Source: Streptomyces coeruleorubidus (GTDB lineage Bacteria > Actinomycetota > Actinomycetes > Streptomycetales > Streptomycetaceae). Taken from it: a stretch of DNA of 64,000 bases. Below are positions 1 to 64,000 of this stretch, in pieces. The notes under the pieces were generated by a model. It had not been told where the DNA came from, ran no database searches, and was given only the letters and a program-made list of their open reading frames with translations. How positions within the stretch are numbered: position 1 is the stretch's first letter; the number at the start of each line of letters is the position of its first letter. The stretch lies in the NCBI RefSeq assembly GCF_028885415.1, contig NZ_CP118527.1, positions 6,076,001 through 6,140,000 on the forward strand, in the 5' to 3' direction. Both the position numbers and the translations under genes were made by a program.

Positions 1-500
1 CCCTGACCCAGCTCGCGAAGAAGACCGGCTCCACGGTCGCCGACATCAAGCGGCTCACCATCTGGGGCAACCACTCCGCCACCCAGTACCCGGACATCTT
101 CCACGCCACGGTCGCCGGCAAGAACGCCGCCGAGGTCGTGAACGACGAGAAGTGGCTGGCCGAGGACTTCATCCCGACCGTCGCCAAGCGCGGTGCCGCC
201 ATCATCGAGGCCCGTGGCGCCTCGTCGGCCGCCTCCGCCGCCAACGCCGCGATCGACCACGTCCACACCTGGGTCAACGGCACCGCCGAGGGCGACTGGG
301 TCTCCATGGGCATCCCGTCGGACGGCTCCTACGGCGTCCCGGAGGGCCTGATCTCCTCCTTCCCGGTCACCTGCAAGGACGGCAAGTACGAGATCGTCCA
401 GGGCCTGGAGATCAACGAGTTCTCCCGCGCCCGGATCGACGCCTCCGTCAAGGAGCTCGAGGAGGAGCGCGAGGCGGTCCGCGGCCTCGGCCTCATCTGA
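1..500 (+). CDS. mdh: Malate dehydrogenase, C-terminal part (5' end outside window)
   Basis: The reading frame is open from base 3 to the TGA at 498-500, giving about 165 residues, roughly the C-terminal half of a 329-residue bacterial malate dehydrogenase. The enzyme interconverts malate and oxaloacetate with NAD in the cytoplasmic TCA cycle. The active-site histidine segment ([13 protein letters not shown]) is near the start of the visible part. The ending ([19 protein letters not shown]) is typical of actinobacterial MDH. A strong terminator follows at 551-598, so the gene is transcriptionally separated from the betaine locus downstream. Confidence 0.96.
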
Positions 501-550
501 GTCGTAGGACTCGTCCGTCTCCTCCGACCGGAGTCTCTCCGCGTTCCCTC

Positions 551-598
551 GCAGGCCCCGCACCGGTTCCGTCCGGTACGGGGCCTGCGGGCGTTTTT
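551..598 (+). terminator. Rho-independent terminator of mdh
   Basis: A perfect 10-bp stem, GCAGGCCCCG (551-560) pairing with CGGGGCCTGC (579-588), is followed by GGGCG and a run of five T (594-598). It lies 50 bases after the mdh stop. Confidence 0.92.
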
Positions 599-700
599 CG
601 GAGTCGGTCCTCGCCGAGCGGCCGGGAGCGACGCCGGCCGGCTCGCCGCGTACACCACCGGCGACGGCCGGTCCCCGAGCGTGCGGCGCCCGCTCGTCGA

Positions 701-760
701 CCTCGCACGATCCGACCTCGCACGATCCGACCTCGCATGATCCGACTTCGCACCATCTGA
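701..760. repeat. Four tandem 15-bp repeats between mdh and the betaine locus
   Basis: Four head-to-tail copies of a 15-mer close to CCTCGCACGATCCGA: 701-715 and 716-730 identical, 731-745 with one change, 746-760 with four. The copies lie in the 440-base non-coding gap between the mdh terminator and the aldehyde dehydrogenase gene. Function unknown; replication slippage is the simplest origin. Confidence 0.85.
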
Positions 761-812
761 CGTCGCCACGCCTGATCCGCGCCTGCTTTCACCCTGATTG
801 CCCGCATCTCCA

Positions 813-903
813 GTGACACAGCGCACTTTCGGCCATCGATCGCGCATGCATCCGGGGGACCAGGGCATGCGCACTCGGTCTCTTAGTGACACGTCTGTGA
901 CAC
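813..903. promoter_or_regulatory. Three GTGACAC boxes upstream of the betaine operon
   Basis: GTGACAC occurs at 813-819, 886-892 and 897-903. The last two are 11 bp apart (one helical turn) and end 37 bases before the start of the aldehyde dehydrogenase gene, so they sit where an operator or activator site would be. The link to a particular regulator is inference; the window has no BetI/GbsR-like regulator beside it. The rest of the gap 600-939 holds the 15-bp repeats and no convincing gene. Confidence 0.4.
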
Positions 904-939
904 AGGGGCGCTGATCAGGAACGGAAGGCGAAAGCGATC

Positions 940-2460
940 ATGGCGGAAAGCAACGAACTGCAGGCGCGCAGCACCATCCACGCGGGAGGGGAATGGCGTG
1001 CGGCCGTCTCCGGCGCCACGCGCGAGATCCTCGACCCCGCGGACGCCCTGCCGTTCGCCGTGGTCGCGGAGGGTGACGAGAAGGACACCGATCTGGCGAT
1101 CGCCGCCGCCCGGCGCGCCTTCGACGAGGGGGAGTGGCCGCGCACACCGGCCGCCGAGCGGGCCGCGCTGCTGCGCCGCGTCGCCGACCTGCTCGTGCGC
1201 GACCGCGAGCAGCTCGGGCTGCTGGAGAGCCGTGACGCCGGCAAGACCGTCGAGGAAGGGCGCGTCGACATCGACTGCGTCGCCGACGCCTTCCGGTACT
1301 TCGCCGACCTGGTCGCGGCCGAGAGCCCCGGCCGGGTCGTGGACGCCGGCTCGCCCGACATCCACAGCGTCGTCGTGCACGAGCCCATCGGCGTCTGCTC
1401 GATGATCACGCCGTGGAACTACCCGCTGCTCCAGGCCAGTTGGAAGATCGCCCCGGCCCTGGCCGCCGGCAACACCTTGGTCGTCAAGCCGAGCGAGATC
1501 ACCCCGATGACGACCATCGCGCTGATCGAGCTGCTCGTCGAGGCCGGATTGCCCGCCGGAGTCGCCAACATCGTCACCGGGCCGGGTCATTCGGTCGGCG
1601 CGCGGCTCTCCGAGCACCCCGACGTCGACCTGGTCTCCTTCACCGGCGGCCTGATCAGCGGCACCAAGGTGGCCCAGGCCGCCGCGCCCACCGTCAAGAA
1701 GGTCGCCCTCGAGCTCGGCGGCAAGAACCCCAACGTCGTCTTCGCCGACGCCTGCGCCACCGACGAGGGCTTCGACACCGCCGTCGACCAGGCCCTCAAC
1801 GCCGCCTTCATCCACAGCGGCCAGGTCTGCTCGGCCGGCGCCCGCCTCATCATCGAGGAGTCCGTGCGGGACCGGTTCGTCGCCGAACTCGCCCGCAGGG
1901 CCGAGAAGATCCGGCTCGGCCGCGGCACCGAGGACGGCGTCGAGTGCGGCCCGCTGGTGTCCGAGCAGCAGCGCGCCAAGGTCGAGATGTACGTCGAGTC
2001 CGCCCTCAAGGAGGGTGCCGTGCTGCGCTCCGGCGGCAAGCGCCCCGCGCCCTCCCCGCAGCGCCCGGAGAACGGCTACTTCTACGAGCCGACCGTCCTC
2101 GACCACTGCCACCGCGAGATGCGCGTCGTGCGGGAGGAGGTCTTCGGGCCGGTCCTCACCGTCGAGACCTTCCGTACCGAGGACGAGGCCGTCGCCCTCG
2201 CCAACGACACCGAGTACGGCCTCGCGGGCGGCGTCTGGACCGCCGACGCGGGCCGCGCCCGGCGCGTGGCCGGCCGGCTGCGGCACGGCACGATCTGGAT
2301 CAACGACTTCCACCCCTACCTGCCGCAGGCGGAATGGGGCGGTTTCGGCAAGAGCGGTGTGGGCCGCGAACTCGGCCCGGCCGGTCTCGCCGAGTACCGC
2401 GAGACCAAGCACGTCTACCAGAACCTCGCGCCGAAGCCGGTGCGCTGGTTCGCGGGCTGA
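940..2460 (+). CDS. betB: Betaine aldehyde dehydrogenase family protein
   Basis: A 506-residue NAD(P)-dependent aldehyde dehydrogenase. The catalytic Cys297 is in HSGQVCSAG, the general base Glu258 in LELGGKN, and the Rossmann motif in SFTGG near residue 235. Context gives the substrate: the next gene is choline-oxidase-like and is followed by a glycine-betaine importer, so this enzyme most likely oxidises betaine aldehyde to glycine betaine in the cytoplasm for osmoprotection. The ATG at 940 follows a purine-rich GGAAGGCGAAAG stretch. A gap of 91 bases separates it from the next gene, so co-transcription is likely. Another aminoaldehyde substrate cannot be excluded from sequence alone. Confidence 0.9.
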
Positions 2461-2551
2461 CCTCCTCCACCCGGACCCGCCGGCCTCACCACCCTTCGAG
2501 CCCGGCCCCCTTCGCCCCCCTCTGGTTCATCCCCTCTGGAGCAAGCACGCC

Positions 2552-4084
2552 ATGTCCCACACCAGTCACGAGTACGACTATGTCGTGATAGGCGGCGGAA
2601 CCGCCGGTTCCGTCATCGCCTCCCGCCTGACCGAGAACCCCGACGTCTCCGTCGCCGTCATCGAGGGCGGCCCCAGCGACGTCGGCCGCGACGACGTGCT
2701 GACCCTGCGCCGCTGGATGGGCCTGCTGGGCGGCGAGCTCGACTACGACTACCCCACCACCGAGCAGCCACGCGGAAACTCGCACATCCGGCACAGCCGG
2801 GCCCGGGTGCTGGGCGGCTGTTCCTCGCACAACACGCTGATCGCGTTCAAGCCGCTGCCCGCCGACTGGGACGAGTGGGAGGCCGCCGGCGCCAAGGGCT
2901 GGGGCGCGGTGCAGATGGAGGCGTACTTCGCGCGCCTGCTCAACAACATCGTCCCGGTCGACGAGCGGGACCGGAACGCCATCGCCCGCGACTTCGTCGA
3001 CGCGGCCCAGGCGGCGCTGGACGTGCCGCGCGTGGAGGGCTTCAACCAGAAGCCGTTCACCGAGGGCGTCGGCTTCTTCGACCTCGCCTACCACCCCGAG
3101 AACAACAAGCGGTCCTCGGCGTCGGTGGCGTATCTGCACCCGGTGATGGACGAGCGCCCCAACCTGACGATCCTGCTGGAGACCTGGGCGTACAAGCTGG
3201 AGCTGGACGGCAACCGCGCCGAGGGCGTGCACGTGCGCACCAAGGACGGCGAGGAGATCCTCGTCAAGGCCCGGGGCGAAGTCCTGCTGTGCGCCGGCGC
3301 CGTCGACTCGCCCCGGTTGCTCATGCACTCCGGCATCGGCCCGAAGGCGGACCTGGAGAAGCTCGGCATCCCCGTCACGCACGACCTGCCGGGCGTCGGC
3401 GAGAACCTGCTCGACCACCCCGAGTCGGTCATCGTGTGGGAGACCAACGGCCCCATCCCGGAGAACTCCGCGATGGACTCGGACGCGGGCCTGTTCGTGC
3501 GCCGCGACCCCGAACTGCCGCACCCCGACCTGATGTTCCACTTCTACCAGATCCCGTTCACGGACAACCCGGAGCGACTGGGCTACCAGCGGCCGGAGTT
3601 CGGCGTCTCGATGACCCCGAACATCCCCAAGCCGAAGAGCCGCGGCCGGCTGTACCTGACCAGCGCCGACCCCGAGGTCAAGCCCGCCCTGGACTTCCGC
3701 TACTTCACCGACGAGGACGACTACGACGGCCGCACCCTCGTCGACGGCATCAAGATCGCCCGCGAGATCGCCAAGACCGAACCGCTGGCCGGCTGGCTCA
3801 AGCGCGAGGTGGCCCCCGGTCCGGACGTCACCGGTGACGAGGAACTCGGCGAGTACGCCCGCAAGGTCGCCCATACCGTCTACCACCCCGCCGGCACCTG
3901 CAAGATGGGCGACGCCGACGACCGGCTGGCCGTCGTCGACCCCGAGCTGCGCATCCGCGGCCTGGAGGGCATCCGGATCGCCGATGCCTCCGTGTTCCCC
4001 ACGATGACCACCGTCAACCCGATGATCGGCGTGCTCATGGTCGGGGAGAAGGCCGCCGAGCTGATCGGTGGTGGTTCCAAGTGA
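2552..4084 (+). CDS. codA: Choline oxidase-like GMC flavoprotein
   Basis: A 510-residue GMC oxidoreductase. It has the FAD-binding GGGTAGS motif at 14-20 and the GGCSSHN segment whose His93 matches the histidine that covalently carries FAD in Arthrobacter choline oxidase. The DHPE segment, the catalytic TVYHP histidine and the TVNP asparagine near the C-terminus are also present. These choline-oxidase hallmarks favour oxidation of choline to betaine aldehyde (and possibly on to betaine) with O2 over a membrane BetA-type dehydrogenase. The frame continues upstream out of the aldehyde dehydrogenase shadow frame; I chose the ATG at 2552 because homologous N-termini begin about here. The last four bases overlap the ATPase start (GTGA). 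Confidence 0.88.
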
Positions 4085-5187
4085 CCGCGACCCTCGAACC
4101 CCCCACGGAGCAGACCATGGACACCACCCCCGTCTTCGCGGTGGAGGGCCTGTGGAAGGTGTTCGGCCCCAAGGCCGACCGCGTTCCCGGCGACCCCGAG
4201 CTCACCGCCCTCGACCCCGCCGAGCTGCGCGCCCGCACCGGCTGCACGGCCGCCGTCCGGGACGTCAGCTTCGACGTGCGCAAGGGCGAGGTCTTCGTCG
4301 TCATGGGCCTGTCCGGCTCCGGCAAGTCCACGCTGGTGCGCTGTCTGACCCGGCTGATCGAGCCGACCGCCGGCACCATCGCCATCGACGGCGAGGACGT
4401 CCGCGCCATGGACCGCTCCCGGCTGCGCGAACTGCGCCGCCACCGCGCCGCCATGGTCTTCCAGCACTTCGGTCTGCTGCCGCACCGCACGGTCCTCGAC
4501 AACGTCGCCTACGGCCTGGAGATCCAGGGCATGGGCAAGGCCGAGCGGCGCGAACGGGCCGCCGAGGTCGTCGCCAAGGTCGGCCTGGAAGGCATGGAGC
4601 AGCGCCGCCCCGGCCAGCTCTCAGGCGGTCAGCGCCAGCGCGTCGGCCTCGCCCGCGCGCTCGCCGTCGACCCCGAAGTCCTGCTGTTCGACGAGCCGTT
4701 CAGCGCGCTCGACCCGATGATCCGGCGCGACATGCAGGAGGAGGTCGTCAGGCTGCACCAGGAGGAGGGCCGCACGATGGTCTTCATCACCCACGACCTC
4801 AACGAGGCCCTCAAGCTGGGCGACCGCATCGCCCTGATGCGCGACGGCCGGGTCGTGCAGCTCGGTACGCCCGAGGAGATCGTCGGCTCGCCCGCCGACG
4901 ACTACGTCCGCGAGTTCGTCCGGGACGTCCCGCGCGAGCAGGTCATGACCGTCCGCACGGCCATGCGCCGCCCGTCGGCGGACCAGGACGGCAGCGGACC
5001 GGCGGTCCGGCCCGAGGCGACGGTCTCCGAGGCGATCGAGGCGGTCGCCCGCGCCGGCGCCCCGGCCCGTGTCATGGACGAGGGCCGCTGCGTGGGCATG
5101 ATCGACTCCGACACCCTGCTCGGCGTCGTCGCCGGCACCGAGCAGCCCGCCCCGCCGGGGACCGAGCAGCCCAAGGAGGCGGTGTGA
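4081..5187 (+). CDS. Glycine betaine/proline ABC transporter ATP-binding protein
   Basis: A 368-residue ATPase of the OpuAA/ProV type. It has Walker [10 protein letters not shown], signature [10 protein letters not shown] and Walker [14 protein letters not shown]-terminal extension (about residue 275 onward) resembles a CBS half-domain as found in osmoregulated betaine importers. An insertion before Walker A ([20 protein letters not shown]) is usual for this subfamily. GTG at 4081 overlaps the preceding stop by four bases; an ATG at 4117 is an alternative. It powers uptake of glycine betaine or a related compatible solute with the next two genes. Confidence 0.93.
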
Positions 5188-7136
5188 TGGCGACCATCAC
5201 CGCCTCCCCGCCCCGTATCGGCCTGCCCGGACTCCTCAGGCACCCGGCTGTCCGCAAGCTGCTGCTGCTCGCCCTGGCCGCCGCGATCCTCGTGCCGCTG
5301 GCCGACGCCCGCTGGGCGAGCGGCGCCTGGCCGAGCGCACTGACCGTCGACTTCTCCGAGCCGCTCGCCAAGGCCAGCGACTGGATCATCGACAACCGCG
5401 ACAGCCACCCGCTGTTCCTGTACTTCTTCGGCCACGTCAGCAACGTCGTCGTGATCGCCGTACGGGCCGTCTACCTCACCCTCCTCGCCATCGGCTGGGC
5501 GGGTGTCACGGCCCTGGGCGCGCTGGTCGCCTGGCGCGTCGCGGGCGTCCGGCTCGCGCTCGGCACGGCCGTCGCGTTCCTCGCCTGCGGCCTGCTCGGC
5601 ATGTGGGTGCCGACCATGCAGACGCTCGCCCTGATGGTCGTCGCGGTCGTCGCGTCGGTCGTCGTCGGCATGCTGCTCGGGCTCGCCGCCGGTCTTTCCG
5701 ACCGGATGGACCGCGTCCTGCGCCCGGTCCTGGACACCATGCAGGTGCTGCCCGCCTTCGCCTACCTGCTGCCGGTCGTGCTGGTCTTCGGCATCGGCGT
5801 CCCGGCGGCCGTCCTGGCCACCGTCATCTACGCCGCCCCGCCCATGGCCCGTCTGACCTCGCTCGGTCTGCGCGGCGCCGACAAGGAGGTGCTTGAGGCC
5901 GTCGAGTCGCTCGGCTCCACCGCACGGCAGCGGCTGCTGACCGCCCGGCTCCCGCTGGCCCGCAAGGAACTCCTCCTCGGCGTCAACCAGACGATCATGA
6001 TGGCGCTGTCCATGGCCGTCATCGCCGCCGTCATCGGCGCGGGCGGTCTCGGTGACCGCGTCTACCAGGCACTGGCCTCGGTCGACGTCGGTGCCGCGCT
6101 CGCCGCCGGTATCCCGATCGTGCTGCTGGCCGTCGTCCTGGACCGCGTCACCGGAGCGGCGGGGGAGAAGCTCGGTGCCGAACCGGAGCCCCGCAGCGGA
6201 CTCGGCTGGCTCCTCGCCCTCGTCGGCGTGGTCGCCGTCGCGGTCGCCGGGCGTTTCGCGGGCCGGCTCGACTGGCCCGAAGCCTGGATCGTCGGCATCG
6301 CCGAGCCCGTCAACCGCGCCGTCGACTGGATGACCGCGCACCTGTACTCCGGCGTCCCCGTCATCGGCGGCACCGCCGACTGGGCCGGCCACTTCACCAC
6401 CTGGGTCCTCGACCCGGTGCGCGGCGGCCTCCAGTGGCTGCCCTGGTGGTCGGTCCTGCTGATCGTCGCCGCCCTGGCCTGGGTGATCGGCACCTGGCGT
6501 ACCGCGCTCACGGCCGTCCTCGCCATGGCCGCGATCGGCGTCCTCGGCGTCTGGCAGCCGTCGCTGGACACCCTGTCGCAGGTCCTCGCGGCCGTCGCCG
6601 TCACCCTCGTCGTCGGCTTCGCCACCGGCATCGCGGCGGCCCGCAGCGACCGTCTCGAGCGGCTACTGCGCCCGGTCCTCGACGTCTTCCAGACGATGCC
6701 GCAGTTCGTGTACCTGATCCCGGTCGTCGCCCTGTTCGGCGTCGGCCGCGCCCCGGCCGTCGCGGCCGCGATCGTGTACGCGCTCCCGGCCGTCGTCCGC
6801 ATCACCACCCAGGGCCTGCGCCAGGTCGACCCGGCCGCGCTGGAGGCCTCCGGCTCGCTCGGCGCGACCAGCTGGCAGCAGCTGAAGCAGGTCCAGCTCC
6901 CGCTGGCCCGCCCGGCCCTGCTGCTCGCCGTCAACCAGGGCCTGGTCCTGGTCCTCGCCGTCGTAGTCATCGGCGGCCTGGTCGGCGGTGGCGCGCTCGG
7001 TTACGACGTCGTCTTCGGCCTCGCCCAGGGCGATCTGGCGACCGGTCTGGTGGCCGGCGCGGCGATCGTCTGCCTCGGCCTGATGCTCGACCGGGTGACC
7101 CAGCCCACCGAACGCCGCGCGAAGAAGGGAGCGTGA
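5187..7136 (+). CDS. Glycine betaine ABC transporter permease, fused tandem permease
   Basis: A 649-residue integral membrane protein made of two homologous permease halves. Each half has the inner-membrane EAA-loop that docks on the ATPase: EAVESLGSTARQRLLTARLP in the first and EASGSLGATSWQQLKQVQLP in the second. One polypeptide therefore replaces the usual homodimer of ProW/OpuAB subunits. Each half is preceded by an extra hydrophobic and tryptophan-rich segment. The ATG at 5187 shares its A with the TGA of the ATPase (TGATG), so translation is coupled. The substrate-binding gene follows after one base. Confidence 0.92.
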   Translation: MATITASPPRIGLPGLLRHPAVRKLLLLALAAAILVPLADARWASGAWPSALTVDFSEPLAKASDWIIDNRDSHPLFLYFFGHVSNVVVIAVRAVYLTLLAIGWAGVTALGALVAWRVAGVRLALGTAVAFLACGLLGMWVPTMQTLALMVVAVVASVVVGMLLGLAAGLSDRMDRVLRPVLDTMQVLPAFAYLLPVVLVFGIGVPAAVLATVIYAAPPMARLTSLGLRGADKEVLEAVESLGSTARQRLLTARLPLARKELLLGVNQTIMMALSMAVIAAVIGAGGLGDRVYQALASVDVGAALAAGIPIVLLAVVLDRVTGAAGEKLGAEPEPRSGLGWLLALVGVVAVAVAGRFAGRLDWPEAWIVGIAEPVNRAVDWMTAHLYSGVPVIGGTADWAGHFTTWVLDPVRGGLQWLPWWSVLLIVAALAWVIGTWRTALTAVLAMAAIGVLGVWQPSLDTLSQVLAAVAVTLVVGFATGIAAARSDRLERLLRPVLDVFQTMPQFVYLIPVVALFGVGRAPAVAAAIVYALPAVVRITTQGLRQVDPAALEASGSLGATSWQQLKQVQLPLARPALLLAVNQGLVLVLAVVVIGGLVGGGALGYDVVFGLAQGDLATGLVAGAAIVCLGLMLDRVTQPTERRAKKGA

Positions 7137-7137
7137 C

Positions 7138-8094
7138 ATGCGAGTCCGCAATACGGCCCTCGTCGCCGCTCTGAGCTCCCTGGCGCTGCTCACCGGCTGC
7201 GGTGCCGCCGACATGACCAAGCAGGCCTCGCCCTTCGCCAACGCGCAGGGCGCCAAGACCGTGACCCTGTCCGTGCAGTCCTGGGTGGGCGCCCAGGCCA
7301 ACGTGGCCGTCGCCCAGTACATCCTGGAGCACGAGCTGGGCTACCGCGTCGACACCGTCCAGGTCGACGAGGTGCCCGCCTGGGACGCCCTCAGCCAGGG
7401 CCGCGTCGACGCGCTCCTGGAGGACTGGGGCCACCCCGAGCAGGAGCAGCGGTACGTCAAGGACAAGAAGACGATCGCCCCCGGCGGCGAACTCGGCGTC
7501 ACCGGCCACATCGGCTGGTTCGTCCCGACGTACCTCGCCAAGCAGCACCCGGACATCACGAACTGGAAGAACCTCAACAAGTACTCCCACCTGTTCCGCA
7601 CCCCGGAGAGCGGCGACAAGGGCCAGCTGATGGACGGTTCGCCGTCCTACGTCACCAACGACAAGGCGCTGGTGAAGAACCTGAAGCTGGACTACCAGGT
7701 GGTGTTCGCCGGGTCCGAGGCGGCGCAGATCACCCAGATGAGGCAGTTCGCCAAGGAGAAGAAGCCCTTCCTCACCTACTGGTACACGCCCCAGTGGCTC
7801 TTCAAGAAGGTCCCCATGACCGAGGTGAAGCTGCCGCCGTACAAGGAGGGCTGCGACGCCGACCCGGAGAAGGTCGCCTGCGCCTATCCGCACACGCCGC
7901 TGCAGAAGTACCTGAACTCGGGCTTCGCGAAGAACGGCGGCAAGGCGGCGGCCTTCCTGAAGAAGTTCAAGTGGACGACCGAGGACCAGAACGAGGTCTC
8001 CCTGATGATCGCCGACAAGAAGATGACGCCGGAGGAGGCGGCGAAGAAGTGGGTGGACAGCCACCGCTCCACGTGGAAGAAGTGGCTGTCCTGA
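7138..8094 (+). CDS. Glycine betaine ABC transporter substrate-binding lipoprotein
   Basis: A 318-residue OpuAC/ProX-type binding protein. The N-terminus is a lipoprotein signal ending in lipobox LLTGC, so Cys21 is the expected lipid anchor on the outer face of the membrane. The mature part has the OpuAC-type motifs (WDALSQGRVDALLEDWG) and tryptophans suited to a quaternary-amine cage. It starts one base after the permease stop and closes the betaine operon. The next gene converges on it with a 6-base gap, and I see no clear hairpin there. Confidence 0.93.
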   Translation: MRVRNTALVAALSSLALLTGCGAADMTKQASPFANAQGAKTVTLSVQSWVGAQANVAVAQYILEHELGYRVDTVQVDEVPAWDALSQGRVDALLEDWGHPEQEQRYVKDKKTIAPGGELGVTGHIGWFVPTYLAKQHPDITNWKNLNKYSHLFRTPESGDKGQLMDGSPSYVTNDKALVKNLKLDYQVVFAGSEAAQITQMRQFAKEKKPFLTYWYTPQWLFKKVPMTEVKLPPYKEGCDADPEKVACAYPHTPLQKYLNSGFAKNGGKAAAFLKKFKWTTEDQNEVSLMIADKKMTPEEAAKKWVDSHRSTWKKWLS

Positions 8095-8100
8095 GCGTTC

Positions 8101-8820
8101 CTACGGTCGCAAGCCGGCGGCGATCTCCCGCAGTGCGCGGGCGGCCTGCCGCTGGAGTCCCGGCCCGAAGGTGATCCGGGTGGCCCCTCGCGCGCCGAGT
8201 TCGGCGGGCGAGGGGCCGTGGCCCGGGACGGCCACGACGTTGATCGGCCCCTGGATCCCGGCCCGCAGCAGCGGCAGCACCTCCGGCGGGGCCTTGATCG
8301 GATAGACACAGTCGGCGCCCGCAGCTACGTACAACGCGGCCCGCTCGATGGCCCGTTCTGGGTCGGTGACCCCGCGGGCGAAGGTGTCCACGCGCGCGTT
8401 GACGAAGAGCCGGCTACCGGCCGCGGCCCGTACCTCGGCCAGCCAGTCGGCATGCTCGTGCGGGTCCCTGAGGACGCCGTCGACGGAGTCCTCCAGGTTG
8501 CAGCCCACCGCCCCCGTCTCCAGCAGCCGCTCCACGAGTTCCTTCGGCGCGAGCCCGTACCCGCCCTCCACGTCCGCCGACACCGGTATGTCGACGGCCC
8601 GGACGATCCGGGCGACCGCCGCGAACATCTCGTCGGCCGGGACCTGCCCGTCCTCGTAGCCGAGGCAGGCGGCGACCCCGGCACTGGGCGTGGCGAGCGC
8701 CGGGAAACCGGCCTCGGCGAACACCCGGGCACTGGCCGCGTCCCAGGGGCCGGGCAGCACCAGGGGATCGCCGGGCGCCCGGTGCTGGTGCAGAGCGCGG
8801 AACACCGCGGCCTTGCTCAT
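8101..8820 (-). CDS. Isocitrate lyase/PEP mutase family protein
   Basis: A 239-residue TIM-barrel protein of the PEP mutase/isocitrate lyase superfamily. It begins with the usual LVLPGPWDAASARVFAEAGF segment and contains the metal-binding DVEGGYG loop. Members cleave or rearrange C-C or C-P bonds of small 2-hydroxy or 2-oxo acids; the specific substrate is not deducible here. It is the last gene of a three-gene minus-strand operon, and its ATG at 8820 overlaps the stop of the AhpD-like gene by four bases. The KKCGH catalytic loop of true isocitrate lyase was not found, so glyoxylate-cycle function is unlikely. Confidence 0.85.
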   Translation of the reverse strand: MSKAAVFRALHQHRAPGDPLVLPGPWDAASARVFAEAGFPALATPSAGVAACLGYEDGQVPADEMFAAVARIVRAVDIPVSADVEGGYGLAPKELVERLLETGAVGCNLEDSVDGVLRDPHEHADWLAEVRAAAGSRLFVNARVDTFARGVTDPERAIERAALYVAAGADCVYPIKAPPEVLPLLRAGIQGPINVVAVPGHGPSPAELGARGATRITFGPGLQRQAARALREIAAGLRP

Positions 8821-9263
8821 GGCGTGTAACCCCCCGGCGGAATCCGGCGGCTGACCATCACCCGGTTCCAGTTGTTGATGGCGACGATCAGGCCGATCAG
8901 ATGGGCGAGCCGGGCCTCGTCGAAGTGCTTGGCGGCCCGCTCGTACACCTCGTCCGGCACGAACCCGTCCGTCAGCAGGGTCACCGCCTCCGTCAGCGCC
9001 AGCGCGGCCCGCTCCCGCTCGTCGAAGACGTCCTCGGCCTCCTCCCAGGCCGCCAGCAGGTCGAGCTGCTTCTCGCTCACCCCGTACTCGCGGGCGATCG
9101 CGAGGTGCATGTCCAGGCAGAACGCGCAGTGGTTGAGCTGCGAGGCGCGGATCACCACGAGTTCGGCCAGGGCCGGGTCGCCGAGGCCCTTCTTCGCCGT
9201 GGCGCTCAGAGCCGACATGGCCCGGGCGACCGCCGGGTCGAGCACCCGCGTCCGAGCCGTCAC
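8817..9263 (-). CDS. Carboxymuconolactone decarboxylase/AhpD-like protein (2nd of operon)
   Basis: A 148-residue small helical protein with the AhpD-type redox motif CAFCLDMH (Cys-x-x-Cys-x-x-x-His) and an upstream glutamate. This is the arrangement used by alkylhydroperoxidase-like CMD proteins to reduce peroxides through a disulfide. The GTG start at 9263 overlaps the stop of the upstream paralogue (GTGA), and its own end overlaps the PEP-mutase-like gene, so all three are translationally coupled. It ends in a basic and glycine-rich tail (RRIPPGGYTP) like its neighbour. Detoxification of an organic peroxide is a family-based guess. Confidence 0.87.
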   Translation of the reverse strand: MTARTRVLDPAVARAMSALSATAKKGLGDPALAELVVIRASQLNHCAFCLDMHLAIAREYGVSEKQLDLLAAWEEAEDVFDERERAALALTEAVTLLTDGFVPDEVYERAAKHFDEARLAHLIGLIVAINNWNRVMVSRRIPPGGYTP

Positions 9264-9769
9264 TTGTACTGGCCCGGCTGGTAGTGCCCCGGCGCCATAC
9301 GGCAGGTCACCCCGAACCGGTTCCAGGCGTTGATCGCCGTGATCGCGGCGATCAGCTGCGCCAGCTCGGCCTCCTCGAAGTGCCTGGCTGCGTTCTCGTA
9401 CACCTCGTCCGGCACGAACCCGTCCGTCAGGACCGTCACGGCCTCCGTCAGCTCCAGGGCCGCGAGCTCCTTCGCGGTGTAGAAGTGCCGCGACTCGTCC
9501 CAGGCGCTGAGCTGCACGATCCGCTCGAGGCTCTCGCCCGTCGCGAGGGCGTCCTTGGTGTGCATGTCGATGCAGAAGGCGCAGTGGTTGATCTGGGAGG
9601 CGCGGATCTTCACCAGCTCGTACAGCCTGTGGTCGAGGCCCTGCCGGGCGGCCATCTCCAGCCGGACCATCGCCTTGTAGACCTCGGGCGCGTGCTTGGC
9701 CCACTCCAGGCGGGCGGGCTGCTCGGGGGCGTACTCCACGGTCGTCGTGTCAGGGGTGTGCGTCGTCAT
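9260..9769 (-). CDS. Carboxymuconolactone decarboxylase/AhpD-like protein (1st of operon)
   Basis: A 169-residue paralogue of the next gene with the same CAFCIDMH redox motif. It has an extra N-terminal 35 residues (PEQPARLEWAKHAPEVYKAM). The ATG at 9769 lies 7 bases after a TAGGGT box (9782-9777), which suggests a leaderless transcript. The start is only 47 bases from the divergent MocR gene, which makes MocR its likely regulator. A third homologue lies on the other side of that regulator. Confidence 0.88.
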   Translation of the reverse strand: MTTHTPDTTTVEYAPEQPARLEWAKHAPEVYKAMVRLEMAARQGLDHRLYELVKIRASQINHCAFCIDMHTKDALATGESLERIVQLSAWDESRHFYTAKELAALELTEAVTVLTDGFVPDEVYENAARHFEEAELAQLIAAITAINAWNRFGVTCRMAPGHYQPGQYK

Positions 9770-9776
9770 GCCCTCG

Positions 9777-9808
9777 ACCCTAGGACGGAAGCAGCCCAGG
9801 GGTATGGT
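9777..9808. promoter_or_regulatory. Back-to-back leaderless promoters of AhpD-like operon and mocR
   Basis: The 47-base divergent gap holds a TAGGGT box on the minus strand (9782-9777) seven bases before the AhpD-like ATG. It also holds a TATGGT box on the plus strand (9803-9808) eight bases before the MocR ATG. This spacing is typical of leaderless Streptomyces genes. A single regulator site here could control both directions. Confidence 0.5.
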
Positions 9809-9816
9809 CCATTTCC

Positions 9817-11205
9817 ATGGCGGAACAGTGGGCCACTTTGGGCATCGACCTGCACCTGGAGCCGACCGGCCCGGGCCTGCGCCGCGGGCTGACCGACGCC
9901 CTGCGCGAGGCGGTGCGCTCCGGCCGGCTGGCCTCCGGCACCCGGCTGCCCTCCTCCCGCGCGCTCGCCGCCGACCTGGGCATCGCCCGCAACACGGTCG
10001 CCGACGCCTACACCGACCTGGTCGCCGAGGGTTGGCTCACCGCCCGGCAGGGCTCGGGGACCAGGGTCGCCGACCGGAGGGTCGTCCCGCCGGCCGGCAC
10101 GGCGCCCCACCCCCGCGAACGCACCCGCCCCGCCTACGACCTGCGCCCCGGCAGCCCGGACCTGGCCTCCTTCCCGCGCGCGCAGTGGCTCAAGGCCGCC
10201 CGCCGCGCCCTGACCGCCGCGCCCCACCACGCCCTCGACTACGGCGACCCCCGCGGCCGCCCCGAGCTGCGCGCCGCGCTCGCCGGCTACCTCTCCCGGG
10301 TCCGGGGCGTACGCGCCGACCCCGAACGGATCGTGATCTGCGCCGGGTCGGCGCACGGCCTGAAGCTGCTCGGCACGGCCCTGCGGGCGCGCGGGGCACG
10401 GACGGTCGCCGTCGAGTCGTACGGGCTCGATGTGCACTTCAGGCTCCTGGCCGCGTCCGGTCTGCACACGGTCCCGCTGCCCTTCGACCGGCTGGGCACC
10501 GACCCCGGCGCGTTGTCCGCCGCCGACGCGGTCCTCCTCACGCCCGCCCACCAGTTCCCCATGGGCGTCCCCCTGCACCGCGACCGCCGAGCGGCCGTCG
10601 TGGACTGGGCGCGCCGCACCGGCGGGCTGGTCCTGGAGGACGACTACGACGGCGAGTTCCGCTACGACCGTCAGCCCGTGGGCGCGCTCCAGGGCCTGGA
10701 CCCCGACCGGGTGGTCTACCTGGGCACCGCGAGCAAGTCCCTGGCCCCCGGACTGCGGCTGGCCTGGATGGTGCTCCCGCCGGACCTCGCGAAGGAGACC
10801 GCGGCGGCCAAGGGCGGGGTCGACACCTGCGGGGTGCTGGACCAGCTGACCCTGGCCGAGTTCCTCACGTCCGGGGCCTACGACCGCCATGTCCGCGCGA
10901 GTCGCCTGCGCTACCGGCGCCGCCGGGACGCCCTGGTCGCCGCCGTCGCGGCCCGGGCCTGCCGAGCCCGGGTCACCGGCATCGCGGCCGGCCTGCACGT
11001 CCTGCTGCGGCTGCCGCCCGGCACCGAGCGGTCGGTGCTCCAGGCGGCCCACTGGCAGGGCCTGGCGGTCCACGGACTGACCCGCTACCGGCACGCCGCC
11101 TCGGTCGTGGAGCCGGCCGACGCCCTGGTCGTCGGCTACGGGACACCGCCGGACCACGCGTGGTCGGGGGCGCTGGACGCGCTGTGCGCGGTACTGCCCG
11201 GATAA
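9817..11205 (+). CDS. MocR/PdxR-type transcription regulator with aminotransferase domain
   Basis: A 462-residue GntR/MocR regulator. The N-terminal winged helix-turn-helix (about 15-85, with LPSSRALAADLGIARNTVADAY) is followed by a fold-type I aminotransferase-like domain. The PLP-lysine motif is GTASKSLAPGLRLAW and the DDYDGEFRY segment is also present. Such proteins sense PLP or an amino compound and control divergent genes. Here the divergent operon is the AhpD-like/PEP-mutase-like set, and another AhpD-like gene follows 48 bases downstream. No pdxST genes are nearby, so PLP-synthesis control is not indicated. Confidence 0.9.
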   Translation: MAEQWATLGIDLHLEPTGPGLRRGLTDALREAVRSGRLASGTRLPSSRALAADLGIARNTVADAYTDLVAEGWLTARQGSGTRVADRRVVPPAGTAPHPRERTRPAYDLRPGSPDLASFPRAQWLKAARRALTAAPHHALDYGDPRGRPELRAALAGYLSRVRGVRADPERIVICAGSAHGLKLLGTALRARGARTVAVESYGLDVHFRLLAASGLHTVPLPFDRLGTDPGALSAADAVLLTPAHQFPMGVPLHRDRRAAVVDWARRTGGLVLEDDYDGEFRYDRQPVGALQGLDPDRVVYLGTASKSLAPGLRLAWMVLPPDLAKETAAAKGGVDTCGVLDQLTLAEFLTSGAYDRHVRASRLRYRRRRDALVAAVAARACRARVTGIAAGLHVLLRLPPGTERSVLQAAHWQGLAVHGLTRYRHAASVVEPADALVVGYGTPPDHAWSGALDALCAVLPG

Positions 11206-11253
11206 TCGCGCGAATTTCCCTCCGGAATGCCGTGCAACGGATATGGTCACCCC

Positions 11254-11721
11254 ATGAGTGAAAGCACTTCCCTATCCCGCGTGGCCCTGAAGAAAACAAC
11301 CCCCGACGTCTCCGCCGCGATGGGCTCCCTGCACAGCGCCGCCGTTTCCGCGGCCCAGGACGCCGAACTCGAACCGGAACTGCTGGAACTGGTCAGGATT
11401 CGCGCCTCGCAGATCAACGGCTGCGCGTTCTGCATCGACATGCACACCAGGGACGCCCGCGCCCAGGGCGAGACCGAGCAACGCGTCTATGCGCTGAACG
11501 CCTGGCGGGAGACGCCGTTCTTCACCGAACGCGAGCGCGCGGCACTGGCGTTGACCGAGGCGGTGACGCTCGTCCACGACGGTCGCGTCCCGGACGCGGT
11601 GTACGCCGAGGCGGCCGAGGTGTTCGACGAGAAACAGATCGCGGCGCTCATCTGGTCGGCCACCGTCATCAACGCGTACAACCGGATCGCGATAGCGACG
11701 CGTATGGCGCCGAAAAGCTGA
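11254..11721 (+). CDS. Carboxymuconolactone decarboxylase/AhpD-like protein (3rd paralogue)
   Basis: A 155-residue AhpD-like protein with the same CAFCIDMH motif and the FTEREFAAL-type segment (here FTERERAALALTEAVT) shared by all three copies in this locus. I chose the ATG at 11254; an upstream in-frame ATG at 11227 falls in AT-richer non-coding sequence. It follows mocR by 48 bases in the same direction and ends at a palindromic terminator shared with the convergent cluster. Confidence 0.88.
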   Translation: MSESTSLSRVALKKTTPDVSAAMGSLHSAAVSAAQDAELEPELLELVRIRASQINGCAFCIDMHTRDARAQGETEQRVYALNAWRETPFFTERERAALALTEAVTLVHDGRVPDAVYAEAAEVFDEKQIAALIWSATVINAYNRIAIATRMAPKS

Positions 11722-11751
11722 ATCAAATACGGAAGAAGGCAGCGTAAAGCG

Positions 11752-11775
11752 CGCCGGGTCGAATTCGACCCGGCG
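11752..11775. terminator. Bidirectional terminator, perfect 24-bp palindrome
   Basis: A perfect self-complementary stretch (left arm CGCCGGGTCGAA, right arm its reverse complement) flanked by AAAG on the left and TTTCC on the right. It sits between two convergent genes and can stop transcription both ways. Confidence 0.85.
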
Positions 11776-11791
11776 TTTCCATTTCCTCGAT

Positions 11792-12592
11792 TCAGTCGGC
11801 CGGCAGCGGCTCCATCATGCTGTCCAGCCAATTCCGCCATTCCCCGGCCCGTTCCGCCGGAGGCACCCGCATCGACCGCCCGATCCAGGCCGTGACGGGC
11901 CGGATCCCGTGCAGCGCGTTCGTCAGCCACACCTCACGGCCGTCCAGCTCGGCCACGGTCCGCTCCCGGTGCGCGATCCGGATCCCGGACCGCAGCGCCC
12001 GCTCCTGGACCAGCCCGGCCGTCACACCCGGCAGGACGGGCAACCGGGGTGGCGGCAGGCACAGGGTGTCGTCCTCCCACCACAGCACGCTGGCGGTGGC
12101 CGACTCCAGCACCGTGCCCGAGGGCGCGATCAGCACCGCCTCCTCCGCGCCCTCGCCGTGGGCCCGGCGGCGCACCCGGGCCAGGGTGTCCAGGTCCGGG
12201 CCCTTGCGGCGGGGTACGGTCCGTGGATCGGACTGGCCCGCCGCCCACAGGCGCACCCCCGTGCCGAGCGGCGGAGCGGGCCGCAGCAGCAGCCGCAACT
12301 CCAGGGAGCCCGCCGCGAGTTCCACCCGCGGGAACCACTCGCCCGTGCGCGGCAGCAAGGCGGTCACGTCCTGCCAGAACGCGTCGAGCCGGCGCCGCTC
12401 CGGTCCGCCGCAGTCCCCGCAGGCCCGCGCGAACCGCTCCCGGTGCCGGGCAGGGGCCCGCACCCGGCCCTCGCGCACCAGCCACGAGTCCGCGGCGAGC
12501 AGCCGCCCCCCGGCCGCCTGGTCCGGGGCCGGGGCCAGGCCACGGCCGGGCGTCCACGTCCACAGGCCTTCCGCCACCGCCGGTCTGGTCAC
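11792..12592 (-). CDS. Class IV aminotransferase, probable 4-amino-4-deoxychorismate lyase
   Basis: A 266-residue fold-type IV PLP enzyme. Lys130 (RRKGPDLDTLARVR) aligns with the PLP lysine of PabC/branched-chain aminotransferases, and the following EEAVLIAPSGTVLESATASV segment is typical. In a cluster with aminodeoxychorismate synthase, the expected reaction is elimination of pyruvate from 4-amino-4-deoxychorismate to give 4-aminobenzoate. GTG at 12592 is preceded by GGAGG six bases upstream. It is the last gene of the operon, 11 bases after the monooxygenase stop. A true aminotransferase role is the main alternative. Confidence 0.85.
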   Translation of the reverse strand: MTRPAVAEGLWTWTPGRGLAPAPDQAAGGRLLAADSWLVREGRVRAPARHRERFARACGDCGGPERRRLDAFWQDVTALLPRTGEWFPRVELAAGSLELRLLLRPAPPLGTGVRLWAAGQSDPRTVPRRKGPDLDTLARVRRRAHGEGAEEAVLIAPSGTVLESATASVLWWEDDTLCLPPPRLPVLPGVTAGLVQERALRSGIRIAHRERTVAELDGREVWLTNALHGIRPVTAWIGRSMRVPPAERAGEWRNWLDSMMEPLPAD

Positions 12593-12603
12593 CAACAGCC
12601 TCC

Positions 12604-13782
12604 TCAGTACTTGCGTCCCGCGACGGCCGGTGCCCCGTGCCGGGGTCCGTACGGCGCGTGCTCCAACCACGACCCGCACCACGGCAGCACCGGCGCCAGT
12701 GCCGCCGCGGCCCGCTGCCTGACGCGGACGGTCCGGCGGCGCGGCCGCAGATGGTCCAGGGCGGCACCGGCGGCGGCACTGTTGAACAGGGCCGCCGCCC
12801 GCCGCACGTCGGCGAACCCGGCGACCGCCTCGCCGGTCCCCGCGGCGATCGCCTCGGCGGCGGCCGCCGCGTCCGCGATCCCGCTGTTCATCCCGCGCGC
12901 CCCGAACGGCGGAAACAGATGCGCCGCCTCGCCTGCCAGCAGCACCCGCCGGTGCGGATCGGTGAACGAGGCCGCCACCTTACGCAGGAAGCGGTACGTC
13001 GACACCCACAGGATCCGCTCGCCGTAGCCGTCCCCGACGACCGAGGGCAGCCAGCGCCGTACGGCCTCCTCGGTGCCGAACTCCTCCTGCCGGTCGTCGT
13101 CCCGGCACTGGAGGTCGACCTGGAAGCCCCCGGTGAACGGCACCCGCATCACACTGCGCCCGCCCACCCCGGGATGCTCGTAGTGGAAGACCCGCTCCAG
13201 CGGCAGCTCGGCGCCCGGCACGTCGGCGACGTCCACGACGACGTGGAAGCCCTCGCCGTGCGTGCCCTCCAGGGCGATGCCCAGCTCGCGCCGGACCGTG
13301 GAGCGGGCCCCGTCGGCGGCGATCGCGAACGCGCCGGTCCACACCCGCCCGTCCTCACCCGTCAGCCGGACCTCCGTACCGGTGGTGCGCACGCCCGTCA
13401 CGCGCGCGCCCCACACGAACTCCACCCCGGCCTCCGCACAGGCCGCCCGCAGGAACCGTTCGGTGTCCGTCTGGCGCAGGCTGGTGAAGGGCGGCGGGCC
13501 GGACGGGGGCGGGAAGGTGCGGGAGTAGACCTCACGTCCCCGGTAGAGGGTGCGCCTGGTGTGCCAGGTCCGCCCGTACGAGGTGATCTCGGCGGCGAGG
13601 CCGGGCCGCATCGCGTCCAGCAGGCCGAGGGTCTCCCGGTGCACGAACAGGGCCCGGCTGCCCGGCCGTTCACGGTCCTTGGGCTCCGCCTCCAGGAGGA
13701 CGGCCGGCAGGCCGTGCGCCCGCAGCGCGAGCGCAGCCGACAGGCCTACGGGACCGGCGCCCACGACCATGACCGGGGTCAT
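12604..13782 (-). CDS. FAD-dependent aromatic monooxygenase (class A)
   Basis: A 392-residue PHBH/MhpA-fold flavoprotein. It shows the N-terminal dinucleotide motif VVGAGPVGLSAALAL, the DG motif AADGARSTVRR, and the second FAD motif LLAGEAAHLFPPFGARGMN. That last motif has Glu where nearly all relatives have Asp (GD to GE). The expected reaction is NAD(P)H- and O2-dependent hydroxylation of an aromatic acid, perhaps 4-aminobenzoate or its CoA thioester. Its ATG overlaps the upstream ligase stop by four bases, so it is translationally coupled in the PabAB operon. Oxidative decarboxylation to an aminophenol is an alternative. Confidence 0.85.
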   Translation of the reverse strand: MTPVMVVGAGPVGLSAALALRAHGLPAVLLEAEPKDRERPGSRALFVHRETLGLLDAMRPGLAAEITSYGRTWHTRRTLYRGREVYSRTFPPPSGPPPFTSLRQTDTERFLRAACAEAGVEFVWGARVTGVRTTGTEVRLTGEDGRVWTGAFAIAADGARSTVRRELGIALEGTHGEGFHVVVDVADVPGAELPLERVFHYEHPGVGGRSVMRVPFTGGFQVDLQCRDDDRQEEFGTEEAVRRWLPSVVGDGYGERILWVSTYRFLRKVAASFTDPHRRVLLAGEAAHLFPPFGARGMNSGIADAAAAAEAIAAGTGEAVAGFADVRRAAALFNSAAAGAALDHLRPRRRTVRVRQRAAAALAPVLPWCGSWLEHAPYGPRHGAPAVAGRKY

Positions 13783-15338
13783 GCCCGGACGCCTTCGGTG
13801 AGCATCCGGGCGATCTCCACCCGCTTCACCTTCCATGTCGCGGTCATCGGCAGGTCCTCGAACCGCCACTGCCGCGGCTCGGCCATTGCCGGCAGCCCCG
13901 CCGTGGCCCGCCGCCAGCGCTCCGGGTCCAGGGGCCGCTCGCCGCGTACGCACACCACCGGTACCGGCTCGCGGTCCGCGCCCGGCACGATGACGACCTC
14001 GCGCAGCTCCTCCAGCCGGGACATCAGCGTGTCCTCGACCTCCAGATTGCTGTGCACGGCGTCGATCTGGTCGACTTCCCGGTCGATCAGGTACAGGGCG
14101 CCCAGACGGCTCCGGTAGCCCATGTCGCCCATCTCCCACCAGCCGTCGGTGAGCTGACGGTCGTAGCGCTCCGGCATGCCGAGGTAGGTGAGGATCCGGC
14201 CCCGGGTGCGGGCCTCGATCCGGCCCCGGGTGCCGGGCGGGACCCGCCCGCCCCCGGCGTCGGTGACCCGGACCCGGGTGAAGCCCGGTATGCCGAACCC
14301 GACCCGGCGGCCGTCCGCGCGGGCCGCGCTGCGCCGGGTCACCACCTGGAACGCCACCGGACCCGTCTCGCTCTGCCCGTACAGCTGGACCAGCCAGGGC
14401 GTGCGGCGCCGTGAGGCGCCCAGCAGCCGCCGTACGGTGCGCGGATGGATCGCGTCGAACGTGGAGCCGTACGCCCGCACCCGGGACAGCGGGGCACCGG
14501 GCGCGTCGGCCAGCTCCTCCCACAGCACGAACGTGTTGGGGTGCGTCTCCACGATGCCGGGCCGGTGCCGGACCAGCAGCGGGCCCACCGCCGCCGGATC
14601 CGGGTCGGTGATCAGCACCAGCGGGCTGCCGAAGTGCAGCAGGACGCCGAGCAGATGGTAGAAGCGCGAGTGCACGAACGACATGTGCAGCGCCGCCGGC
14701 TCGCCCCGCGTGGGCCAGCCCAGCGCCTGCTGCGGCACCAGCCGGTTCCACATGGTGTGCGCGCAGTGCACGGCCAGTTTGGGGACGCCGGTGGTGCCCG
14801 AACTGTGCGTGATCAGGGCGGGTTCGCGCGGATGCAGCCGGACCGGCGGGGGCGGCTCGGCGCCGGCGTACTTCGCCAGGGACTCCGCCCCGGCCGTGTC
14901 GTCCACGCAGAGCGTCCGCCGCACGAGCCCGGACAGGGGCAGCTCCCGCAGGCCGTCCAGGGTGGCGCTGTCGGTGACCAGCCAGGGCCGGCGCAGCCGT
15001 TCGAGCAGCTGCCCGGCCACGGCGGGGGCCAGCGCGGGCGACAGCAGCACCGGCACGGCGCCGATACGCGCGACGGCGCAGGTCAGCAGCATGATGTCGA
15101 CGTTGTCCGCCTTGTGCACGACGACCTGCTCCGAGGGCCGCACCCCGGCGTCCCACAGTCGGCCGGACAGGTCCTCGACCAGGTCGGCCAGCACGGTGTA
15201 GCTCAGGTCGACCCCGAGGGAGGGGGCCACGTCCAGCGGCCGGTCCAGGGTGACGAAGACGGCACCGTGCCGGTCGGCCGCACGCCGGAAGACCGGTCCC
15301 AGATAGAAGCCGCGGTCGGCGAGCAGAGACTGTCGCAT
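13779..15338 (-). CDS. AMP-forming acyl-CoA/acid ligase (second ligase of cluster)
   Basis: A 519-residue ANL-superfamily adenylate-forming enzyme. Motifs are A3-like ITHSSGTTGVPKLAVH, A5 LYGQSETGP, A7 WWEMGDMGYRS, and a degenerate A10 (MTATWKVKRVEI) that keeps the catalytic lysine. It activates a carboxylic acid as acyl-AMP and probably passes it to CoA or an amine. It is clearly different from the neighbouring benzoate-CoA-ligase-like enzyme, so the cluster probably activates two acids. ATG at 15338 follows GGAAAGGA. A GTG at 15365 overlapping the upstream stop is an alternative start adding nine residues. Confidence 0.85.
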   Translation of the reverse strand: MRQSLLADRGFYLGPVFRRAADRHGAVFVTLDRPLDVAPSLGVDLSYTVLADLVEDLSGRLWDAGVRPSEQVVVHKADNVDIMLLTCAVARIGAVPVLLSPALAPAVAGQLLERLRRPWLVTDSATLDGLRELPLSGLVRRTLCVDDTAGAESLAKYAGAEPPPPVRLHPREPALITHSSGTTGVPKLAVHCAHTMWNRLVPQQALGWPTRGEPAALHMSFVHSRFYHLLGVLLHFGSPLVLITDPDPAAVGPLLVRHRPGIVETHPNTFVLWEELADAPGAPLSRVRAYGSTFDAIHPRTVRRLLGASRRRTPWLVQLYGQSETGPVAFQVVTRRSAARADGRRVGFGIPGFTRVRVTDAGGGRVPPGTRGRIEARTRGRILTYLGMPERYDRQLTDGWWEMGDMGYRSRLGALYLIDREVDQIDAVHSNLEVEDTLMSRLEELREVVIVPGADREPVPVVCVRGERPLDPERWRRATAGLPAMAEPRQWRFEDLPMTATWKVKRVEIARMLTEGVRA

Positions 15339-15361
15339 GGGGTGGTTCCTTTCCGAGAGGT

Positions 15362-16885
15362 TCACCAGGCGCCCCGGCGCACCAGATGGCGGCGGAGCTT
15401 CCCGGTCGCCGTGCGCGGCAGCGACGGGACGAAGCTGACGCCGCGGGGGACCTTGAACGCGGCGAGGCTCTCCCGCGCCAGGCCGATGAGCTCGTCCGCC
15501 AGGCCGTCCCGCACCGGCGACGCGGGGACCACGAAGGCCCGCAGCCGGCTCGCGCCCCGCCCGTCGGGCACGGCCGCGACGGCCACCTCCCGCACCCCCG
15601 GATGGCCGCGCAGCACGGCCTCCACCTCCAGCGGGGAGACGGTGATGCCGCCGACCATCTCCATGTCGTCGGCCCGGCCCAGATGCCGGTAGGAACCGTC
15701 CGGTTCGCGGCACGCCCGGTCGCGGGTGGCCAGCCAGCCGCCGGCCAGGGCCCGGGCGGTCTCCTCGGGCCGGTTCAGATAGCCGGGCGTCACCGTCGGC
15801 CCGCGCACCCACATCTCGCCCTCCTCGCCGTCCGGCACCGGGTGGCCGTCACGGTCCCGCAGCTCCACCTCGAAGCCGGGCACGGGACGGCCGACCGTGC
15901 CCGGGTGGTTGTGGGCGAAACCGTTGGCGCAGAACGCGTGGCCGGCCTCCGTGGAGCCGATCTGCTCCAGCACGGGCGCGCCGAGCAACGCGGTCACCTG
16001 CCGTGCGAGCCCCTCCGGCAGCCCCTCGCCGGCCGACACCGCGGCCCGCACCGAGGCGAAGCAGCCCTCGTGCCCGTGGCCCCGCTCGGCGACCAGCGCG
16101 GCGTACGCGGACGGCACGGAGTACAGCAGCGTCACCCGGTGCCGGGCGACGAGTTCGTCGATGGTCGCCGGGGTGGGACGCCGGTCCACCAGCACCGCGG
16201 ACGAGCCGGAGAAGAGCGGGAAGACGAAGGCGTTGCCGAAGCCGTAGGCGAAGAACAGCTTCGACACCGACAGGGTGACGTCCTCCGCCGTGATCCGCAG
16301 CACCCGCCGGCCGACGAGGTCGTGGTACGTCCGTGGATCGCCGTGCGTGTGCACGACGCCCTTGGGGCGGCCCGTGGTGCCGGAGGTGTACTGGACGTAG
16401 AGCGGGGTGTGCGCGTCGACCTGGTGGGCGGGCGCGGGCGAGGCGGCGGGGGCGAGCGCCATGAGCTGGTCGGCACCCAGGCGGGCCCGGCCGGCGAACC
16501 GCTCCTCCAGGCCCGGCCCCGTCACACAGAGCACGGCCCCGGTGTCCTCGGCCAGGAACGCGTGGTCGGCCGCGGGGAGTTCGGGGTTGACCAGGACCGC
16601 GACGGCGCCGAGACGGGCGGTGGCGAGGAACGCCGTCACCCAGGCGAGGGAGTCGGGCAGCGCCAGCAGCACACGGTCCCCGGGGCGCACGCCCTGCCCG
16701 GCGAGCACGGTGGCGGCCCGGGCCGCGAGGCCGTGCACCTCGCCGTGGGTCCAGGCCCGGTGCCCCTGGTGGAAGGCGGTCCGCCCGCCCCACCCACGCC
16801 GCTCGGCGAGCTCCGCGAGCTGGGCCGCGAGGTTCCCGGGCGCCTCGGCCTCGGCGGGGTGCAGCACGGCCTGCGGACTGGTCAT
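15362..16885 (-). CDS. Benzoate-CoA ligase family protein, possible 4-aminobenzoate-CoA ligase
   Basis: A 507-residue ANL enzyme with A3 VQYTSGTTGRPKGVVHTHG, A5 EQIGSTEAGHAF and A10 LPRTATGKLRRHL. The segment SVSKLFFAYGFGNAFVFPLF is characteristic of the benzoate-CoA ligase branch rather than of fatty-acid ligases. Beside PabAB and an ADC lyase, the natural guess is ATP-dependent conversion of 4-aminobenzoate to its CoA thioester; substrate identity is inference. The ATG at 16885 overlaps the PabAB stop (ATGA). The stop is itself overlapped by an alternative start of the next ligase. Confidence 0.87.
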   Translation of the reverse strand: MTSPQAVLHPAEAEAPGNLAAQLAELAERRGWGGRTAFHQGHRAWTHGEVHGLAARAATVLAGQGVRPGDRVLLALPDSLAWVTAFLATARLGAVAVLVNPELPAADHAFLAEDTGAVLCVTGPGLEERFAGRARLGADQLMALAPAASPAPAHQVDAHTPLYVQYTSGTTGRPKGVVHTHGDPRTYHDLVGRRVLRITAEDVTLSVSKLFFAYGFGNAFVFPLFSGSSAVLVDRRPTPATIDELVARHRVTLLYSVPSAYAALVAERGHGHEGCFASVRAAVSAGEGLPEGLARQVTALLGAPVLEQIGSTEAGHAFCANGFAHNHPGTVGRPVPGFEVELRDRDGHPVPDGEEGEMWVRGPTVTPGYLNRPEETARALAGGWLATRDRACREPDGSYRHLGRADDMEMVGGITVSPLEVEAVLRGHPGVREVAVAAVPDGRGASRLRAFVVPASPVRDGLADELIGLARESLAAFKVPRGVSFVPSLPRTATGKLRRHLVRRGAW

Positions 16886-19491
16886 CGCCGCGCCTCCTCG
16901 GCCGCCCCGGCCCGGTCCCCCGGCGGGGCCTGCCGCCGGATCCGGTCGGCCGTGTGCTGGTGCAGGGCCCGCATCGGGGCCGCCGTCTTCAGCAGCATCT
17001 CCTCGTACTCCGCGTCCGGATCGGAGCCGAGGACGATCGCTCCGCCCGCCCCCAGGTGCATCTGGCCGTCGGCGAACACCGCGGTACGGATGACGATGCT
17101 GAGATCCGCACCGCCGCCGCACCCGAAGTAACCGAGGGCGCCGGAGTACACGCCCCGCGCCTCGGACTCCAGCGAGTCGATGATCTCCAGCGTGCGCAGC
17201 TTCGGCGCGCCGGTCATCGACCCGCCGGGAAAACAGGCCCGGACACAGTCCACCGCGTCCGTGTCCGCCCGCAGCCTGCCCTCCACGGTCGACACGAGCT
17301 GGTGCACGGTGGCGTACGTCTCCGTGGCCATGAGCTTGGAGACCCGCACCGACCCCGTCCGGCACACCCGCCCCAGGTCGTTGCGGAGCAGATCGACGAT
17401 CATCAGGTTCTCGGCCCGCGTCTTGTCGTCCGACGCCAGCGCGTCCCGCAGCCGGGCGTCCTCCTCCGGCCCGTCGCCCCTGGGCGCGGTCCCCTTGATG
17501 GGCCTGGCCTCGGCGGTGCCGTCCCGCCCGATCCGCAGGAACCGCTCGGGCGAGGACCCGGCCACCTCCAGCTCCCCGAACCTCAGGAACGCCGCGTACG
17601 GGGCCGGGTTGTCGCGCCGCAGCGTCCGGTAGAACTCGAACGCGTCGGTCGGTGCGGGTAACCGAGCGGCGTTGGTCAGGCAGATCTCGTAACTGGTGCC
17701 CGCCCGCAACTCCCGCTTGCACGCCTCGATGTCCGCGAGATACGTCGCCCGGTCGCGCACCAGCCACGGCTCGGCGGCGCCGGGGTCCGCCGGACCCGTC
17801 GGCACGGGCAGGGGCGGCCGCTCCGTCGCCACGCAGGTGAGGTCGGCCAGCGCGCTCTGAAGCCAGTCGGCGGCCTCCCGCGCCGCCTGCGGGGTGTCCT
17901 CCGCCAGGCAGACGGCGTACGTGAAGCCCTCCTGGTGGTCCACCGCGATCACCCGGTCGGCGAACAGCCAGGCGGCGTCCGGGACCGGGGAGCGGTGACG
18001 GTTGGGCGACCCGCAGTCCGCCTTCACCTCATAGCCGAAGTAGCCGACGTAGCCCCCGGTGAAGTCGAACGGCAGCCCGGTCGCGTCCACCCGGCGGCTG
18101 GTCAACTGCCGCTTGAGATAGTCGAAGACACTGGCCGCGACCTTCCGCACCGGCCGCCCCGCCCGCTCGATCTCGCAACGCCCGCTGCCGACGTCGTACC
18201 GCACGAACTCCGCGAGCGGACCCCTGTCGTCCCCGAAGAACGAAAACCGCGACCGCCCCGGCTCCACCAGCGAACTGTCCAGCCAGAACGCCCGCGAGGA
18301 CCCCGCGTACATCCGCGCAAAGGCAGCCTCGGCATCCACCGCCCCGACGATCCGCCGACTGTGCAGCCGGTACCCGACGCGCTCGGGGCGACGGGGGCGG
18401 GGGATGGTGGCGGTGGGCGGGGAGACCGCGTCGGATCGGGTGCGGGTGATGGGCAGGTCGGCCTCGGCGAGCGGCTTGTGCCCTGCGGGCGGCGCGGCCT
18501 GGCCGGGCATGTCGGCGTCGGCGGCCGGACCGGCCGGGCCGGACCAACCGGCCCCTGCGGACGGGCCCGCCCCGGGGGACATCCCGTCGTCGGCGGACGG
18601 ACGGGCCCCGGCGGTTGGACCGGCCGCGATCGAGGGCACATCCCCGTCCGACGGCACATCCCCGTCCGACGGCACAACCCCGTCCGACGGCACAACCTCG
18701 CCCGACGGCACAACCTCGCCCGACGACACGGCCCCGCCGGCCCAGGCCGCCCCGCCCGACGGCAGCACCGCTCCCCAGGGCGCGGCCGCGGGCCGACGGT
18801 CCGCTGCCGGTGACCGGGAGACCTCCGCCTCGCACTCCGGTACCACCACGCGGCGCCGGGCCGGTGACTCGTGCGACGGCACCGCCGTGTTCTTCGCCCG
18901 CAGCTTGCCGGCCCGCTTCGCGGTCAGGTTGCGGAAGTTCACGAGCATGCGGTGGCCGAACTCCGTGAGGACGGACTCGGGGTGGAACTGCACGCCCCAC
19001 AGCGGCCGGTTGCGGTGCCGCAGGCCCATCAGGACGCCGTCCTCCGCCCAGGCCGTGGCCTCCAGCATCTCCGGCAGCGGCTCGCGCACGGACAGCGAGT
19101 GGTAGCGGACGGCGGTGAAGTTCTGCGGCAGGCCCTGGAACAGGTCGCGTTCGTCATGCCGGATCGTGGACAGGTGCCCGTGCCGCGGCTCCGGAGCGGG
19201 CCCCACCACCGCGCGCTCCCCGAGCGCGATGCCCTGATGGCCGAGACACACGCCGAGCACGGGAACCGGGGAGGTCGCGACCAGCCTGGCCGCGATGCCG
19301 AAGTCGCGCGCGTGCGCCGGGTGCCCGGGGCCCGGGGAGACCACCAGGTTGTCGAACTCCCTGAGATCCGGAACCCCGTCGACGGCGGCGTCGTTGCGGA
19401 CGACCACCGGCTCCTCGCCGTTGACCTCGGCGATCAGCTGGAACAGGTTGTACGTGTACGAGTCGTAATTGTCGATGAGCAGGGTCTTCAC
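16882..19491 (-). CDS. pabAB: Fused aminodeoxychorismate synthase (PabA-PabB) with long repeat linker
   Basis: An 869-residue fusion. Residues 1-190 are a glutamine amidotransferase with triad Cys82 (GVCLGHQ), His170 and Glu172 (FHPES). Residues about 373-850 are a chorismate-binding PabB domain. Its motif RPIKGT has Lys666, the lysine that marks aminodeoxychorismate synthases; anthranilate synthases have Ala there. It converts chorismate and glutamine to 4-amino-4-deoxychorismate. Between the domains lies an unusual low-complexity Pro/Ala/Ser/Gly linker of about 180 residues including a hexapeptide tandem repeat. GTG at 19491 has GGGAGG upstream. It heads the coupled run of five genes. Confidence 0.93.
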   Translation of the reverse strand: MKTLLIDNYDSYTYNLFQLIAEVNGEEPVVVRNDAAVDGVPDLREFDNLVVSPGPGHPAHARDFGIAARLVATSPVPVLGVCLGHQGIALGERAVVGPAPEPRHGHLSTIRHDERDLFQGLPQNFTAVRYHSLSVREPLPEMLEATAWAEDGVLMGLRHRNRPLWGVQFHPESVLTEFGHRMLVNFRNLTAKRAGKLRAKNTAVPSHESPARRRVVVPECEAEVSRSPAADRRPAAAPWGAVLPSGGAAWAGGAVSSGEVVPSGEVVPSDGVVPSDGDVPSDGDVPSIAAGPTAGARPSADDGMSPGAGPSAGAGWSGPAGPAADADMPGQAAPPAGHKPLAEADLPITRTRSDAVSPPTATIPRPRRPERVGYRLHSRRIVGAVDAEAAFARMYAGSSRAFWLDSSLVEPGRSRFSFFGDDRGPLAEFVRYDVGSGRCEIERAGRPVRKVAASVFDYLKRQLTSRRVDATGLPFDFTGGYVGYFGYEVKADCGSPNRHRSPVPDAAWLFADRVIAVDHQEGFTYAVCLAEDTPQAAREAADWLQSALADLTCVATERPPLPVPTGPADPGAAEPWLVRDRATYLADIEACKRELRAGTSYEICLTNAARLPAPTDAFEFYRTLRRDNPAPYAAFLRFGELEVAGSSPERFLRIGRDGTAEARPIKGTAPRGDGPEEDARLRDALASDDKTRAENLMIVDLLRNDLGRVCRTGSVRVSKLMATETYATVHQLVSTVEGRLRADTDAVDCVRACFPGGSMTGAPKLRTLEIIDSLESEARGVYSGALGYFGCGGGADLSIVIRTAVFADGQMHLGAGGAIVLGSDPDAEYEEMLLKTAAPMRALHQHTADRIRRQAPPGDRAGAAEEARR
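18635..18724 (-). repeat. Five 18-bp tandem repeats inside the pabAB linker
   Basis: Five in-frame copies of an 18-mer (plus-strand form GGCACATCCCCGTCCGAC with small changes), at 18635, 18653, 18671, 18689 and 18707, with a decayed sixth unit after 18725. On the coding strand they encode the hexapeptide series VPSDGD/VPSDGV/VPSGEV. Unit length is a multiple of three, so copy-number change keeps the frame. Confidence 0.9.
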
Positions 19492-19521
19492 CCGCCCACC
19501 TCCCTCTGTTCGTTCGCGGGC

Positions 19522-20136
19522 CTACGTGGCCCGGCGTTTGTGCCGTCCGCGGAGCGCCTGGAGCGACGGGTACAGCCATTTCCTGAAGAAACGCTGGAGC
19601 CGTGGCATGAGGATCCAGGTGACAAGGGCGGTTACACACAGACACAACAACAGTGTGCGGATCAGTGCATTGAGGTCACCGAGATAGGGAAGCACCGTCA
19701 GATTGAACAGGAGAACCGGCGGAAAAACCGCGCTCATATTCACGAACCACAATTTCCATTTCGACGGCGGAGCCGGCGGCGCCGGTGTCAGGGTCTGCGC
19801 CTCGAACCAGGCCCGGGCGCCCCGTACCCTCCTGCGCTCCGCCTCCCGGGCGAGCCCCTCCAGCCGGGCGTCCCACTGTGCCCGGGAAGGCGATTTCTCC
19901 CAGGCCAGGGCCGAACCCTCGCTGGCGAAGCGATAGACGACATGCCACTCCGCCCCTCCGTCGACAAGTACCCCACCCCCCAAAAAACCCGGTTGCCGAG
20001 CGGTCGCGCCCAGCATGGCCCACCCCCAGGAGTGGAAGTCGGCCGCCCGGCCCGGCATCACCCGATAGGCCACGGTGACCGTGACGGGATTACTGGTCAC
20101 GCCGTCCCATACGGAAAGCGGTTCACGCGCGTTCAA
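19522..20136 (-). CDS. ABM-domain protein with two C-terminal membrane helices
   Basis: 204 residues from a TTG start at 20136; GTG at 20100 is an equally possible start and would give 192. The N-terminal half (PVTVTVAYRVMPGRAADFHSW, later GFLGGGVLVDGGAEWHVVYRF) matches the antibiotic biosynthesis monooxygenase (ABM, dimeric alpha-beta barrel) fold. The C-terminal half has two hydrophobic helices (FPPVLLFNLTVLPYL and LIRTLLLCLCVTALVTWIL) and a basic tail, so it should be membrane-bound. It precedes pabAB by 30 bases on the same strand and is probably the first gene of the cluster. Whether it is catalytic is unknown. Confidence 0.75.
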   Translation of the reverse strand: MNAREPLSVWDGVTSNPVTVTVAYRVMPGRAADFHSWGWAMLGATARQPGFLGGGVLVDGGAEWHVVYRFASEGSALAWEKSPSRAQWDARLEGLAREAERRRVRGARAWFEAQTLTPAPPAPPSKWKLWFVNMSAVFPPVLLFNLTVLPYLGDLNALIRTLLLCLCVTALVTWILMPRLQRFFRKWLYPSLQALRGRHKRRAT

Positions 20137-20203
20137 GATTCAACAAACAATTTTCCGATCGTCCGGAACGTGAAGCTTTTCGGCAGATGGGAAACATCCC
20201 CGA

Positions 20204-21058
20204 TCACCTGGGCGCAAGCGCGCTCCCCGTGTGCTCCACCGGCGCCTCCCCGAAGCGCGACAACGCCAGCGCCCCGGCCACCGCCACCGCGAACCCGAGC
20301 ACCGCCGGCCAGCCCAGCCCCGGCCGCGTACGGTCCCCGAGCCACACCACACCGATCAGCGCGGGCGCGACGGTCTCCCCGAGCACCAGTCCGGCGGTCG
20401 CCGTGGTCACCGCCCCGCGCTGGAGGGCGGACGTCAGCAACAGGAACGCGGCCCCGCCGCCGAGCAGCAGCGCGTACGCCGCCGGGTTCGTGAAGAGCGC
20501 GCCGGGCGTCAGACCGCCGACGAGCCGCACCGCCACCTCCACCACCCCGAACCCGAGCCCGGCACCCAGCCCGAGCGCGAGCGCCCGCCCCCGCTCCGGC
20601 AGCCGTCCACCCACCGCCCCGAGCAGCAGCACCCCGCCCGCCGCGGCGAGCATCGCCCACTTCAGCCGGGCCGGCCCGGCCTCCTCGCCCTCCGCCCCGG
20701 ACGCCGACCCCAGCAGCGCCAGCCCGGCGCACACCACCCCCACCGCCGCCCACTCCGTGCGGCTCAGCCGCACCGTGAGCAGCCGCGCGGCGACCACGGC
20801 CGTCACCGCGAGACTCGCGGCCAGCGCCGCCCCCACGGTGTAGATCGGCACCGACCGCAGCGCGGCGATCTGGAGCAGGAAACCGAGCCCGTCCATCCCG
20901 AGCCCGACCAGATACCGCCACTGCTTCAGTGCCCGCCAGAGCAGTGCCACGTCCCCGCCCGTGCCGGTCGCCGCCGCCCGCGCGGCCATCGCCTGCAAGA
21001 CCGTCGCCGTACCGAAGCAGACCGCCGCACCAAGGGCGCACACCATTCCAAAGATCAC
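20204..21058 (-). CDS. DMT/EamA-type integral membrane transporter
   Basis: About 284 residues with nine to ten hydrophobic segments and the small-residue-rich pattern of drug/metabolite transporters (GMVCALGAAVCFGTATVLQA at the N-terminus). Start is GTG 21058 or ATG 21046; neither has a strong ribosome site. It lies 67 bases upstream of the aromatic cluster on the same strand, separated by an AT-rich gap. It could export the cluster product, or be an older neighbour; the sequence does not decide. Confidence 0.8.
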   Translation of the reverse strand: MIFGMVCALGAAVCFGTATVLQAMAARAAATGTGGDVALLWRALKQWRYLVGLGMDGLGFLLQIAALRSVPIYTVGAALAASLAVTAVVAARLLTVRLSRTEWAAVGVVCAGLALLGSASGAEGEEAGPARLKWAMLAAAGGVLLLGAVGGRLPERGRALALGLGAGLGFGVVEVAVRLVGGLTPGALFTNPAAYALLLGGGAAFLLLTSALQRGAVTTATAGLVLGETVAPALIGVVWLGDRTRPGLGWPAVLGFAVAVAGALALSRFGEAPVEHTGSALAPR

Positions 21059-21187
21059 AAAAGGACAGTAGGGGAGGGGGCGTGAGCCGGGGGGCCATGC
21101 GCGCGTCTTCACACCGGTCTCTAGGCTGACCGCTCGGCAGTACATGACAGGACACGCAGTACACGACGGGGACACGGGGAGACACGG

Positions 21188-21547
21188 ATGGCTGAAACAC
21201 GGCGACGGCTGCGCTCGAGCACGGTGGTGCTGGGCGGCATGGGTGTCCTCGCGGCGGCCCTGTCCGCGTGCGGCTCCGACCCGGACCGCCGCTGCGTGGA
21301 CCGGGACAGCTACGACTACATCAACGGTTACAAGATCGTCGCCGACAAGAACTGCAAGTCCGGCTCCACGTCCTCCTCCTACGGCAAGGGCCGCAAGACG
21401 ACCGGCAAGACCAAGAGCACGGACGCCGACTGGTACTACGACGCCGACGTCAGCGGCCGCTACGCCGACAACGGCACCTTCAGCCGCAGCGAGGCCGTCG
21501 ACCGGGGCGGCTTCGGCTGCTCGGGCTCCGGCAGCAGCGGCGGCTGA
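21188..21547 (+). CDS. Small secreted lipoprotein, function unknown
   Basis: 119 residues. An arginine-rich n-region (AETRRRLRSS) and hydrophobic stretch lead to the lipobox LSAC (Cys29). The mature part is short, with many Gly, Ser, Tyr and Asp residues and several cysteines (RRCVDRDSY, KNCKSG, FGCSGS). It is 15 bases upstream of a glutathionylspermidine-synthase-like gene on the same strand, so they form an operon. A TAGGCT box at 21122-21127 is a candidate -10. Confidence 0.78.
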   Translation: MAETRRRLRSSTVVLGGMGVLAAALSACGSDPDRRCVDRDSYDYINGYKIVADKNCKSGSTSSSYGKGRKTTGKTKSTDADWYYDADVSGRYADNGTFSRSEAVDRGGFGCSGSGSSGG

Positions 21548-21562
21548 CCGGGCCGTACGCAC

Positions 21563-22738
21563 ATGGAACGCCGCACCATCACCCCGCGCCCCGGCTGGCA
21601 GCAGACCGTCGAGGAACAGGGCCTGATCTACCCCCTGACCCGCTACCCCGACGACTCCCTGCGCCCCTACTGGGACGAAAGCGCCTACTACGTCTTCGCC
21701 CTTCCGGAGATCGAGGCCCTGGAAGAGGTCGTCGAGGAACTCCACCGCATGTGCCTGACGGCGGCCGAGCACATCGTCGGCGAGGACCGTTTCGCGGACC
21801 TGGGCATCACCGACCCCCGCGTGGCCCAGGCGGTTGCCGAGTCCTGGCACCGCCGCGCCGAACTCCCCTCCCTCTACGGCCGTTTCGACCTCCGCTACGA
21901 CGGCACCGGCCCGGCCAAACTCCTGGAGTACAACGCCGACACCCCCACCTCACTGGTGGAGGCCGCGTCCCCCCAGTGGTTCTGGATGGAGGACCGCTTC
22001 CCCGGCGCCGACCAGTGGAACTCCCTCCACGAACGCCTGATCGACGCCTGGCGGAAACAGGCCGCTCTCCTCCCACCGGGCAGCCCGCTGTACTTCGCGT
22101 ACTCCTCCGCCGACGAACTCGGCGAGGACCTGATGACGGTCGCCTACCTGAAGGAAACAGCCGAGCAGGCGGGCCTGGCCACGGACTGGATCTCCATGGA
22201 GGAGATCGGCTGGGACCGCCTCTCCGGCCGCTTCGTCGACAACCGCCTCCGCTTCATCCGCAGCGTCTTCAAGCTCTACCCCTGGGAGTGGCTCACCACC
22301 GACCGCTTCGCCGACCACGTCCTGGACACCCTCGACAACGGCGGCGGCACCGGCTCCACCCTCTGGATCGAGCCGGCCTGGAAAATGCTCCTCAGCAACA
22401 AGGCGCTCCTGGCCATCCTCTGGGAGCTGTACCCCGACCACCCCAACCTCCTGCCGGCCTACCTGGACGGCCCCCGGGACCTGCCGGGCTGGGTCGCCAA
22501 GCCCCTCCTCGGCCGAGAGGGCGCGGGCGTCACGATCCACGAGCCCGGATCCCCCCGGACCCTCCGCGACGAACCCTGCTGCTACCAGCAACTGGCCCCG
22601 CTCCCCACCTTCGACGACAACCACGTGGTCCTGGGCGCCTGGGTGGTGGAAAACGAGTCGGCGGGCCTGGGCATCCGCGAATCATCGGGCTTGATCACGG
22701 ACGAATACGCCCGCTTCCTACCCCATGTGATCCTTTAG
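21563..22738 (+). CDS. Glutathionylspermidine synthase-like ATP-grasp protein
   Basis: A 391-residue protein of the GspS C-terminal/YgiC family. It has the conserved LLEYNADTPTSLVEA segment, WIEPAWKMLLSNKALL and the nucleotide-binding AKPLLGREGAGV segment. The family ligates an amine to a peptide carboxylate with ATP. Streptomyces make mycothiol and not glutathione, so the true substrate is unknown; modification of a peptide or of the adjacent lipoprotein product is only a guess. It is in an operon with the small lipoprotein. Confidence 0.88.
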   Translation: MERRTITPRPGWQQTVEEQGLIYPLTRYPDDSLRPYWDESAYYVFALPEIEALEEVVEELHRMCLTAAEHIVGEDRFADLGITDPRVAQAVAESWHRRAELPSLYGRFDLRYDGTGPAKLLEYNADTPTSLVEAASPQWFWMEDRFPGADQWNSLHERLIDAWRKQAALLPPGSPLYFAYSSADELGEDLMTVAYLKETAEQAGLATDWISMEEIGWDRLSGRFVDNRLRFIRSVFKLYPWEWLTTDRFADHVLDTLDNGGGTGSTLWIEPAWKMLLSNKALLAILWELYPDHPNLLPAYLDGPRDLPGWVAKPLLGREGAGVTIHEPGSPRTLRDEPCCYQQLAPLPTFDDNHVVLGAWVVENESAGLGIRESSGLITDEYARFLPHVIL

Positions 22739-22763
22739 AAGGGCTTGAGGGGAATTGCCTGTC

Positions 22764-22798
22764 AGGGGTGCGGGGAACTGCGCGACAAGCCACAACGG
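22764..22798 (+). repeat. Interspersed Streptomyces intergenic repeat, copy 1
   Basis: Core GCGGGGAACTGCGCGAC followed by AAGCCACA. The same element occurs inverted at 46345-46380 in this window. It lies between the ATP-grasp gene and the glyA riboswitch. Confidence 0.75.
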
Positions 22799-22827
22799 AA
22801 CCCGCACGCATGGTCCGGTAGGCTGAT

Positions 22828-22885
22828 CACCGGGCCGTGACTGGCGTGCTGGGATGGGACCGACCATCGGGAAGCGGCCCCCGGA
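22828..22885 (+). promoter_or_regulatory. ZTP (pfl) riboswitch controlling glyA
   Basis: The stretch CCGGGCCGTGACTGGCG (22830-22846) and, further on, GATGGGA, CCATCGGGAAGCGG and CCCCGG fits the ZTP/ZMP riboswitch consensus. It has the P1 stem with the GUGACUGGCG turn, a GAUGG/CCAUC hairpin, and the CGGGRAGCG pseudoknot segment. ZTP aptamers are known upstream of glyA and other one-carbon/purine genes. A TAGGCT box at 22818-22823 lies just upstream, so transcription probably starts right at the aptamer. GC-rich sequence at 22881-22905 can form the expression-platform hairpin. Rising ZTP (10-formyl-folate shortage) would switch glyA on. Confidence 0.87.
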
Positions 22886-22968
22886 CCCGGCTGACCCCCG
22901 GGGACCGGAACCGTGCCGTGCGCCTGGGCCGTACCGTGAACGCTGAACGCAACGTCCGGAGGTCCCAC

Positions 22969-24417
22969 ATGCCAGCCGAGCCCCTCTCCACCGCTTCCAC
23001 CGCCTACCGCGCCGCCCTCGACGTCATCCGCGCCGTGGAGCCGCGCGTGGCCGACGCCATCGGCCAGGAGGTCGCCGACCAGCGCGAGATGCTCAAGCTG
23101 ATCGCCTCGGAGAACTACGCCTCCCCGGCCACGCTGCTGGCGATGGGCAACTGGTTCAGCGACAAGTACGCCGAGGGCACCATCGGCCGCCGCTTCTACG
23201 CCGGCTGCCGCAATGTCGACACCGTCGAGTCCCTCGCCGCCGAGCACGCCAAGGAACTCTTCGGCGCCCGCCACGCCTACGTCCAGCCGCACTCCGGCAT
23301 CGACGCCAACCTCGTCGCCTTCTGGTCGGTCCTCGCCCAGCGCGTCGAGGTCCCGGCCCTGGAGAAGGCCGGCGCCCGCCAGGTCAACGACCTCTCCGAG
23401 GCCGACTGGGCGGAGCTGCGCCGCGCCTTCGGCAACCAGCGCATGCTCGGCATGTCCCTGGACGCCGGCGGCCACCTCACCCACGGCTTCCGCCCGAACA
23501 TCTCCGGCAAGATGTTCGACCAGCGCTCCTACGGCACGGACCCGGCCACCGGCCTGATCGACTACGAGGCCCTGCGCACCTCCGCCCGCGAGTTCAAGCC
23601 GCTGATCATCGTCGCGGGGTACTCGGCCTACCCCCGTCTGGTGAACTTCCGGATCATGCGCGAGATCGCCGACGAGGTCGGCGCGACGCTCATGGTCGAC
23701 ATGGCGCACTTCGCCGGCCTGGTCGCGGGCAAGGTCCTGACCGGCGACTTCGACCCGGTCCCGCACGCCCAGATCGTGACGACGACCACCCACAAGTCGC
23801 TGCGCGGCCCGCGCGGCGGCATGGTCCTGTGCGACGACTCCCTCAAGGACCAGGTCGACCGCGGCTGCCCGATGGTCCTCGGCGGCCCGCTCCCGCACGT
23901 CATGGCCGCCAAGGCGGTCGCCTTCGCGGAGGCCCGCCAGGAGTCCTTCCGCGACTACGCCCAGCGCATCGTCGACAACTCCCGCGCCCTCGCCGAGGGC
24001 CTGATGCGCCGCGGCGCGACCCTCGTGACCGGCGGCACGGACAACCACCTCAACCTGATCGACGTCGCCACGTCCTACGGCCTCACCGGCCGCCAGGCCG
24101 AGGCCGCCCTGCTCGAGTCGGGCATCGTCACCAACCGCAACGCGATCCCCGCCGACCCGAACGGCGCCTGGTACACCTCCGGCATCCGCATCGGCACCCC
24201 GGCCCTGACCACCCGCGGCCTCGGTACGGCGGAGATGGACGAGGTGGCGGCCCTGATCGACCGCGTCCTCACCACGACGGAGCCGGGCACCACCAAGTCG
24301 GGCGCCCCCTCCAAGGCGGCCCACGTCCTCGACGCGAAGATCGCCGACGAGATCAGCCACCGCGCGACGGACCTGGTGGCGGGCTTCCCGCTCTACCCGG
24401 AGATCGACTTGGGCTGA
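22969..24417 (+). CDS. glyA: Serine hydroxymethyltransferase
   Basis: 482 residues, somewhat longer than the common 415-430 because of an insertion around residues 125-170 that is seen in the longer actinobacterial form. The PLP lysine motif is [14 protein letters not shown], and the folate/active-site segments [10 protein letters not shown] and [11 protein letters not shown] are present. It makes glycine and methylene-tetrahydrofolate from serine. ATG 22969 has GGAGG seven bases upstream. A ZTP riboswitch lies in its leader. Confidence 0.95.
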
Positions 24418-24456
24418 CGCCCTGGCAAGGGTCACAGACCAACCTCAGCCGGCCAC

Positions 24457-25007
24457 TCACAGGTCGATGAGCACCTGACGCGGCTCCTCCCGCTGCGGTC
24501 CGGCACCCGACCGGACCGCAGCGCGGCGTATCAGCACTGCGCCGCCACAGCCGGCCGCGAATCCCACGCCCAGCCCGGGCAGCGCCCACCATGCGCTCGC
24601 CCCACCCCGTCGTCGGGATTCCCCAGCCTCCGGCCCGAGCATTCCCTGCCCCTGAAGTTCCTCGAATACCGAGCGCGGGGCCCGGTGCCAGCGGATGTCG
24701 TCGTCCGGAACGTCCACCGCATAGTCCGTACGCACCCAGGGCGTGCCGTCCTCCGCGACGACGATCTTGTCCTGCCGTTCGATGGCGATGTCGCCCCCGG
24801 GCGGCCTGACCGTCTCCGGCCAGCCTCCGATGCCAGTCAGCCCCCAGACCACGGTGGCCCGCACTGGCGGGAAGCGCCCTCGAGCCACGTCTCGGGGACG
24901 CCCTCCGTCCCCGTGTACGTCGGCCCGATCAACTGCCACAGTCGCGCGAAGCCCCGCTCGCCGGAGCGCAGCGCCGTGCTCCACCCTTCGGCGCCCGCGA
25001 TGACCAT
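24457..25007 (-). pseudogene. Membrane protein gene of unknown function, one-base frameshift
   Basis: Two frames must be joined to read this gene. From ATG 25007 the frame gives MVIAGAEGWSTALRSG, then LWQLIGPTYTGTEGVPETW with strong third-position GC, and then degrades. At about 24874-24880 the coding signal moves to the other frame, which reads RFPPVRATVVWGLTGIGG and ends IDL before 24457. One missing base in the GGGCGC run explains it. The C-terminus has one membrane segment (WWALPGLGVGFAAGCGGAVL) like the end of the upstream gene, so the two are related. A sequencing error is possible. It overlaps nothing else on this strand. Confidence 0.6.
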
Positions 25008-25058
25008 CGACCAGAGTCCCGCGCCGCCGCATCTGCCTGGGGCGCCTGCCCTGGCCCC

Positions 25059-25793
25059 TCATACACCCTTCAGCTCCTGGCGAGGACCCGGCTGCCGCCG
25101 CAGGCGGGCGAGCGGTGCCGCCTGGGGCAGCCGCAGTGCAAGGGGGCGCAGGACCAGAGCCAGCACGGCTCCGGCCGCCGCACCCGGCAGCGCCCACCAC
25201 CAGCCGGTGTCGTCGCCCGGGCGGGGCGGGGAGGCCGCGGCCGGCGCTGTCGTCGGCGACGATTCGTCCGTGACGGACCCGGAGGGCGCCGTCTCGGAAG
25301 GGCTCGCCGAGGCAACCGAAGTCTTGTCCATCACTCCCAGCTTCTTGAGCAGGGCCCGCAGCTCCTCCGGCCGCTCCGCCTTGTGCCATACCCCGTTGCC
25401 CGGCTTCTGCGGATTCAGCTTGGTGTGGATCCAGACCGCCCGTGTCTCGGGCACGGTCGGGTAGACGTGGTCCACCCGCCAAGGCGTGACGTCATGGGCC
25501 ATCCAGGTGACGGTGACGTGGTGGCCTGTGGTCTCGTCCAGTGTCGGCGGCTGCTCAGCTGCCCCGTCGAGGTCGCCGCCCGCGTGGGCGAGCAGGGCCT
25601 GGAGGCGGGGGTAGGCCGCGTCGTCGTGGTACAGCGCCGTGCTCTGCCAGCTGGTGGGCGAGACCACCAGCACGCTCGTCCCTCCGCCGGCCGTGGCGGA
25701 CGGCGCCCCCATCAGTACCAGGGCTAGGGCCACCGCCAAGCCCGTTGTCGCCGCGGCCAGTTCCCGGATCACGCGCACTTCGACACCCCCCAT
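25059..25793 (-). CDS. Secreted membrane-anchored protein, function unknown
   Basis: A 244-residue protein with an N-terminal signal (TTGLAVALALVLMGAPSATAGGG) and an extracytoplasmic domain rich in Trp, His and Asp (HHVTVTWMAHDVTPWRVDHV, TRAVWIHTKLNPQ). A Ser/Thr/Pro/Ala linker leads to one C-terminal membrane segment (WWWALPGAAAGAVLALVL) and a basic tail. Alternative GTG start about six codons in. I do not recognise the family. The frameshifted gene downstream has a similar C-terminal anchor, which suggests an ancestral duplication. Confidence 0.75.
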   Translation of the reverse strand: MGGVEVRVIRELAAATTGLAVALALVLMGAPSATAGGGTSVLVVSPTSWQSTALYHDDAAYPRLQALLAHAGGDLDGAAEQPPTLDETTGHHVTVTWMAHDVTPWRVDHVYPTVPETRAVWIHTKLNPQKPGNGVWHKAERPEELRALLKKLGVMDKTSVASASPSETAPSGSVTDESSPTTAPAAASPPRPGDDTGWWWALPGAAAGAVLALVLRPLALRLPQAAPLARLRRQPGPRQELKGV

Positions 25794-26113
25794 CGAATCT
25801 GGTGCGGCTCGTCCGCACCCGGTGTGTCACTCCTGGTACACCGCTCGAGCCGCCGGGGTTCCCAACCCACCGCGACGAACTTCCGGATCCACACCCGGCG
25901 GTCTCCCGCCCGCTGGCTACCGCCTGGCGATCTTCCGCCCACTTGGCTCGCTCTCGGGCGGCTTCTACTCGCTTGGCTCGCGCCTGGCGGTCTCCTGCCC
26001 CCTCCCTTCCGCCCAGCGGCCCCTTGCCAGCTCCCGCCCCGCGGTCCGCTCGCCGCCCCCCCAGCGGCCCGCCCGCCCCCCAGCCGTCCGCCCGCTGGGA
26101 GGCACCCGCTCAC
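25794..26113. repeat. Gene-free gap with degenerate ~30-bp repeats
   Basis: This 320-base gap holds no convincing gene. CTTGGCTCGC recurs at 25942 and 25972, and CGCCTGGCGATCT/CGCCTGGCGGTCT at 25921 and 25981, so about four decayed units of near 30 bp run from roughly 25892 to 26000. The rest is C-rich. It contains the promoter region of the 25059-25793 gene. Confidence 0.55.
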
Positions 26114-26984
26114 TCACCGCCCCAGCGACCGCGCGACCTCCACCGCCCGCGCCTTCGACGCCACGCCCTCCAGCCGCAGCGTCACATTCCCGCCGGAGCC
26201 CGAGTGGGTCCACAGCAGTGTCGGCCCGGACGTGCGCTCCTCGCGTGTGAAACGGTCACCGTTCGCGTCCTCCAGCCAGAAGCTGAGCAGGTGGGGCCGG
26301 GGGAACCACAGGGCCGGGTTGGGGGTGCCCCCGGCCGAGGCGTCGTCGCCCAGCGGCACCCACTGCGGGTACTCGCGCACGGTCTTGGCGAAGCTGGTGT
26401 CCAGGCGGGCCCGGAACTGGTCCAGCCGTACCGTGCCCCGCTCCTCGCGCCAGCACAGGCTGACCAGGAATCGGTGGTGCGGCAGGCTGCTCACCGTCAC
26501 CGCATCCGGTGTCCCCAGAGCTTTTGGCACCAGCGGCTCGAACCCGGCCCGCCGCTCAGCCTGGGCGAGCGACACCGACCGGCCGCAGCCGGGCACCTCG
26601 GCGTCCGGCGAGGGCACCGCCGACCGGTCGTACTGCACCTCCACACCCCCGAACCCGAACCAGTCGAAGACCGCCGCCCGCACCGGGGGCGTGAGCGCGA
26701 GGACCGTCAGCAGACCGCACAGGGTCGCCGTCAGCGCGCGCCACCGCGTCCGCGTCCAGCGCCTGGCCGCCCGCAGCCGCTCCCCGGTCCTCGGCGCCTC
26801 GGCCACCGGAACCGGTACCTGCTCGGCGAGGATCTGCTGCAACACCCGTTCGACCATCGTCTCCGCCCCGGCGTCACCAGGGGCGTCCATCGACCGCCCG
26901 AGAGCCCGCAGTTCCTCCGGCAGCCGGGAAGTCTCGTCGCGTCGGCGACCCGCGATGCCGTCACCCTCGTACGCATCCCGTCCG

Positions 26985-27001
<17 letters not shown>
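26114..27001 (-). CDS. Single-pass membrane protein, probable anti-sigma partner of ECF factor
   Basis: Up to 295 residues; ATG codons at 27001, 26998 and 26992 are all possible starts. The cytoplasmic N-terminus is about 85 residues, with one membrane helix (LTATLCGLLTVLALTPPV) and an external domain of about 180 residues. The gene overlaps the end of the sigma factor gene by up to 17 bases, and that coupling is the main reason to call it the anti-sigma or sensor partner. No zinc-binding HxxxCxxC anti-sigma motif was seen, so it would be a non-ZAS type. Confidence 0.7.
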
Positions 27002-28702
<1,701 letters not shown>

Positions 28703-28888
28703 ACCCGCTCCCGCGCACAGCCGTACCACCGCACAGCGCTGTACATCACTTCGGTTGCGCCTGCCTGTAACCGGGTCGTGGCCGTACAGTCGATAACCGG
28801 GTGGTCGTATCAGCGGCCACTCCCGCTCGATCCGGCAGGACTCGCTCCGGCAGGACGGGTCTCACCAACTGAAACGACAGGAGACGAC

Positions 28889-29467
28889 GTGGGGACCGTA
28901 ACGATCGGTGTCTCGATCGCGGTCCCGGAGCCTCACGGCAGCCGGCTTCAGCAGCTGCGCGCGGGCTTCGGCGACGCCGCGGCTCACGGCATTCCCACGC
29001 ACGTCACCCTGCTGCCGCCGACGGAGATCGACGAGTCCGCCCTGCCGGCCGTCGAGGCGCATCTGACCGAGGTCGCCGCGTCCGGCCGGCCGTTCCCGAT
29101 GCGGCTGTCCGGTACGGGCACCTTCCGGCCGCTGTCGCCGGTGGTTTTCGTCCGGGTCGTCGCGGGCGCGGAGGCCTGCACGCGGCTCCAGGAGCAGGTC
29201 CGCGACCCCGCCGGGCCGGTCGTACGCGAACTGCAGTTCCCGTACCACCCGCACGTCACGGTGGCGCACGGCATCGAGGAGGCGGCGATGGACCGCGCCT
29301 TCGAGGAACTCGCCGACTACGAGGCCGAGTGGCCGTGCACGGGCTTCGCCCTCTACGAACAGGGCGCCGACGGTGTCTGGCGCAAGCTCCGCGAGTTCCC
29401 CTTCGGCGGCTCGGTGGTCCCCCCGCAGGCCGGCTGTGTGGAGCGCGGCTCGGTCCCCATGCGCTGA
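28889..29467 (+). CDS. 2'-5' RNA ligase family (2H phosphoesterase) protein
   Basis: A 192-residue 2H-superfamily protein with both catalytic HxT motifs, HVTLLPP and HVTVAHG. The family hydrolyses or forms 2',5'-phosphodiester or cyclic phosphate bonds in RNA or nucleotides. GTG 28889 follows ACAGGAGACGA, a good ribosome site; the frame is open further upstream, but that part looks non-coding. It is 186 bases downstream of trpS on the same strand and converges on the DprE2 homologue. Confidence 0.88.
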   Translation: MGTVTIGVSIAVPEPHGSRLQQLRAGFGDAAAHGIPTHVTLLPPTEIDESALPAVEAHLTEVAASGRPFPMRLSGTGTFRPLSPVVFVRVVAGAEACTRLQEQVRDPAGPVVRELQFPYHPHVTVAHGIEEAAMDRAFEELADYEAEWPCTGFALYEQGADGVWRKLREFPFGGSVVPPQAGCVERGSVPMR

Positions 29468-29479
29468 TCCGCCCGTAGG

Positions 29480-30235
29480 TCAGATCGGCAGCCGCCGGAA
29501 CACCCCGCGCGGCAGGTGCCGCAGTGCCGCCATCACCACGCGCAGCGCGCCCGGCACCCACACCGTCTCCGAGCGGCGCCGCAGCCCCAGCTCGACGGCC
29601 GTCGCCACCGCCTCGGGGGTGGTCGCCAGGGGCGCCTCGGGCAGCCCGGCGGTCATCCTTGTCCGGACGAAGCCGGGGCGTACGACCATGACGTGCACGC
29701 CGGTGCCGTGCAGCGCGTCGCCCAGGCCCTGCGCGAAGGCGTCGAGGCCGGCCTTGCTGGAGCCGTAGATGAAGTTCGCGCGGCGGGCCCGCTCGCCCGC
29801 GACGGAGGACATGACGACCAGTGAGCCGTGCCCCTGGGACTGGAGCGCGCGGGCGCACACCAGGCCGGCCGAGATCGCGCCGGTGTAGTTGGTCTGCGCG
29901 ACCCGCACCGCCGCCTCCGGCTCCCGCTCGTCGCGGGCCTGGTCGCCGAGGAGGCCGAAGGCGAGCAGCACCATGTCGATGTCGCCCTCGGCGAAGACCT
30001 TGCCGAGGACGGCCTCGTGGGAGGTGGGGTCGAGCGCGTCGAAGGCGACGGTGTGCACGTCGGCCCCGAGTCCGCGCAACTGCCCTGCGGCCTCCTCCAG
30101 TGCGGGCGACGGGCGGCCGGCCAGCCAGACCGTGCGGGTGCGGCGGGCGATCAGCCGGCGGGCGGTGGCCAGCGCGATCTCCGACGTACCGCCGAGGACG
30201 AGCAGGGACTGGGGGAGACCGAAGGCGTCCTTCAT
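29480..30235 (-). CDS. dprE2: Decaprenylphosphoryl-D-2-keto-erythropentose reductase homologue
   Basis: A 251-residue short-chain dehydrogenase with N-terminal NAD(P) motif LLVLGGTSEIALATARRL and catalytic Ser (VVMSSVAGERARRANFIYGSSKAG) with YxxxK. This matches DprE2 of mycobacteria, which reduces the keto intermediate in the epimerisation of decaprenylphosphoryl-ribose to -arabinose. The adjacent upstream DprE1 homologue is its obligate partner, and a phosphoribosyltransferase, phosphatase and GtrA lie across the divergent promoter. The two genes are 52 bases apart with a short repeat between. Confidence 0.9.
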   Translation of the reverse strand: MKDAFGLPQSLLVLGGTSEIALATARRLIARRTRTVWLAGRPSPALEEAAGQLRGLGADVHTVAFDALDPTSHEAVLGKVFAEGDIDMVLLAFGLLGDQARDEREPEAAVRVAQTNYTGAISAGLVCARALQSQGHGSLVVMSSVAGERARRANFIYGSSKAGLDAFAQGLGDALHGTGVHVMVVRPGFVRTRMTAGLPEAPLATTPEAVATAVELGLRRRSETVWVPGALRVVMAALRHLPRGVFRRLPI

Positions 30236-30258
30236 GACAGCTCCTAGAGGTTGCCTGG

Positions 30259-31670
<1,412 letters not shown>

Positions 31671-31803
31671 GTCTGTGACCGTATCGCCCCAATGTGAGCT
31701 ATTAGTTAGAGAACATGGCGCCCCTCCCCGAAACGGGTGATTAATGGGATGTCGCTCAATATTGCCGGAGTTCAGGCCAGGTGGGCGTGAACAGTGAGTC
31801 CAC

Positions 31804-32325
31804 ATGGACGACCTCGACGACCTGCACGACATGGATCACCGGATCGTTTCGGCCCTCAGGGCGTGCGGCACCGACCCGCGCGTGGCCGGCGCCGCGCGTG
31901 CCCTGTCCCGGGCGGGGGAACACGCGGCGCTGTGGCTGGCGGCGGGGCTCGCCGGAGCCGCCGTGGACGGCAGACGGCGCGGCGCCTGGCTGCGCGGCAC
32001 CGCCCTCACCGTGGGGGCGCACCTCGTCAGCATGGGGGTGAAACGGGTCGTGCGCCGACCGCGCCCCGCGCACGTCGAGCCCCTGGTGCGCACCGCCGGC
32101 CGGCACTCCTTCCCCAGCTCGCACGCCACCTCGGCCGCTGCCGCCGCCGTCGCCTTCGGCGCCCTGGGAGCGCGCGCCGTCCCACCGCTCGCCGCCGCCG
32201 TGTGCGTCTCGCGGCTGGTGGCCGGCGTCCACTACCCCTCGGACGTCGCGGCGGGCGCGGCCATCGGCGCGCTCACGGCCCGGCTCGGCGCCCGCTGGAT
32301 GAGGGGAGAGGTCCACCATGACTGA
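31804..32325 (+). CDS. PAP2 phosphatase, polyprenyl-phosphoribose phosphatase homologue
   Basis: A 173-residue membrane phosphatase with the three PAP2 signatures: KRVVRRPRP, GRHSFPSSHATS and SRLVAGVHYPSD. In context it matches Rv3807c, the proposed phosphatase that removes the 5-phosphate of decaprenylphosphoryl-5-phosphoribose. Its stop overlaps the UbiA-type gene by eight bases. The N-terminal run MDDLDDLHDMDH is strongly acidic. Confidence 0.88.
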   Translation: MDDLDDLHDMDHRIVSALRACGTDPRVAGAARALSRAGEHAALWLAAGLAGAAVDGRRRGAWLRGTALTVGAHLVSMGVKRVVRRPRPAHVEPLVRTAGRHSFPSSHATSAAAAAVAFGALGARAVPPLAAAVCVSRLVAGVHYPSDVAAGAAIGALTARLGARWMRGEVHHD

Positions 32326-33262
32326 GACGGCCGTCCTGCGGCAGCGCACCCCCCAGGGGCGGTCCGCGCCACCCCGCAAGGGCAGTCTCCTGGCCGGTCT
32401 CGTCCGGACCGCGCGGCCCAAACAGTGGGTGAAGAACGTCCTGGTGATCGCCGCCCCGGCGGCCGCCGGCGAGCTCTTCTCCCGGCACGCCCTGACCCAA
32501 CTCGCCCTCGTCTTCGTCCTCTTCACCGCCTGCGCCGCCGCCGTCTACCTCGTCAACGACGCCCGCGACGCCGAAGCCGACCGCGCCCACCCGACCAAGC
32601 GCCACCGCCCGGTCGCCGCCGGACAGGTCCCCGTGCCCGTCGCCTACGCCGTCGGCGGCTGCCTCGGCCTGCTCGCGCCCGCCGTCGCGGCCTGGCTCTG
32701 CTCCCCGGCCGTCGCCGCCCTGCTGACCGCCTACCTCGGCATGCAACTGGCCTACTGCGTCAGCCTCAAGCACGTCCTCGTCGTCGACCTCGCCGTCGTC
32801 ACGACCGGCTTCCTGATGCGGGCGATGGTCGGCGGGATCGCCCTCGGCATCCCGCTGTCACGCTGGTTCCTGATCACCACCGGGTTCGGCGCGCTGTTCA
32901 TGGTGTCGGCCAAGCGCTACTCCGAAGCCGTGCAGATGGCCGGAAAAGCGGGCGCCACCCGCGCGTTGCTCACCGAGTACACCACCGGCTACCTCCGCTT
33001 CGTCTGGCAGCTCGCGGCCGGTGTCGCCGTCCTCGGCTACTGTCTGTGGGCCATGGAGGAGGGCGGCGTCCCGCACACCAGCGTGCTGCCCTGGCGGCAA
33101 CTGTCCATGGTCGCCTTCATCCTCGCCGTCCTCAGGTACGCCGTCTTCGCCGACCGCGGCACGGCCGGCGAACCCGAGGACGTCGTCCTGCGCGACAGGG
33201 CGCTCGCCCTCATCGGCCTGGTATGGGTGGCGATGTACGGCCTGGCGGTGGCCAATTGGTGA
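32318..33262 (+). CDS. ubiA: Decaprenyl-phosphate phosphoribosyltransferase (UbiA family) homologue
   Basis: A 314-residue integral membrane UbiA-superfamily prenyltransferase with about eight to nine helices. It carries the aspartate-rich motif NDARDAEADRAHPTKRHRP of DPPR synthases (Rv3806c) and a second motif LKHVLVVDLAVVTTGF. It should transfer phosphoribose from PRPP to a polyprenyl phosphate, the first step of the decaprenylphosphoryl-arabinose route. A GAGGGGAGAGG ribosome site precedes ATG 32318. Four-base overlap with the GtrA gene. Confidence 0.92.
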   Translation: MTETAVLRQRTPQGRSAPPRKGSLLAGLVRTARPKQWVKNVLVIAAPAAAGELFSRHALTQLALVFVLFTACAAAVYLVNDARDAEADRAHPTKRHRPVAAGQVPVPVAYAVGGCLGLLAPAVAAWLCSPAVAALLTAYLGMQLAYCVSLKHVLVVDLAVVTTGFLMRAMVGGIALGIPLSRWFLITTGFGALFMVSAKRYSEAVQMAGKAGATRALLTEYTTGYLRFVWQLAAGVAVLGYCLWAMEEGGVPHTSVLPWRQLSMVAFILAVLRYAVFADRGTAGEPEDVVLRDRALALIGLVWVAMYGLAVANW

Positions 33263-33711
33263 CCACGCGCGCGTGGTCGAGCCCCACGGCCCCCGGCCGC
33301 CGGGAGCTCCTGGGTTTCGCCACCGTCGGTCTCCTCGCCTACGCCGTCGACCTGGCCCTGTTCACCTGCCTGCGCGGCCCCGCCGGACTCGGCCCGCTCA
33401 CCGCCAAGGCCCTGTCCTTCGTGGCGGCCTGCTCGGTCGCCTACGCGGGCAACGCCCTCGGCACCTACCGGTCCACCCGGATCCGGGGCCTGCGCCCGTA
33501 CGCCACCTTCTTCGCGGTGAACCTCGCCGGTGCCGCCGTCCAACTGCTCTGCCTCGCCGTCAGCCACTACGGCCTCGGGCTCACCTCGCAGCGCGCGGAC
33601 ACCGTCTCCGGCGCGGTCATCGGCATGGCGCTGGCCACGATTCTGCGGTTCTGGGGTACCCGTACATGGGTCTTCCGGGCGGAGGGCAGAGTCGGATCAT
33701 GGACTGGCTGA
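33259..33711 (+). CDS. GtrA-family membrane protein
   Basis: A 150-residue protein with four membrane helices of the GtrA family (FATVGLLAYAVDLALFTCL at the start, WGTRTWVFR at the end). In mycobacteria the GtrA protein Rv3789 lies next to dprE1/dprE2 and is linked to use or flipping of decaprenylphosphoryl-arabinose. The same neighbours here suggest the same role. GTG 33259 overlaps the upstream TGA (GTGA). Its end overlaps the YihY gene by 13 bases. Confidence 0.88.
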   Translation: MTTRAWSSPTAPGRRELLGFATVGLLAYAVDLALFTCLRGPAGLGPLTAKALSFVAACSVAYAGNALGTYRSTRIRGLRPYATFFAVNLAGAAVQLLCLAVSHYGLGLTSQRADTVSGAVIGMALATILRFWGTRTWVFRAEGRVGSWTG

Positions 33712-34616
33712 AAAAGCTCCCGGTCGTCGGGCCGTGGGCGACACGGCTGATGATCACCCACGCGTGGCGGTCGTACGAGCGGCTGGACCGAGTGAAGTGG
33801 ACGCGGCTGGCCGCCGCGATGACCTTCACGAGTTTCGTGGCGCTGTTCCCGCTGCTGACGGTGTCCGCCACCATCGCCGCCGCCACGCTCAGCACGGAGC
33901 AGCAGGACAGGCTCCAGGACAAGATCGCCGAGCAGGTGCCCGGCATCTCCGACCAGTTGGACATCGCCGGGCTGGTGGAGAACGCCGGCACGATCGGCCT
34001 CATCGCGGGCGCCCTGCTGCTGTTCACCGGCATCAGCTGGGCCGGTTCGATGCGCGAGTGCCTGCGCGCGGTGTGGGAGCTCGACGACGAGGAGGAGAAC
34101 CCGGTCCTGCGCTACGCCAAGGACGCGGGCGTCCTGATCGGCCTCGGCGGCGCGCTCCTGGTCACCATCGCCGCCTCCGCCGTCGCCTCCGCCATGGTCG
34201 GCTGGATCACCGGGCAGCTCGGCATCGACGAGGGCGGCTGGAGCGGTGTCCTGCTGCACATCGCCGCGTTCCTGATAGCCGTACTCGCCGATTTCCTGCT
34301 GCTGCTCTACGTCCTGACGCTGCTGCCCGGCGTCGAGCCCACGCGCCACCGCCTGGTCGTGGCGGCGCTGACCGGCGCGGTCGGCTTCGAACTGCTCAAG
34401 CTGCTGCTCAGCGGCTACTTGCAGGGCGTGGCCGCGAAGAGCATGTACGGCGCGTTCGGCGTGCCCGTCGCGCTGCTGCTGTGGATCAACTTCACCTCGA
34501 AGCTGGTGCTGTTCTGCGCCTCCTGGACGGCGACGCAGAGCAAGGAGGAGGAACTCCCGGGCGTCACGGACGAGTCCGGCGGCGCACCAGATCCGGCAGC
34601 GGCCAACGGCGGTTGA
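33699..34616 (+). CDS. YihY/virulence factor BrkB family membrane protein
   Basis: A 305-residue integral membrane protein with six predicted helices and the family pattern (LAAAMTFTSFVALFPLLTVSA near the start, MYGAFGVPVALLLWINFTSKLVLFCASW near the end). Function in the family is not established. ATG 33699 lies inside the end of the GtrA gene, so it is probably co-transcribed with the polyprenyl-phosphoribose genes. Its last 53 bases overlap the convergent DD-carboxypeptidase gene tail to tail. Confidence 0.9.
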   Translation: MDWLKKLPVVGPWATRLMITHAWRSYERLDRVKWTRLAAAMTFTSFVALFPLLTVSATIAAATLSTEQQDRLQDKIAEQVPGISDQLDIAGLVENAGTIGLIAGALLLFTGISWAGSMRECLRAVWELDDEEENPVLRYAKDAGVLIGLGGALLVTIAASAVASAMVGWITGQLGIDEGGWSGVLLHIAAFLIAVLADFLLLLYVLTLLPGVEPTRHRLVVAALTGAVGFELLKLLLSGYLQGVAAKSMYGAFGVPVALLLWINFTSKLVLFCASWTATQSKEEELPGVTDESGGAPDPAAANGG

Positions 34617-35871
34617 CCAGGAACGCGCCGCCCGCGAGCAGCACCAGCACACCGCCGGTGATGCCGAGCGCGATCCCGATGCCGCTGGAGCCGCCCGCCG
34701 CCGGGGCGCTGGCCACCGGCTTCGAACCGGTCCCGGCCGTGCCGCCCGCGCCGTTCCCGGAGCCACCGGCCTCGCCGGAGGGGTTCGCGCCGGGCTGGGC
34801 ACCGGACTGCGCGGCGCTCTTCGGCGGCACCAGCTCGCCCACGGGCTGCACCTTCCCGGCCGCCTGGAAGCCCCAGTCGAACAGCCGCGCGGTCTCCTTG
34901 TAGACCTCGTTGGGCTCGTCCTTCTCCGGGTTCATCACCGTGACCAGCAGCACCTTGCCGTTCCGCTCGGCGACACCGGTGAAGGTGGCGCCCGCGTTGG
35001 TGGTGTTGCCGTTCTTGACGCCGGCGATGCCCTGGTAGACGGGCAGGCCCGTGTCGCCGCTCAGCAGCCGGTTGGTGTTCTGGATCTCGAAGGACTTGCG
35101 GACCGTCTTGCCCTTCTTGTCCTTCTTCGTCTCACCAGGGAACTTCGCGCTGACCGTCGAGGCGTACTCGCGGAAGTCCTTCTTCTGCATCCCGGAGCGG
35201 GCGATCAGCGTCAGGTCGTAGGCGGAGGAGACCTGCCCTTCGGCGTCGTAGCCGTCCGGGCTGACGACGTGCGTGTCGAGGGCCTGGAGCTCCTCGGCGT
35301 GCTCGTTCATCTCCTTGACGGTGTTCTCGACGCCCTTGTTCATCGCGGACAGCACGCGCACGGCGTCGTTGCCGGAGCGCAGGAAGACGCCGAGCCACAG
35401 GTCGTGGACCGTGTAGGTCTCCTCCTCCTTTATCCCGACCATGCTGGAGCCCGAGCCGATGCCCGCCAGGTCGGAGGGAGCGACCTTGTGCTCGGCCGTC
35501 CTCGGGAACTTCGGCAGCAGCGTGTCCGCGAACAGCATCTTCAGCGTGCTCGCCGGGGCCAGTCGCCAGTGCGCGTTGTGCGCGGCCAGCACGTCACCGG
35601 ACTCGGCGTCGGCGACGATCCAGGAGCGGGCGCTCACGTCCTTCGGCAGCACCGGCACGCCGCTCGCGAGGTTCACCTGCGTCCCCGGCTGCCCGAGCCG
35701 GGCGCCGCCCACGGCCGACATCGACGCCGGGGGAGTGACCGAGGGGCTCGCCGACGGGCTGCCCGAAGGGCTCGGGGCCGCGACGGCGGCGGGTGCGGCC
35801 AGGGCGAGGGACGACAGGGCGGCGGAGGTGACCAGCAGGGATCGCCTGGCGGTCTTTTTCGGAACGGGCAC
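34564..35871 (-). CDS. D-alanyl-D-alanine carboxypeptidase (serine PBP)
   Basis: 435 residues from GTG 35871. The signal peptide (KKTARRSLLVTSAALSSLALAAPAAVAA) is followed by a Ser/Pro linker and a peptidase S11 domain. Its motifs are SxxK APASTLK, SxN SGN and KNGNT, where actinobacterial members have KNGxT in place of KTG. It ends in a Gly/Ala linker and one C-terminal membrane anchor (GIALGITGGVLVLLAGGAFLV) with a basic tail. It trims the terminal D-Ala of peptidoglycan stem peptides outside the membrane. The 3' end overlaps the convergent YihY gene. Confidence 0.92.
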   Translation of the reverse strand: MPVPKKTARRSLLVTSAALSSLALAAPAAVAAPSPSGSPSASPSVTPPASMSAVGGARLGQPGTQVNLASGVPVLPKDVSARSWIVADAESGDVLAAHNAHWRLAPASTLKMLFADTLLPKFPRTAEHKVAPSDLAGIGSGSSMVGIKEEETYTVHDLWLGVFLRSGNDAVRVLSAMNKGVENTVKEMNEHAEELQALDTHVVSPDGYDAEGQVSSAYDLTLIARSGMQKKDFREYASTVSAKFPGETKKDKKGKTVRKSFEIQNTNRLLSGDTGLPVYQGIAGVKNGNTTNAGATFTGVAERNGKVLLVTVMNPEKDEPNEVYKETARLFDWGFQAAGKVQPVGELVPPKSAAQSGAQPGANPSGEAGGSGNGAGGTAGTGSKPVASAPAAGGSSGIGIALGITGGVLVLLAGGAFLVNRRWPLPDLVRRRTRP

Positions 35872-35962
35872 GATCGGAAACGTACATGCCGTACGGGGGG
35901 AAGTCCCGCCGGTGCCCCCACCCCGGGAACGGAACCGGACAGCCTCTGGCGATACTGGTCTG

Positions 35963-36202
35963 ATGAAGCTCACCCGCCCCGTCTCCTGGTTCCTGCTCGC
36001 CTTCGGGGTGTGGAGCTGGGTCATCTGGATCACTTTCGTCAAGAACCTTGTCAAGGACAGCAGCGGGCTCGCCTTCGACGACGGTCATCCCACGGCGTAC
36101 TTCTGGGTGCACCTGCTGCTCGCCGTCGTTTCCTTCGTATTGGGGACGGCCATCGGGGCCATCGGGTTGCGTGGTCTGCGCGCACTGCGCCGGACGTCAT
36201 AA
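35963..36202 (+). CDS. Small membrane protein of the SCO4848 family
   Basis: 79 residues, two hydrophobic helices (PVSWFLLAFGVWSWVIWITF and WVHLLLAVVSFVLGTAIGAI) with a basic C-terminus. The sequence and its position between the DD-carboxypeptidase and a metallophosphoesterase match the conserved Streptomyces SCO4848-type protein. Function unknown. It starts at ATG 35963, 92 bases from the divergent carboxypeptidase start. Confidence 0.85.
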   Translation: MKLTRPVSWFLLAFGVWSWVIWITFVKNLVKDSSGLAFDDGHPTAYFWVHLLLAVVSFVLGTAIGAIGLRGLRALRRTS

Positions 36203-36225
36203 CGGAAATCGGGAGACACGACACC

Positions 36226-37959
36226 GTGCCCATCGTCTTCGTGCTCGTCGCGACCCTCGTCCTGGCCGTCATCGTGACGGCCAACTGGTACGTGTGGCGC
36301 CGCCTGTTCCGCGACACGACCCGCGGCCCGGGCCTGACCCGCCGCGCGGGCGCGGTCCTGATCGCCGGTGGCTGGACCCTCGCGATCACGGCCCTGGTCG
36401 CCGAACGCTCGGGCGCCCCGTTCTGGCTCCAGCAGGTCCTCGCCTGGCCGGGCTTCCTGTGGCTGGCCCTGTCGATATACCTGCTGCTGGCGGTGGTGGC
36501 GGGCGAGGTCGTACGCCCTGTGCTGCGGCGGTTCCTGGAACGACGGGCGAGATCGACGACGGGGCCGGGCCCGCATCCCGACATGACAGCCGACCCGGAG
36601 GGGAACGGCAGCGCGGGCGCGCCCGCCGGGGCAGCCGCCCCGCAGACCTACCGGGACGATGCGGTGCCCGCCGGCGCGGCGAGCGCCGGGCCGCAGGGGG
36701 AGGGCGGCGCGGGTGCGCCCCGGGGGGCTTCCGCCGTCACGACGGTGGCCGCCTCGCAGGGGGACGGTGACCCGGGTGCGCCGCGTGCTGCGACGGCAGC
36801 GGCCTCGCAGGTGAACCCGGGCGGAGCAGCGTCTGCTCCCGCGTCGACCGCGGGCCCGCAGGAGGACGGCGACGCGGGCGGGCCCGCCGGTGCACCGGCT
36901 GCCGCGACGGCAGCGGCCTCGCAGGTGGACCGGGGCGATGGAGTGGCCGGACCGCACGAGGACGGCGGTGCGGGTGCGTCCGGCGTGGTAGCGGCGGCCG
37001 GGCCGCAGGCGGACGGCGGCGTAGTCGCGCCCGCTTCCCTCGCGGCCGCCTCCTCTCCGGGCGCTCCCCACCCGCAGACCGACAACACCCCCGAGGGCTC
37101 GTCCCAGCCGCTCACCGCACCCGCCCCCTCCGGGCCCTCCCGCCGCCTCTTCGTCTCCCGCGTCGTCGCCGGGGCCGCCGCGGCCGCCGCTGTCGGGACC
37201 GTCGGGTACGGGACGTACGGCGTACTGCGTGGGCCCAAGGTGAAGCGGGTCACCGTGCCGCTGGCCAAACTGCCGCGCGCGGCGCACGGGTACCGGATCG
37301 CCGTGGTCAGTGACGTTCACCTCGGCCCGGTCCTGGGCCGCGGCTTCGCGCAGAAGGTCGTCGACACGATCAACGCGACCCAGCCCGACCTGATCGCGGT
37401 CGTCGGCGACCTGGTCGACGGCAGTGTGAAGGACCTGGGGCCCGCGGCAGCCCCGCTGGCCCAGCTGAGGGCCCGTCACGGGTCCTACTTCGTCACCGGG
37501 AACCACGAGTACTTCTCCGGCGCCGAGCAGTGGGTCGAGGAGGTCCGGCGCCTCGGCCTCGACCCCCTGGAGAACGCCCGCAGGGAGCTGCCGCACTTCG
37601 ACCTGGCCGGAGTCAACGACCTGACCGGTGAGGACGAGGGCCAAGGCCCCGACTACGCCCGGGCCCTCGGCGACCGCGACACCGCACGTGCCTGCGTGCT
37701 CCTCGCCCACCAGCCCGTGCAGATCCACGACGCCGTCGAGCACGGCGTGGACCTCCAGCTCTCCGGCCACACCCACGGCGGCCAGCTCTGGCCCGGCAAC
37801 CTCCTTGCCGCCGCCGCCAACCCGACCGTCGCGGGCCTGGAGCGCTACGGCGACACCCAGCTCTACGTCTCACGGGGCGCGGGCGCCTGGGGCCCGCCCA
37901 CCCGGGTGGGGGCACCGTCGGACATCACGCTGGTCGAGCTGGCGTCGAGGCAGGCCTGA
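36226..37959 (+). CDS. Membrane-anchored metallophosphoesterase with long low-complexity linker
   Basis: 577 residues. Three N-terminal membrane helices (residues 1-105) are followed by an Ala/Gly/Pro/Asp linker of about 190 residues with imperfect repeats such as AAATAAASQVD. A twin-arginine-like SRRLFVSRVVAGAAAAAAVG helix leads to a calcineurin-like phosphoesterase with the full metal motif set DVHLG, GDLVDG, GNHEY, LLAHQP and GHTHGGQ. It should hydrolyse a phosphoester at the membrane surface; the substrate is unknown. GTG 36226 follows GGGAGA. It is 23 bases after the SCO4848-type gene. Confidence 0.88.
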   Translation: MPIVFVLVATLVLAVIVTANWYVWRRLFRDTTRGPGLTRRAGAVLIAGGWTLAITALVAERSGAPFWLQQVLAWPGFLWLALSIYLLLAVVAGEVVRPVLRRFLERRARSTTGPGPHPDMTADPEGNGSAGAPAGAAAPQTYRDDAVPAGAASAGPQGEGGAGAPRGASAVTTVAASQGDGDPGAPRAATAAASQVNPGGAASAPASTAGPQEDGDAGGPAGAPAAATAAASQVDRGDGVAGPHEDGGAGASGVVAAAGPQADGGVVAPASLAAASSPGAPHPQTDNTPEGSSQPLTAPAPSGPSRRLFVSRVVAGAAAAAAVGTVGYGTYGVLRGPKVKRVTVPLAKLPRAAHGYRIAVVSDVHLGPVLGRGFAQKVVDTINATQPDLIAVVGDLVDGSVKDLGPAAAPLAQLRARHGSYFVTGNHEYFSGAEQWVEEVRRLGLDPLENARRELPHFDLAGVNDLTGEDEGQGPDYARALGDRDTARACVLLAHQPVQIHDAVEHGVDLQLSGHTHGGQLWPGNLLAAAANPTVAGLERYGDTQLYVSRGAGAWGPPTRVGAPSDITLVELASRQA

Positions 37960-38125
37960 CCCTGTGTGAGCGCTGTGAAACCGGACCGAAACGACCATCG
38001 GTAAGTTCTTTCCCAACTCGGCAGATCTCCCTTCCGCCAGGTCAAACACCTGTGATTGGGTGAGGCCGCCGCAAAAGGGTGTGGCACTGGCACGAGGGCC
38101 CAAGGGCCTCGGGAGGGCAAGGCCG

Positions 38126-39682
38126 ATGCGATCGGTTCGCATGCGGATACTCGCGGGACTGCTCGTCCTGGCAGTCGCGGGGGTGGGAGCCTGGCAGCTC
38201 GTGCCGTCGAAGAAGGACGGCGGGACCATCACCGTCGGCACGACGGACGCCGTCACGTCCCTCGACCCGGCCGGCGCCTACGACGCCGGTTCCTGGGCGC
38301 TGTTCAGCAACGTCTTCCAGTCGCTGCTCACCTTCGCCCCGGGCGGCACCACACCCGTACCGGACGCGGCCAGGAGCTGCGCGTTCGCCGGCGGCGATCT
38401 GACCACGTACCGCTGCGAACTGCGCTCCGGCCTCACCTTCCCGAGCGGCCGGAAGATGACCGGCGAGGACGTGAAGTACTCCTTCGACCGGATCATGAAG
38501 ATCAAGTCCCCGGTCGGCCCGGCGCCCCTGCTCGACACCCTCCGTTCCGTGGACGCCGACGGGCCGACCGTCACCTTCCACCTGTCCTCGCCCGACGCCA
38601 CGTTCCCGTTCAAGGTGGCCACCGGCGCTGGCTCGATCGTCGACCACACCGCGTACCCGGCCGACAAGCTGCGCACCGGCGACGGTGTCGACGGCACCGG
38701 CCCGTACACCCTCACCTCCTACACGAAGGACGACAAGGCGGTCCTCGCGCCCAACAGCCGCTACCAGGGCGCCGTCAAGGGCGGCGCGGACCGGCCCGTC
38801 GAACTGCGCTACTACGCCACCCCCGACGCCCTGGACACCGCCTGGAAGGACAAGCAGGTCGAGGTCGCGACCCGCCAGCTGCCGCCCGATGTCCTCGCCG
38901 GCCTGAACCCGAGCGACCCGACGCAGCGCGTCTTCGAGGAGGACGGCTCCGAGACCCGCAACCTGTACTTCAACACCCGCGCGGGCAAGCCCCTGCACGA
39001 CGCGAAGGTCCGGCAGGCCATGGCGTGGCTGGTCGACCGCGAGCGGCTGGCCGCCACCGTCTACGACGGCACCGTCGACCCGCTGTACTCGCTGATCCCG
39101 GCGGGCATCACCGGGCACACCGCCTCATTCTTCGACGACTACCCCGGCCCGGACCCGAAGAAAGCGCGGCAGTTGCTCACCCGGGCCGGCGTGAGCCTGC
39201 CGGTCCGCTTCACCTACGGCTACGCCAAGGGCCGCGGCGCCGGTGCGCAGGAGGCCGCCGAGATCAAGCGGGAGCTGGAGGCGAGCGGCCTGTTCAAGGT
39301 CTCCCTCCAGGGCTACGAGTGGACCGACTTCCAGAAGCGGTGGGCGAGCGGCGAACTCGACGCGTACGCCGTCGGCTGGGTCGCCGACTTCCCCGACCCG
39401 GACACCTTCGGGGCCGCGCTCGTCGGCACCGGCAGCGCCATGAACACCGGCTACAGCAGCAAGACCGTCGACCGGCTCATCCAGGACAGCCAGCGCTACG
39501 CCGACCGCGGCGAAGCCGACCGGGACTTCCGCTCGGTGCAGCAGACCGTCGCCAGGGACGTGCCGGTGCTGCCGCTGTGGCAGGCCAAGGAGTACGTCGT
39601 CACCACCGAGGACGTCGGAGGCGGCCAGTATCTGTCGGACGGCACGGGCGTGTTCCGCCTCTGGAGCCTCGCCGGAATCTGA
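38126..39682 (+). CDS. Peptide-type (family 5) solute-binding protein, orphan
   Basis: A 518-residue SBP family 5 protein (DppA/OppA type). It shows DAVTSLDPAGAYDAGSW, GEDVKYSFDRI and KVRQAMAWLVDRERLA. The N-terminus is a single hydrophobic segment (ILAGLLVLAVAGVGAWQLV) without a lipobox cysteine, so it would stay as an uncleaved anchor or be secreted, unlike most relatives. ATG 38126 has GGGAGG upstream; ATG 38141 is an alternative. No permease or ATPase genes adjoin it, so its transport partners are elsewhere. Confidence 0.9.
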   Translation: MRSVRMRILAGLLVLAVAGVGAWQLVPSKKDGGTITVGTTDAVTSLDPAGAYDAGSWALFSNVFQSLLTFAPGGTTPVPDAARSCAFAGGDLTTYRCELRSGLTFPSGRKMTGEDVKYSFDRIMKIKSPVGPAPLLDTLRSVDADGPTVTFHLSSPDATFPFKVATGAGSIVDHTAYPADKLRTGDGVDGTGPYTLTSYTKDDKAVLAPNSRYQGAVKGGADRPVELRYYATPDALDTAWKDKQVEVATRQLPPDVLAGLNPSDPTQRVFEEDGSETRNLYFNTRAGKPLHDAKVRQAMAWLVDRERLAATVYDGTVDPLYSLIPAGITGHTASFFDDYPGPDPKKARQLLTRAGVSLPVRFTYGYAKGRGAGAQEAAEIKRELEASGLFKVSLQGYEWTDFQKRWASGELDAYAVGWVADFPDPDTFGAALVGTGSAMNTGYSSKTVDRLIQDSQRYADRGEADRDFRSVQQTVARDVPVLPLWQAKEYVVTTEDVGGGQYLSDGTGVFRLWSLAGI

Positions 39683-39718
39683 CGCCGTGCTTCGGGCGCC
39701 GTGCTTCGGGCGCCGCGC

Positions 39719-40465
39719 TCAGGCGCCGGTGCGACGCGGTGCCGCCGGATCCGGGATCGCCCGCGTCATCCCCGGCAGGAAGTCCGTGAACAGCTCGTGC
39801 ACCTCGCGCACGAGAGGCCGCAGCACCCGGAAGCGGGCCAGGGCGACGCCCCGCGCGGTGAGCCGGGCACCGCGCTCGGCCAGCCGGTAGCTGCGCTCCC
39901 GTCCCTCCGTCCGGTCGAAGATCCAGTACAGGACGAGCCCCATGTGGGACAGCCACATCAACTCGGGCAGGATGTCCCGCAGTTCGTCGGGCACCTTGCT
40001 CTTCGTCGCCCCGGCCAGCACCTCCCGGAGGACGCTGATGGCCTCCTCGCGCGCGTGCTCCGACTCCGGGGAGAAGGGGCTGAGCGGGCTGTCCGGGTCG
40101 GCGGCGTTCTTGAAGAACTGCACCGCGAACTCGTGGTACGGCGCGGCGATGTCCAGCCACGCCCGCAGCACGCCCGCGAGCCGGGCCTCCAGATCGGTCT
40201 CCCGGTCCAGGATCTCCCGGACCGCCACCTGGTGCTCGGCGGCGATCCGGTCGTAGAAGCCCTGGATCAGGTGCTCCTTGCCCTCGAAGTAGTAGTACGC
40301 GTTCCCGACGGAGACCCCGGCCTCCTTGGCGATGGCCCGCATCGTCGTCTTGTCGTAGCCGCGCTCCTGGAACAGCCGCATGGCCGTCTCCAGGATCAGG
40401 GCGCGGGTCTGCTCGGACTTGGTCGGGGTGGCGCCGTCGTCGGGGCCGTCGTTCTTCGCGGGCAC
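39719..40465 (-). CDS. TetR-family transcription regulator
   Basis: 248 residues. The N-terminal HTH reads TRALILETAMRLFQERGYD, then KTTMRAIAKEAGVSVGNAYYYFEGKE. The C-terminal domain is all-helical and of unknown ligand. GTG 40465 lies 8 bases after a TAGGCT box on the minus strand, so the message is probably leaderless. It converges on the solute-binding gene, with two direct copies of GCCGTGCTTCGGGC in the short gap. Regulated genes are not evident. Confidence 0.9.
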   Translation of the reverse strand: MPAKNDGPDDGATPTKSEQTRALILETAMRLFQERGYDKTTMRAIAKEAGVSVGNAYYYFEGKEHLIQGFYDRIAAEHQVAVREILDRETDLEARLAGVLRAWLDIAAPYHEFAVQFFKNAADPDSPLSPFSPESEHAREEAISVLREVLAGATKSKVPDELRDILPELMWLSHMGLVLYWIFDRTEGRERSYRLAERGARLTARGVALARFRVLRPLVREVHELFTDFLPGMTRAIPDPAAPRRTGA

Positions 40466-40729
40466 GGAAAGAGAGCCTAACGTCAGCGCCTCGGCACCCG
40501 GCGCGCGGCGCAGGTGCCGTCGGCGCAGCTCGGCGCGGTGCAGGATCAGCCGGGGTCCGGGTCGTACGCCCACCCGTCGGCCCGCCGGTACACCCGGCCG
40601 CCCCACTGTGCCCCGCCCCGCTGCCCCCGGTTCCACCGCCTGATCCGGCTCAAGGCGTTGCCCGACGGCTTCGACGTACTGATTGAGGGCGTTGATCGAA
40701 GGCGACGGATGGCTCTCAGTGAGTAACGA

Positions 40730-41305
40730 TCACTCCGCTGATCCGGGGTTTTTGCGCCGGTTGGCATTGAAGCGCGCTTTCTTCTGACGATTCCCACACG
40801 TGTTCATGTCACACCATTTGCGGGTGCGACTTTGGCTGGTGTCGAAGAACGCGGCTTGGCAGGTTGGCGATGCGCACAAGGCCAATTTTCCGTCTCGTTC
40901 GCCTGCGATGATGCTGATCGCGTCGGCGGCGATCACGCTGAGGGCATCCTCCACGCAGGAAGCCGAGCTGAGCCGCCATCGCCGCTTGCCCTCGGGCGTC
41001 AGGATGGCCGCGGCCCGCCCCTGAGCGCTGCAGTCATTGATGACTTGGACGGCAGACGCAGGGAGAGCGTCCTGGAGCGCGGCCGCTGTCGCGGCGGCGT
41101 GGATCGACTCCCGCAGCTCCCGCGCGAGGTCGAGCTGGGCAGTGGTGCAGGAGTCCACGGCGAGGCCGTTCACTGCCAGCCAGTCGATGAGTCGGTGCGG
41201 CGTGGGAATGCGCTCCACGGCGTTGCCGTGACGCTCCGACAGAGTCCCCGTGAAGCTGGTCGCCAGCACGTTACCGAGGCGGAAGTCAGGGAAGGCAGCA
41301 CACAT
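40730..41305 (-). CDS. ABATE/CGNR zinc-finger regulator
   Basis: 191 residues. An N-terminal ABATE-type domain (about 1-135) is followed by a CGNR zinc finger. The metal ligands are in LCASPTCQAAFFD and WCDMNTCGNRQKKARF, with the CGNR signature. Such proteins are predicted DNA-binding regulators that sense small ligands. It is divergent from an epoxide hydrolase across a 103-base promoter with repeated boxes and is its likely regulator. GC content and codon use are visibly lower than in neighbouring genes, suggesting transfer. Confidence 0.88.
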   Translation of the reverse strand: MCAAFPDFRLGNVLATSFTGTLSERHGNAVERIPTPHRLIDWLAVNGLAVDSCTTAQLDLARELRESIHAAATAAALQDALPASAVQVINDCSAQGRAAAILTPEGKRRWRLSSASCVEDALSVIAADAISIIAGERDGKLALCASPTCQAAFFDTSQSRTRKWCDMNTCGNRQKKARFNANRRKNPGSAE

Positions 41306-41314
41306 GGAACCACC

Positions 41315-41396
41315 TTAGCCGGTTGCAGCGTGGGTCGGAGAACTGTTAGAACCTTCTTAGCCGGTTCGCGATGGATCGTGGCCGGTTCCGCGATGG
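41315..41396. promoter_or_regulatory. Repeat-rich divergent promoter of CGNR regulator and epoxide hydrolase
   Basis: TTAGCCGGTT occurs at 41315-41324 and 41357-41366, 42 bp apart (four helical turns). A second pair, GCCGGTTCGCGATGG (41360-41374) and GCCGGTTCCGCGATGG (41381-41396), follows immediately. The arrangement between divergent genes suggests an operator array. An AGGAGG ribosome site for the hydrolase lies just after it. Confidence 0.55.
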
Positions 41397-41408
41397 CCAG
41401 GAGGTCTC

Positions 41409-42581
41409 ATGCCCCGTCCAACCAGCGACGTGCAAGCATTTGAAGCCCACGCGACTGACGCTGACCTCGACGATCTGCGCGCGCGACTAACCGCGGCGCG
41501 ACTACCGGAGGCTGAGACGGTCTATCGCGCCGCGCCCGACCCTCGCCGATGGGAACAGGGCGTTCCTCTCGCCGACCTCGTCGATGTCGTGAACTACTGG
41601 CGCACCGGGTACAACTGGCGGTCGTTCGAAGAGCGCCTCAACCGGATCGGCCAGTTCCGCACGACCATCGATGATCTGGGAATCCACTTCCTGCACCGCC
41701 GATCCGCGCGCGCAGATGCCACTCCTCTGATCTTGACGCACGGCTGGCCGGACAGCATTGCCCGGTTCATCGATGTAGTGGACGAGCTGGCAGATCCGAA
41801 AGATGCAGACGCGCCTGCGTTCCACGTCGTGGTCCCGTCGCTACCCGGCTTTGGTTACAGCGACAAGCCGGCCACCACCGGGTGGGGAACCGAAAAGATC
41901 GCGGCCGCATGGGTGGAACTGATGGGAAGGCTCGGCTACAGCAAGTTCGCAGCCCACGGTGGCGACTGGGGAGGCAATATCACCACGGTTCTCGGCGGCA
42001 GGTTCCCGGCACACGTGCTCGGCATCCACACAACGTTCGCAGAGGGACCGCCCGGGTTGTCAACGGACGGGCTGACGGCGGTCGAGCGCGAGTGGACCGA
42101 GGAAACCCGTGATTTCTGGCACCGACGCGCGGCGTACGCGAAGCAGCAGGCGACCCGACCGCAGACCATCGGCTACTCGCTCGTCGACTCACCGGTCGGG
42201 CTTCTTGCCTGGATCCTTGACAAGTTCGCCGAGTGGTCAGACACCGAGGACAGCCCGTTCGAGACGATTTCCAGAGACCGGGTTCTTGACGACGTCACCC
42301 TGTATTGGCTGACGCGGACCGGCGCATCGGCGGCCCGCATCTACTACGAAAGCCACAACTCGCTGGACCCCGAACTTCGGGTCGACGTCCCGTCAGCCCT
42401 CACTATGTATCCCCGCGACGTCGAGAAGTGTCCGCGCCCCTGGGCACAGGAGCGGTACCGGCAAATCGTCCGATGGAGGTCGCCCGAAAGCGGGGGACAT
42501 TTCCCGTCGCTGGAGGTTCCCGAGTATTTCGTCAAAGATCTGCAGGAGGGCCTCGCGGCAGTGCTGGCCGCTAATCGGTGA
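41409..42581 (+). CDS. Epoxide hydrolase (EHN-domain alpha/beta hydrolase)
   Basis: 390 residues. The N-terminal epoxide hydrolase domain (about 1-110) precedes an alpha/beta hydrolase fold. LTHGWPDS forms the oxyanion region (HGWP) and the nucleophile aspartate lies in AAHGGDWGGNI. The C-terminal histidine is in SGGHFPSLEVPEYF. It opens epoxides to diols by an alkyl-enzyme mechanism. It has a strong AGGAGG site and ATG 41409. Lower GC and mixed third positions match the divergent CGNR gene, so the pair looks like an acquired module. The substrate is unknown. Confidence 0.92.
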   Translation: MPRPTSDVQAFEAHATDADLDDLRARLTAARLPEAETVYRAAPDPRRWEQGVPLADLVDVVNYWRTGYNWRSFEERLNRIGQFRTTIDDLGIHFLHRRSARADATPLILTHGWPDSIARFIDVVDELADPKDADAPAFHVVVPSLPGFGYSDKPATTGWGTEKIAAAWVELMGRLGYSKFAAHGGDWGGNITTVLGGRFPAHVLGIHTTFAEGPPGLSTDGLTAVEREWTEETRDFWHRRAAYAKQQATRPQTIGYSLVDSPVGLLAWILDKFAEWSDTEDSPFETISRDRVLDDVTLYWLTRTGASAARIYYESHNSLDPELRVDVPSALTMYPRDVEKCPRPWAQERYRQIVRWRSPESGGHFPSLEVPEYFVKDLQEGLAAVLAANR

Positions 42582-42648
42582 ACGCGGCCCGGCGACCCGC
42601 GGTGTCACCAGCAGCAGGTCGGCAGACCGTTCGCCCATGAAGTGGGCC

Positions 42649-42684
42649 GGGCCCCGCTCCGGCTCGAAACCGGCAACGGGGCCC
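42649..42684. terminator. Terminator hairpin between epoxide hydrolase and sdhB
   Basis: GGGCCCCG (42649-42656) pairs with CGGGGCCC (42677-42684), with an inner CCGG/CCGG extension. It sits between two convergent genes and has no strong T-run, so it is either a weak or a bidirectional terminator. Confidence 0.65.
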
Positions 42685-42707
42685 TCACAGTCGTACGGCA
42701 GACGACC

Positions 42708-43487
42708 TCAGTAACGGCGCGTGATCAGCGCCCTCTTCACCTCGGCGATCGCCTTCGTGACCTCGATGCCGCGCGGGCAGGCGTCCGTGCAGTTGAAGGT
42801 CGTGCGGCAGCGCCAGACGCCGTCGCGGTCGTTGAGGATCTCCAGGCGCTGCTCGCCCGCCTCGTCACGCGAGTCGAAGATGAAGCGGTGCGCGTTGACG
42901 ATGGCCGCCGGGCCGAAGTACTGGCCGTCGTTCCAGAAGACGGGGCACGAGGTGGTGCAGGCCGCGCAGAGGATGCACTTCGTCGTGTCGTCGAAGCGCT
43001 CGCGGTCCTCGGCCGTCTGCAGACGCTCGCGCGTGGGCTCGTTCGTGTCCTTCGTGATGAGGAAGGGCATGACGTCCCGGTACGCCTGGAAGAACGGCTC
43101 CATGTCCACGACCAGGTCCTTCAGGACCGTCAGGCCCTTGATGGCCTCGACTGTGATCGGCTTCTCGGGGTTGATGTCCTTGATCAGCGTCTTGCAGGCC
43201 AGACGGTTCTTGCCGTTGATCCGCATCGCGTCCGAGCCGCAGATGCCGTGGGCGCAGGAGCGGCGGAAGGTGAGGGAGCCGTCGAGTTCCCACTTGATCT
43301 TGTGGAGGGCGTCGAGGACGCGCTCCTTCGGGTCGATCTCCAGCTGGAAGTCCTCCCAGCTGGCCTCCGCCGCGACCTCCGGGTTGAACCGGCGGATACG
43401 GAAGGTGACCGTGATGTAGGGGGAGTCGGCGAAACCGGGCTCGGGCTTGCCGGCCGCGTCTTTCTTGTCCAGAACAGGGGTAGCCAT
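42708..43487 (-). CDS. sdhB: Succinate dehydrogenase iron-sulfur subunit
   Basis: 259 residues. The 2Fe-2S ligands are in FRRSCAHGICGSDAM and RLAC, the 4Fe-4S/3Fe-4S ligands in CILCAACTTSCP and CRTTFNCTDACPRGI. It passes electrons from SdhA to the membrane anchors SdhC/SdhD. It is the last gene of sdhCDAB; its ATG is one base into the SdhA stop region (shared position 43487). Confidence 0.96.
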   Translation of the reverse strand: MATPVLDKKDAAGKPEPGFADSPYITVTFRIRRFNPEVAAEASWEDFQLEIDPKERVLDALHKIKWELDGSLTFRRSCAHGICGSDAMRINGKNRLACKTLIKDINPEKPITVEAIKGLTVLKDLVVDMEPFFQAYRDVMPFLITKDTNEPTRERLQTAEDRERFDDTTKCILCAACTTSCPVFWNDGQYFGPAAIVNAHRFIFDSRDEAGEQRLEILNDRDGVWRCRTTFNCTDACPRGIEVTKAIAEVKRALITRRY

Positions 43488-45241
43488 CAGTACTTACGCT
43501 CCATCGGCTGGTAGCGGGTCTGGACGACCGGCTTGTAGTCGAGACGGACGGTTTCGGAGCCGTCGGCGCCGACCTCGCGGTACGCCATGGTGTGGCGCAT
43601 GAAGTTGACGTCGTCGCGGTTCGGGTAGTCCTCGCGGTAGTGACCGCCGCGGGACTCCTTGCGGGCGAGCGCGGAGACCGCCATGACCTCGGCGAGGTCG
43701 AGCAGGTTGCCCAGCTCGATGGCCTCCAGCAGGTCGGTGTTGAACCGCTTGCCCTTGTCCTGGATGGACACGTTCTTGTAGCGCTCGCGCAGCTCCGCGA
43801 TCTTCTCGACCGCCGTCTTGATCGTCTGCTCGGTGCGGAACACCATGACGTTGGCGTCCATGGTCTCCTGGAGCTCGCGGCGCAGCGTCGTCACGCGCTC
43901 GGTGCCGGTGGAGTCGCGCAGCATCTCCACCTGCTTGATCACGAACTCGGCCGGGTCCTCCGGCAGCTCGACGAAGTCCGCCGTCTGGGAGTACTCGGCC
44001 GCGGCGATGCCGGCCCGCTTGCCGAAGACGTTGATGTCCAGGAGCGAGTTGGTGCCGAGGCGGTTCGCGCCGTGCACCGACACGCAGGCGACCTCGCCGG
44101 CCGCGTACAGGCCGGGGACCACGGTCGTGTTGTCGGCCAGGACCTCACCCTCGACGTTCGTCGGGATGCCGCCCATGGCGTAGTGGGCCGTGGGCTGGAT
44201 CGGGATCGGGTCCGTGTACGGCTCGATGCCGAGGTACGTACGGGCGAACTCCGTGATGTCGGGCAGCTTGGCGTCCAGCTGCTCCGGCGGGAGGTGGGTG
44301 AGGTCGAGGTAGACGTGGTCGCCCTCGGGGCCGCAGCCACGGCCTTCCCGGATCTCCGTGTAGATGGAGCGGGACACGACGTCACGGGACGCGAGGTCCT
44401 TCATGACCGGCGCGTACTTCTCCATGAAGCGCTCGCCGTCCTTGTTGCGGAGGATGCCGCCCTCACCACGGGCGCCCTCCGTCAGCAGGATGCCCATGCG
44501 CCAGATGCCGGTCGGGTGGAACTGGAAGAACTCCATGTCCTCCAGCGGGATGCCCCGGCGGTAGACCGCCGCCTGGCCGTCACCCGTCAGCGTGTGCGCG
44601 TTCGACGTCACCTTGAAGAACTTGCCGCAGCCGCCGGACGCGTAGATCACGGCCTTCGCCTGGAAGACGTGGATCTCGCCGGTGGCCAGCTCGTACGCCA
44701 CCACACCGGCCGACCTCTTGACGCCGTCGACCTCGGTGATCAGCTGGTCCAGGACGTAGAACTCGTTGAAGAACTCCACGCCCTCCTTGACGCAGTTCTG
44801 GTACAGCGTCTGGAGGATCATGTGGCCGGTGCGGTCGGCCGCGTAGCAGGAGCGGCGGACCGGGGCCTCGCCGTGGTTGCGGCTGTGACCGCCGAAGCGG
44901 CGCTGGTCGATCGTGCCGTTCGGGGTGCGGTTGAACGGCAGGCCCATCTTCTCCAGGTCGAGGACGGAGTCGATGGCCTCCTTCGCCAGGATCTCGGCGG
45001 CGTCCTGGTCGACCAGGTAGTCACCGCCCTTGACCGTGTCGAAGGTGTGCCACTCCCAGTTGTCCTCCTCCACGTTGGCCAGCGCGGCGGCCATGCCGCC
45101 CTGCGCGGCGCCCGTGTGGGAGCGGGTGGGGTAGAGCTTGGTGAGCACGGCGGTGCGGCTGCGCTTCGTCGACTCGATGGCGGCGCGCATACCGGCGCCA
45201 CCGGCGCCGACGATGACGGTGTCGTACTTGTGGATCTTCAT
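43487..45241 (-). CDS. sdhA: Succinate dehydrogenase flavoprotein subunit
   Basis: 584 residues. It has the FAD motif [14 protein letters not shown] and the covalent-FAD histidine in [15 protein letters not shown]. The dicarboxylate site segments are [15 protein letters not shown] and [13 protein letters not shown]. It oxidises succinate to fumarate in the TCA cycle and respiratory chain at the inner face of the membrane. It lies 19 bases after sdhD and abuts sdhB. Confidence 0.97.
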
Positions 45242-45260
45242 GATTCTCGCAGCCCCGTGC

Positions 45261-45743
45261 CTAGCGGATGTTCGGGTCGAAGGTGAAGATCACCAGCGTG
45301 CCCAGCAGGATGGTGAACACCGTGGCGGTGTAGAGCAGGCCCTTGAGCCACAGCCGGGTGTTCGCGCGCTCCGCGTAGTCGTTGATGACCGTGCGCAGGC
45401 CGTTGGCGCCGTGCAGCATCGCGAGCCACAGCATCAGCAGGTCCCAGACCTGCCAGAAGGGGCTCGCCCAGCGGCCCGCCACGAAGGCGAAGCCGATCTT
45501 GGAGACACCGCCGTCCAGCACGAGCTGGATCAGCAGGTGGCCGAGGACCAGCACGACCAGCACCACGCCCGACAGGCGCATGAACAGCCAGGCGGCCAGC
45601 TCGAAGTTGCCCCGGGTGGTCTTCGGGGTCTTCTTGGTGCGCTTGCGCGGGGCCTCGATGAGGGGCGCCGGGTTGTCGACGGTGTAGACGGCGCCGCTCT
45701 CGACGGGGCCGACGCCCGCAGCGGTCTTCTCAGTCGTGGACAT
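45261..45743 (-). CDS. sdhD: Succinate dehydrogenase membrane anchor subunit D
   Basis: 160 residues. A long hydrophilic N-terminus (about 55 residues, with basic [13 protein letters not shown]) is followed by three membrane helices. The helix-one histidine [10 protein letters not shown] is a candidate haem ligand, and [13 protein letters not shown] lies between helices two and three. With SdhC it anchors SdhAB and reduces menaquinone. It starts five bases after the sdhC stop. Confidence 0.92.
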
Positions 45744-45748
45744 TGGCG

Positions 45749-46129
45749 TCAGCTCCCGAACAGTTCACGAGCGGCGTGGCCGAGAACGGGGTAGATCGCC
45801 CCGAGCATCAGCACGACCCACAGGGCGACGACGGTCCAGAGCATCTGCTTCTGGTAGCGGGCGCCCTTGATCCAGAAGTCGACGGCGATGACTCGCAGAC
45901 CGTTGAGCGCGTGGAAGAGGATGGCGGCGACGAGGCCGTACTCCAGCAGCGCGACGATCGGCGTCTTGTACGTGGCCACGACGGTGTCGTAGGCCTCGGG
46001 CGACACACGGACGAGTGCGGTGTCCAGCACGTGAACGAACAGGAAGAAGAAAATGAGGACGCCGGTGACTCGGTGAGCCACCCAGGACCACATTCCTTCC
46101 CGGCCGCGGTACAGCGTTCCAGCCGGCAC
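45749..46129 (-). CDS. sdhC: Succinate dehydrogenase cytochrome b subunit C
   Basis: 126 residues with three membrane helices. It has the SdhC signature SWVAHRVTGVLIFFFLFVHV and haem-ligand histidines in this helix and in ILFHALNGLRVIAVD. I chose GTG 46129, which follows GGAGGAAACTTCC; a longer frame to 46270 lacks a ribosome site and would prepend a proline-rich tail atypical of the family. First gene of sdhCDAB. Confidence 0.92.
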   Translation of the reverse strand: MPAGTLYRGREGMWSWVAHRVTGVLIFFFLFVHVLDTALVRVSPEAYDTVVATYKTPIVALLEYGLVAAILFHALNGLRVIAVDFWIKGARYQKQMLWTVVALWVVLMLGAIYPVLGHAARELFGS

Positions 46130-46322
46130 GGAAGTTTCCTCCGGGAGCGGGGATTGGGGCCGCGCCGGCTTGGTGTGTCGGTCGGGCCCGGCCGGGTACG
46201 GTCCACCGGCCCCCAGCATCGTAGCGATGCGCTGCCGCCGGGCTGAGCCGGGGTCTGGCTGTGTGATCAAACTGGCATGCGTACGGGCTAGGCTTCGGCG
46301 GCTTCTGGGGTGGGGTGTCCTG

Positions 46323-46817
46323 TTATCTGCCGGGTGCGGGTTGCGTGTGGCTGGTCGCGCAGTTCCCCGCGCCCCTGAGGGTGCTGACCAGCCGCGCCCT
46401 TGCGAGGCGCCGTAGCTCTTCCGCCACCACCACGCGTTCTTCCTCCGGATCGTTGGTCAATCGTGACCGGATGCCCTCGAGGAGGTGGTCCAGACACTCG
46501 CTCTGCGGCACCCCCTCCAGGCAAATGACGAACACATGTCCGAAGCGGGCCTCGTAGGCCGCGTGGGCCGCGCTGAGGGCCGTGTGGGCCGCGGAGTAGG
46601 TGTCCGGCGGGAGGGGTGGCAGGGACTCGGCTGCCAGGGCCTCGGTCAGGTCGGGCCAGGTCAGGTCGTAGGCCGCCTCGTCCGCCGCGGCCAGCAGGGA
46701 GTTCAAGTCCGGGTAGGGGCGGTGTTCCGCGACGCGCCGCGACCAGCGGGGGCTGCGCAGGCAGGACAGGAGCGTCTGCTCCAGGGCCTCGGCGGAGGCT
46801 GCGTTGAAGTGCTCCAC
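46323..46817 (-). CDS. OHCU decarboxylase-like protein (purine/urate catabolism)
   Basis: 164 residues of the 2-oxo-4-hydroxy-4-carboxy-5-ureidoimidazoline decarboxylase family. The catalytic segment is near WPDLTEAL, with ARFGHVFVICLEG and EERVVVAEELRRLARARL. It would help turn urate oxidation product into allantoin. GTG 46817 is the likely start. The last about 17 residues (from RGAGNCATSHTQ) are read from an interspersed repeat at 46345-46380, so the native C-terminus was probably shorter and was extended by repeat insertion. Confidence 0.85.
   Translation of the reverse strand: MEHFNAASAEALEQTLLSCLRSPRWSRRVAEHRPYPDLNSLLAAADEAAYDLTWPDLTEALAAESLPPLPPDTYSAAHTALSAAHAAYEARFGHVFVICLEGVPQSECLDHLLEGIRSRLTNDPEEERVVVAEELRRLARARLVSTLRGAGNCATSHTQPAPGR
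46345..46380 (-). repeat. Interspersed Streptomyces intergenic repeat, copy 2
   Basis: The reverse complement reads AGGGGCGCGGGGAACTGCGC then GACCAGCCACAC, nearly the same as the copy at 22764-22798. This copy overlaps the 3' end of the OHCU decarboxylase gene and supplies its C-terminal codons. Confidence 0.78.
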
Positions 46818-47043
46818 CGGTATGGCGAGTCGGCCGGGGAGGTCTGGGAGACGGTGCGCAGGCAGCGTGTGTCCTCGTGGGCGTCACGTGTGTCGGCAGG
46901 GCAATGTTGTGAGAGATGTGACGTCACGCTATCGAGTACGACCATGACGTGTCCGACGGATGCCCGAATTTCACCCGGGAGAGAGAGATTCGGAACGCGT
47001 GGTGGACGCGCGCCGGACGGGGCCGGGTCTTAGGTTGGCGGGT

Positions 47044-48678
47044 GTGAGTCAGCACAGGCGCCGGGTTCCGGCGAAGCAGACGAAGCAAGGGAAACAGCGG
47101 CAGGTACCGGTCGTGGCCATGGCCGTCGCCCTGGTCGTGGTCGCGGCCGGGGTGAGTCTGGGGCTCTGGGCGGTCTCGGGCGGCGACGGCGGGCCGGAGG
47201 CCAGATCCTCCCAGGGCCGGACCGCGGCCGCCCCGAGTCCGAGCCGCTCGTACGCCCTGTCCAAGGCGCCGCAGACCATCCCCGCCGTGCGCGAGCACAC
47301 CGCGGCGCGCGGCCCGGGCTGGCGTCCCGCGAGCGGGAACCGCGTCGTCGTGGACGACCCGGCGCTGGCCGACGAGGGCCGGCTGATCGCCGGCGAGCTG
47401 GGGCTGACGTACGAGGGCGAGAAGGACGACCGGCGTGCCGGGGACCTACGGCTGACGCTGAACGAGGACAAGGGCGCGAACCCGGAGTCGTACGTCATGA
47501 ATGTGCGCGGCGGGCGGGTGGAGATCAGCGGGCCCGCCGACGCGGGCGTCTTCTACGGCACCCGCACCCTCAAGCAGGAGGTGCACGACGGCGGCACGGC
47601 GCCCGAGGGCGTGGTGCGGGACGAGCCTGCCAAGGCGCAGCGCGGGTTCATGCTGGACATCGCGCGCAAGAACTTCACGGCCGGCTGGATCGAGGACCGG
47701 ATCCGGGAGCTGGGCGATCTGAAGTTCAACCAGCTCGGTCTGCACTTCTCCGACGACCAGGGCTTCCGGATCGAGTCCACATCGCACCCCGAGGTCGTGT
47801 CCCGGCAGCATCTGACCAAGGCGCAGGTCCGGAAGATCGTCGACCTCGCAGAGAGCCGGCACATCACGGTCGTGCCCGAGATCGACTCGCCCGGGCACCT
47901 CGGCGCGGTCCTCGACGCCCACCCCGACCTCCAGCTGCGCACCGCGCAGGGGTCGGCGGTGCAAGGGGCCATCGACATCTCCAAGAGCGAGAGCGCCGAC
48001 ATCGTCGACGATCTGCTGAACGAGTACGCGGACCTGTTCCCGGGCGGGCCGTGGCACCTCGGCGGCGACGAGTACCAGGCACTGGTGCGCTCCGACCCGG
48101 AGGCGTCGTTCCCGCAGCTGGCCGCAGCCGCGCGGGAGAAGTACGGCTCCGGCGCGACGGTCGCCGACCTGACCACCGGCTGGCTCAACGACCGGGCCGA
48201 CACCGTCCGCGCCCACCAGCGCACCCCGCGCGCGTGGAACGACGGCTTCTTCCGCGGCACCTCCGTCAAGGCCGCCGAGGACATCCAGGTCGCCTACTGG
48301 ACGGGCAAGGAGATCGGCGCCCGGCAGCCGGCGGAGTACCTGGCCGAGGGCCGCAAGGTGATCAACTACAACGACGAGTTCCTGTACTACGTGCTCGGCC
48401 AGCCGCAGACCTTCGTCTATCCGACGGGGCAGCGGATCTACGAACAGTGGACGCCACGGGTGCTGCGCGGCACCGCGGCCGTGCCGGAGCGCTACGACGG
48501 GCAGATCCTCGGCGGGTCCTTCGCCGTCTGGTGCGACCTCGCGAACTCGCAGACGCAAGACCAGGTGGCGGCCGGGATCCGGATGCCGCTGCGGGCGACC
48601 GTCCAGAAGCTGTGGGACCCCGACAGGCCCGAGCTGTCCTGGGCGGAGTTCCGGGCACTTGCGGACAGGCTCGGCTGA
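47044..48678 (+). CDS. Beta-N-acetylhexosaminidase, GH20, membrane-anchored
   Basis: 544 residues. A basic cytoplasmic head (SQHRRRVPAKQTKQGK) and one membrane helix (VAMAVALVVVAAGVSLGLW) are followed by a GH20 N-domain and the GH20 catalytic barrel. The catalytic Asp-Glu pair is in WHLGGDEYQ, and VVPEIDSPGHLGA is a conserved strand. It releases N-acetylglucosamine from chitin or wall fragments outside the cell. GTG 47044 lies 7 bases after a TAGGTT box, so the message may be leaderless. No clear DasR (dre) site was found upstream. Confidence 0.93.
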   Translation: MSQHRRRVPAKQTKQGKQRQVPVVAMAVALVVVAAGVSLGLWAVSGGDGGPEARSSQGRTAAAPSPSRSYALSKAPQTIPAVREHTAARGPGWRPASGNRVVVDDPALADEGRLIAGELGLTYEGEKDDRRAGDLRLTLNEDKGANPESYVMNVRGGRVEISGPADAGVFYGTRTLKQEVHDGGTAPEGVVRDEPAKAQRGFMLDIARKNFTAGWIEDRIRELGDLKFNQLGLHFSDDQGFRIESTSHPEVVSRQHLTKAQVRKIVDLAESRHITVVPEIDSPGHLGAVLDAHPDLQLRTAQGSAVQGAIDISKSESADIVDDLLNEYADLFPGGPWHLGGDEYQALVRSDPEASFPQLAAAAREKYGSGATVADLTTGWLNDRADTVRAHQRTPRAWNDGFFRGTSVKAAEDIQVAYWTGKEIGARQPAEYLAEGRKVINYNDEFLYYVLGQPQTFVYPTGQRIYEQWTPRVLRGTAAVPERYDGQILGGSFAVWCDLANSQTQDQVAAGIRMPLRATVQKLWDPDRPELSWAEFRALADRLG

Positions 48679-48774
48679 CCACGCGCGAATTGGCCCGTAC
48701 GGCTGCGAACCGTCGTACGGGTGTGGTGGTCTTCTGGGACGAGCCGAATCGAATATGCCGGGGGGAACCGGAGC

Positions 48775-49281
48775 ATGGGGTACTGGGGGTACTTCGTCGT
48801 GGGCCGTGGGGAGCGGCCGCTGACGGAGCTGGACGCGCTGGCGGGGGCGACGGAGGCGATGGCGCGGCGCACCTCGGCGCCGGGCGGGTGGCAGGTCTGG
48901 GAGTACCCGAGCAGCGACGGCGACGTCGGGAACATGAACGCCCTCGCCCGGGAGACCGGGGCGCCCGCGCTCTTCGGGTACGTCATGAACAGCGAGTGCG
49001 TGGTGCTGGAGGCCGCGGCGCCGGAGAGCGGGACGTGGACGACCTGCCTCGCCCGGGCCGCCACGGCGGGGTACCTGGGGGCCGGCCGGGAGGGCCTCAC
49101 GCTGGAGGACTACTTCCTCGAACCTCGCGACGCCGCCGAGCGCGCCGTCCGCTGGGCCGCCGAGGCCGGGCACGAAGTGAACGCCGACGCGCTGGTGGAC
49201 GTACTCACTTCAGACCCCGATCCCCTGGCCGAAAATCTCTTCTTCCGCTTCCTCGACCGGCTGGGCGTAGTGCCCCTGTGA
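48775..49281 (+). CDS. Conserved hypothetical protein
   Basis: 168 residues with no signal or membrane segment. It begins MGYWGYFVVGRGERPL and has an acidic C-terminal half (DYFLEPRDAAERAVRWAAEAG). ATG 48775 follows GGGGGAACCGG. I do not recognise a characterised family; the gene follows the hexosaminidase by 96 bases on the same strand and may be co-transcribed with the next gene. Confidence 0.75.
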   Translation: MGYWGYFVVGRGERPLTELDALAGATEAMARRTSAPGGWQVWEYPSSDGDVGNMNALARETGAPALFGYVMNSECVVLEAAAPESGTWTTCLARAATAGYLGAGREGLTLEDYFLEPRDAAERAVRWAAEAGHEVNADALVDVLTSDPDPLAENLFFRFLDRLGVVPL

Positions 49282-49389
49282 CGTTCCGGGCCCGTTGCAC
49301 GCAGTAAGGGGAAGTGCGGGTTCCGTGAGGGGTGAGGGCTGGAAGCGGCCTGGTAGGGCCCCGGACAAGGCCCGCGGAGGGAGACGTGG

Positions 49390-49950
49390 ATGAGCCTGGT
49401 GGAGTTGATCGCGCAGGCCGACGAACGCGGGCTGGCCGCGAGCGGGCTGGCTTGTCTGGATCGCTGCGTGCCCCTGCTGGGCGGCGACGACGAGACCCTG
49501 CGGCCGCTGTGGGCGAGCCTCGCCGACGGAGCCGGTGCCGACGACTGGACCGAGCGGCTGGAGCAGACGCGCGTGAAGCTGGACGGTGCCGGCGCCGGCA
49601 CCGAGGACGAGGCGGTCGTGCTCGCCCACCGGATGCTTCAGGCCGCCCCCGCCGAGCGGTCCGCCGCCGAGGTGCGGGTGTGGGCCGACGCCTGCTCCGT
49701 CGCCTCCCTCCAGATCCACCGGCTCCTCGACACCGCCGAGGACGAGGCGTCCTCGGTCGATGCCCGCCGTAAGGGGCGGACGCAGGGCATGTCCCCGCTC
49801 GTCGCCGCGGAACTGCGCCGCCAGATCACCGTCCTGGAGGTCATGGCCGGCCACGGCCCGGCCGGGCTGCGGCGGGCGGTGGAGGTGTCGACCGAGGGGC
49901 GGCGGGTGCTGCGCGCGGTCGTCTCGCGCCGGAGTCGGCAACAGGGCTGA
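49390..49950 (+). CDS. Conserved hypothetical helical protein
   Basis: 186 residues, soluble and probably all-helical (long runs of Ala, Leu, Glu and Arg such as AAEVRVWADACSVASLQIHRLL). It starts at ATG 49390 after GGAGGGAGACGTGG. No catalytic motif was recognised. It lies 108 bases after the preceding unknown gene on the same strand. Confidence 0.72.
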   Translation: MSLVELIAQADERGLAASGLACLDRCVPLLGGDDETLRPLWASLADGAGADDWTERLEQTRVKLDGAGAGTEDEAVVLAHRMLQAAPAERSAAEVRVWADACSVASLQIHRLLDTAEDEASSVDARRKGRTQGMSPLVAAELRRQITVLEVMAGHGPAGLRRAVEVSTEGRRVLRAVVSRRSRQQG

Positions 49951-50102
49951 GAACCGGGCCGCCGGGCCTCCGACCGGCCTAAACCCGCTTCCTGGGAGAG
50001 TCCTGTGACTGTCGTGAGGCCGAGGTGGGGTGGTCCTGCACCGCTTCGGCGAAGTCGACGATTCCGTGTGACGAAACGCCACGCCGCAGCGCTATCCGGG
50101 AT

Positions 50103-50498
50103 GTGACGACTCAAGCGGAAACCAGGCCCTCGGCTGCGGCGAAGCCGTTGCGGTGGGCGGCGGACACGGTGGCGACCATGCGCGAGGGAGCACGGCTGCA
50201 CCTCGACTACTCGGCACAGAGTCTGTGGAGCATCGACCGGATGATCGAGGGGATACGGCGGGAGGGCACGCCGTACGCCGCCGTGCGGGAGGTGCTGCGC
50301 GGTTTCGGGGCCTACGCCGGTGAGGTGATGGCGCGTCAGACCGGGGCCGAGTGGTGGGCGACGGGCGGCGACCACTGGATCCGCACCCCCGACGGACGCC
50401 TCTGGGACCCGATCGACGAGGCCCGCCGCTGTTACGCCGGGCACGGCTCGCTGCGCCTGCTGTGCCGGGACGCGACGAGCGCCGCGCCCCGGCGGTAG
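50103..50498 (+). CDS. Hypothetical protein
   Basis: 131 residues from GTG 50103; the frame is open to 50025, but that stretch looks non-coding, and ATG 50178 (MREGARLHLDYSAQSLWSID) is a shorter alternative. It is soluble and rich in Trp and Arg (GAEWWATGGDHWIRTPDGRLWD). Family not recognised. It ends two bases before the stop of the convergent amidase gene. Confidence 0.68.
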   Translation: MTTQAETRPSAAAKPLRWAADTVATMREGARLHLDYSAQSLWSIDRMIEGIRREGTPYAAVREVLRGFGAYAGEVMARQTGAEWWATGGDHWIRTPDGRLWDPIDEARRCYAGHGSLRLLCRDATSAAPRR

Positions 50499-50500
50499 CG

Positions 50501-51742
50501 TCAGCGCGCGAGCACCACCGTGACGTCATCGGTTCGGGGTTCGGTCGGCTCCGGGGCCGGCCCCTTGGGTGTGGCGGCCTTCCCGGCGAGGGTGCGGATC
50601 TCGGGCAGGTCGTCGTAGAGGTTCTGTCCGGGGCACTCGGTCGGGTAGCCGTCGCGGTGGCCGGAGATGCGGTGCAGCGTGGCCTTCTGGCCCGCCTTGT
50701 ACTTGCCGTTGTCGGCACCGGCGGTCAGCACCACCGTCCCGGTCGGGTCGAAGCCGTACAGGCCGAGCTTCCAGGCCGCGACCTTGGCGACCGACTCGCG
50801 CACGGCGCTGTTCGCGGTCGTCGTGTTGTAGTCGCCGAGCACCGAGATGCTGCTGGTGCCGGTGTTGAAGCCGTAGGTGTGCGCGCCGAGGACGGGCTTG
50901 TCGATGCCGCCCGCACGGCCCTCGAAGACCGTGCCGCACTTGTCGACGAGGAAGTGGTAGCCGATGTCGTTCCAGCCGTTGCTTCGCACGTGGTAGAGGA
51001 ACACGCCGCGCACGATCGACGCCGACTCGGCGCAGGTGTAGTCGTTGGTGCCCGCGGTGTGGTGGACGAACATCGCCCGGGTGCCGGTGGTGTAGGTGGG
51101 CGGGTCCTTCACCAGGGACTCGTCGGCACCCCAGGCGGAACGTGAGGTGACGGCGGGACGTTCGGCGTGGGGCCCACCGGCGGCCGGCCCGACGACGCCC
51201 GGTTCGACGAAGCCCGGTTCGACGACCGTGGTGTGCACGGCGTCCGACCCGCCGTCCGGATCGACCAGCTCGACGCGCAGCCCCTCGGGCAGCCGCGCGC
51301 CCGACACCCGCACCTGGACGCCGTCCGAGGGCCCGGTCCACAGCGGCTGGGTGCCGCCGCGGACCCCGGCGCGGTGGCGGTCGGGGCCGGTCTCGGGCGT
51401 CCGGACGTCGGTGTCGAGTGCGCGCCACGTGCTCCATTGGCCGCTCTCGTGGGAGCGGGTGCGCACGTGCGCGGTGCCGTCCAGGGCCGCGTCCGGGTCG
51501 TCCCAGGTGACACCGATCATGCTGAACGGCTCGGTGGTGCGCGGGGCGAGGGACCGCTCGTGCGGGTCACCGTCCGGCACCCGGACGGTGTGTACGCCGT
51601 CGGAGGAGGAGGCCCGGGCGGGCTGGGTCAGGCCGAGCGTGCCGGCGGCCAGGGCGGTGGCGACGGCGGTGTGCAGCAGGAGGCGTGTCATTCGCGGCTC
51701 GATTTCGGTCCTCTGGGGGGCGATGGATGCGGTGATCGTCAT
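50501..51742 (-). CDS. N-acetylmuramoyl-L-alanine amidase, PGRP type
   Basis: 413 residues. A 17-residue head and a signal segment (TRLLLHTAVATALAAGTLGL) are followed by an N-terminal beta-rich domain (GVTWDDPDAALDGTAHVRTR, WTGPSDGVQVRV) shared with the next amidase. Last is a PGRP/Amidase_2 domain with zinc ligands in AMFVHHTAGT and ISGHRDGYPTECPG. It should cleave the MurNAc-L-Ala bond of peptidoglycan outside the cell. ATG 51742 has GGGGGAAAG upstream; ATG 51691 is an alternative. Confidence 0.9.
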   Translation of the reverse strand: MTITASIAPQRTEIEPRMTRLLLHTAVATALAAGTLGLTQPARASSSDGVHTVRVPDGDPHERSLAPRTTEPFSMIGVTWDDPDAALDGTAHVRTRSHESGQWSTWRALDTDVRTPETGPDRHRAGVRGGTQPLWTGPSDGVQVRVSGARLPEGLRVELVDPDGGSDAVHTTVVEPGFVEPGVVGPAAGGPHAERPAVTSRSAWGADESLVKDPPTYTTGTRAMFVHHTAGTNDYTCAESASIVRGVFLYHVRSNGWNDIGYHFLVDKCGTVFEGRAGGIDKPVLGAHTYGFNTGTSSISVLGDYNTTTANSAVRESVAKVAAWKLGLYGFDPTGTVVLTAGADNGKYKAGQKATLHRISGHRDGYPTECPGQNLYDDLPEIRTLAGKAATPKGPAPEPTEPRTDDVTVVLAR

Positions 51743-51877
51743 CGTCTTTCCCCCCTGTGGAGCCGTCCGTTCGGTCTGCCGGAGAAATCCGGCAAACGGC
51801 GGAGGAGCGGCGCAGGACCGGCAGGGGCCCCGTGCGGTGCGGGGCCCCTGCATGTCGTCACCTCGGCGGGCGAGTTG

Positions 51878-54589
51878 TCACGGCGTCAGCGTCTGGCCCA
51901 GGTAGGCGTCCGTCGGGGTGCCCAGCGTGGACTTGCTGAAGATGACGGAGTCGGCGTAGCCGAGGCCGGTGCTGTTGCTCGGCAGGTGCAGCAGGATGCC
52001 GTCGCCCCCGTCCTCGCCCTCGGCGCCGAACGTGAGGTCCGCCCGGCCGAAGCCGGACAGGTCCGTCAGCGACACCGAAGAGCCGAAGCGGTCGCCGGTC
52101 TCCGTGGAGCCCGGGACGCCGGAGGTGTCCTGCGAGATCCCCACCGAGCCGGAGCCGGTCAGACCGGACGCGGTGCCCTTGACGAGGATGGCGTTGCCCG
52201 CGTCGGCGCGGTTGGCGCCGTCCCGGGTCAGGTCCTCGCCCGGGGCGCCCGCGAGGGCGTCCGCGTAGCCGTCGGCGTTGTAGTCGCCGACCGAGACGGA
52301 ACTGCCGAGGGCGTCACCGGACTCGTTGCCGCCCGGGACGTACGCCGTGTCCTGGTGGATCACGGTCATGCCGGTGGTCGTGAAGCCCGTGGACGTGCCG
52401 GGGACCATGGTGATCTGGCCGCCGGACTGGCCGCCCGACTCGGACGTGACCGGCTGGCCGATGACGATGTCGTCGTAGCCGTTGCCGTTGACGTCACCGG
52501 CCGCGAGGGAGCGGCCGCCCTTGACGGAGATGACGCCCACCTTGGTCAGACCGGTCGCCGAGCCCGCGAAGCGGACCACGCGGCCGATGCCGCCGGTGTC
52601 GCGGTAGTTCAGGGCGATGTCCGCGTAGCCGTCCCGGTTGAAGTCGCCGGTCGCGGCGTCGAGGTAGGAGACGGCGCCCGTGGCCGTGGTGAGCGTGCCG
52701 TACTTCGTGGCGCCGCCGGTCAGCCGGGCGTTCCAGTTGCCGCCCTTGCCGGTGCCGGCGGAGAAGACGTCCGCCTTGCCGTCGCCGTTGAAGTCGCCGA
52801 CGGCGACCGTGGAGCCGAGCTTGGCGCCCGTCGAGGTGACCCCTGACGTGGTGTAGGAGAAGCCGGTGTCGAGGGTGGGGCCGTACACCACCGTGACCGA
52901 ACCGCGGTCGGCGTGGCCGCTGGTGTCGTCCTCGCCGGGGGCGCCGATCGCGAGGTCGGCGTAGCCGTCGCCGTTGACGTCGCCCCACGCGCTGGAGGTG
53001 CCGAAGCCGTCACCGGACTCGTGGGAGCCGGGGACGCCGGGGCTGTTCTGGGTGAGCGTCACCCTGGCGGCGGTGACCGGGCCGTCGATGCCGCCCGGGA
53101 CGACGGTGACGCTGCCGCCGCCGCTCAGGGCCTTCGGCGTGCCCGCGACCAGGTCGGTGACGCCGTCCCGGTTGTAGTCGGAGGTGGCGAGGGCGTGCGA
53201 GATGCCCGGGGTCTTGGCGACCTGGGCGATCCGGGAGAGCTGGGAGTAGAGGTTCGCGCCGGGGCAGGCGGTGGCGTTGGTGTCCCGGTGGCCGAAGACC
53301 CTCGGCAGTGTGATCGAGGTGCCCTTGGCGACCTTGTTGCCGTCCTGGCCGGCCGGGCTGCCGGAGGTGAGCGTCACCTTGCCGGTCGGGTCGATGCCGT
53401 ACATGCCGAACTTCCAGGCCACGAGCCGGGAGATCGCGTCGAGCGCGGCGCGGCTCGGCCGGGCCTTCTCGAAGTTGCCGATGTAGGAGATGCCGACGGT
53501 GTCGGTGTTGAAGCCGACGTCGTGGGCGCCGGTGACCGGCAGGTCCATGCCGCCGCTGCGGCCCTCGAAGATCTGGCCGCACTTGTCGACGACGAAGTTG
53601 TAGCCGATGTCGTAGTAGCCGCGCGCGAAGTGCTCCTGCTGGATGGAGCGCATCCGGGCCCGTGACTGGGCGCAGGACAGGGTGTTGTCGCTGTCCATGC
53701 CGGTGTGGTGGACGACGGCGGCCTTGATCTCGGTGCCGTAGGCCGGTGTGCCGTCGTAGTCCGTGGAGGCGCCCCACTCCGCCTGCGTGATGACCGGCGG
53801 CTTGACGACCGTGGAGGGGCGGGGCGCGGGGACCGTGGGGGTCGGGGAGGGGGAGGCCGTCGGGGACGGGGAGGCGGGCGTGGACGGGGACGCCGTGTCG
53901 CCGGGGGTGCCGGTCGGCTGGGCCGTCTCGGTGGGGGTGACCGTCTCGGCCGGGGGCTGGGTCGGGTCCGTCGGGTCCGTCGTCGGCGGGGCGGGGGTCG
54001 TCGGCTCGGGCGTCGGGGAGGCGGTCTCCTCGGCGTAGGCCGCGGGCCGGATGCCGCCCTTCGGGTCGGTGCCCGGGTCGAGGAGCTTCACGTCCATGCC
54101 GGCGGGCTGGCCGCCCGCCTCCGTGCCGTCCGCGTTCACGACACGCACCTCGACGCCGTCCGCGTCACCGGTCCACAGGGACTCGGTGCCGCCGCGCAGC
54201 GCGGCCCGCTCGCCCTCCGCGCCGTCGGCCTGACTCGGTTCGGCGGACAGCTTCTGCCAGCCGGACCAGCGCCGGCTCTCCAGATCCCTGGTCCGCACCT
54301 GAGCCGTGCCCCGGACCGGGGCGTCGGGGTCGTCCCAGGTCACCAGCACCGCGCTGAACCGGTCCGTGTCCTGCTTGGCCAGGCCCTTGCGCCCGGAGCC
54401 CTTGTCCTTGAGCTTCACGGTGTGGACGGCCGGCTTGCGGCTCTGGGACGCGCCGTCGGACCGGCCGGGCGGATCGGCCACCGCGTACGTGACGACCCCC
54501 GCTCCGCTCAGGACGACCGCGCCGATGGTCAGCCACGCCCGTCTTTTCAGACTGAGCGGTTTGTACGCACGCGTGCTGCGAGGACTCAA
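51878..54589 (-). CDS. N-acetylmuramoyl-L-alanine amidase with FG-GAP repeat domain
   Basis: 903 residues. A signal anchor (RRAWLTIGAVVLSGAGVVTYAVA) leads to the same N-terminal domain as its neighbour (LVTWDDPDAPVRGTAQVRTR), then a Thr/Pro/Ser linker (about 190-260). A PGRP/Amidase_2 domain follows (AAVVHHTGMD, FGHRDTNATACPG). Last are about six to seven FG-GAP/VCBS beta-propeller repeats with calcium-loop motifs such as DYNRDGVTD, DVNGDGYAD and DFNGDGKAD. The propeller probably binds a surface ligand and targets the amidase. It starts with TTG 54589 directly after an in-frame stop, with AGGGGTGGGG upstream. Confidence 0.9.
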   Translation of the reverse strand: MSPRSTRAYKPLSLKRRAWLTIGAVVLSGAGVVTYAVADPPGRSDGASQSRKPAVHTVKLKDKGSGRKGLAKQDTDRFSAVLVTWDDPDAPVRGTAQVRTRDLESRRWSGWQKLSAEPSQADGAEGERAALRGGTESLWTGDADGVEVRVVNADGTEAGGQPAGMDVKLLDPGTDPKGGIRPAAYAEETASPTPEPTTPAPPTTDPTDPTQPPAETVTPTETAQPTGTPGDTASPSTPASPSPTASPSPTPTVPAPRPSTVVKPPVITQAEWGASTDYDGTPAYGTEIKAAVVHHTGMDSDNTLSCAQSRARMRSIQQEHFARGYYDIGYNFVVDKCGQIFEGRSGGMDLPVTGAHDVGFNTDTVGISYIGNFEKARPSRAALDAISRLVAWKFGMYGIDPTGKVTLTSGSPAGQDGNKVAKGTSITLPRVFGHRDTNATACPGANLYSQLSRIAQVAKTPGISHALATSDYNRDGVTDLVAGTPKALSGGGSVTVVPGGIDGPVTAARVTLTQNSPGVPGSHESGDGFGTSSAWGDVNGDGYADLAIGAPGEDDTSGHADRGSVTVVYGPTLDTGFSYTTSGVTSTGAKLGSTVAVGDFNGDGKADVFSAGTGKGGNWNARLTGGATKYGTLTTATGAVSYLDAATGDFNRDGYADIALNYRDTGGIGRVVRFAGSATGLTKVGVISVKGGRSLAAGDVNGNGYDDIVIGQPVTSESGGQSGGQITMVPGTSTGFTTTGMTVIHQDTAYVPGGNESGDALGSSVSVGDYNADGYADALAGAPGEDLTRDGANRADAGNAILVKGTASGLTGSGSVGISQDTSGVPGSTETGDRFGSSVSLTDLSGFGRADLTFGAEGEDGGDGILLHLPSNSTGLGYADSVIFSKSTLGTPTDAYLGQTLTP

Positions 54590-54907
54590 CTACCCCACCC
54601 CTAGAACTGGACACATTCGCACCTGGCGTCACACAGGTGCCACTCACTCAGCGCACATCTGTGGCCAAACGTCACCCGGTTGTGCCCCTGCCGCCGTGCT
54701 CGCGGTACCGACCGGTGCATGCCGCACGGCACGGGCGCCTGCCGCACTGCTGTGACGTTTCTCCGCGGCTCGGCGCTGATCATCATGGAGGACGTGGCAT
54801 GGACGCGTTCCCCGCGGTGCGGGCGCACCGGGCAGGGCACTCCGGGCATCCGGGATGTTCCGCCCGGAGCGGATCGCCGGCGAACTCGGTACGGACGAGG
54901 ACGGTTC

Positions 54908-55531
54908 TTGGGCCACGGAGGGGAACCCCGGCGCGCGCAGGCGCGCGACGGGGAACTGGGCGCGGCCGTCGAGCGGGCCCAGAGCGGTGACGAGGCGGCC
55001 TTCGCGGTCGCCTACCGGATCGTGCAGCCCGGACTGCTCGGCTATCTGCGCGGACTGGTCGGGGAGGACGCGGAGGACGTGGCCTCCGAGGCCTGGCTGG
55101 AGATCGCCCGGGACCTGGGGCGGTTCAAGGGCGACGGGGCCGGGTTCCGGGGCTGGACGGCGACCATCGCCCGGCACCGGGCGCTGGATCATCTGCGCCG
55201 CCAGCGCGTACGGCCGAGGTCGTCCGCGCTGGAGCAGGACGTCCTGGACCTGCCGGGGCCGCACAGCACCCACGACCAGGCGCTGGAGGCCATGTCCACC
55301 GAGCAGGCCCTGCGGCTGGTCAGCGGCCTGCCGCAGGACCAGGCCGAGGCCGTGCTGCTCCGCGTCGTGGTGGGGCTGGACGGACCCGCCGCCGCCCGCG
55401 TCCTGGGCAAGCGGCCCGGGGCCGTACGGACAGCCGCGTACCGGGGCCTGAAACGCCTCGCCACCCGGCTGGGCGCGGAAGGTGTGACGGATGAGGCTCC
55501 CAGGACGCTGGGGGAGTCGAATGAACGATGA
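54908..55531 (+). CDS. ECF-family sigma factor (copy 1 of a paralogous pair)
   Basis: Region 2 reads YRIVQPGLLGYLRGLVGEDA, then EDVASEAWLEIARDLGRF. Region 4 reads GLPQDQAEAVLLRVVVGLDG with KRPGAVRTAAYRGLKRL. It is clearly paralogous to the sigma gene at 57102. The start is uncertain: TTG 54908 gives 207 residues and fits the paralogue. ATG 54785 in the same frame has poor codon bias before 54908. A GGAGG-preceded ATG at 54799 is in another frame. Codon bias between 54850 and 54940 is best in a third frame, so a frameshift near 54940 is possible. It is followed by a membrane partner gene. Confidence 0.78.
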   Translation: MGHGGEPRRAQARDGELGAAVERAQSGDEAAFAVAYRIVQPGLLGYLRGLVGEDAEDVASEAWLEIARDLGRFKGDGAGFRGWTATIARHRALDHLRRQRVRPRSSALEQDVLDLPGPHSTHDQALEAMSTEQALRLVSGLPQDQAEAVLLRVVVGLDGPAAARVLGKRPGAVRTAAYRGLKRLATRLGAEGVTDEAPRTLGESNER

Positions 55532-55578
55532 CGGCGGGCCGGGCGGAACTCCCGGGCCCGGTGCCCTGAACGGGGCGG

Positions 55579-56637
55579 ATGAGCGAGACGTATGGATCGG
55601 GCCCGGAACGCCGGGCCGGTCGGCCGGGCCGGCCGGGTCGTACGGACACGGCGGGCACCGTGGGACGTGTGGATCGAGCAGGGACGGAACAGAACATGGG
55701 TGAACATCAAAGCGACGGCGGATTTCCGGGCCGCCGACGTGTGCACCCTGGGTGTTCCGCGTACGGCCACCGGGCGGCGCGGGACGCCGACGGCCGGCTG
55801 CCCGGCCCTCACGGAGCCGGCCTCGACAGCCCGGGCTTCGGCTCCCGCCGCGTCCTCGACGAGGCAGAGCTGGAGGCGCTGCTCGTGGCCGCCCTCATCC
55901 GGGACCGGATCGACGCCGAGGCCGAGCAGCGGGCCGTGGCCGCGTTCCTGGCCGCCCGGGACGCCGGCGCCCATCGCGCCCGCACCCGCCGCCGGGACGA
56001 CTGGCGGTCCAAGGAGCGGCGGCATCCGGGGCGTTCGCTGAAGGCCACGCTCTCCGTGCTGCTCGCCAGTCTCACGCTGGGCGGGGTCGCGGTCGCGGCG
56101 ATCGGCTCGGTGGGCTCCACGGACGGCGCCGACGACCGCGGTCGCCCGCCCGCCCCCACGCGCTCTTCCGGTTCCTCGACGGACGGGCCCACCGGCACCG
56201 CACCCGGTTCCGCGACCGGCTCTCCCTCCGCGCGCCCGGACCGCCCCGCCCCCTCCCGGGACACCGAGGCCCACTGCCGCGCCTACGAGCAGGTCGACGG
56301 CCGGGGCTCCGCCATGGACGCGACGGCCTGGAAGCGCCTCGTCGAGGCCGCGGGCGGTGAGAGGAACGTCACGGCGTACTGCGCCAGGCAACTGGCCGAG
56401 GCCGAGGCGAAGCCCGGCGGCACCGCCAAACCGGAGAAGAGTGCGAGCGCCCCCGGATCCGCGGGCGTCGACAACCGCTCGGGCAGCGCGGACAATGGCG
56501 CCGGCAACGCGGACAACGGCGCCGGCAGCGCGGACAACGGATCGGGTGCCGCGCAGAGCGGCGGGGACGGCGCTGCCGACGGTGCCTCGTCCGGGGACAA
56601 GGGCAAGCCCGCCCAGCCCAACGACCGCCGTCCGTAG
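55579..56637 (+). CDS. Membrane partner of ECF sigma factor, copy 1
   Basis: Up to 352 residues; ATG 55696 is a shorter alternative start with slightly better spacing to GGGACGG. The cytoplasmic part (RRVLDEAELEALLVAALIRD and RARTRRRDDWRSKERRHPG) is helical. One membrane segment (LKATLSVLLASLTLGGVAVA) is followed by an external Pro/Ser/Thr region and two cysteines (EAHCRAYEQV, VTAYCARQLAEA). A repeat tail (SADNGAG, NADNGAG, SADNGSG) ends the protein. Position and architecture suggest an anti-sigma or signal receptor. The same architecture recurs at 57776. Confidence 0.7.
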   Translation: MSETYGSGPERRAGRPGRPGRTDTAGTVGRVDRAGTEQNMGEHQSDGGFPGRRRVHPGCSAYGHRAARDADGRLPGPHGAGLDSPGFGSRRVLDEAELEALLVAALIRDRIDAEAEQRAVAAFLAARDAGAHRARTRRRDDWRSKERRHPGRSLKATLSVLLASLTLGGVAVAAIGSVGSTDGADDRGRPPAPTRSSGSSTDGPTGTAPGSATGSPSARPDRPAPSRDTEAHCRAYEQVDGRGSAMDATAWKRLVEAAGGERNVTAYCARQLAEAEAKPGGTAKPEKSASAPGSAGVDNRSGSADNGAGNADNGAGSADNGSGAAQSGGDGAADGASSGDKGKPAQPNDRRP

Positions 56638-56761
56638 CAGAATTCGGCAACAGGAGCCAGAGAGCCACGTGTCCACGCCCGGCTGCACCGCCCAGGTGCC
56701 TGGCCGCACCGTCAGGGTGCCTGGCCGCATCTCCAGGATTCCGGTGGGTCCCGCCTTGGCA

Positions 56762-56803
56762 ACGGCCGGGGCCGCCACCCCCCACAGGAGAGGCCCCGGC
56801 CGT
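56762..56803 (+). terminator. Terminator after sigma/partner pair 1
   Basis: A perfect 12-bp stem: ACGGCCGGGGCC (56762-56773) pairs with GGCCCCGGCCGT (56792-56803) around an 18-base loop, 125 bases after the partner gene stop. There is no T-run, as is common in Streptomyces. Confidence 0.75.
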
Positions 56804-56969
56804 CGCGCGGCACGGGCCGCGCGGCGGCCCGTACTACCTACAGCGCCTCGGGTGCGTTTTCTGTCACACCCCACCGTGTCACGGCTTAGTTGCATCCTGG
56901 GCGGACATGGACGGGGAGTGGTTTCAGGTCGTAACGTGCCATTCGCGCCAACGCGGAGGCACCAAGACC

Positions 56970-57028
56970 ACCGCAACCACCTGCGGTCCTGCTACCGCAA
57001 CCACCTGCGGTCTTGATAACCGCAACCA
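56970..57028. repeat. Palindromic 24-bp iterons upstream of the second sigma gene
   Basis: ACCGCAACCACCTGCGGTC occurs at 56970-56988 and 56994-57012 (24-bp period), with a half copy ACCGCAACCA at 57019-57028. Each full copy has an inverted repeat CCGCA...TGCGG, so each can bind a dimeric regulator or form a small hairpin. They end 73 bases before the GTG of the sigma gene. Confidence 0.8.
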
Positions 57029-57101
57029 TCAATTGAGGAACCACGACGGCGAGAACCCGGTCCGCGAAAGCGGCGCCGGCTCAGGCGCAGAAAGGCGCGC
57101 G

Positions 57102-57776
57102 GTGCTGGGGGACGACGCGGAGCTGACCGCCGCGGTGCGTGCGGCACAGGACGGAGACGAAACCGCGTTCCGGACTGTGTACCGGGCCGTGCACCCGCGG
57201 CTGCTCGGGTATGTACGGACGCTGGTCGGCGACCCCGACGCCGAGGACGTGACGTCCGAGGCCTGGTTGCAGATCGCCCGGGACCTGGAGCGGTTCACCG
57301 GTGACGCGGACCGCTTCCGCGGCTGGGCCGCCCGTATCGCCCGCAACCGCGCGCTGGACCACATACGCATGCGCGGACGCCGCCCCGCGATCGGCGGCGA
57401 CGAGACGGAACTGACCGGCCGGGCCGCCGAGTCCGACACCGCCGACGAGGCCATCGAGGCGCTCGCCACCGACGGCACGTTCTCCCTGATCTCCCGGCTG
57501 CCGCAGGACCAGGCCGAGGCGGTCGTGCTCCGGGTGGTCGTGGGGCTCGACGCGAAGACCGCCGCGGAGACCCTCGGCAAGCGACCGGGTGCCGTCCGTA
57601 CCGCGGCCCACCGCGGCCTGAAGCGGCTCGCCGAACTGCTCGGCGACGATCCGGAGGCCGATCCGGAATCGGCCGGGGTGCTCGACGCCCTGCCGCCCCA
57701 GCGAGAACCGCGCGGCGGTGCCATGGCGTCCGCACGTGTGACGCACAGCGTCGCGCGGACGCAGAAGGATGTGTGA
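57102..57776 (+). CDS. ECF-family sigma factor (copy 2 of a paralogous pair)
   Basis: 224 residues from GTG 57102, with AAAGG upstream. Region 2 reads HPRLLGYVRTLVGDPDAEDV, then TSEAWLQIARDLERF. Region 4 reads RLPQDQAEAVVLRVVVGLDA with KRPGAVRTAAHRGLKRL. Strong resemblance to the factor at 54908, including the shared SEAWL.IARDL and LPQDQAEAV blocks. It has a C-terminal extension after region 4 (about 45 residues, rich in Pro and Arg). Palindromic iterons lie upstream. Its stop overlaps the partner gene start (TGATG). Confidence 0.88.
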   Translation: MLGDDAELTAAVRAAQDGDETAFRTVYRAVHPRLLGYVRTLVGDPDAEDVTSEAWLQIARDLERFTGDADRFRGWAARIARNRALDHIRMRGRRPAIGGDETELTGRAAESDTADEAIEALATDGTFSLISRLPQDQAEAVVLRVVVGLDAKTAAETLGKRPGAVRTAAHRGLKRLAELLGDDPEADPESAGVLDALPPQREPRGGAMASARVTHSVARTQKDV

Positions 57777-58813
57777 TGGCCGACGAGCAGTACTGGTGGC
57801 TTGACCGCGAAACGGCGGAGCGTTTGCTGAGCGGAGAGCCACTCGAAGCTGTCGACGGCGCCGCGCCGGGCGAGGCCGAACGACTTGCCGCAGCGCTCCG
57901 CGCACTGTCCGTCTCACCCCCGCCGACCAGCGAGGAACTCCCCGGTGAGGCCGCGGCGATGGCCGCCTTCCGCACGGCGCGCGCGGAACGCGCCGACACC
58001 GGAGCGGCCGCTGCGGCCGACGGCGGACAGGCCGGCACCGAGGTCGCCGACGCCGGGCTGGTCAGGATCGGAACCACGCGCGGCAGCGGCTCCGGCGACG
58101 TCCGGCGGCCTCGCCGGGTCCGTGCCGCGCGGCTCGCCCTGGCCGCCGTGCTGGCCGTCGGCATGGCCGGAGGTGCCGCCCTCGTGGCCGGAACCGGAGC
58201 CCTGAGAGCACCGCTCGGCAACGACGAGCCCCACCCCGGCTCCTCGGTCTCGGCCGCGGTCACTCCGCCCGAGCGCCCGCTGGTGTCGCCCTCGCCGAGC
58301 GACTCCGGGCAGGGCGGGGCCACGCCGGACGACGCCCCGAGCGGCGGCTCGACCGGCGGCGCCGACGACCCCGGACGGGACGCGGCAGGCGACGACCCGT
58401 CCCCGAACCCCGGCTCGGGCGACCGGGGAGACCGCCCCGGCGACAGCCGCAGGGACATCGCTTCCGCCTGCCGCGACCTGCGCGACGGCAAGCGGCTGGA
58501 CGCCGACCGCAGGCGCGCCCTGCGCGACGCGGCGGGCGGCTCCCGGGTCTGGAAGTACTGCAAGGGCGTCCTGCCCGGGGCCGGCGGCCGCTCGGGTGAG
58601 CGGCAGGACGAGGACACGGACCGGCGCGAGAGCGAGGACAGGTCCGGGAAGCAGGACCGGAAGCGGGACGAGGCCGAGCGGAAGGCCGAGAAGCGCGCCG
58701 AGAGGCGGGAAGGCGACGACGACCACGCGGACCGCGGCCGGTCCGCACGGTCTCTCGCACCGCTCCGACCTGCAGTTTCGTACTCCGTGAAAAACTCCTC
58801 GCCGAGGGTGTGA
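57776..58813 (+). CDS. Membrane partner of ECF sigma factor, copy 2
   Basis: 345 residues. A cytoplasmic head (DEQYWWLDRETAERLLSGEP, ERLAAALRALS, EAAAMAAFRTARAER) is followed by one membrane helix (ARLALAAVLAVGMAGGAALVAG) and an external Pro/Ser/Gly/Asp linker. A small domain with two cysteines follows (IASACRDLRDGK, VWKYCKGVLPG). The tail is very charged and Arg/Glu/Asp-rich (about 275-325). Same order of parts as the 55579 protein. Coupling to the sigma gene supports an anti-sigma role; no known anti-sigma motif was identified. Confidence 0.75.
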   Translation: MADEQYWWLDRETAERLLSGEPLEAVDGAAPGEAERLAAALRALSVSPPPTSEELPGEAAAMAAFRTARAERADTGAAAAADGGQAGTEVADAGLVRIGTTRGSGSGDVRRPRRVRAARLALAAVLAVGMAGGAALVAGTGALRAPLGNDEPHPGSSVSAAVTPPERPLVSPSPSDSGQGGATPDDAPSGGSTGGADDPGRDAAGDDPSPNPGSGDRGDRPGDSRRDIASACRDLRDGKRLDADRRRALRDAAGGSRVWKYCKGVLPGAGGRSGERQDEDTDRRESEDRSGKQDRKRDEAERKAEKRAERREGDDDHADRGRSARSLAPLRPAVSYSVKNSSPRV

Positions 58814-58912
58814 CGTTTTCGGCCGCCCCGGCGCAGTAATGAGTGAGCCGACTGGTCATCGGCCGTCGCACAGAGCCGGGGTTCCCCCCGTACCTACGGC
58901 TCGTGCACCTGA

Positions 58913-58949
58913 GCGCGGGCGGGACACGTTCCCCCGGTCCCGCCCGCGC
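58913..58949. terminator. Strong terminator between convergent genes
   Basis: A perfect 13-bp stem: GCGCGGGCGGGAC (58913-58925) pairs with GTCCCGCCCGCGC (58937-58949) around an 11-base loop, placed between the sigma-partner gene and the convergent L,D-transpeptidase gene. Confidence 0.85.
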
Positions 58950-58969
58950 CCCACTTCCCTTCCGCGTCC

Positions 58970-59842
58970 TCACCAGGACACGACGACCTTGTCGCCGTCG
59001 CGGACCTGCGCGTACAGCTGGGCGATCGCCCCCTCGTCCCGTACGTTGACGCAGCCGTGCGAGGCGCCCGCGTAGCCCCGGGCCGCGAAGTCGGGGGAGT
59101 AGTGCACGGCCTGGCCGCCGCTGAAGAACATCGCGTAGGGCATGGGCGAGTCGTAGAGCGTCGACACATGGTCGCGGGACTTCCAGTAGATGGAGAACAC
59201 ACCCTCCCGGGTCGGTGTGCCGCGTGAGCCGAAGCGGACCGCCATCGTCGACACGGTCCGGCCGTCGATCATCCAGCGCAGCGTCCTGCTGGTCTTGTCG
59301 ATGCACAGCACCCGCCCGGTCGTGCAGCGCGGATCGGGCGGATCGGCCGGCTGGCCGCCCATGAGGTACAGCTCCCAGGTGCCCGGCTCGCGGGTCATCC
59401 GCAGCAGCCGCTGCCAGGTGACGGTGTCGGTCCGCCCGGTGCGCGGCAGCCCCCGCTTGCCCTGGAAGCCGCTGACCGCCCGCTCCGTCGACTCGTCGTA
59501 CGTCCCGGTCGGCCCGTCGAAGAGCCAGGCGACCTGCCGCAGCCGGGCCTGGAGCTCGCGGACGTCCCGGCCGGTGTGACCGCGGGACCACAGCACGCGG
59601 GGCGGGACGGGAGCGGCGCTCGGCTTGTCGTCGCCGGGCGGGGCCGCGGGAGCGGTGCCCGGTCCGCCGCCGTCGCCGTCGGGGCTGCGGGCCGGGGACG
59701 GGGTGTCGCCGGGTAACTCGATGTGCACCGGTGAGCGGCGCTTCCCGTCGCCGTCGGGGGCCTGCACGCTGCAGCCGGCCAGCACGGCCGCCCCGGCGAC
59801 CGCCACTGCGATCGCTGCTCTCCCCATGCCCGTGGTACGCAC
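58970..59842 (-). CDS. L,D-transpeptidase lipoprotein with peptidoglycan-binding domain
   Basis: 290 residues from GTG 59842, preceded by GGAGGG. A lipoprotein signal ends in the lipobox LAGC ([17 protein letters not shown]). A Pro/Gly linker leads to a PG_binding_1 domain ([20 protein letters not shown]) and a YkuD catalytic domain with the cysteine in [13 protein letters not shown]. It should form 3-3 cross-links or tether the wall outside the membrane. ATG 59827 is an alternative start. It lies divergent from the acyl-CoA mutase gene. Confidence 0.92.
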
Positions 59843-59973
59843 GCGGCCCTCCGTCGTCTCACCGGTGTGCCCGGATGTCACCTGAGATGTTCCCCGGAGG
59901 TGACCCGTCGCGAACCAAGGGGCATGGTGGTGAGCGAGGTCCCTACAGTCCGTCCTGCGGGAGGCATCAGACC

Positions 59974-61554
59974 ATGACGCGCGAGTCGGAGTCGGGACTG
60001 CCCATCGAACCGGTCTACGGGCCGGACGACCTGCGGGACTGGGACCCGGCACAGAAGCTGGGGGAGCCGGGGGCGTACCCCTTCACCCGTGGCGTGTACC
60101 CGACCATGTACACCGGCCGGCCCTGGACGATGCGCCAATATGCGGGCTTCGGCACGGCCGCCGAGTCCAACGCCCGCTACCGGCAGCTGATCGCCCACGG
60201 CACGACGGGCCTGTCGGTCGCCTTCGACCTGCCCACCCAGATGGGCCACGACTCCGACGCCCCGCTCGCGCACGGCGAGGTCGGCAAGGTGGGCGTCGCC
60301 ATCGACTCGATCGACGACATGCGGGTGCTGTTCGGCGGCATCCCGCTGGACCAGGTCTCGACGTCGATGACGATCAACGCCCCCGCGGCCCTGCTGCTGC
60401 TCCTCTACCAACTGGTCGCACAGGAGCAGGGCGTCAGCGCCGACCGGCTCACCGGCACGATCCAGAACGACGTGCTGAAGGAGTACATCGCCCGCGGCAC
60501 GTACATCTTCCCGCCGAAGCCCTCGCTGCGCCTGACCGCGGACATCTTCAAGTACTGCCAGGCCGAGATCCCGAAGTGGAACACGATCTCGATCTCCGGT
60601 TACCACATGGCCGAGGCGGGCGCGAGCCCGGTGCAGGAGATCGCCTTCACCCTCGCCGACGGCATCGAGTACGTCCGCACGGCGGTGGCGGCCGGCATGG
60701 ACGTCGACGACTTCGCGCCGCGCCTGTCCTTCTTCTTCGTCGCCCGTACGACGCTCCTGGAGGAGGTCGCCAAGTTCCGCGCCGCGCGCCGGATCTGGGC
60801 GCGGGTGATGAAGGAGGAGTTCGGCGCCGAGAACCCCAAGTCGCTGATGCTGCGCTTCCACACGCAGACGGCGGGCGTCCAGCTGACGGCCCAGCAGCCG
60901 GAGGTGAACCTGGTCCGCGTCTCCGTCCAGGCCCTGGCCGCGGTCCTGGGCGGCACCCAGTCCCTGCACACCAACTCCTTCGACGAGGCGATCGCGCTGC
61001 CCACGGACAAGTCCGCGCGCCTTGCCCTGCGCACCCAGCAGGTCCTCGCCCACGAGACGGACGTGACGGCGACCGTCGACCCCTTCGCGGGCTCCTACGT
61101 CGTCGAGAGGATGACGGACGAAGTCGAGGCCGCGGCCCTCGAGCTGATGGCCGAGGTGGAGGCGCTGGGCGGCGCGGTCGACGCCATCGAGCGCGGCTTC
61201 CAGAAGAACGAGATCGAGCGCAGCGCCTACCGCATCGCCCAGCAGACCGACTCCGGCGAGCGGGTCGTGGTCGGCGTCAACCGCTTCCAGCTCGACGAGG
61301 AGGAGCCGTACGTGCCCCTGCGCGTCGACCCGGCCATCGAGGCCCGGCAGGCCGAACGCCTGGCCAGGCTCCGCGCGGAACGCGACCAGCCGGCGGTGGA
61401 CACGGCCCTGGCCGCCCTGAAGAAGACCGCCGAGGGCGAGGACAACGTCCTGTACCCGATGAAGGACGCCCTGCGCGCCCGTGCCACGGTCGGCGAGGTG
61501 TGCAACGCCCTGCGGGAGGTGTGGGGGGCGTACGTTCCGGCCGACGCGTTCTAG
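59974..61554 (+). CDS. Acyl-CoA mutase large subunit (methylmalonyl-CoA mutase family)
   Basis: A 526-residue TIM-barrel acyl-CoA mutase without a fused B12-binding domain, so it needs a separate small subunit that is not in this window. Family segments are [18 protein letters not shown] and [25 protein letters not shown] keeps the arginine that holds the methylmalonyl carboxylate in true methylmalonyl-CoA mutase, where isobutyryl-CoA mutase has glutamine. The tyrosine in [10 protein letters not shown] is also MCM-like. Substrate prediction is therefore methylmalonyl-CoA-like, with moderate certainty. ATG 59974 follows GGGAGG. Confidence 0.9.
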
Positions 61555-61559
61555 CGTGC

Positions 61560-61576
61560 GAGTCTCTGCGAGACTC
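61560..61576. promoter_or_regulatory. Perfect inverted repeat before the LysE-family gene
   Basis: GAGTCTC-TGC-GAGACTC lies between the mutase stop (61552-61554) and the exporter ATG (61583). It may be an operator, or a small hairpin over the translation start region; the 3-base loop fits RNA as well as DNA binding. Confidence 0.45.
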
Positions 61577-61582
61577 CTGTGC

Positions 61583-62230
61583 ATGTTCGGTGTCATCGAC
61601 CTTCCCACGTATTTGGCAGGACTCGTCCTGATCGTCCTGCTCCCCGGGCCCAACTCCCTGTACGTCCTGTCCGTCGCAGCCCGGCGCGGAGTGCGGGCCG
61701 GATACACCGCGGCGGCCGGAGTCTGGTGCGGGGACACCGTGCTGATGACGCTGTCGGCGGCCGGGGTCGCGTCCCTGTTGCAGGCCAATGCCGTGCTGTT
61801 CGGGATCGTGAAGTACGCCGGGGCCGGGTATCTGACGTGGCTGGCGCTCGGGATGCTGCGGGCGGCGTGGGGGATGTGGCGGACTCGGCGGGAGAAGGCC
61901 GTCGACGCGACGCCGGACGCCGTCACCGACGAGCGGCCCTACCGCCGTGCCTTCGTCATCAGTCTCCTCAACCCCAAGGCGATCCTGTTCTTCGTCGCCT
62001 TCTTCGTGCAGTTCGTCGACCCCGGGTACGCCCACCCGGCGCTGTCGTTCGTCGTCCTCGGGGCGTTCGCGCAGCTCGCGAGCTTCCTGTACCTCAGTGC
62101 GCTGATCTTCAGCGGGACGAGGCTGGCGAGTGCCTTCCGGCGGCGTCGGCGGTTGTCCGCGGGGGCGACCTCGGCGGCGGGCGCGTTGTTCCTCGGGTTC
62201 GCGGTGAAGTTGTCCGTCGCGAGTGCGTGA
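61583..62230 (+). CDS. LysE-family amino acid exporter
   Basis: 215 residues, six membrane helices. It has the family start YLAGLVLIVLLPGPNSLYVL and the conserved GPN, AARRGVRAGYTAAAGVWCGD and FVISLLNPKAILFFVAFF segments, closest in pattern to the leucine exporter (LeuE) group. It exports neutral amino acids or homoserine-like compounds. ATG 61583 lies 28 bases after the mutase stop; no ribosome site is visible because a palindrome occupies the leader. It ends one base before the stop of the convergent monooxygenase. Confidence 0.9.
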   Translation: MFGVIDLPTYLAGLVLIVLLPGPNSLYVLSVAARRGVRAGYTAAAGVWCGDTVLMTLSAAGVASLLQANAVLFGIVKYAGAGYLTWLALGMLRAAWGMWRTRREKAVDATPDAVTDERPYRRAFVISLLNPKAILFFVAFFVQFVDPGYAHPALSFVVLGAFAQLASFLYLSALIFSGTRLASAFRRRRRLSAGATSAAGALFLGFAVKLSVASA

Positions 62231-63627
62231 CTAGAGACCGGCGCGCGCCAGGTACCGCCTCAGTCCGTCGCCCGTTTCGCCCGCCCAGCCCACATAGCCG
62301 TCCGGCCGTACCAGGAACAGGCCCTTTCCGTACGTCGCCTGCTCCGCCCCGCCGACCCCGTGCACCGACTCAGGCAGCGCCGGTGCCTTCGTCCCCACCG
62401 CCACCAGCGTCCAGTGCGGTCCCCGGAAGGCGTCGAAGAGCCGTACCCCGCCCAGCGTGCCGTCCGGGGCGCGGTCGCCGGCCCGGAGGGCGCCCGGGGC
62501 CGTACGCGTCTCCTCAGTGAGTGACGACTCCCGGTATCCCAGCGCCAGTTGGCGGGTCGCCTCGCCGCGCCGCGTCTCCCCGCGGTGGACGCTCGTCGAC
62601 AGGCCCAGCATGTCCGCGGCGATCGGGCGCCGTTCCTCCTCGTAGGTGTCGAGGAGCGACGCCGGCGCACCGCCCGTCAGCACCGTGCCCAGCTTCCACC
62701 CCAGGTTGTAGGCGTCCTGGACGCTGGTGTTGAGGCCCTGGCCGCCGGCCGGGGAGTGCACGTGCGCCGCGTCGCCGGCGAGGAGGACCCGCCCGGAGCG
62801 GAAGGGGTCCGCCAGGGCCGCCCGGGGGCGGAAGTCCGAGGCCCAGCGCACCTGGGTCACGCCCTCCGGCGTGAGGTGCGAGCGGGCGGCGACGACCTTC
62901 CTGATGCCCTCCAGGGAGAGGTCCGGGGTCGTCCCGTCCGGGAACCGTGCCACCAGCTGGAAGTCCTCCGTGCCGGCCAGCGGGCAGATCGCGAGGAAGC
63001 CGTCGCCGTCCCCGCCCGGCGGGAAGATGTGCCAGTGGTCCCGGTCCAGGCCACTGATCCGGACATCCGCCACGAGCGTCGGCTTCGGGTCGACGGTCTC
63101 GCCCGTCATGCCGATGCCGAGCAGTCGGCGTACCGTCGAGCGGCCGCCGTCCGCAGCGACGGAGTACCGGGCGGTGACAGGCTCACCGGAGGCGAACTCC
63201 GCGCGGACCCCGTCCGCGTCCTGCGTCAGGCCGACGACCTCCCGGCCGAAGGCCACCGCCCCTCCCAGCTCCGCGAGCCGTGCCCGCAGGATCTGCTGCG
63301 TGCGCCACTGCGGCACCATCCACGGCTCGGTGTACGGCGAGTCCTCGCTCGTCTCGGCCGGGTCGAACATCCGGTGCTCGCCCGCCCGCCTGCCGTCCTG
63401 CCAGATCATCCCCACCGGGTAGGGACCGCCGCCGCGCGGATCGCGCCGAGCACGCCCAGGTCGTCGAAGACCTCCATCGTGCGCGGCTGGATGCCCTTGC
63501 CGCGCGAACCGGGGAACAACACCTCCGCCCGCTCGACCACCAGCGCGGCCAGGCCACGCCGGGCGAGATCGATGCCGAGCGCCAGACCGGTCGGTCCCGC
63601 GCCCACCACCAGTACGTCCGTGTCCAT
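62231..63627 (-). pseudogene. FAD-dependent aromatic monooxygenase, one-base frameshift
   Basis: Starting at ATG 63627, the frame reads MDTDVLVVGAGPTGLALGID with the FAD motif and GSRGKGIQPRTMEVFDDLGV, then ends early. The remainder, from GGPYPVGMIWQDGRRAGEH to the stop at 62231, is in another frame. The join falls at about 63425-63434, in a GCGGCGGCGG run, where one missing base explains everything. The downstream part is otherwise intact: DG motif AADGGRSTVRR, GD motif LLAGDAAHVHSPAGGQG. The joined protein would be about 466 residues. It is divergent from tetR and probably inducible. A sequencing error in the repeat is quite possible. Confidence 0.8.
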
Positions 63628-63640
63628 GAGCCACCCTCTC

Positions 63641-63691
63641 CTTAACGCTGTTAAGTGACCTCTGCCCGAGCGTCGCCTTAACGGTGTTAAG
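63641..63691. promoter_or_regulatory. Two palindromic TetR operators in the divergent promoter
   Basis: CTTAAC-GCT-GTTAAG (63641-63655) and CTTAAC-GGT-GTTAAG (63677-63691) are perfect 6+6 palindromes 36 bp apart centre to centre. They lie between the monooxygenase start (63627) and the regulator start (63701). The second overlaps a TAAGTT box (63688-63693) that sits 7 bases before the regulator GTG, so binding would block its own promoter. Confidence 0.82.
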
Positions 63692-63700
63692 TTGTCAGGC

Positions 63701-64000
63701 GTGAGTACGGAACGACGCGAGCCCCTGGACCGCCGACGCGTCGCGGACACCGCGCTGCGGCTGTTGAACGAGGTGGGCCTGGACGGCCTGACCCTGCGCG
63801 CCATCGCCCGGGAACTGGACGTGAAGGCACCCGCCCTCTACTGGCACTTCAAGGACAAGCAGGCGCTGCTCGACGAGATGGCGACGGAGATGTACCGCCG
63901 GATGGTCGCCGGGGCCTCGCTCGATCCGGCCGACACCTGGCGGGAACGGCTGCTGAAGGCCAACCGGGGGCTGCGTGCCGCCCTGCTGGGCTACCGGGAC
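63701..64000 (+). CDS. TetR-family regulator, N-terminal part (3' end outside window)
   Basis: 100 codons are visible, open to the window end. They give a TetR HTH: RRRVADTALRLLNEVGLDGL, TLRAIARELDVKAPALYWHF and KDKQALLDEMATEM. This is the TetR class in which the HTH ends with LYWHFKDK, as in tetracycline-type repressors. GTG 63701 has no ribosome site and lies 7 bases after a TAAGTT box, so it is probably leaderless. It should bind the two palindromes upstream and control the divergent monooxygenase. Confidence 0.9.
   Translation, partial: MSTERREPLDRRRVADTALRLLNEVGLDGLTLRAIARELDVKAPALYWHFKDKQALLDEMATEMYRRMVAGASLDPADTWRERLLKANRGLRAALLGYRD

Follow-up and report, generated by a model that had tools for sequence, protein, structure and literature searches.

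A conserved Streptomyces operon with a putative route from 4-aminobenzoate to a diazo compound

We analysed a 64,000-nucleotide stretch of the Streptomyces coeruleorubidus genome (hereafter the window), in which six genes on the minus strand occupy positions 11792-20136 (Table 1). Coordinates and Pfam matches bear out the initial annotation in this arrangement and in its description of five of the genes as overlapping or nearly so: PabAB/BCL and LIG2/FMO each overlap by 4 bp and the other gaps are small, with 30 bp from the end of ABM to PabAB and 23 bp from BCL to the ATG start of LIG2. The most likely start of PLP4 is the GTG at 12592, which lies 11 bp beyond the FMO stop and is preceded by GGAGG. 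The ABM protein matches PF03992 at 26.4 bits (cut-off 23.1) and has hydrophobic segments at its C-terminal end, as read by eye; neither a PKS nor an NRPS was recognised among the operon genes by Pfam, as had been stated. The palindromic stem between CMD2 and PLP4 comes from a consensus scan and is by itself no evidence of function. A promoter scan of the locus gave no sites, and an Rfam search of it gave no match. The CMD2 gene was absent from the gene list of the initial annotation.

Table 1. Genes and other features of the locus, in window coordinates.
Feature	Position	Strand	Remarks
ABM-domain protein (ABM)	19522..20136	-	first operon gene; listed start TTG
PabAB, fused aminodeoxychorismate synthase	16882..19491	-	amidotransferase and PIKGT chorismate domain
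BCL, benzoate-CoA-ligase-like adenylating enzyme	15362..16885	-	AMP-binding_C domain, YTSGTTG loop
LIG2, CreM/Pzm18-type adenylating enzyme, proposed nitrite-dependent diazotase	13779..15338	-	motifs, tree, relatives' partners
FMO, class A flavin monooxygenase, proposed aromatic ring hydroxylase	12604..13782	-	PF01494
PLP4, class IV PLP enzyme, proposed aminodeoxychorismate lyase	11792..12592	-	PF01063
Terminator-like palindromic stem	11751..11776	.	11 pairs, 9 G-C; between convergent CMD2 and PLP4
CMD2, carboxymuconolactone decarboxylase/AhpD-family	11227..11721	+	convergent to operon; PF02627, 73.6 bits
MocR/PdxR-type regulator	9817-11205	+	flanking, divergent from CMD1
CMD1	9260-9769	-	flanking, divergent from MocR/PdxR-type regulator

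The assignment of PabAB as an aminodeoxychorismate synthase is well supported by its sequence. It exceeds the cut-off of the pabB equivalog model TIGR00553 (345.2 against 328.4 bits), matches PF00117 (GATase, 151.8 bits), PF00425 (Chorismate_bind, 291.5 bits) and PF04715, and carries the GATase residues GVCLGHQ and FHPES. The PIKGT motif previously reported in it is present and recurs in 73 of 79 called PabAB-family proteins, with PVKGT in three and neither form in another three. PLP4 has the fold expected of the class IV PLP lyase it was said to be (PF01063, Aminotran_4, 93.7 bits), and RRKGPDL is found in 71 of 74 called homologs; the best ADC lyase model, however, reaches 45.8 bits against an equivalog cut-off of 273, so that the lyase role is proposed from fold and context. 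PabAB and PLP4 together would convert chorismate to 4-aminobenzoate (PABA). A second pabB with PIKGT and an adjoining Aminotran_4 gene lie at 1.857 Mb in the same genome, and the PABA set of the cluster is thus an extra one.

BCL proved benzoate-CoA-ligase-like, as had been claimed: its TIGR02262 score of 373.0 bits falls just under the cut-off of 375.25, its nearest solved structures are benzoate-CoA ligases (2v7b, E 7.5e-94), and Pfam recognises both AMP-binding (267 bits) and AMP-binding_C (PF13193, 69.7 bits). FMO is, by its FAD_binding_3 domain (PF01494, 163.3 bits) and its GxGxxG and DG motifs, a class A flavin monooxygenase; of its 79 called homologs, 73 contain GAGPVGL and 77 fit the DG motif pattern. 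Its third motif reads GEAAH, where GD.AH is the usual form in class A flavin monooxygenases.

LIG2 is most likely a nitrite-dependent, diazo-forming enzyme of the CreM/Pzm18 type, a placement that draws on its motifs, its position in a tree and the partners of its relatives; all three disagree with the earlier suggestion that this enzyme may link PABA with another acid. It has the ANL adenylating fold with the invariant glutamate region and matches AMP-binding (PF00501) at 125.2 bits, while AMP-binding_C, present in BCL, is not matched by Pfam in LIG2, in five relatives or in the two AvaA6-type proteins for which a match was obtained; the A8 region also lacks the GG hinge seen in BCL. LIG2 carries HSSGTTG and FDAIH, and we defined from these, within this analysis rather than from the literature, the signature H[ST]SGTTG plus DAxH. 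The loop pattern is matched by 159 of 164 LIG2-family proteins, every one of which has both parts of the signature, as have 26 of 30 AvaA6-type proteins; it occurs in none of the 79 loop-matching BCL proteins (81 in the set). Tri17 carries both an HSSGTTG-type loop and DAxH, and a Listeria homolog with 35% identity has the loop histidine but not DAxH. YGQSE is found in 80 of 80 LIG2 proteins, with E324 invariant in 30; this glutamate probably corresponds to E352 of CreM, in the Mg-binding region, a residue whose role is described in PMC11705231.

We then considered kinship. In a tree of 54 proteins, which included three BCL-type and ten other adenylating enzymes but not CreM, Pzm18 or Tri17, the LIG2 family and AvaA6-type enzymes split from the BCL-type and other adenylating enzymes with support of 100/99, and PABA-type LIG2 is nested inside what we here call the CreM-like family; this tree is midpoint-rooted with long outgroup branches, which limits its reading. 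A single-sequence search of solved structures placed Tri17 at the top (8tf7/9bq0, E 4.8e-28), and a profile search was led by 9xb8 (140 bits) and Tri17 (137), with 4-chlorobenzoate-CoA ligase (100) scoring above the AvaA6-type structure 8ztz (96). The best NCBIfam models are generic (fatty-)acyl-CoA synthetases. Orthology to AvaA6 was rejected, as NF058622 gives 71.0 bits against a cut-off of 975 and identity to AvaA6-type enzymes is 25-28%, no closer than that of BCL. Kinship with CreM would run through Pzm18-like loci rather than through direct alignment: the window LIG2 is 50% identical to the enzyme of locus L148, nine genes of which correspond to penzonemycin genes in type and are of similar size, and Pzm18 is 48% identical to CreM (penzonemycin paper). 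A homolog search gave 1702 matches, and none of the 120 that were listed, with truncated names, was called CreM or Pzm18.

The six-gene arrangement is not due to chance, since tblastn of the window proteins recovered the same order across 80 named loci, the gene-order comparison that the initial annotation had proposed. Matches were obtained for BCL and LIG2 in all 80 loci, FMO in 79, PabAB in 77, PLP4 and CMD2 in 75 each, and ABM in 65; many of the missing genes are explained by loci interrupted by a contig end. At the level of the genus, LIG2 at 70% identity or more occurs in 49 of 392 sampled genomes.

Neither CreE nor nitrosuccinate lyase was found in the window's cluster, which is thus not of the aspartate-nitrosuccinate (ANS) type, and neither gave a match around the 80 named loci, for which at most 10 kb on each side was covered and many were cut short. 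No nitrosuccinate lyase in the window's genome scores over the cut-off; the best lyase hit is PcaB of the protocatechuate operon (434.6 bits, PcaB cut-off 355.75), and no lyase adjoins the CreE-like gene of this genome. The most telling pointer to a diazo role comes from two divergent PABA-type clusters that hold both nitrite-making enzymes. One, in genome G350 (L206), has the order PabAB-BCL-LIG2-FMO-PLP4 at 50-61% identity to the window proteins, followed 76 bp after PLP4 by a CreE homolog whose best solved structure is 8cp2 (E 3.3e-201), an L-aspartate N-hydroxylase (PMC10404684); upstream lie a CMD2 homolog and a nitrosuccinate lyase that scores 705.8 bits against a cut-off of 650. The other, on plasmid pADI95-16a, combines the same PABA genes (48-61% identity) with a CreE homolog and a nitrosuccinate lyase of 798.1 bits. 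The part of pSMg1-1 that was compared, which excludes the PLP4 end, shares this annotated order and a CMD homolog with both, and has CreE and nitrosuccinate lyase by annotation. Beyond these genes the extended PABA clusters contain DAHP synthase, a reductase of the aldehyde-dehydrogenase family and a second FMO, and pADI95-16a also carries a fatty acyl-AMP ligase, desaturases and ACP.

Across 77 LIG2-family loci, CreE is present in 34, nitrosuccinate lyase in 32, both in 30 and neither in 41, and the median start distance from the LIG2-family gene to the lyase is 4.6 kb; 30 of the lyases and that of L136 score over the cut-off, and that of L215 is a short fragment (288 bits). Genome-wide, a lyase over the cut-off occurs in 101 of 392 genomes, comprising 20 of 52 picked by LIG2 identity against 81 of 340 others (odds ratio 2.0, p 0.04, uncorrected for kinship); this co-occurrence carries little weight, both for lack of that correction and because at least one such lyase, in G007, is only 3.4 kb away from a gene of the AvaA6 type.

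With a probability of roughly two in three, we read the locus as a compact secondary-metabolite operon that would make PABA and diazotise it or a hydroxylated derivative; the diazo group is proposed on the PABA nitrogen because one of the two "ligases" falls in a family that has been connected with the coupling of nitrite to aromatic amines. After PABA synthesis, FMO would probably hydroxylate the ring; the simplest site, adjacent to the nitrogen, would yield 4-amino-3-hydroxybenzoate. BCL may convert the carboxylate to an adenylate or CoA thioester. LIG2, to judge from family and context, would use ATP to activate nitrite and move it to the arylamine, and the resulting N-nitroso compound could break down to a diazonium or an o-quinone diazide. 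The nitrite would be supplied by nitrate reduction encoded elsewhere than in the operon or, in the two sister clusters, by an in-cluster ANS pathway. It is about an even call whether some one in eight sampled Streptomyces genomes hold such a conserved pathway fed by general nitrate metabolism, with a candidate product such as 4-diazo-3-hydroxybenzoate or its CoA ester.

Several other readings must be weighed against this one. A diazo group might be made and then lost, leaving benzoate or 3-hydroxybenzoate derived from PABA (as CoA ester); AvaA6/AvaA7 and CmaA6/CmaA7 offer a precedent, avenalumic and p-coumaric acid coming from aminated precursors according to PMC10777205, and BCL would supply the aroyl-CoA. 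Neither Pfam nor NCBIfam, however, pointed to a dedicated denitrification-like enzyme among the operon genes, and we regard this deamination as rather unlikely. That LIG2 is instead an acyl- or amide-forming ligase joining a second acid to PABA or hydroxy-PABA, without diazo chemistry, is unlikely: its AMP-binding domain, its best NCBIfam models, the adjoining position of the two ligases and a cluster without nitrite genes would suit such a role, but the signature motifs, the tree and the ANS genes of the sister clusters argue against it, as do the missing AMP-binding_C match and GG hinge.

A further scenario, in which PABA is hydroxylated to an o-aminophenol that undergoes oxidative coupling of the phenoxazinone or quinone type, with LIG2 acting like CrxM and no N-N bond left, we likewise judge improbable. 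CrxM is a CreM homolog needed for products without a diazo group, and crxM deletion blocks both crexazone 2 and texazone, as given in PMC11429834; FMO, ABM and CMD could serve aminophenol/quinone redox. The same paper nevertheless counts a cryptic diazo step among the possibilities, and Pfam and NCBIfam revealed no gene resembling a phenoxazinone synthase in the operon. Almost no weight can be given to the view that the genes merely supply folate PABA beside unrelated neighbours: although PabAB and PLP4 are folate-type enzymes, the separate pair at 1.857 Mb disfavours it, and the operon order is conserved across the genus. A benzoxazole pathway of the caboxamycin or nataxazole type was also rejected, as the ACP, KS III-like protein and amidohydrolase of the gene table in PMC5481532 have no counterpart that Pfam or NCBIfam recognised among the operon genes.

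Returning to diazotisation of PABA, the nearest known systems each differ in part. The penzonemycin (pzm) cluster of Streptomyces sp. SCSIO 40020 resembles the window in its chorismate-derived aminobenzoate synthesis and in Pzm18, an adenylating enzyme reported as a CreM homolog; it makes 3-hydroxyanthranilate and has CreD and CreE, whereas the cluster of the window would make PABA and has neither, and the diazo step in pzm is itself proposed rather than shown (penzonemycin paper). In cremeomycin (cre) biosynthesis, the ANL-family CreM diazotises an amino-hydroxybenzoate to an o-diazoquinone (PMC11705231), with a different aminobenzoate starter and CreD/CreE in the cluster. The avenalumate and p-coumarate clusters (ava/cma), like the window, have two adenylating enzymes, of which one activates an aminobenzoate carboxylate and the other is a diazotase, and 72 of 134 clusters of this type lack ANS genes (PMC10777205); they differ in their 3,4-AHBA starter, type II PKS and distinct AvaA6-type subfamily. 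Tri17 of triacsin biosynthesis acts on a hydrazone to give an N-hydroxytriazene, in a cluster unrelated to that of the window. No PABA-based diazo cluster was found in the open-access literature searched, with subscription papers and preprints hardly covered, and none is named in the excerpted text of PMC13061610.

If the diazo reading is correct, natural aryl-diazo chemistry would draw on PABA in addition to 3-hydroxyanthranilate and 3,4-AHBA, in a branch masked in annotation as two AMP-ligases. Searches for diazo-forming clusters often start from the nitrite genes CreD/CreE and would miss the operon, which has neither; the H[ST]SGTTG plus DAxH signature could offer a way to separate such enzymes from acyl-CoA ligases in annotation.

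The flanking genes follow the cluster to different degrees. CMD2 usually accompanies it, being found also in L205, L207, L208, L209, L081 and L087, with a homolog on pADI95-16a, and not found in L168 or L083. ABM has tblastn matches at 52-54% identity in L207-L209 and none in L168, L205 or L206. Association of the CMD1/MocR-PdxR pair with the cluster is weaker, with a PdxR match in 38 of the 80 loci (tblastn). The window genome's own 3-HAA-type cluster is also adjoined by a CMD and MocR pair.

The six genes picked out in the initial annotation are real, lying tightly spaced on the minus strand of a single-contig genome of 9.41 Mb whose nearest named relatives are Streptomyces. The window spans positions 6,076,001-6,140,000 of that contig. 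A palindromic stem of 11 pairs separates the operon end from the convergent gene CMD2. The PABA part of that annotation also holds: PabAB and the class IV PLP enzyme PLP4 belong to established families that would take chorismate through ADC to PABA, with the ADC-lyase role of PLP4 resting on context, as the protein falls under the ADC-lyase cut-offs. The operon's PABA set is an additional one, given that a second pabB with the PIKGT motif lies beside an Aminotran_4 gene at 1.857 Mb. The 18-bp tandem repeats in the linker joining the PabAB halves may account for the length of this protein (869 aa) beyond that of the median called relative.

Features of the operon and its flank (window positions)
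Feature	Position	Strand or orientation	Remark
ABM membrane protein	20136-19522	minus	
PabAB	19491-16882	minus	
PabAB linker repeats	18631-18729		18 bp, 5.5 copies at 93%
PabAB linker repeats	18519-18625		18 bp, weaker
BCL, benzoate-CoA-ligase-like	16885-15362	minus	
LIG2, second adenylating enzyme	15338-13779	minus	
FMO, class A flavin monooxygenase	13782-12604	minus	
PLP4	about 12592 to 11792	minus	
CMD2, CMD/AhpD gene	11227-11721	convergent, faces operon end	Pfam match
MocR/PdxR-type regulator	9817-11205		
CMD/AhpD-family gene	9260-9769		Pfam match
CMD/AhpD-family gene	8817-9245		read by eye

LIG2 had been read as a second acid ligase; we propose instead that it is a CreM-type diazo-forming enzyme, an assignment made from sequence comparison to which we give about two chances in three. 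BCL matches the Pfam AMP-binding_C domain, whereas LIG2 does not. In a group alignment, LIG2-type proteins (PABA-type and others) share with AvaA6-type proteins, named for the diazo-forming enzyme of avenalumate clusters, a P-loop histidine (H[ST]SGTTG, versus YTSGTTG in BCL), a DAxH motif at the site of BCL's GEG(L/M)P, and an A8 region in which BCL's GG hinge is missing; the triacsin enzyme Tri17 has both the histidine and DAxH. Both features occur in all 159 of the 164 called LIG2-family proteins that match the loop pattern (five fail it, such as that of L206, where PK is replaced by NK), and in 26 of 30 called AvaA6-type proteins, all 30 of which have the histidine. The loop pattern was matched in 79 of 81 BCL proteins, with neither feature in any of the 79, and none of the other adenylating enzymes counted, LIG2-family copies and fragments excluded, combines the two, one having DAxH alone. 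The histidine by itself is not diagnostic, since it is present without DAxH in the one Listeria protein checked, an acyl-CoA synthetase with 35% identity to LIG2. Records from Listeria and Enterococcus (L251 6001-7482; plasmid matches H40-H43) hold "acyl-CoA synthetases" that align with LIG2 along almost its full length at 33-35% identity.

A maximum-likelihood tree of 54 proteins, midpoint-rooted with long outgroup branches and built without CreM, Pzm18 or Tri17, placed 33 rows of the LIG2 family and eight of AvaA6 type across a branch of 100/99 support from the remaining adenylating enzymes, three of BCL type and ten others, and nested PABA-type LIG2 within the family labelled CreM-like. The best single-sequence match of LIG2 among solved structures was 8tf7/9bq0 (E 4.8e-28); a review identifies this as Tri17, which it describes as thought to adenylate nitrite and couple it to nitrogen (PMC11705231). 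A 30-sequence LIG2 profile ranked 9xb8 (140 bits) and Tri17 (137) ahead of 4-chlorobenzoate-CoA ligase (100) and 8ztz (96); the scores of an AvaA6-type protein on 8ztz (898), Tri17 (579) and 9xb8 (322) place these three on the diazotase side of the superfamily. In NCBIfam LIG2 scores highest on models of broad acyl-CoA synthetase families (118 and 89 bits), well short of the cut-off in both cases, and the AvaA6 model comes fifth at 72 bits.

Surrounding sequence of about 20 kb was fetched for LIG2 homologs elsewhere in the genus (43-83% identical), genes were called with a simple GC-frame script, and partners were labelled by best BLASTP match. Across 77 LIG2-family loci, a few of which overlap (L119/L120 are one cluster, as are L205/L206), partners included a CreE homolog (34), nitrosuccinate lyase (32), SRPBCC (34), quinone reductase (32), PhzE (21), a NarK-like transporter (17) and a NasC-like molybdopterin enzyme (15). 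CreE and the lyase, which constitute the nitrite-making aspartate-nitrosuccinate (ANS) pathway, occurred together in 30 loci, and 41 had neither; 30 of the 32 lyases sit at positions above the NF052556 cut-off, and of the other two, that of L136 also exceeds it at 739.8 bits and that of L215, a 268-residue fragment, scores 288 bits. Nine genes of L148 (PhzE, PhzD, dehydrogenase, DAHP synthase, CreD, CreE, quinone reductase, adenylating enzyme and SRPBCC) correspond by type and similar size to genes of the penzonemycin cluster (PMC9323291). The L148 adenylating enzyme is 50% identical to LIG2, and its link to CreM runs through Pzm18, stated in that paper to be 48% identical to CreM.

Judged by gene content, the most telling loci are those in two divergent lineages where a PABA-type operon is joined by both putative nitrite-making enzymes. 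In one relative, G350, PabAB, BCL, LIG2, FMO and PLP4 are 60%, 61%, 61%, 60% and 50% identical to those of the window, and a CreE homolog whose best solved match is the L-aspartate N-hydroxylase 8cp2 lies 76 bp beyond PLP4; upstream are a DAHP synthase, an aldehyde-dehydrogenase-family enzyme, a CMD2 homolog (65%), a second FMO and a nitrosuccinate lyase (705.8 bits). Its LIG2 and that of L167 fall within the nine-row PABA-type group of the tree (100/99). Plasmid pADI95-16a (Streptomyces sp. ADI95-16) carries the same PABA set, retaining PIKGT and RRKGPDL, and also encodes a CreE homolog; its lyase bears the annotation pcaB and reaches 798.1 bits with the model for nitrosuccinate lyase. In the stretch of pSMg1-1 (Streptomyces sp. 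Mg1) that was fetched, the annotated order is the same and the lyase is again labelled pcaB; five more plasmid records list a LIG2 match at 54.8%. The pADI95-16a cluster extends into a fatty acyl-AMP ligase, three desaturases, an ACP, a rubredoxin and a P450.

When species genomes were searched with LIG2, 97 relatives were confirmed; 80 loci were kept, several truncated by contig ends. By tblastn these contained BCL (80), LIG2 (80), FMO (79), PabAB (77), PLP4 (75), CMD2 (75) and ABM (65) in constant order; the outer neighbours DMT (40), PdxR (38) and SHMT (32) fall away, which marks the edge of the conserved unit. ABM had no match in L168, L205 and L206, nor CMD2 in L168 and L083. In the reduced variant L168 just three of the genes, PabAB, LIG2 and PLP4, remain together, which ties LIG2 to PABA independently of FMO and BCL unless these were lost there. 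LIG2-family matches (E 1e-60 or better) occur in 138 of 392 sampled genomes of the genus, and near full-length matches at >=70% identity in 49, own genome counted.

Some findings weigh against a diazo role. ANS genes are missing from the window's cluster and went unmatched in the flanks of the 80 loci. Nitrosuccinate lyase exceeded the cut-off in 20 of 52 genomes chosen by LIG2 identity, and none was found in the window's genome, where the best match is PcaB (TIGR02426, 434.6 against a cut-off of 355.75), adjoining protocatechuate dioxygenase genes; its CreE-like gene (G000:C1:2973551-2975392, 58% identity) is an orphan with no adjoining lyase. In addition, the CreM homolog CrxM is reported to be required for products without a diazo group (PMC11429834). 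The missing ANS genes weigh less in light of precedent: 72 of 134 ava-type clusters lack them, and as possible explanations the authors give genes located outside the cluster, a different route to nitrite or nitrous acid from the surroundings (PMC10777205). For alanosine, reductases of nitrate and nitrite have been suggested as the source (PMC11705231). The genome's own 3-HAA-type cluster (L119/L120, G000:C1:3456000-3495000; 3.46-3.49 Mb) resembles that of penzonemycin in having PhzE, PhzD, dehydrogenase, DAHP synthase and two CreM-like enzymes, but between these two LIG2 relatives it carries nitrate-assimilation-like genes (NasC model 730 bits, NirB 258, NarK family 281; all under cut-offs) in the place of its relatives' CreD/CreE.

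In the proposed pathway FMO would hydroxylate the ring, BCL would activate the acid and LIG2 would diazotise the amine with nitrite; an ortho hydroxyl would stabilise the diazo group as in cremeomycin. Class A enzymes can hydroxylate PABA: 4-hydroxybenzoate 3-hydroxylases give 4-amino-3-hydroxybenzoate in engineered Corynebacterium (PMC10466732). The operon would represent a widespread variant within known CreM-type diazo chemistry rather than a new kind.

A further plasmid locus, L252 (NZ_CP107949.1, Streptomyces sp. NBC_00388), holds a CreM-like enzyme (53%), anthranilate synthase, a PaaABCD-type epoxidase set, a FAD/NAD(P)-binding protein of CreE size and a nitrosuccinate lyase (762.6 bits). 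In the window, three CMD/AhpD-family genes are clustered next to the MocR/PdxR-type regulator, and a comparable divergent CMD and MocR pair borders the genome's own 3-HAA-type cluster and also L156.
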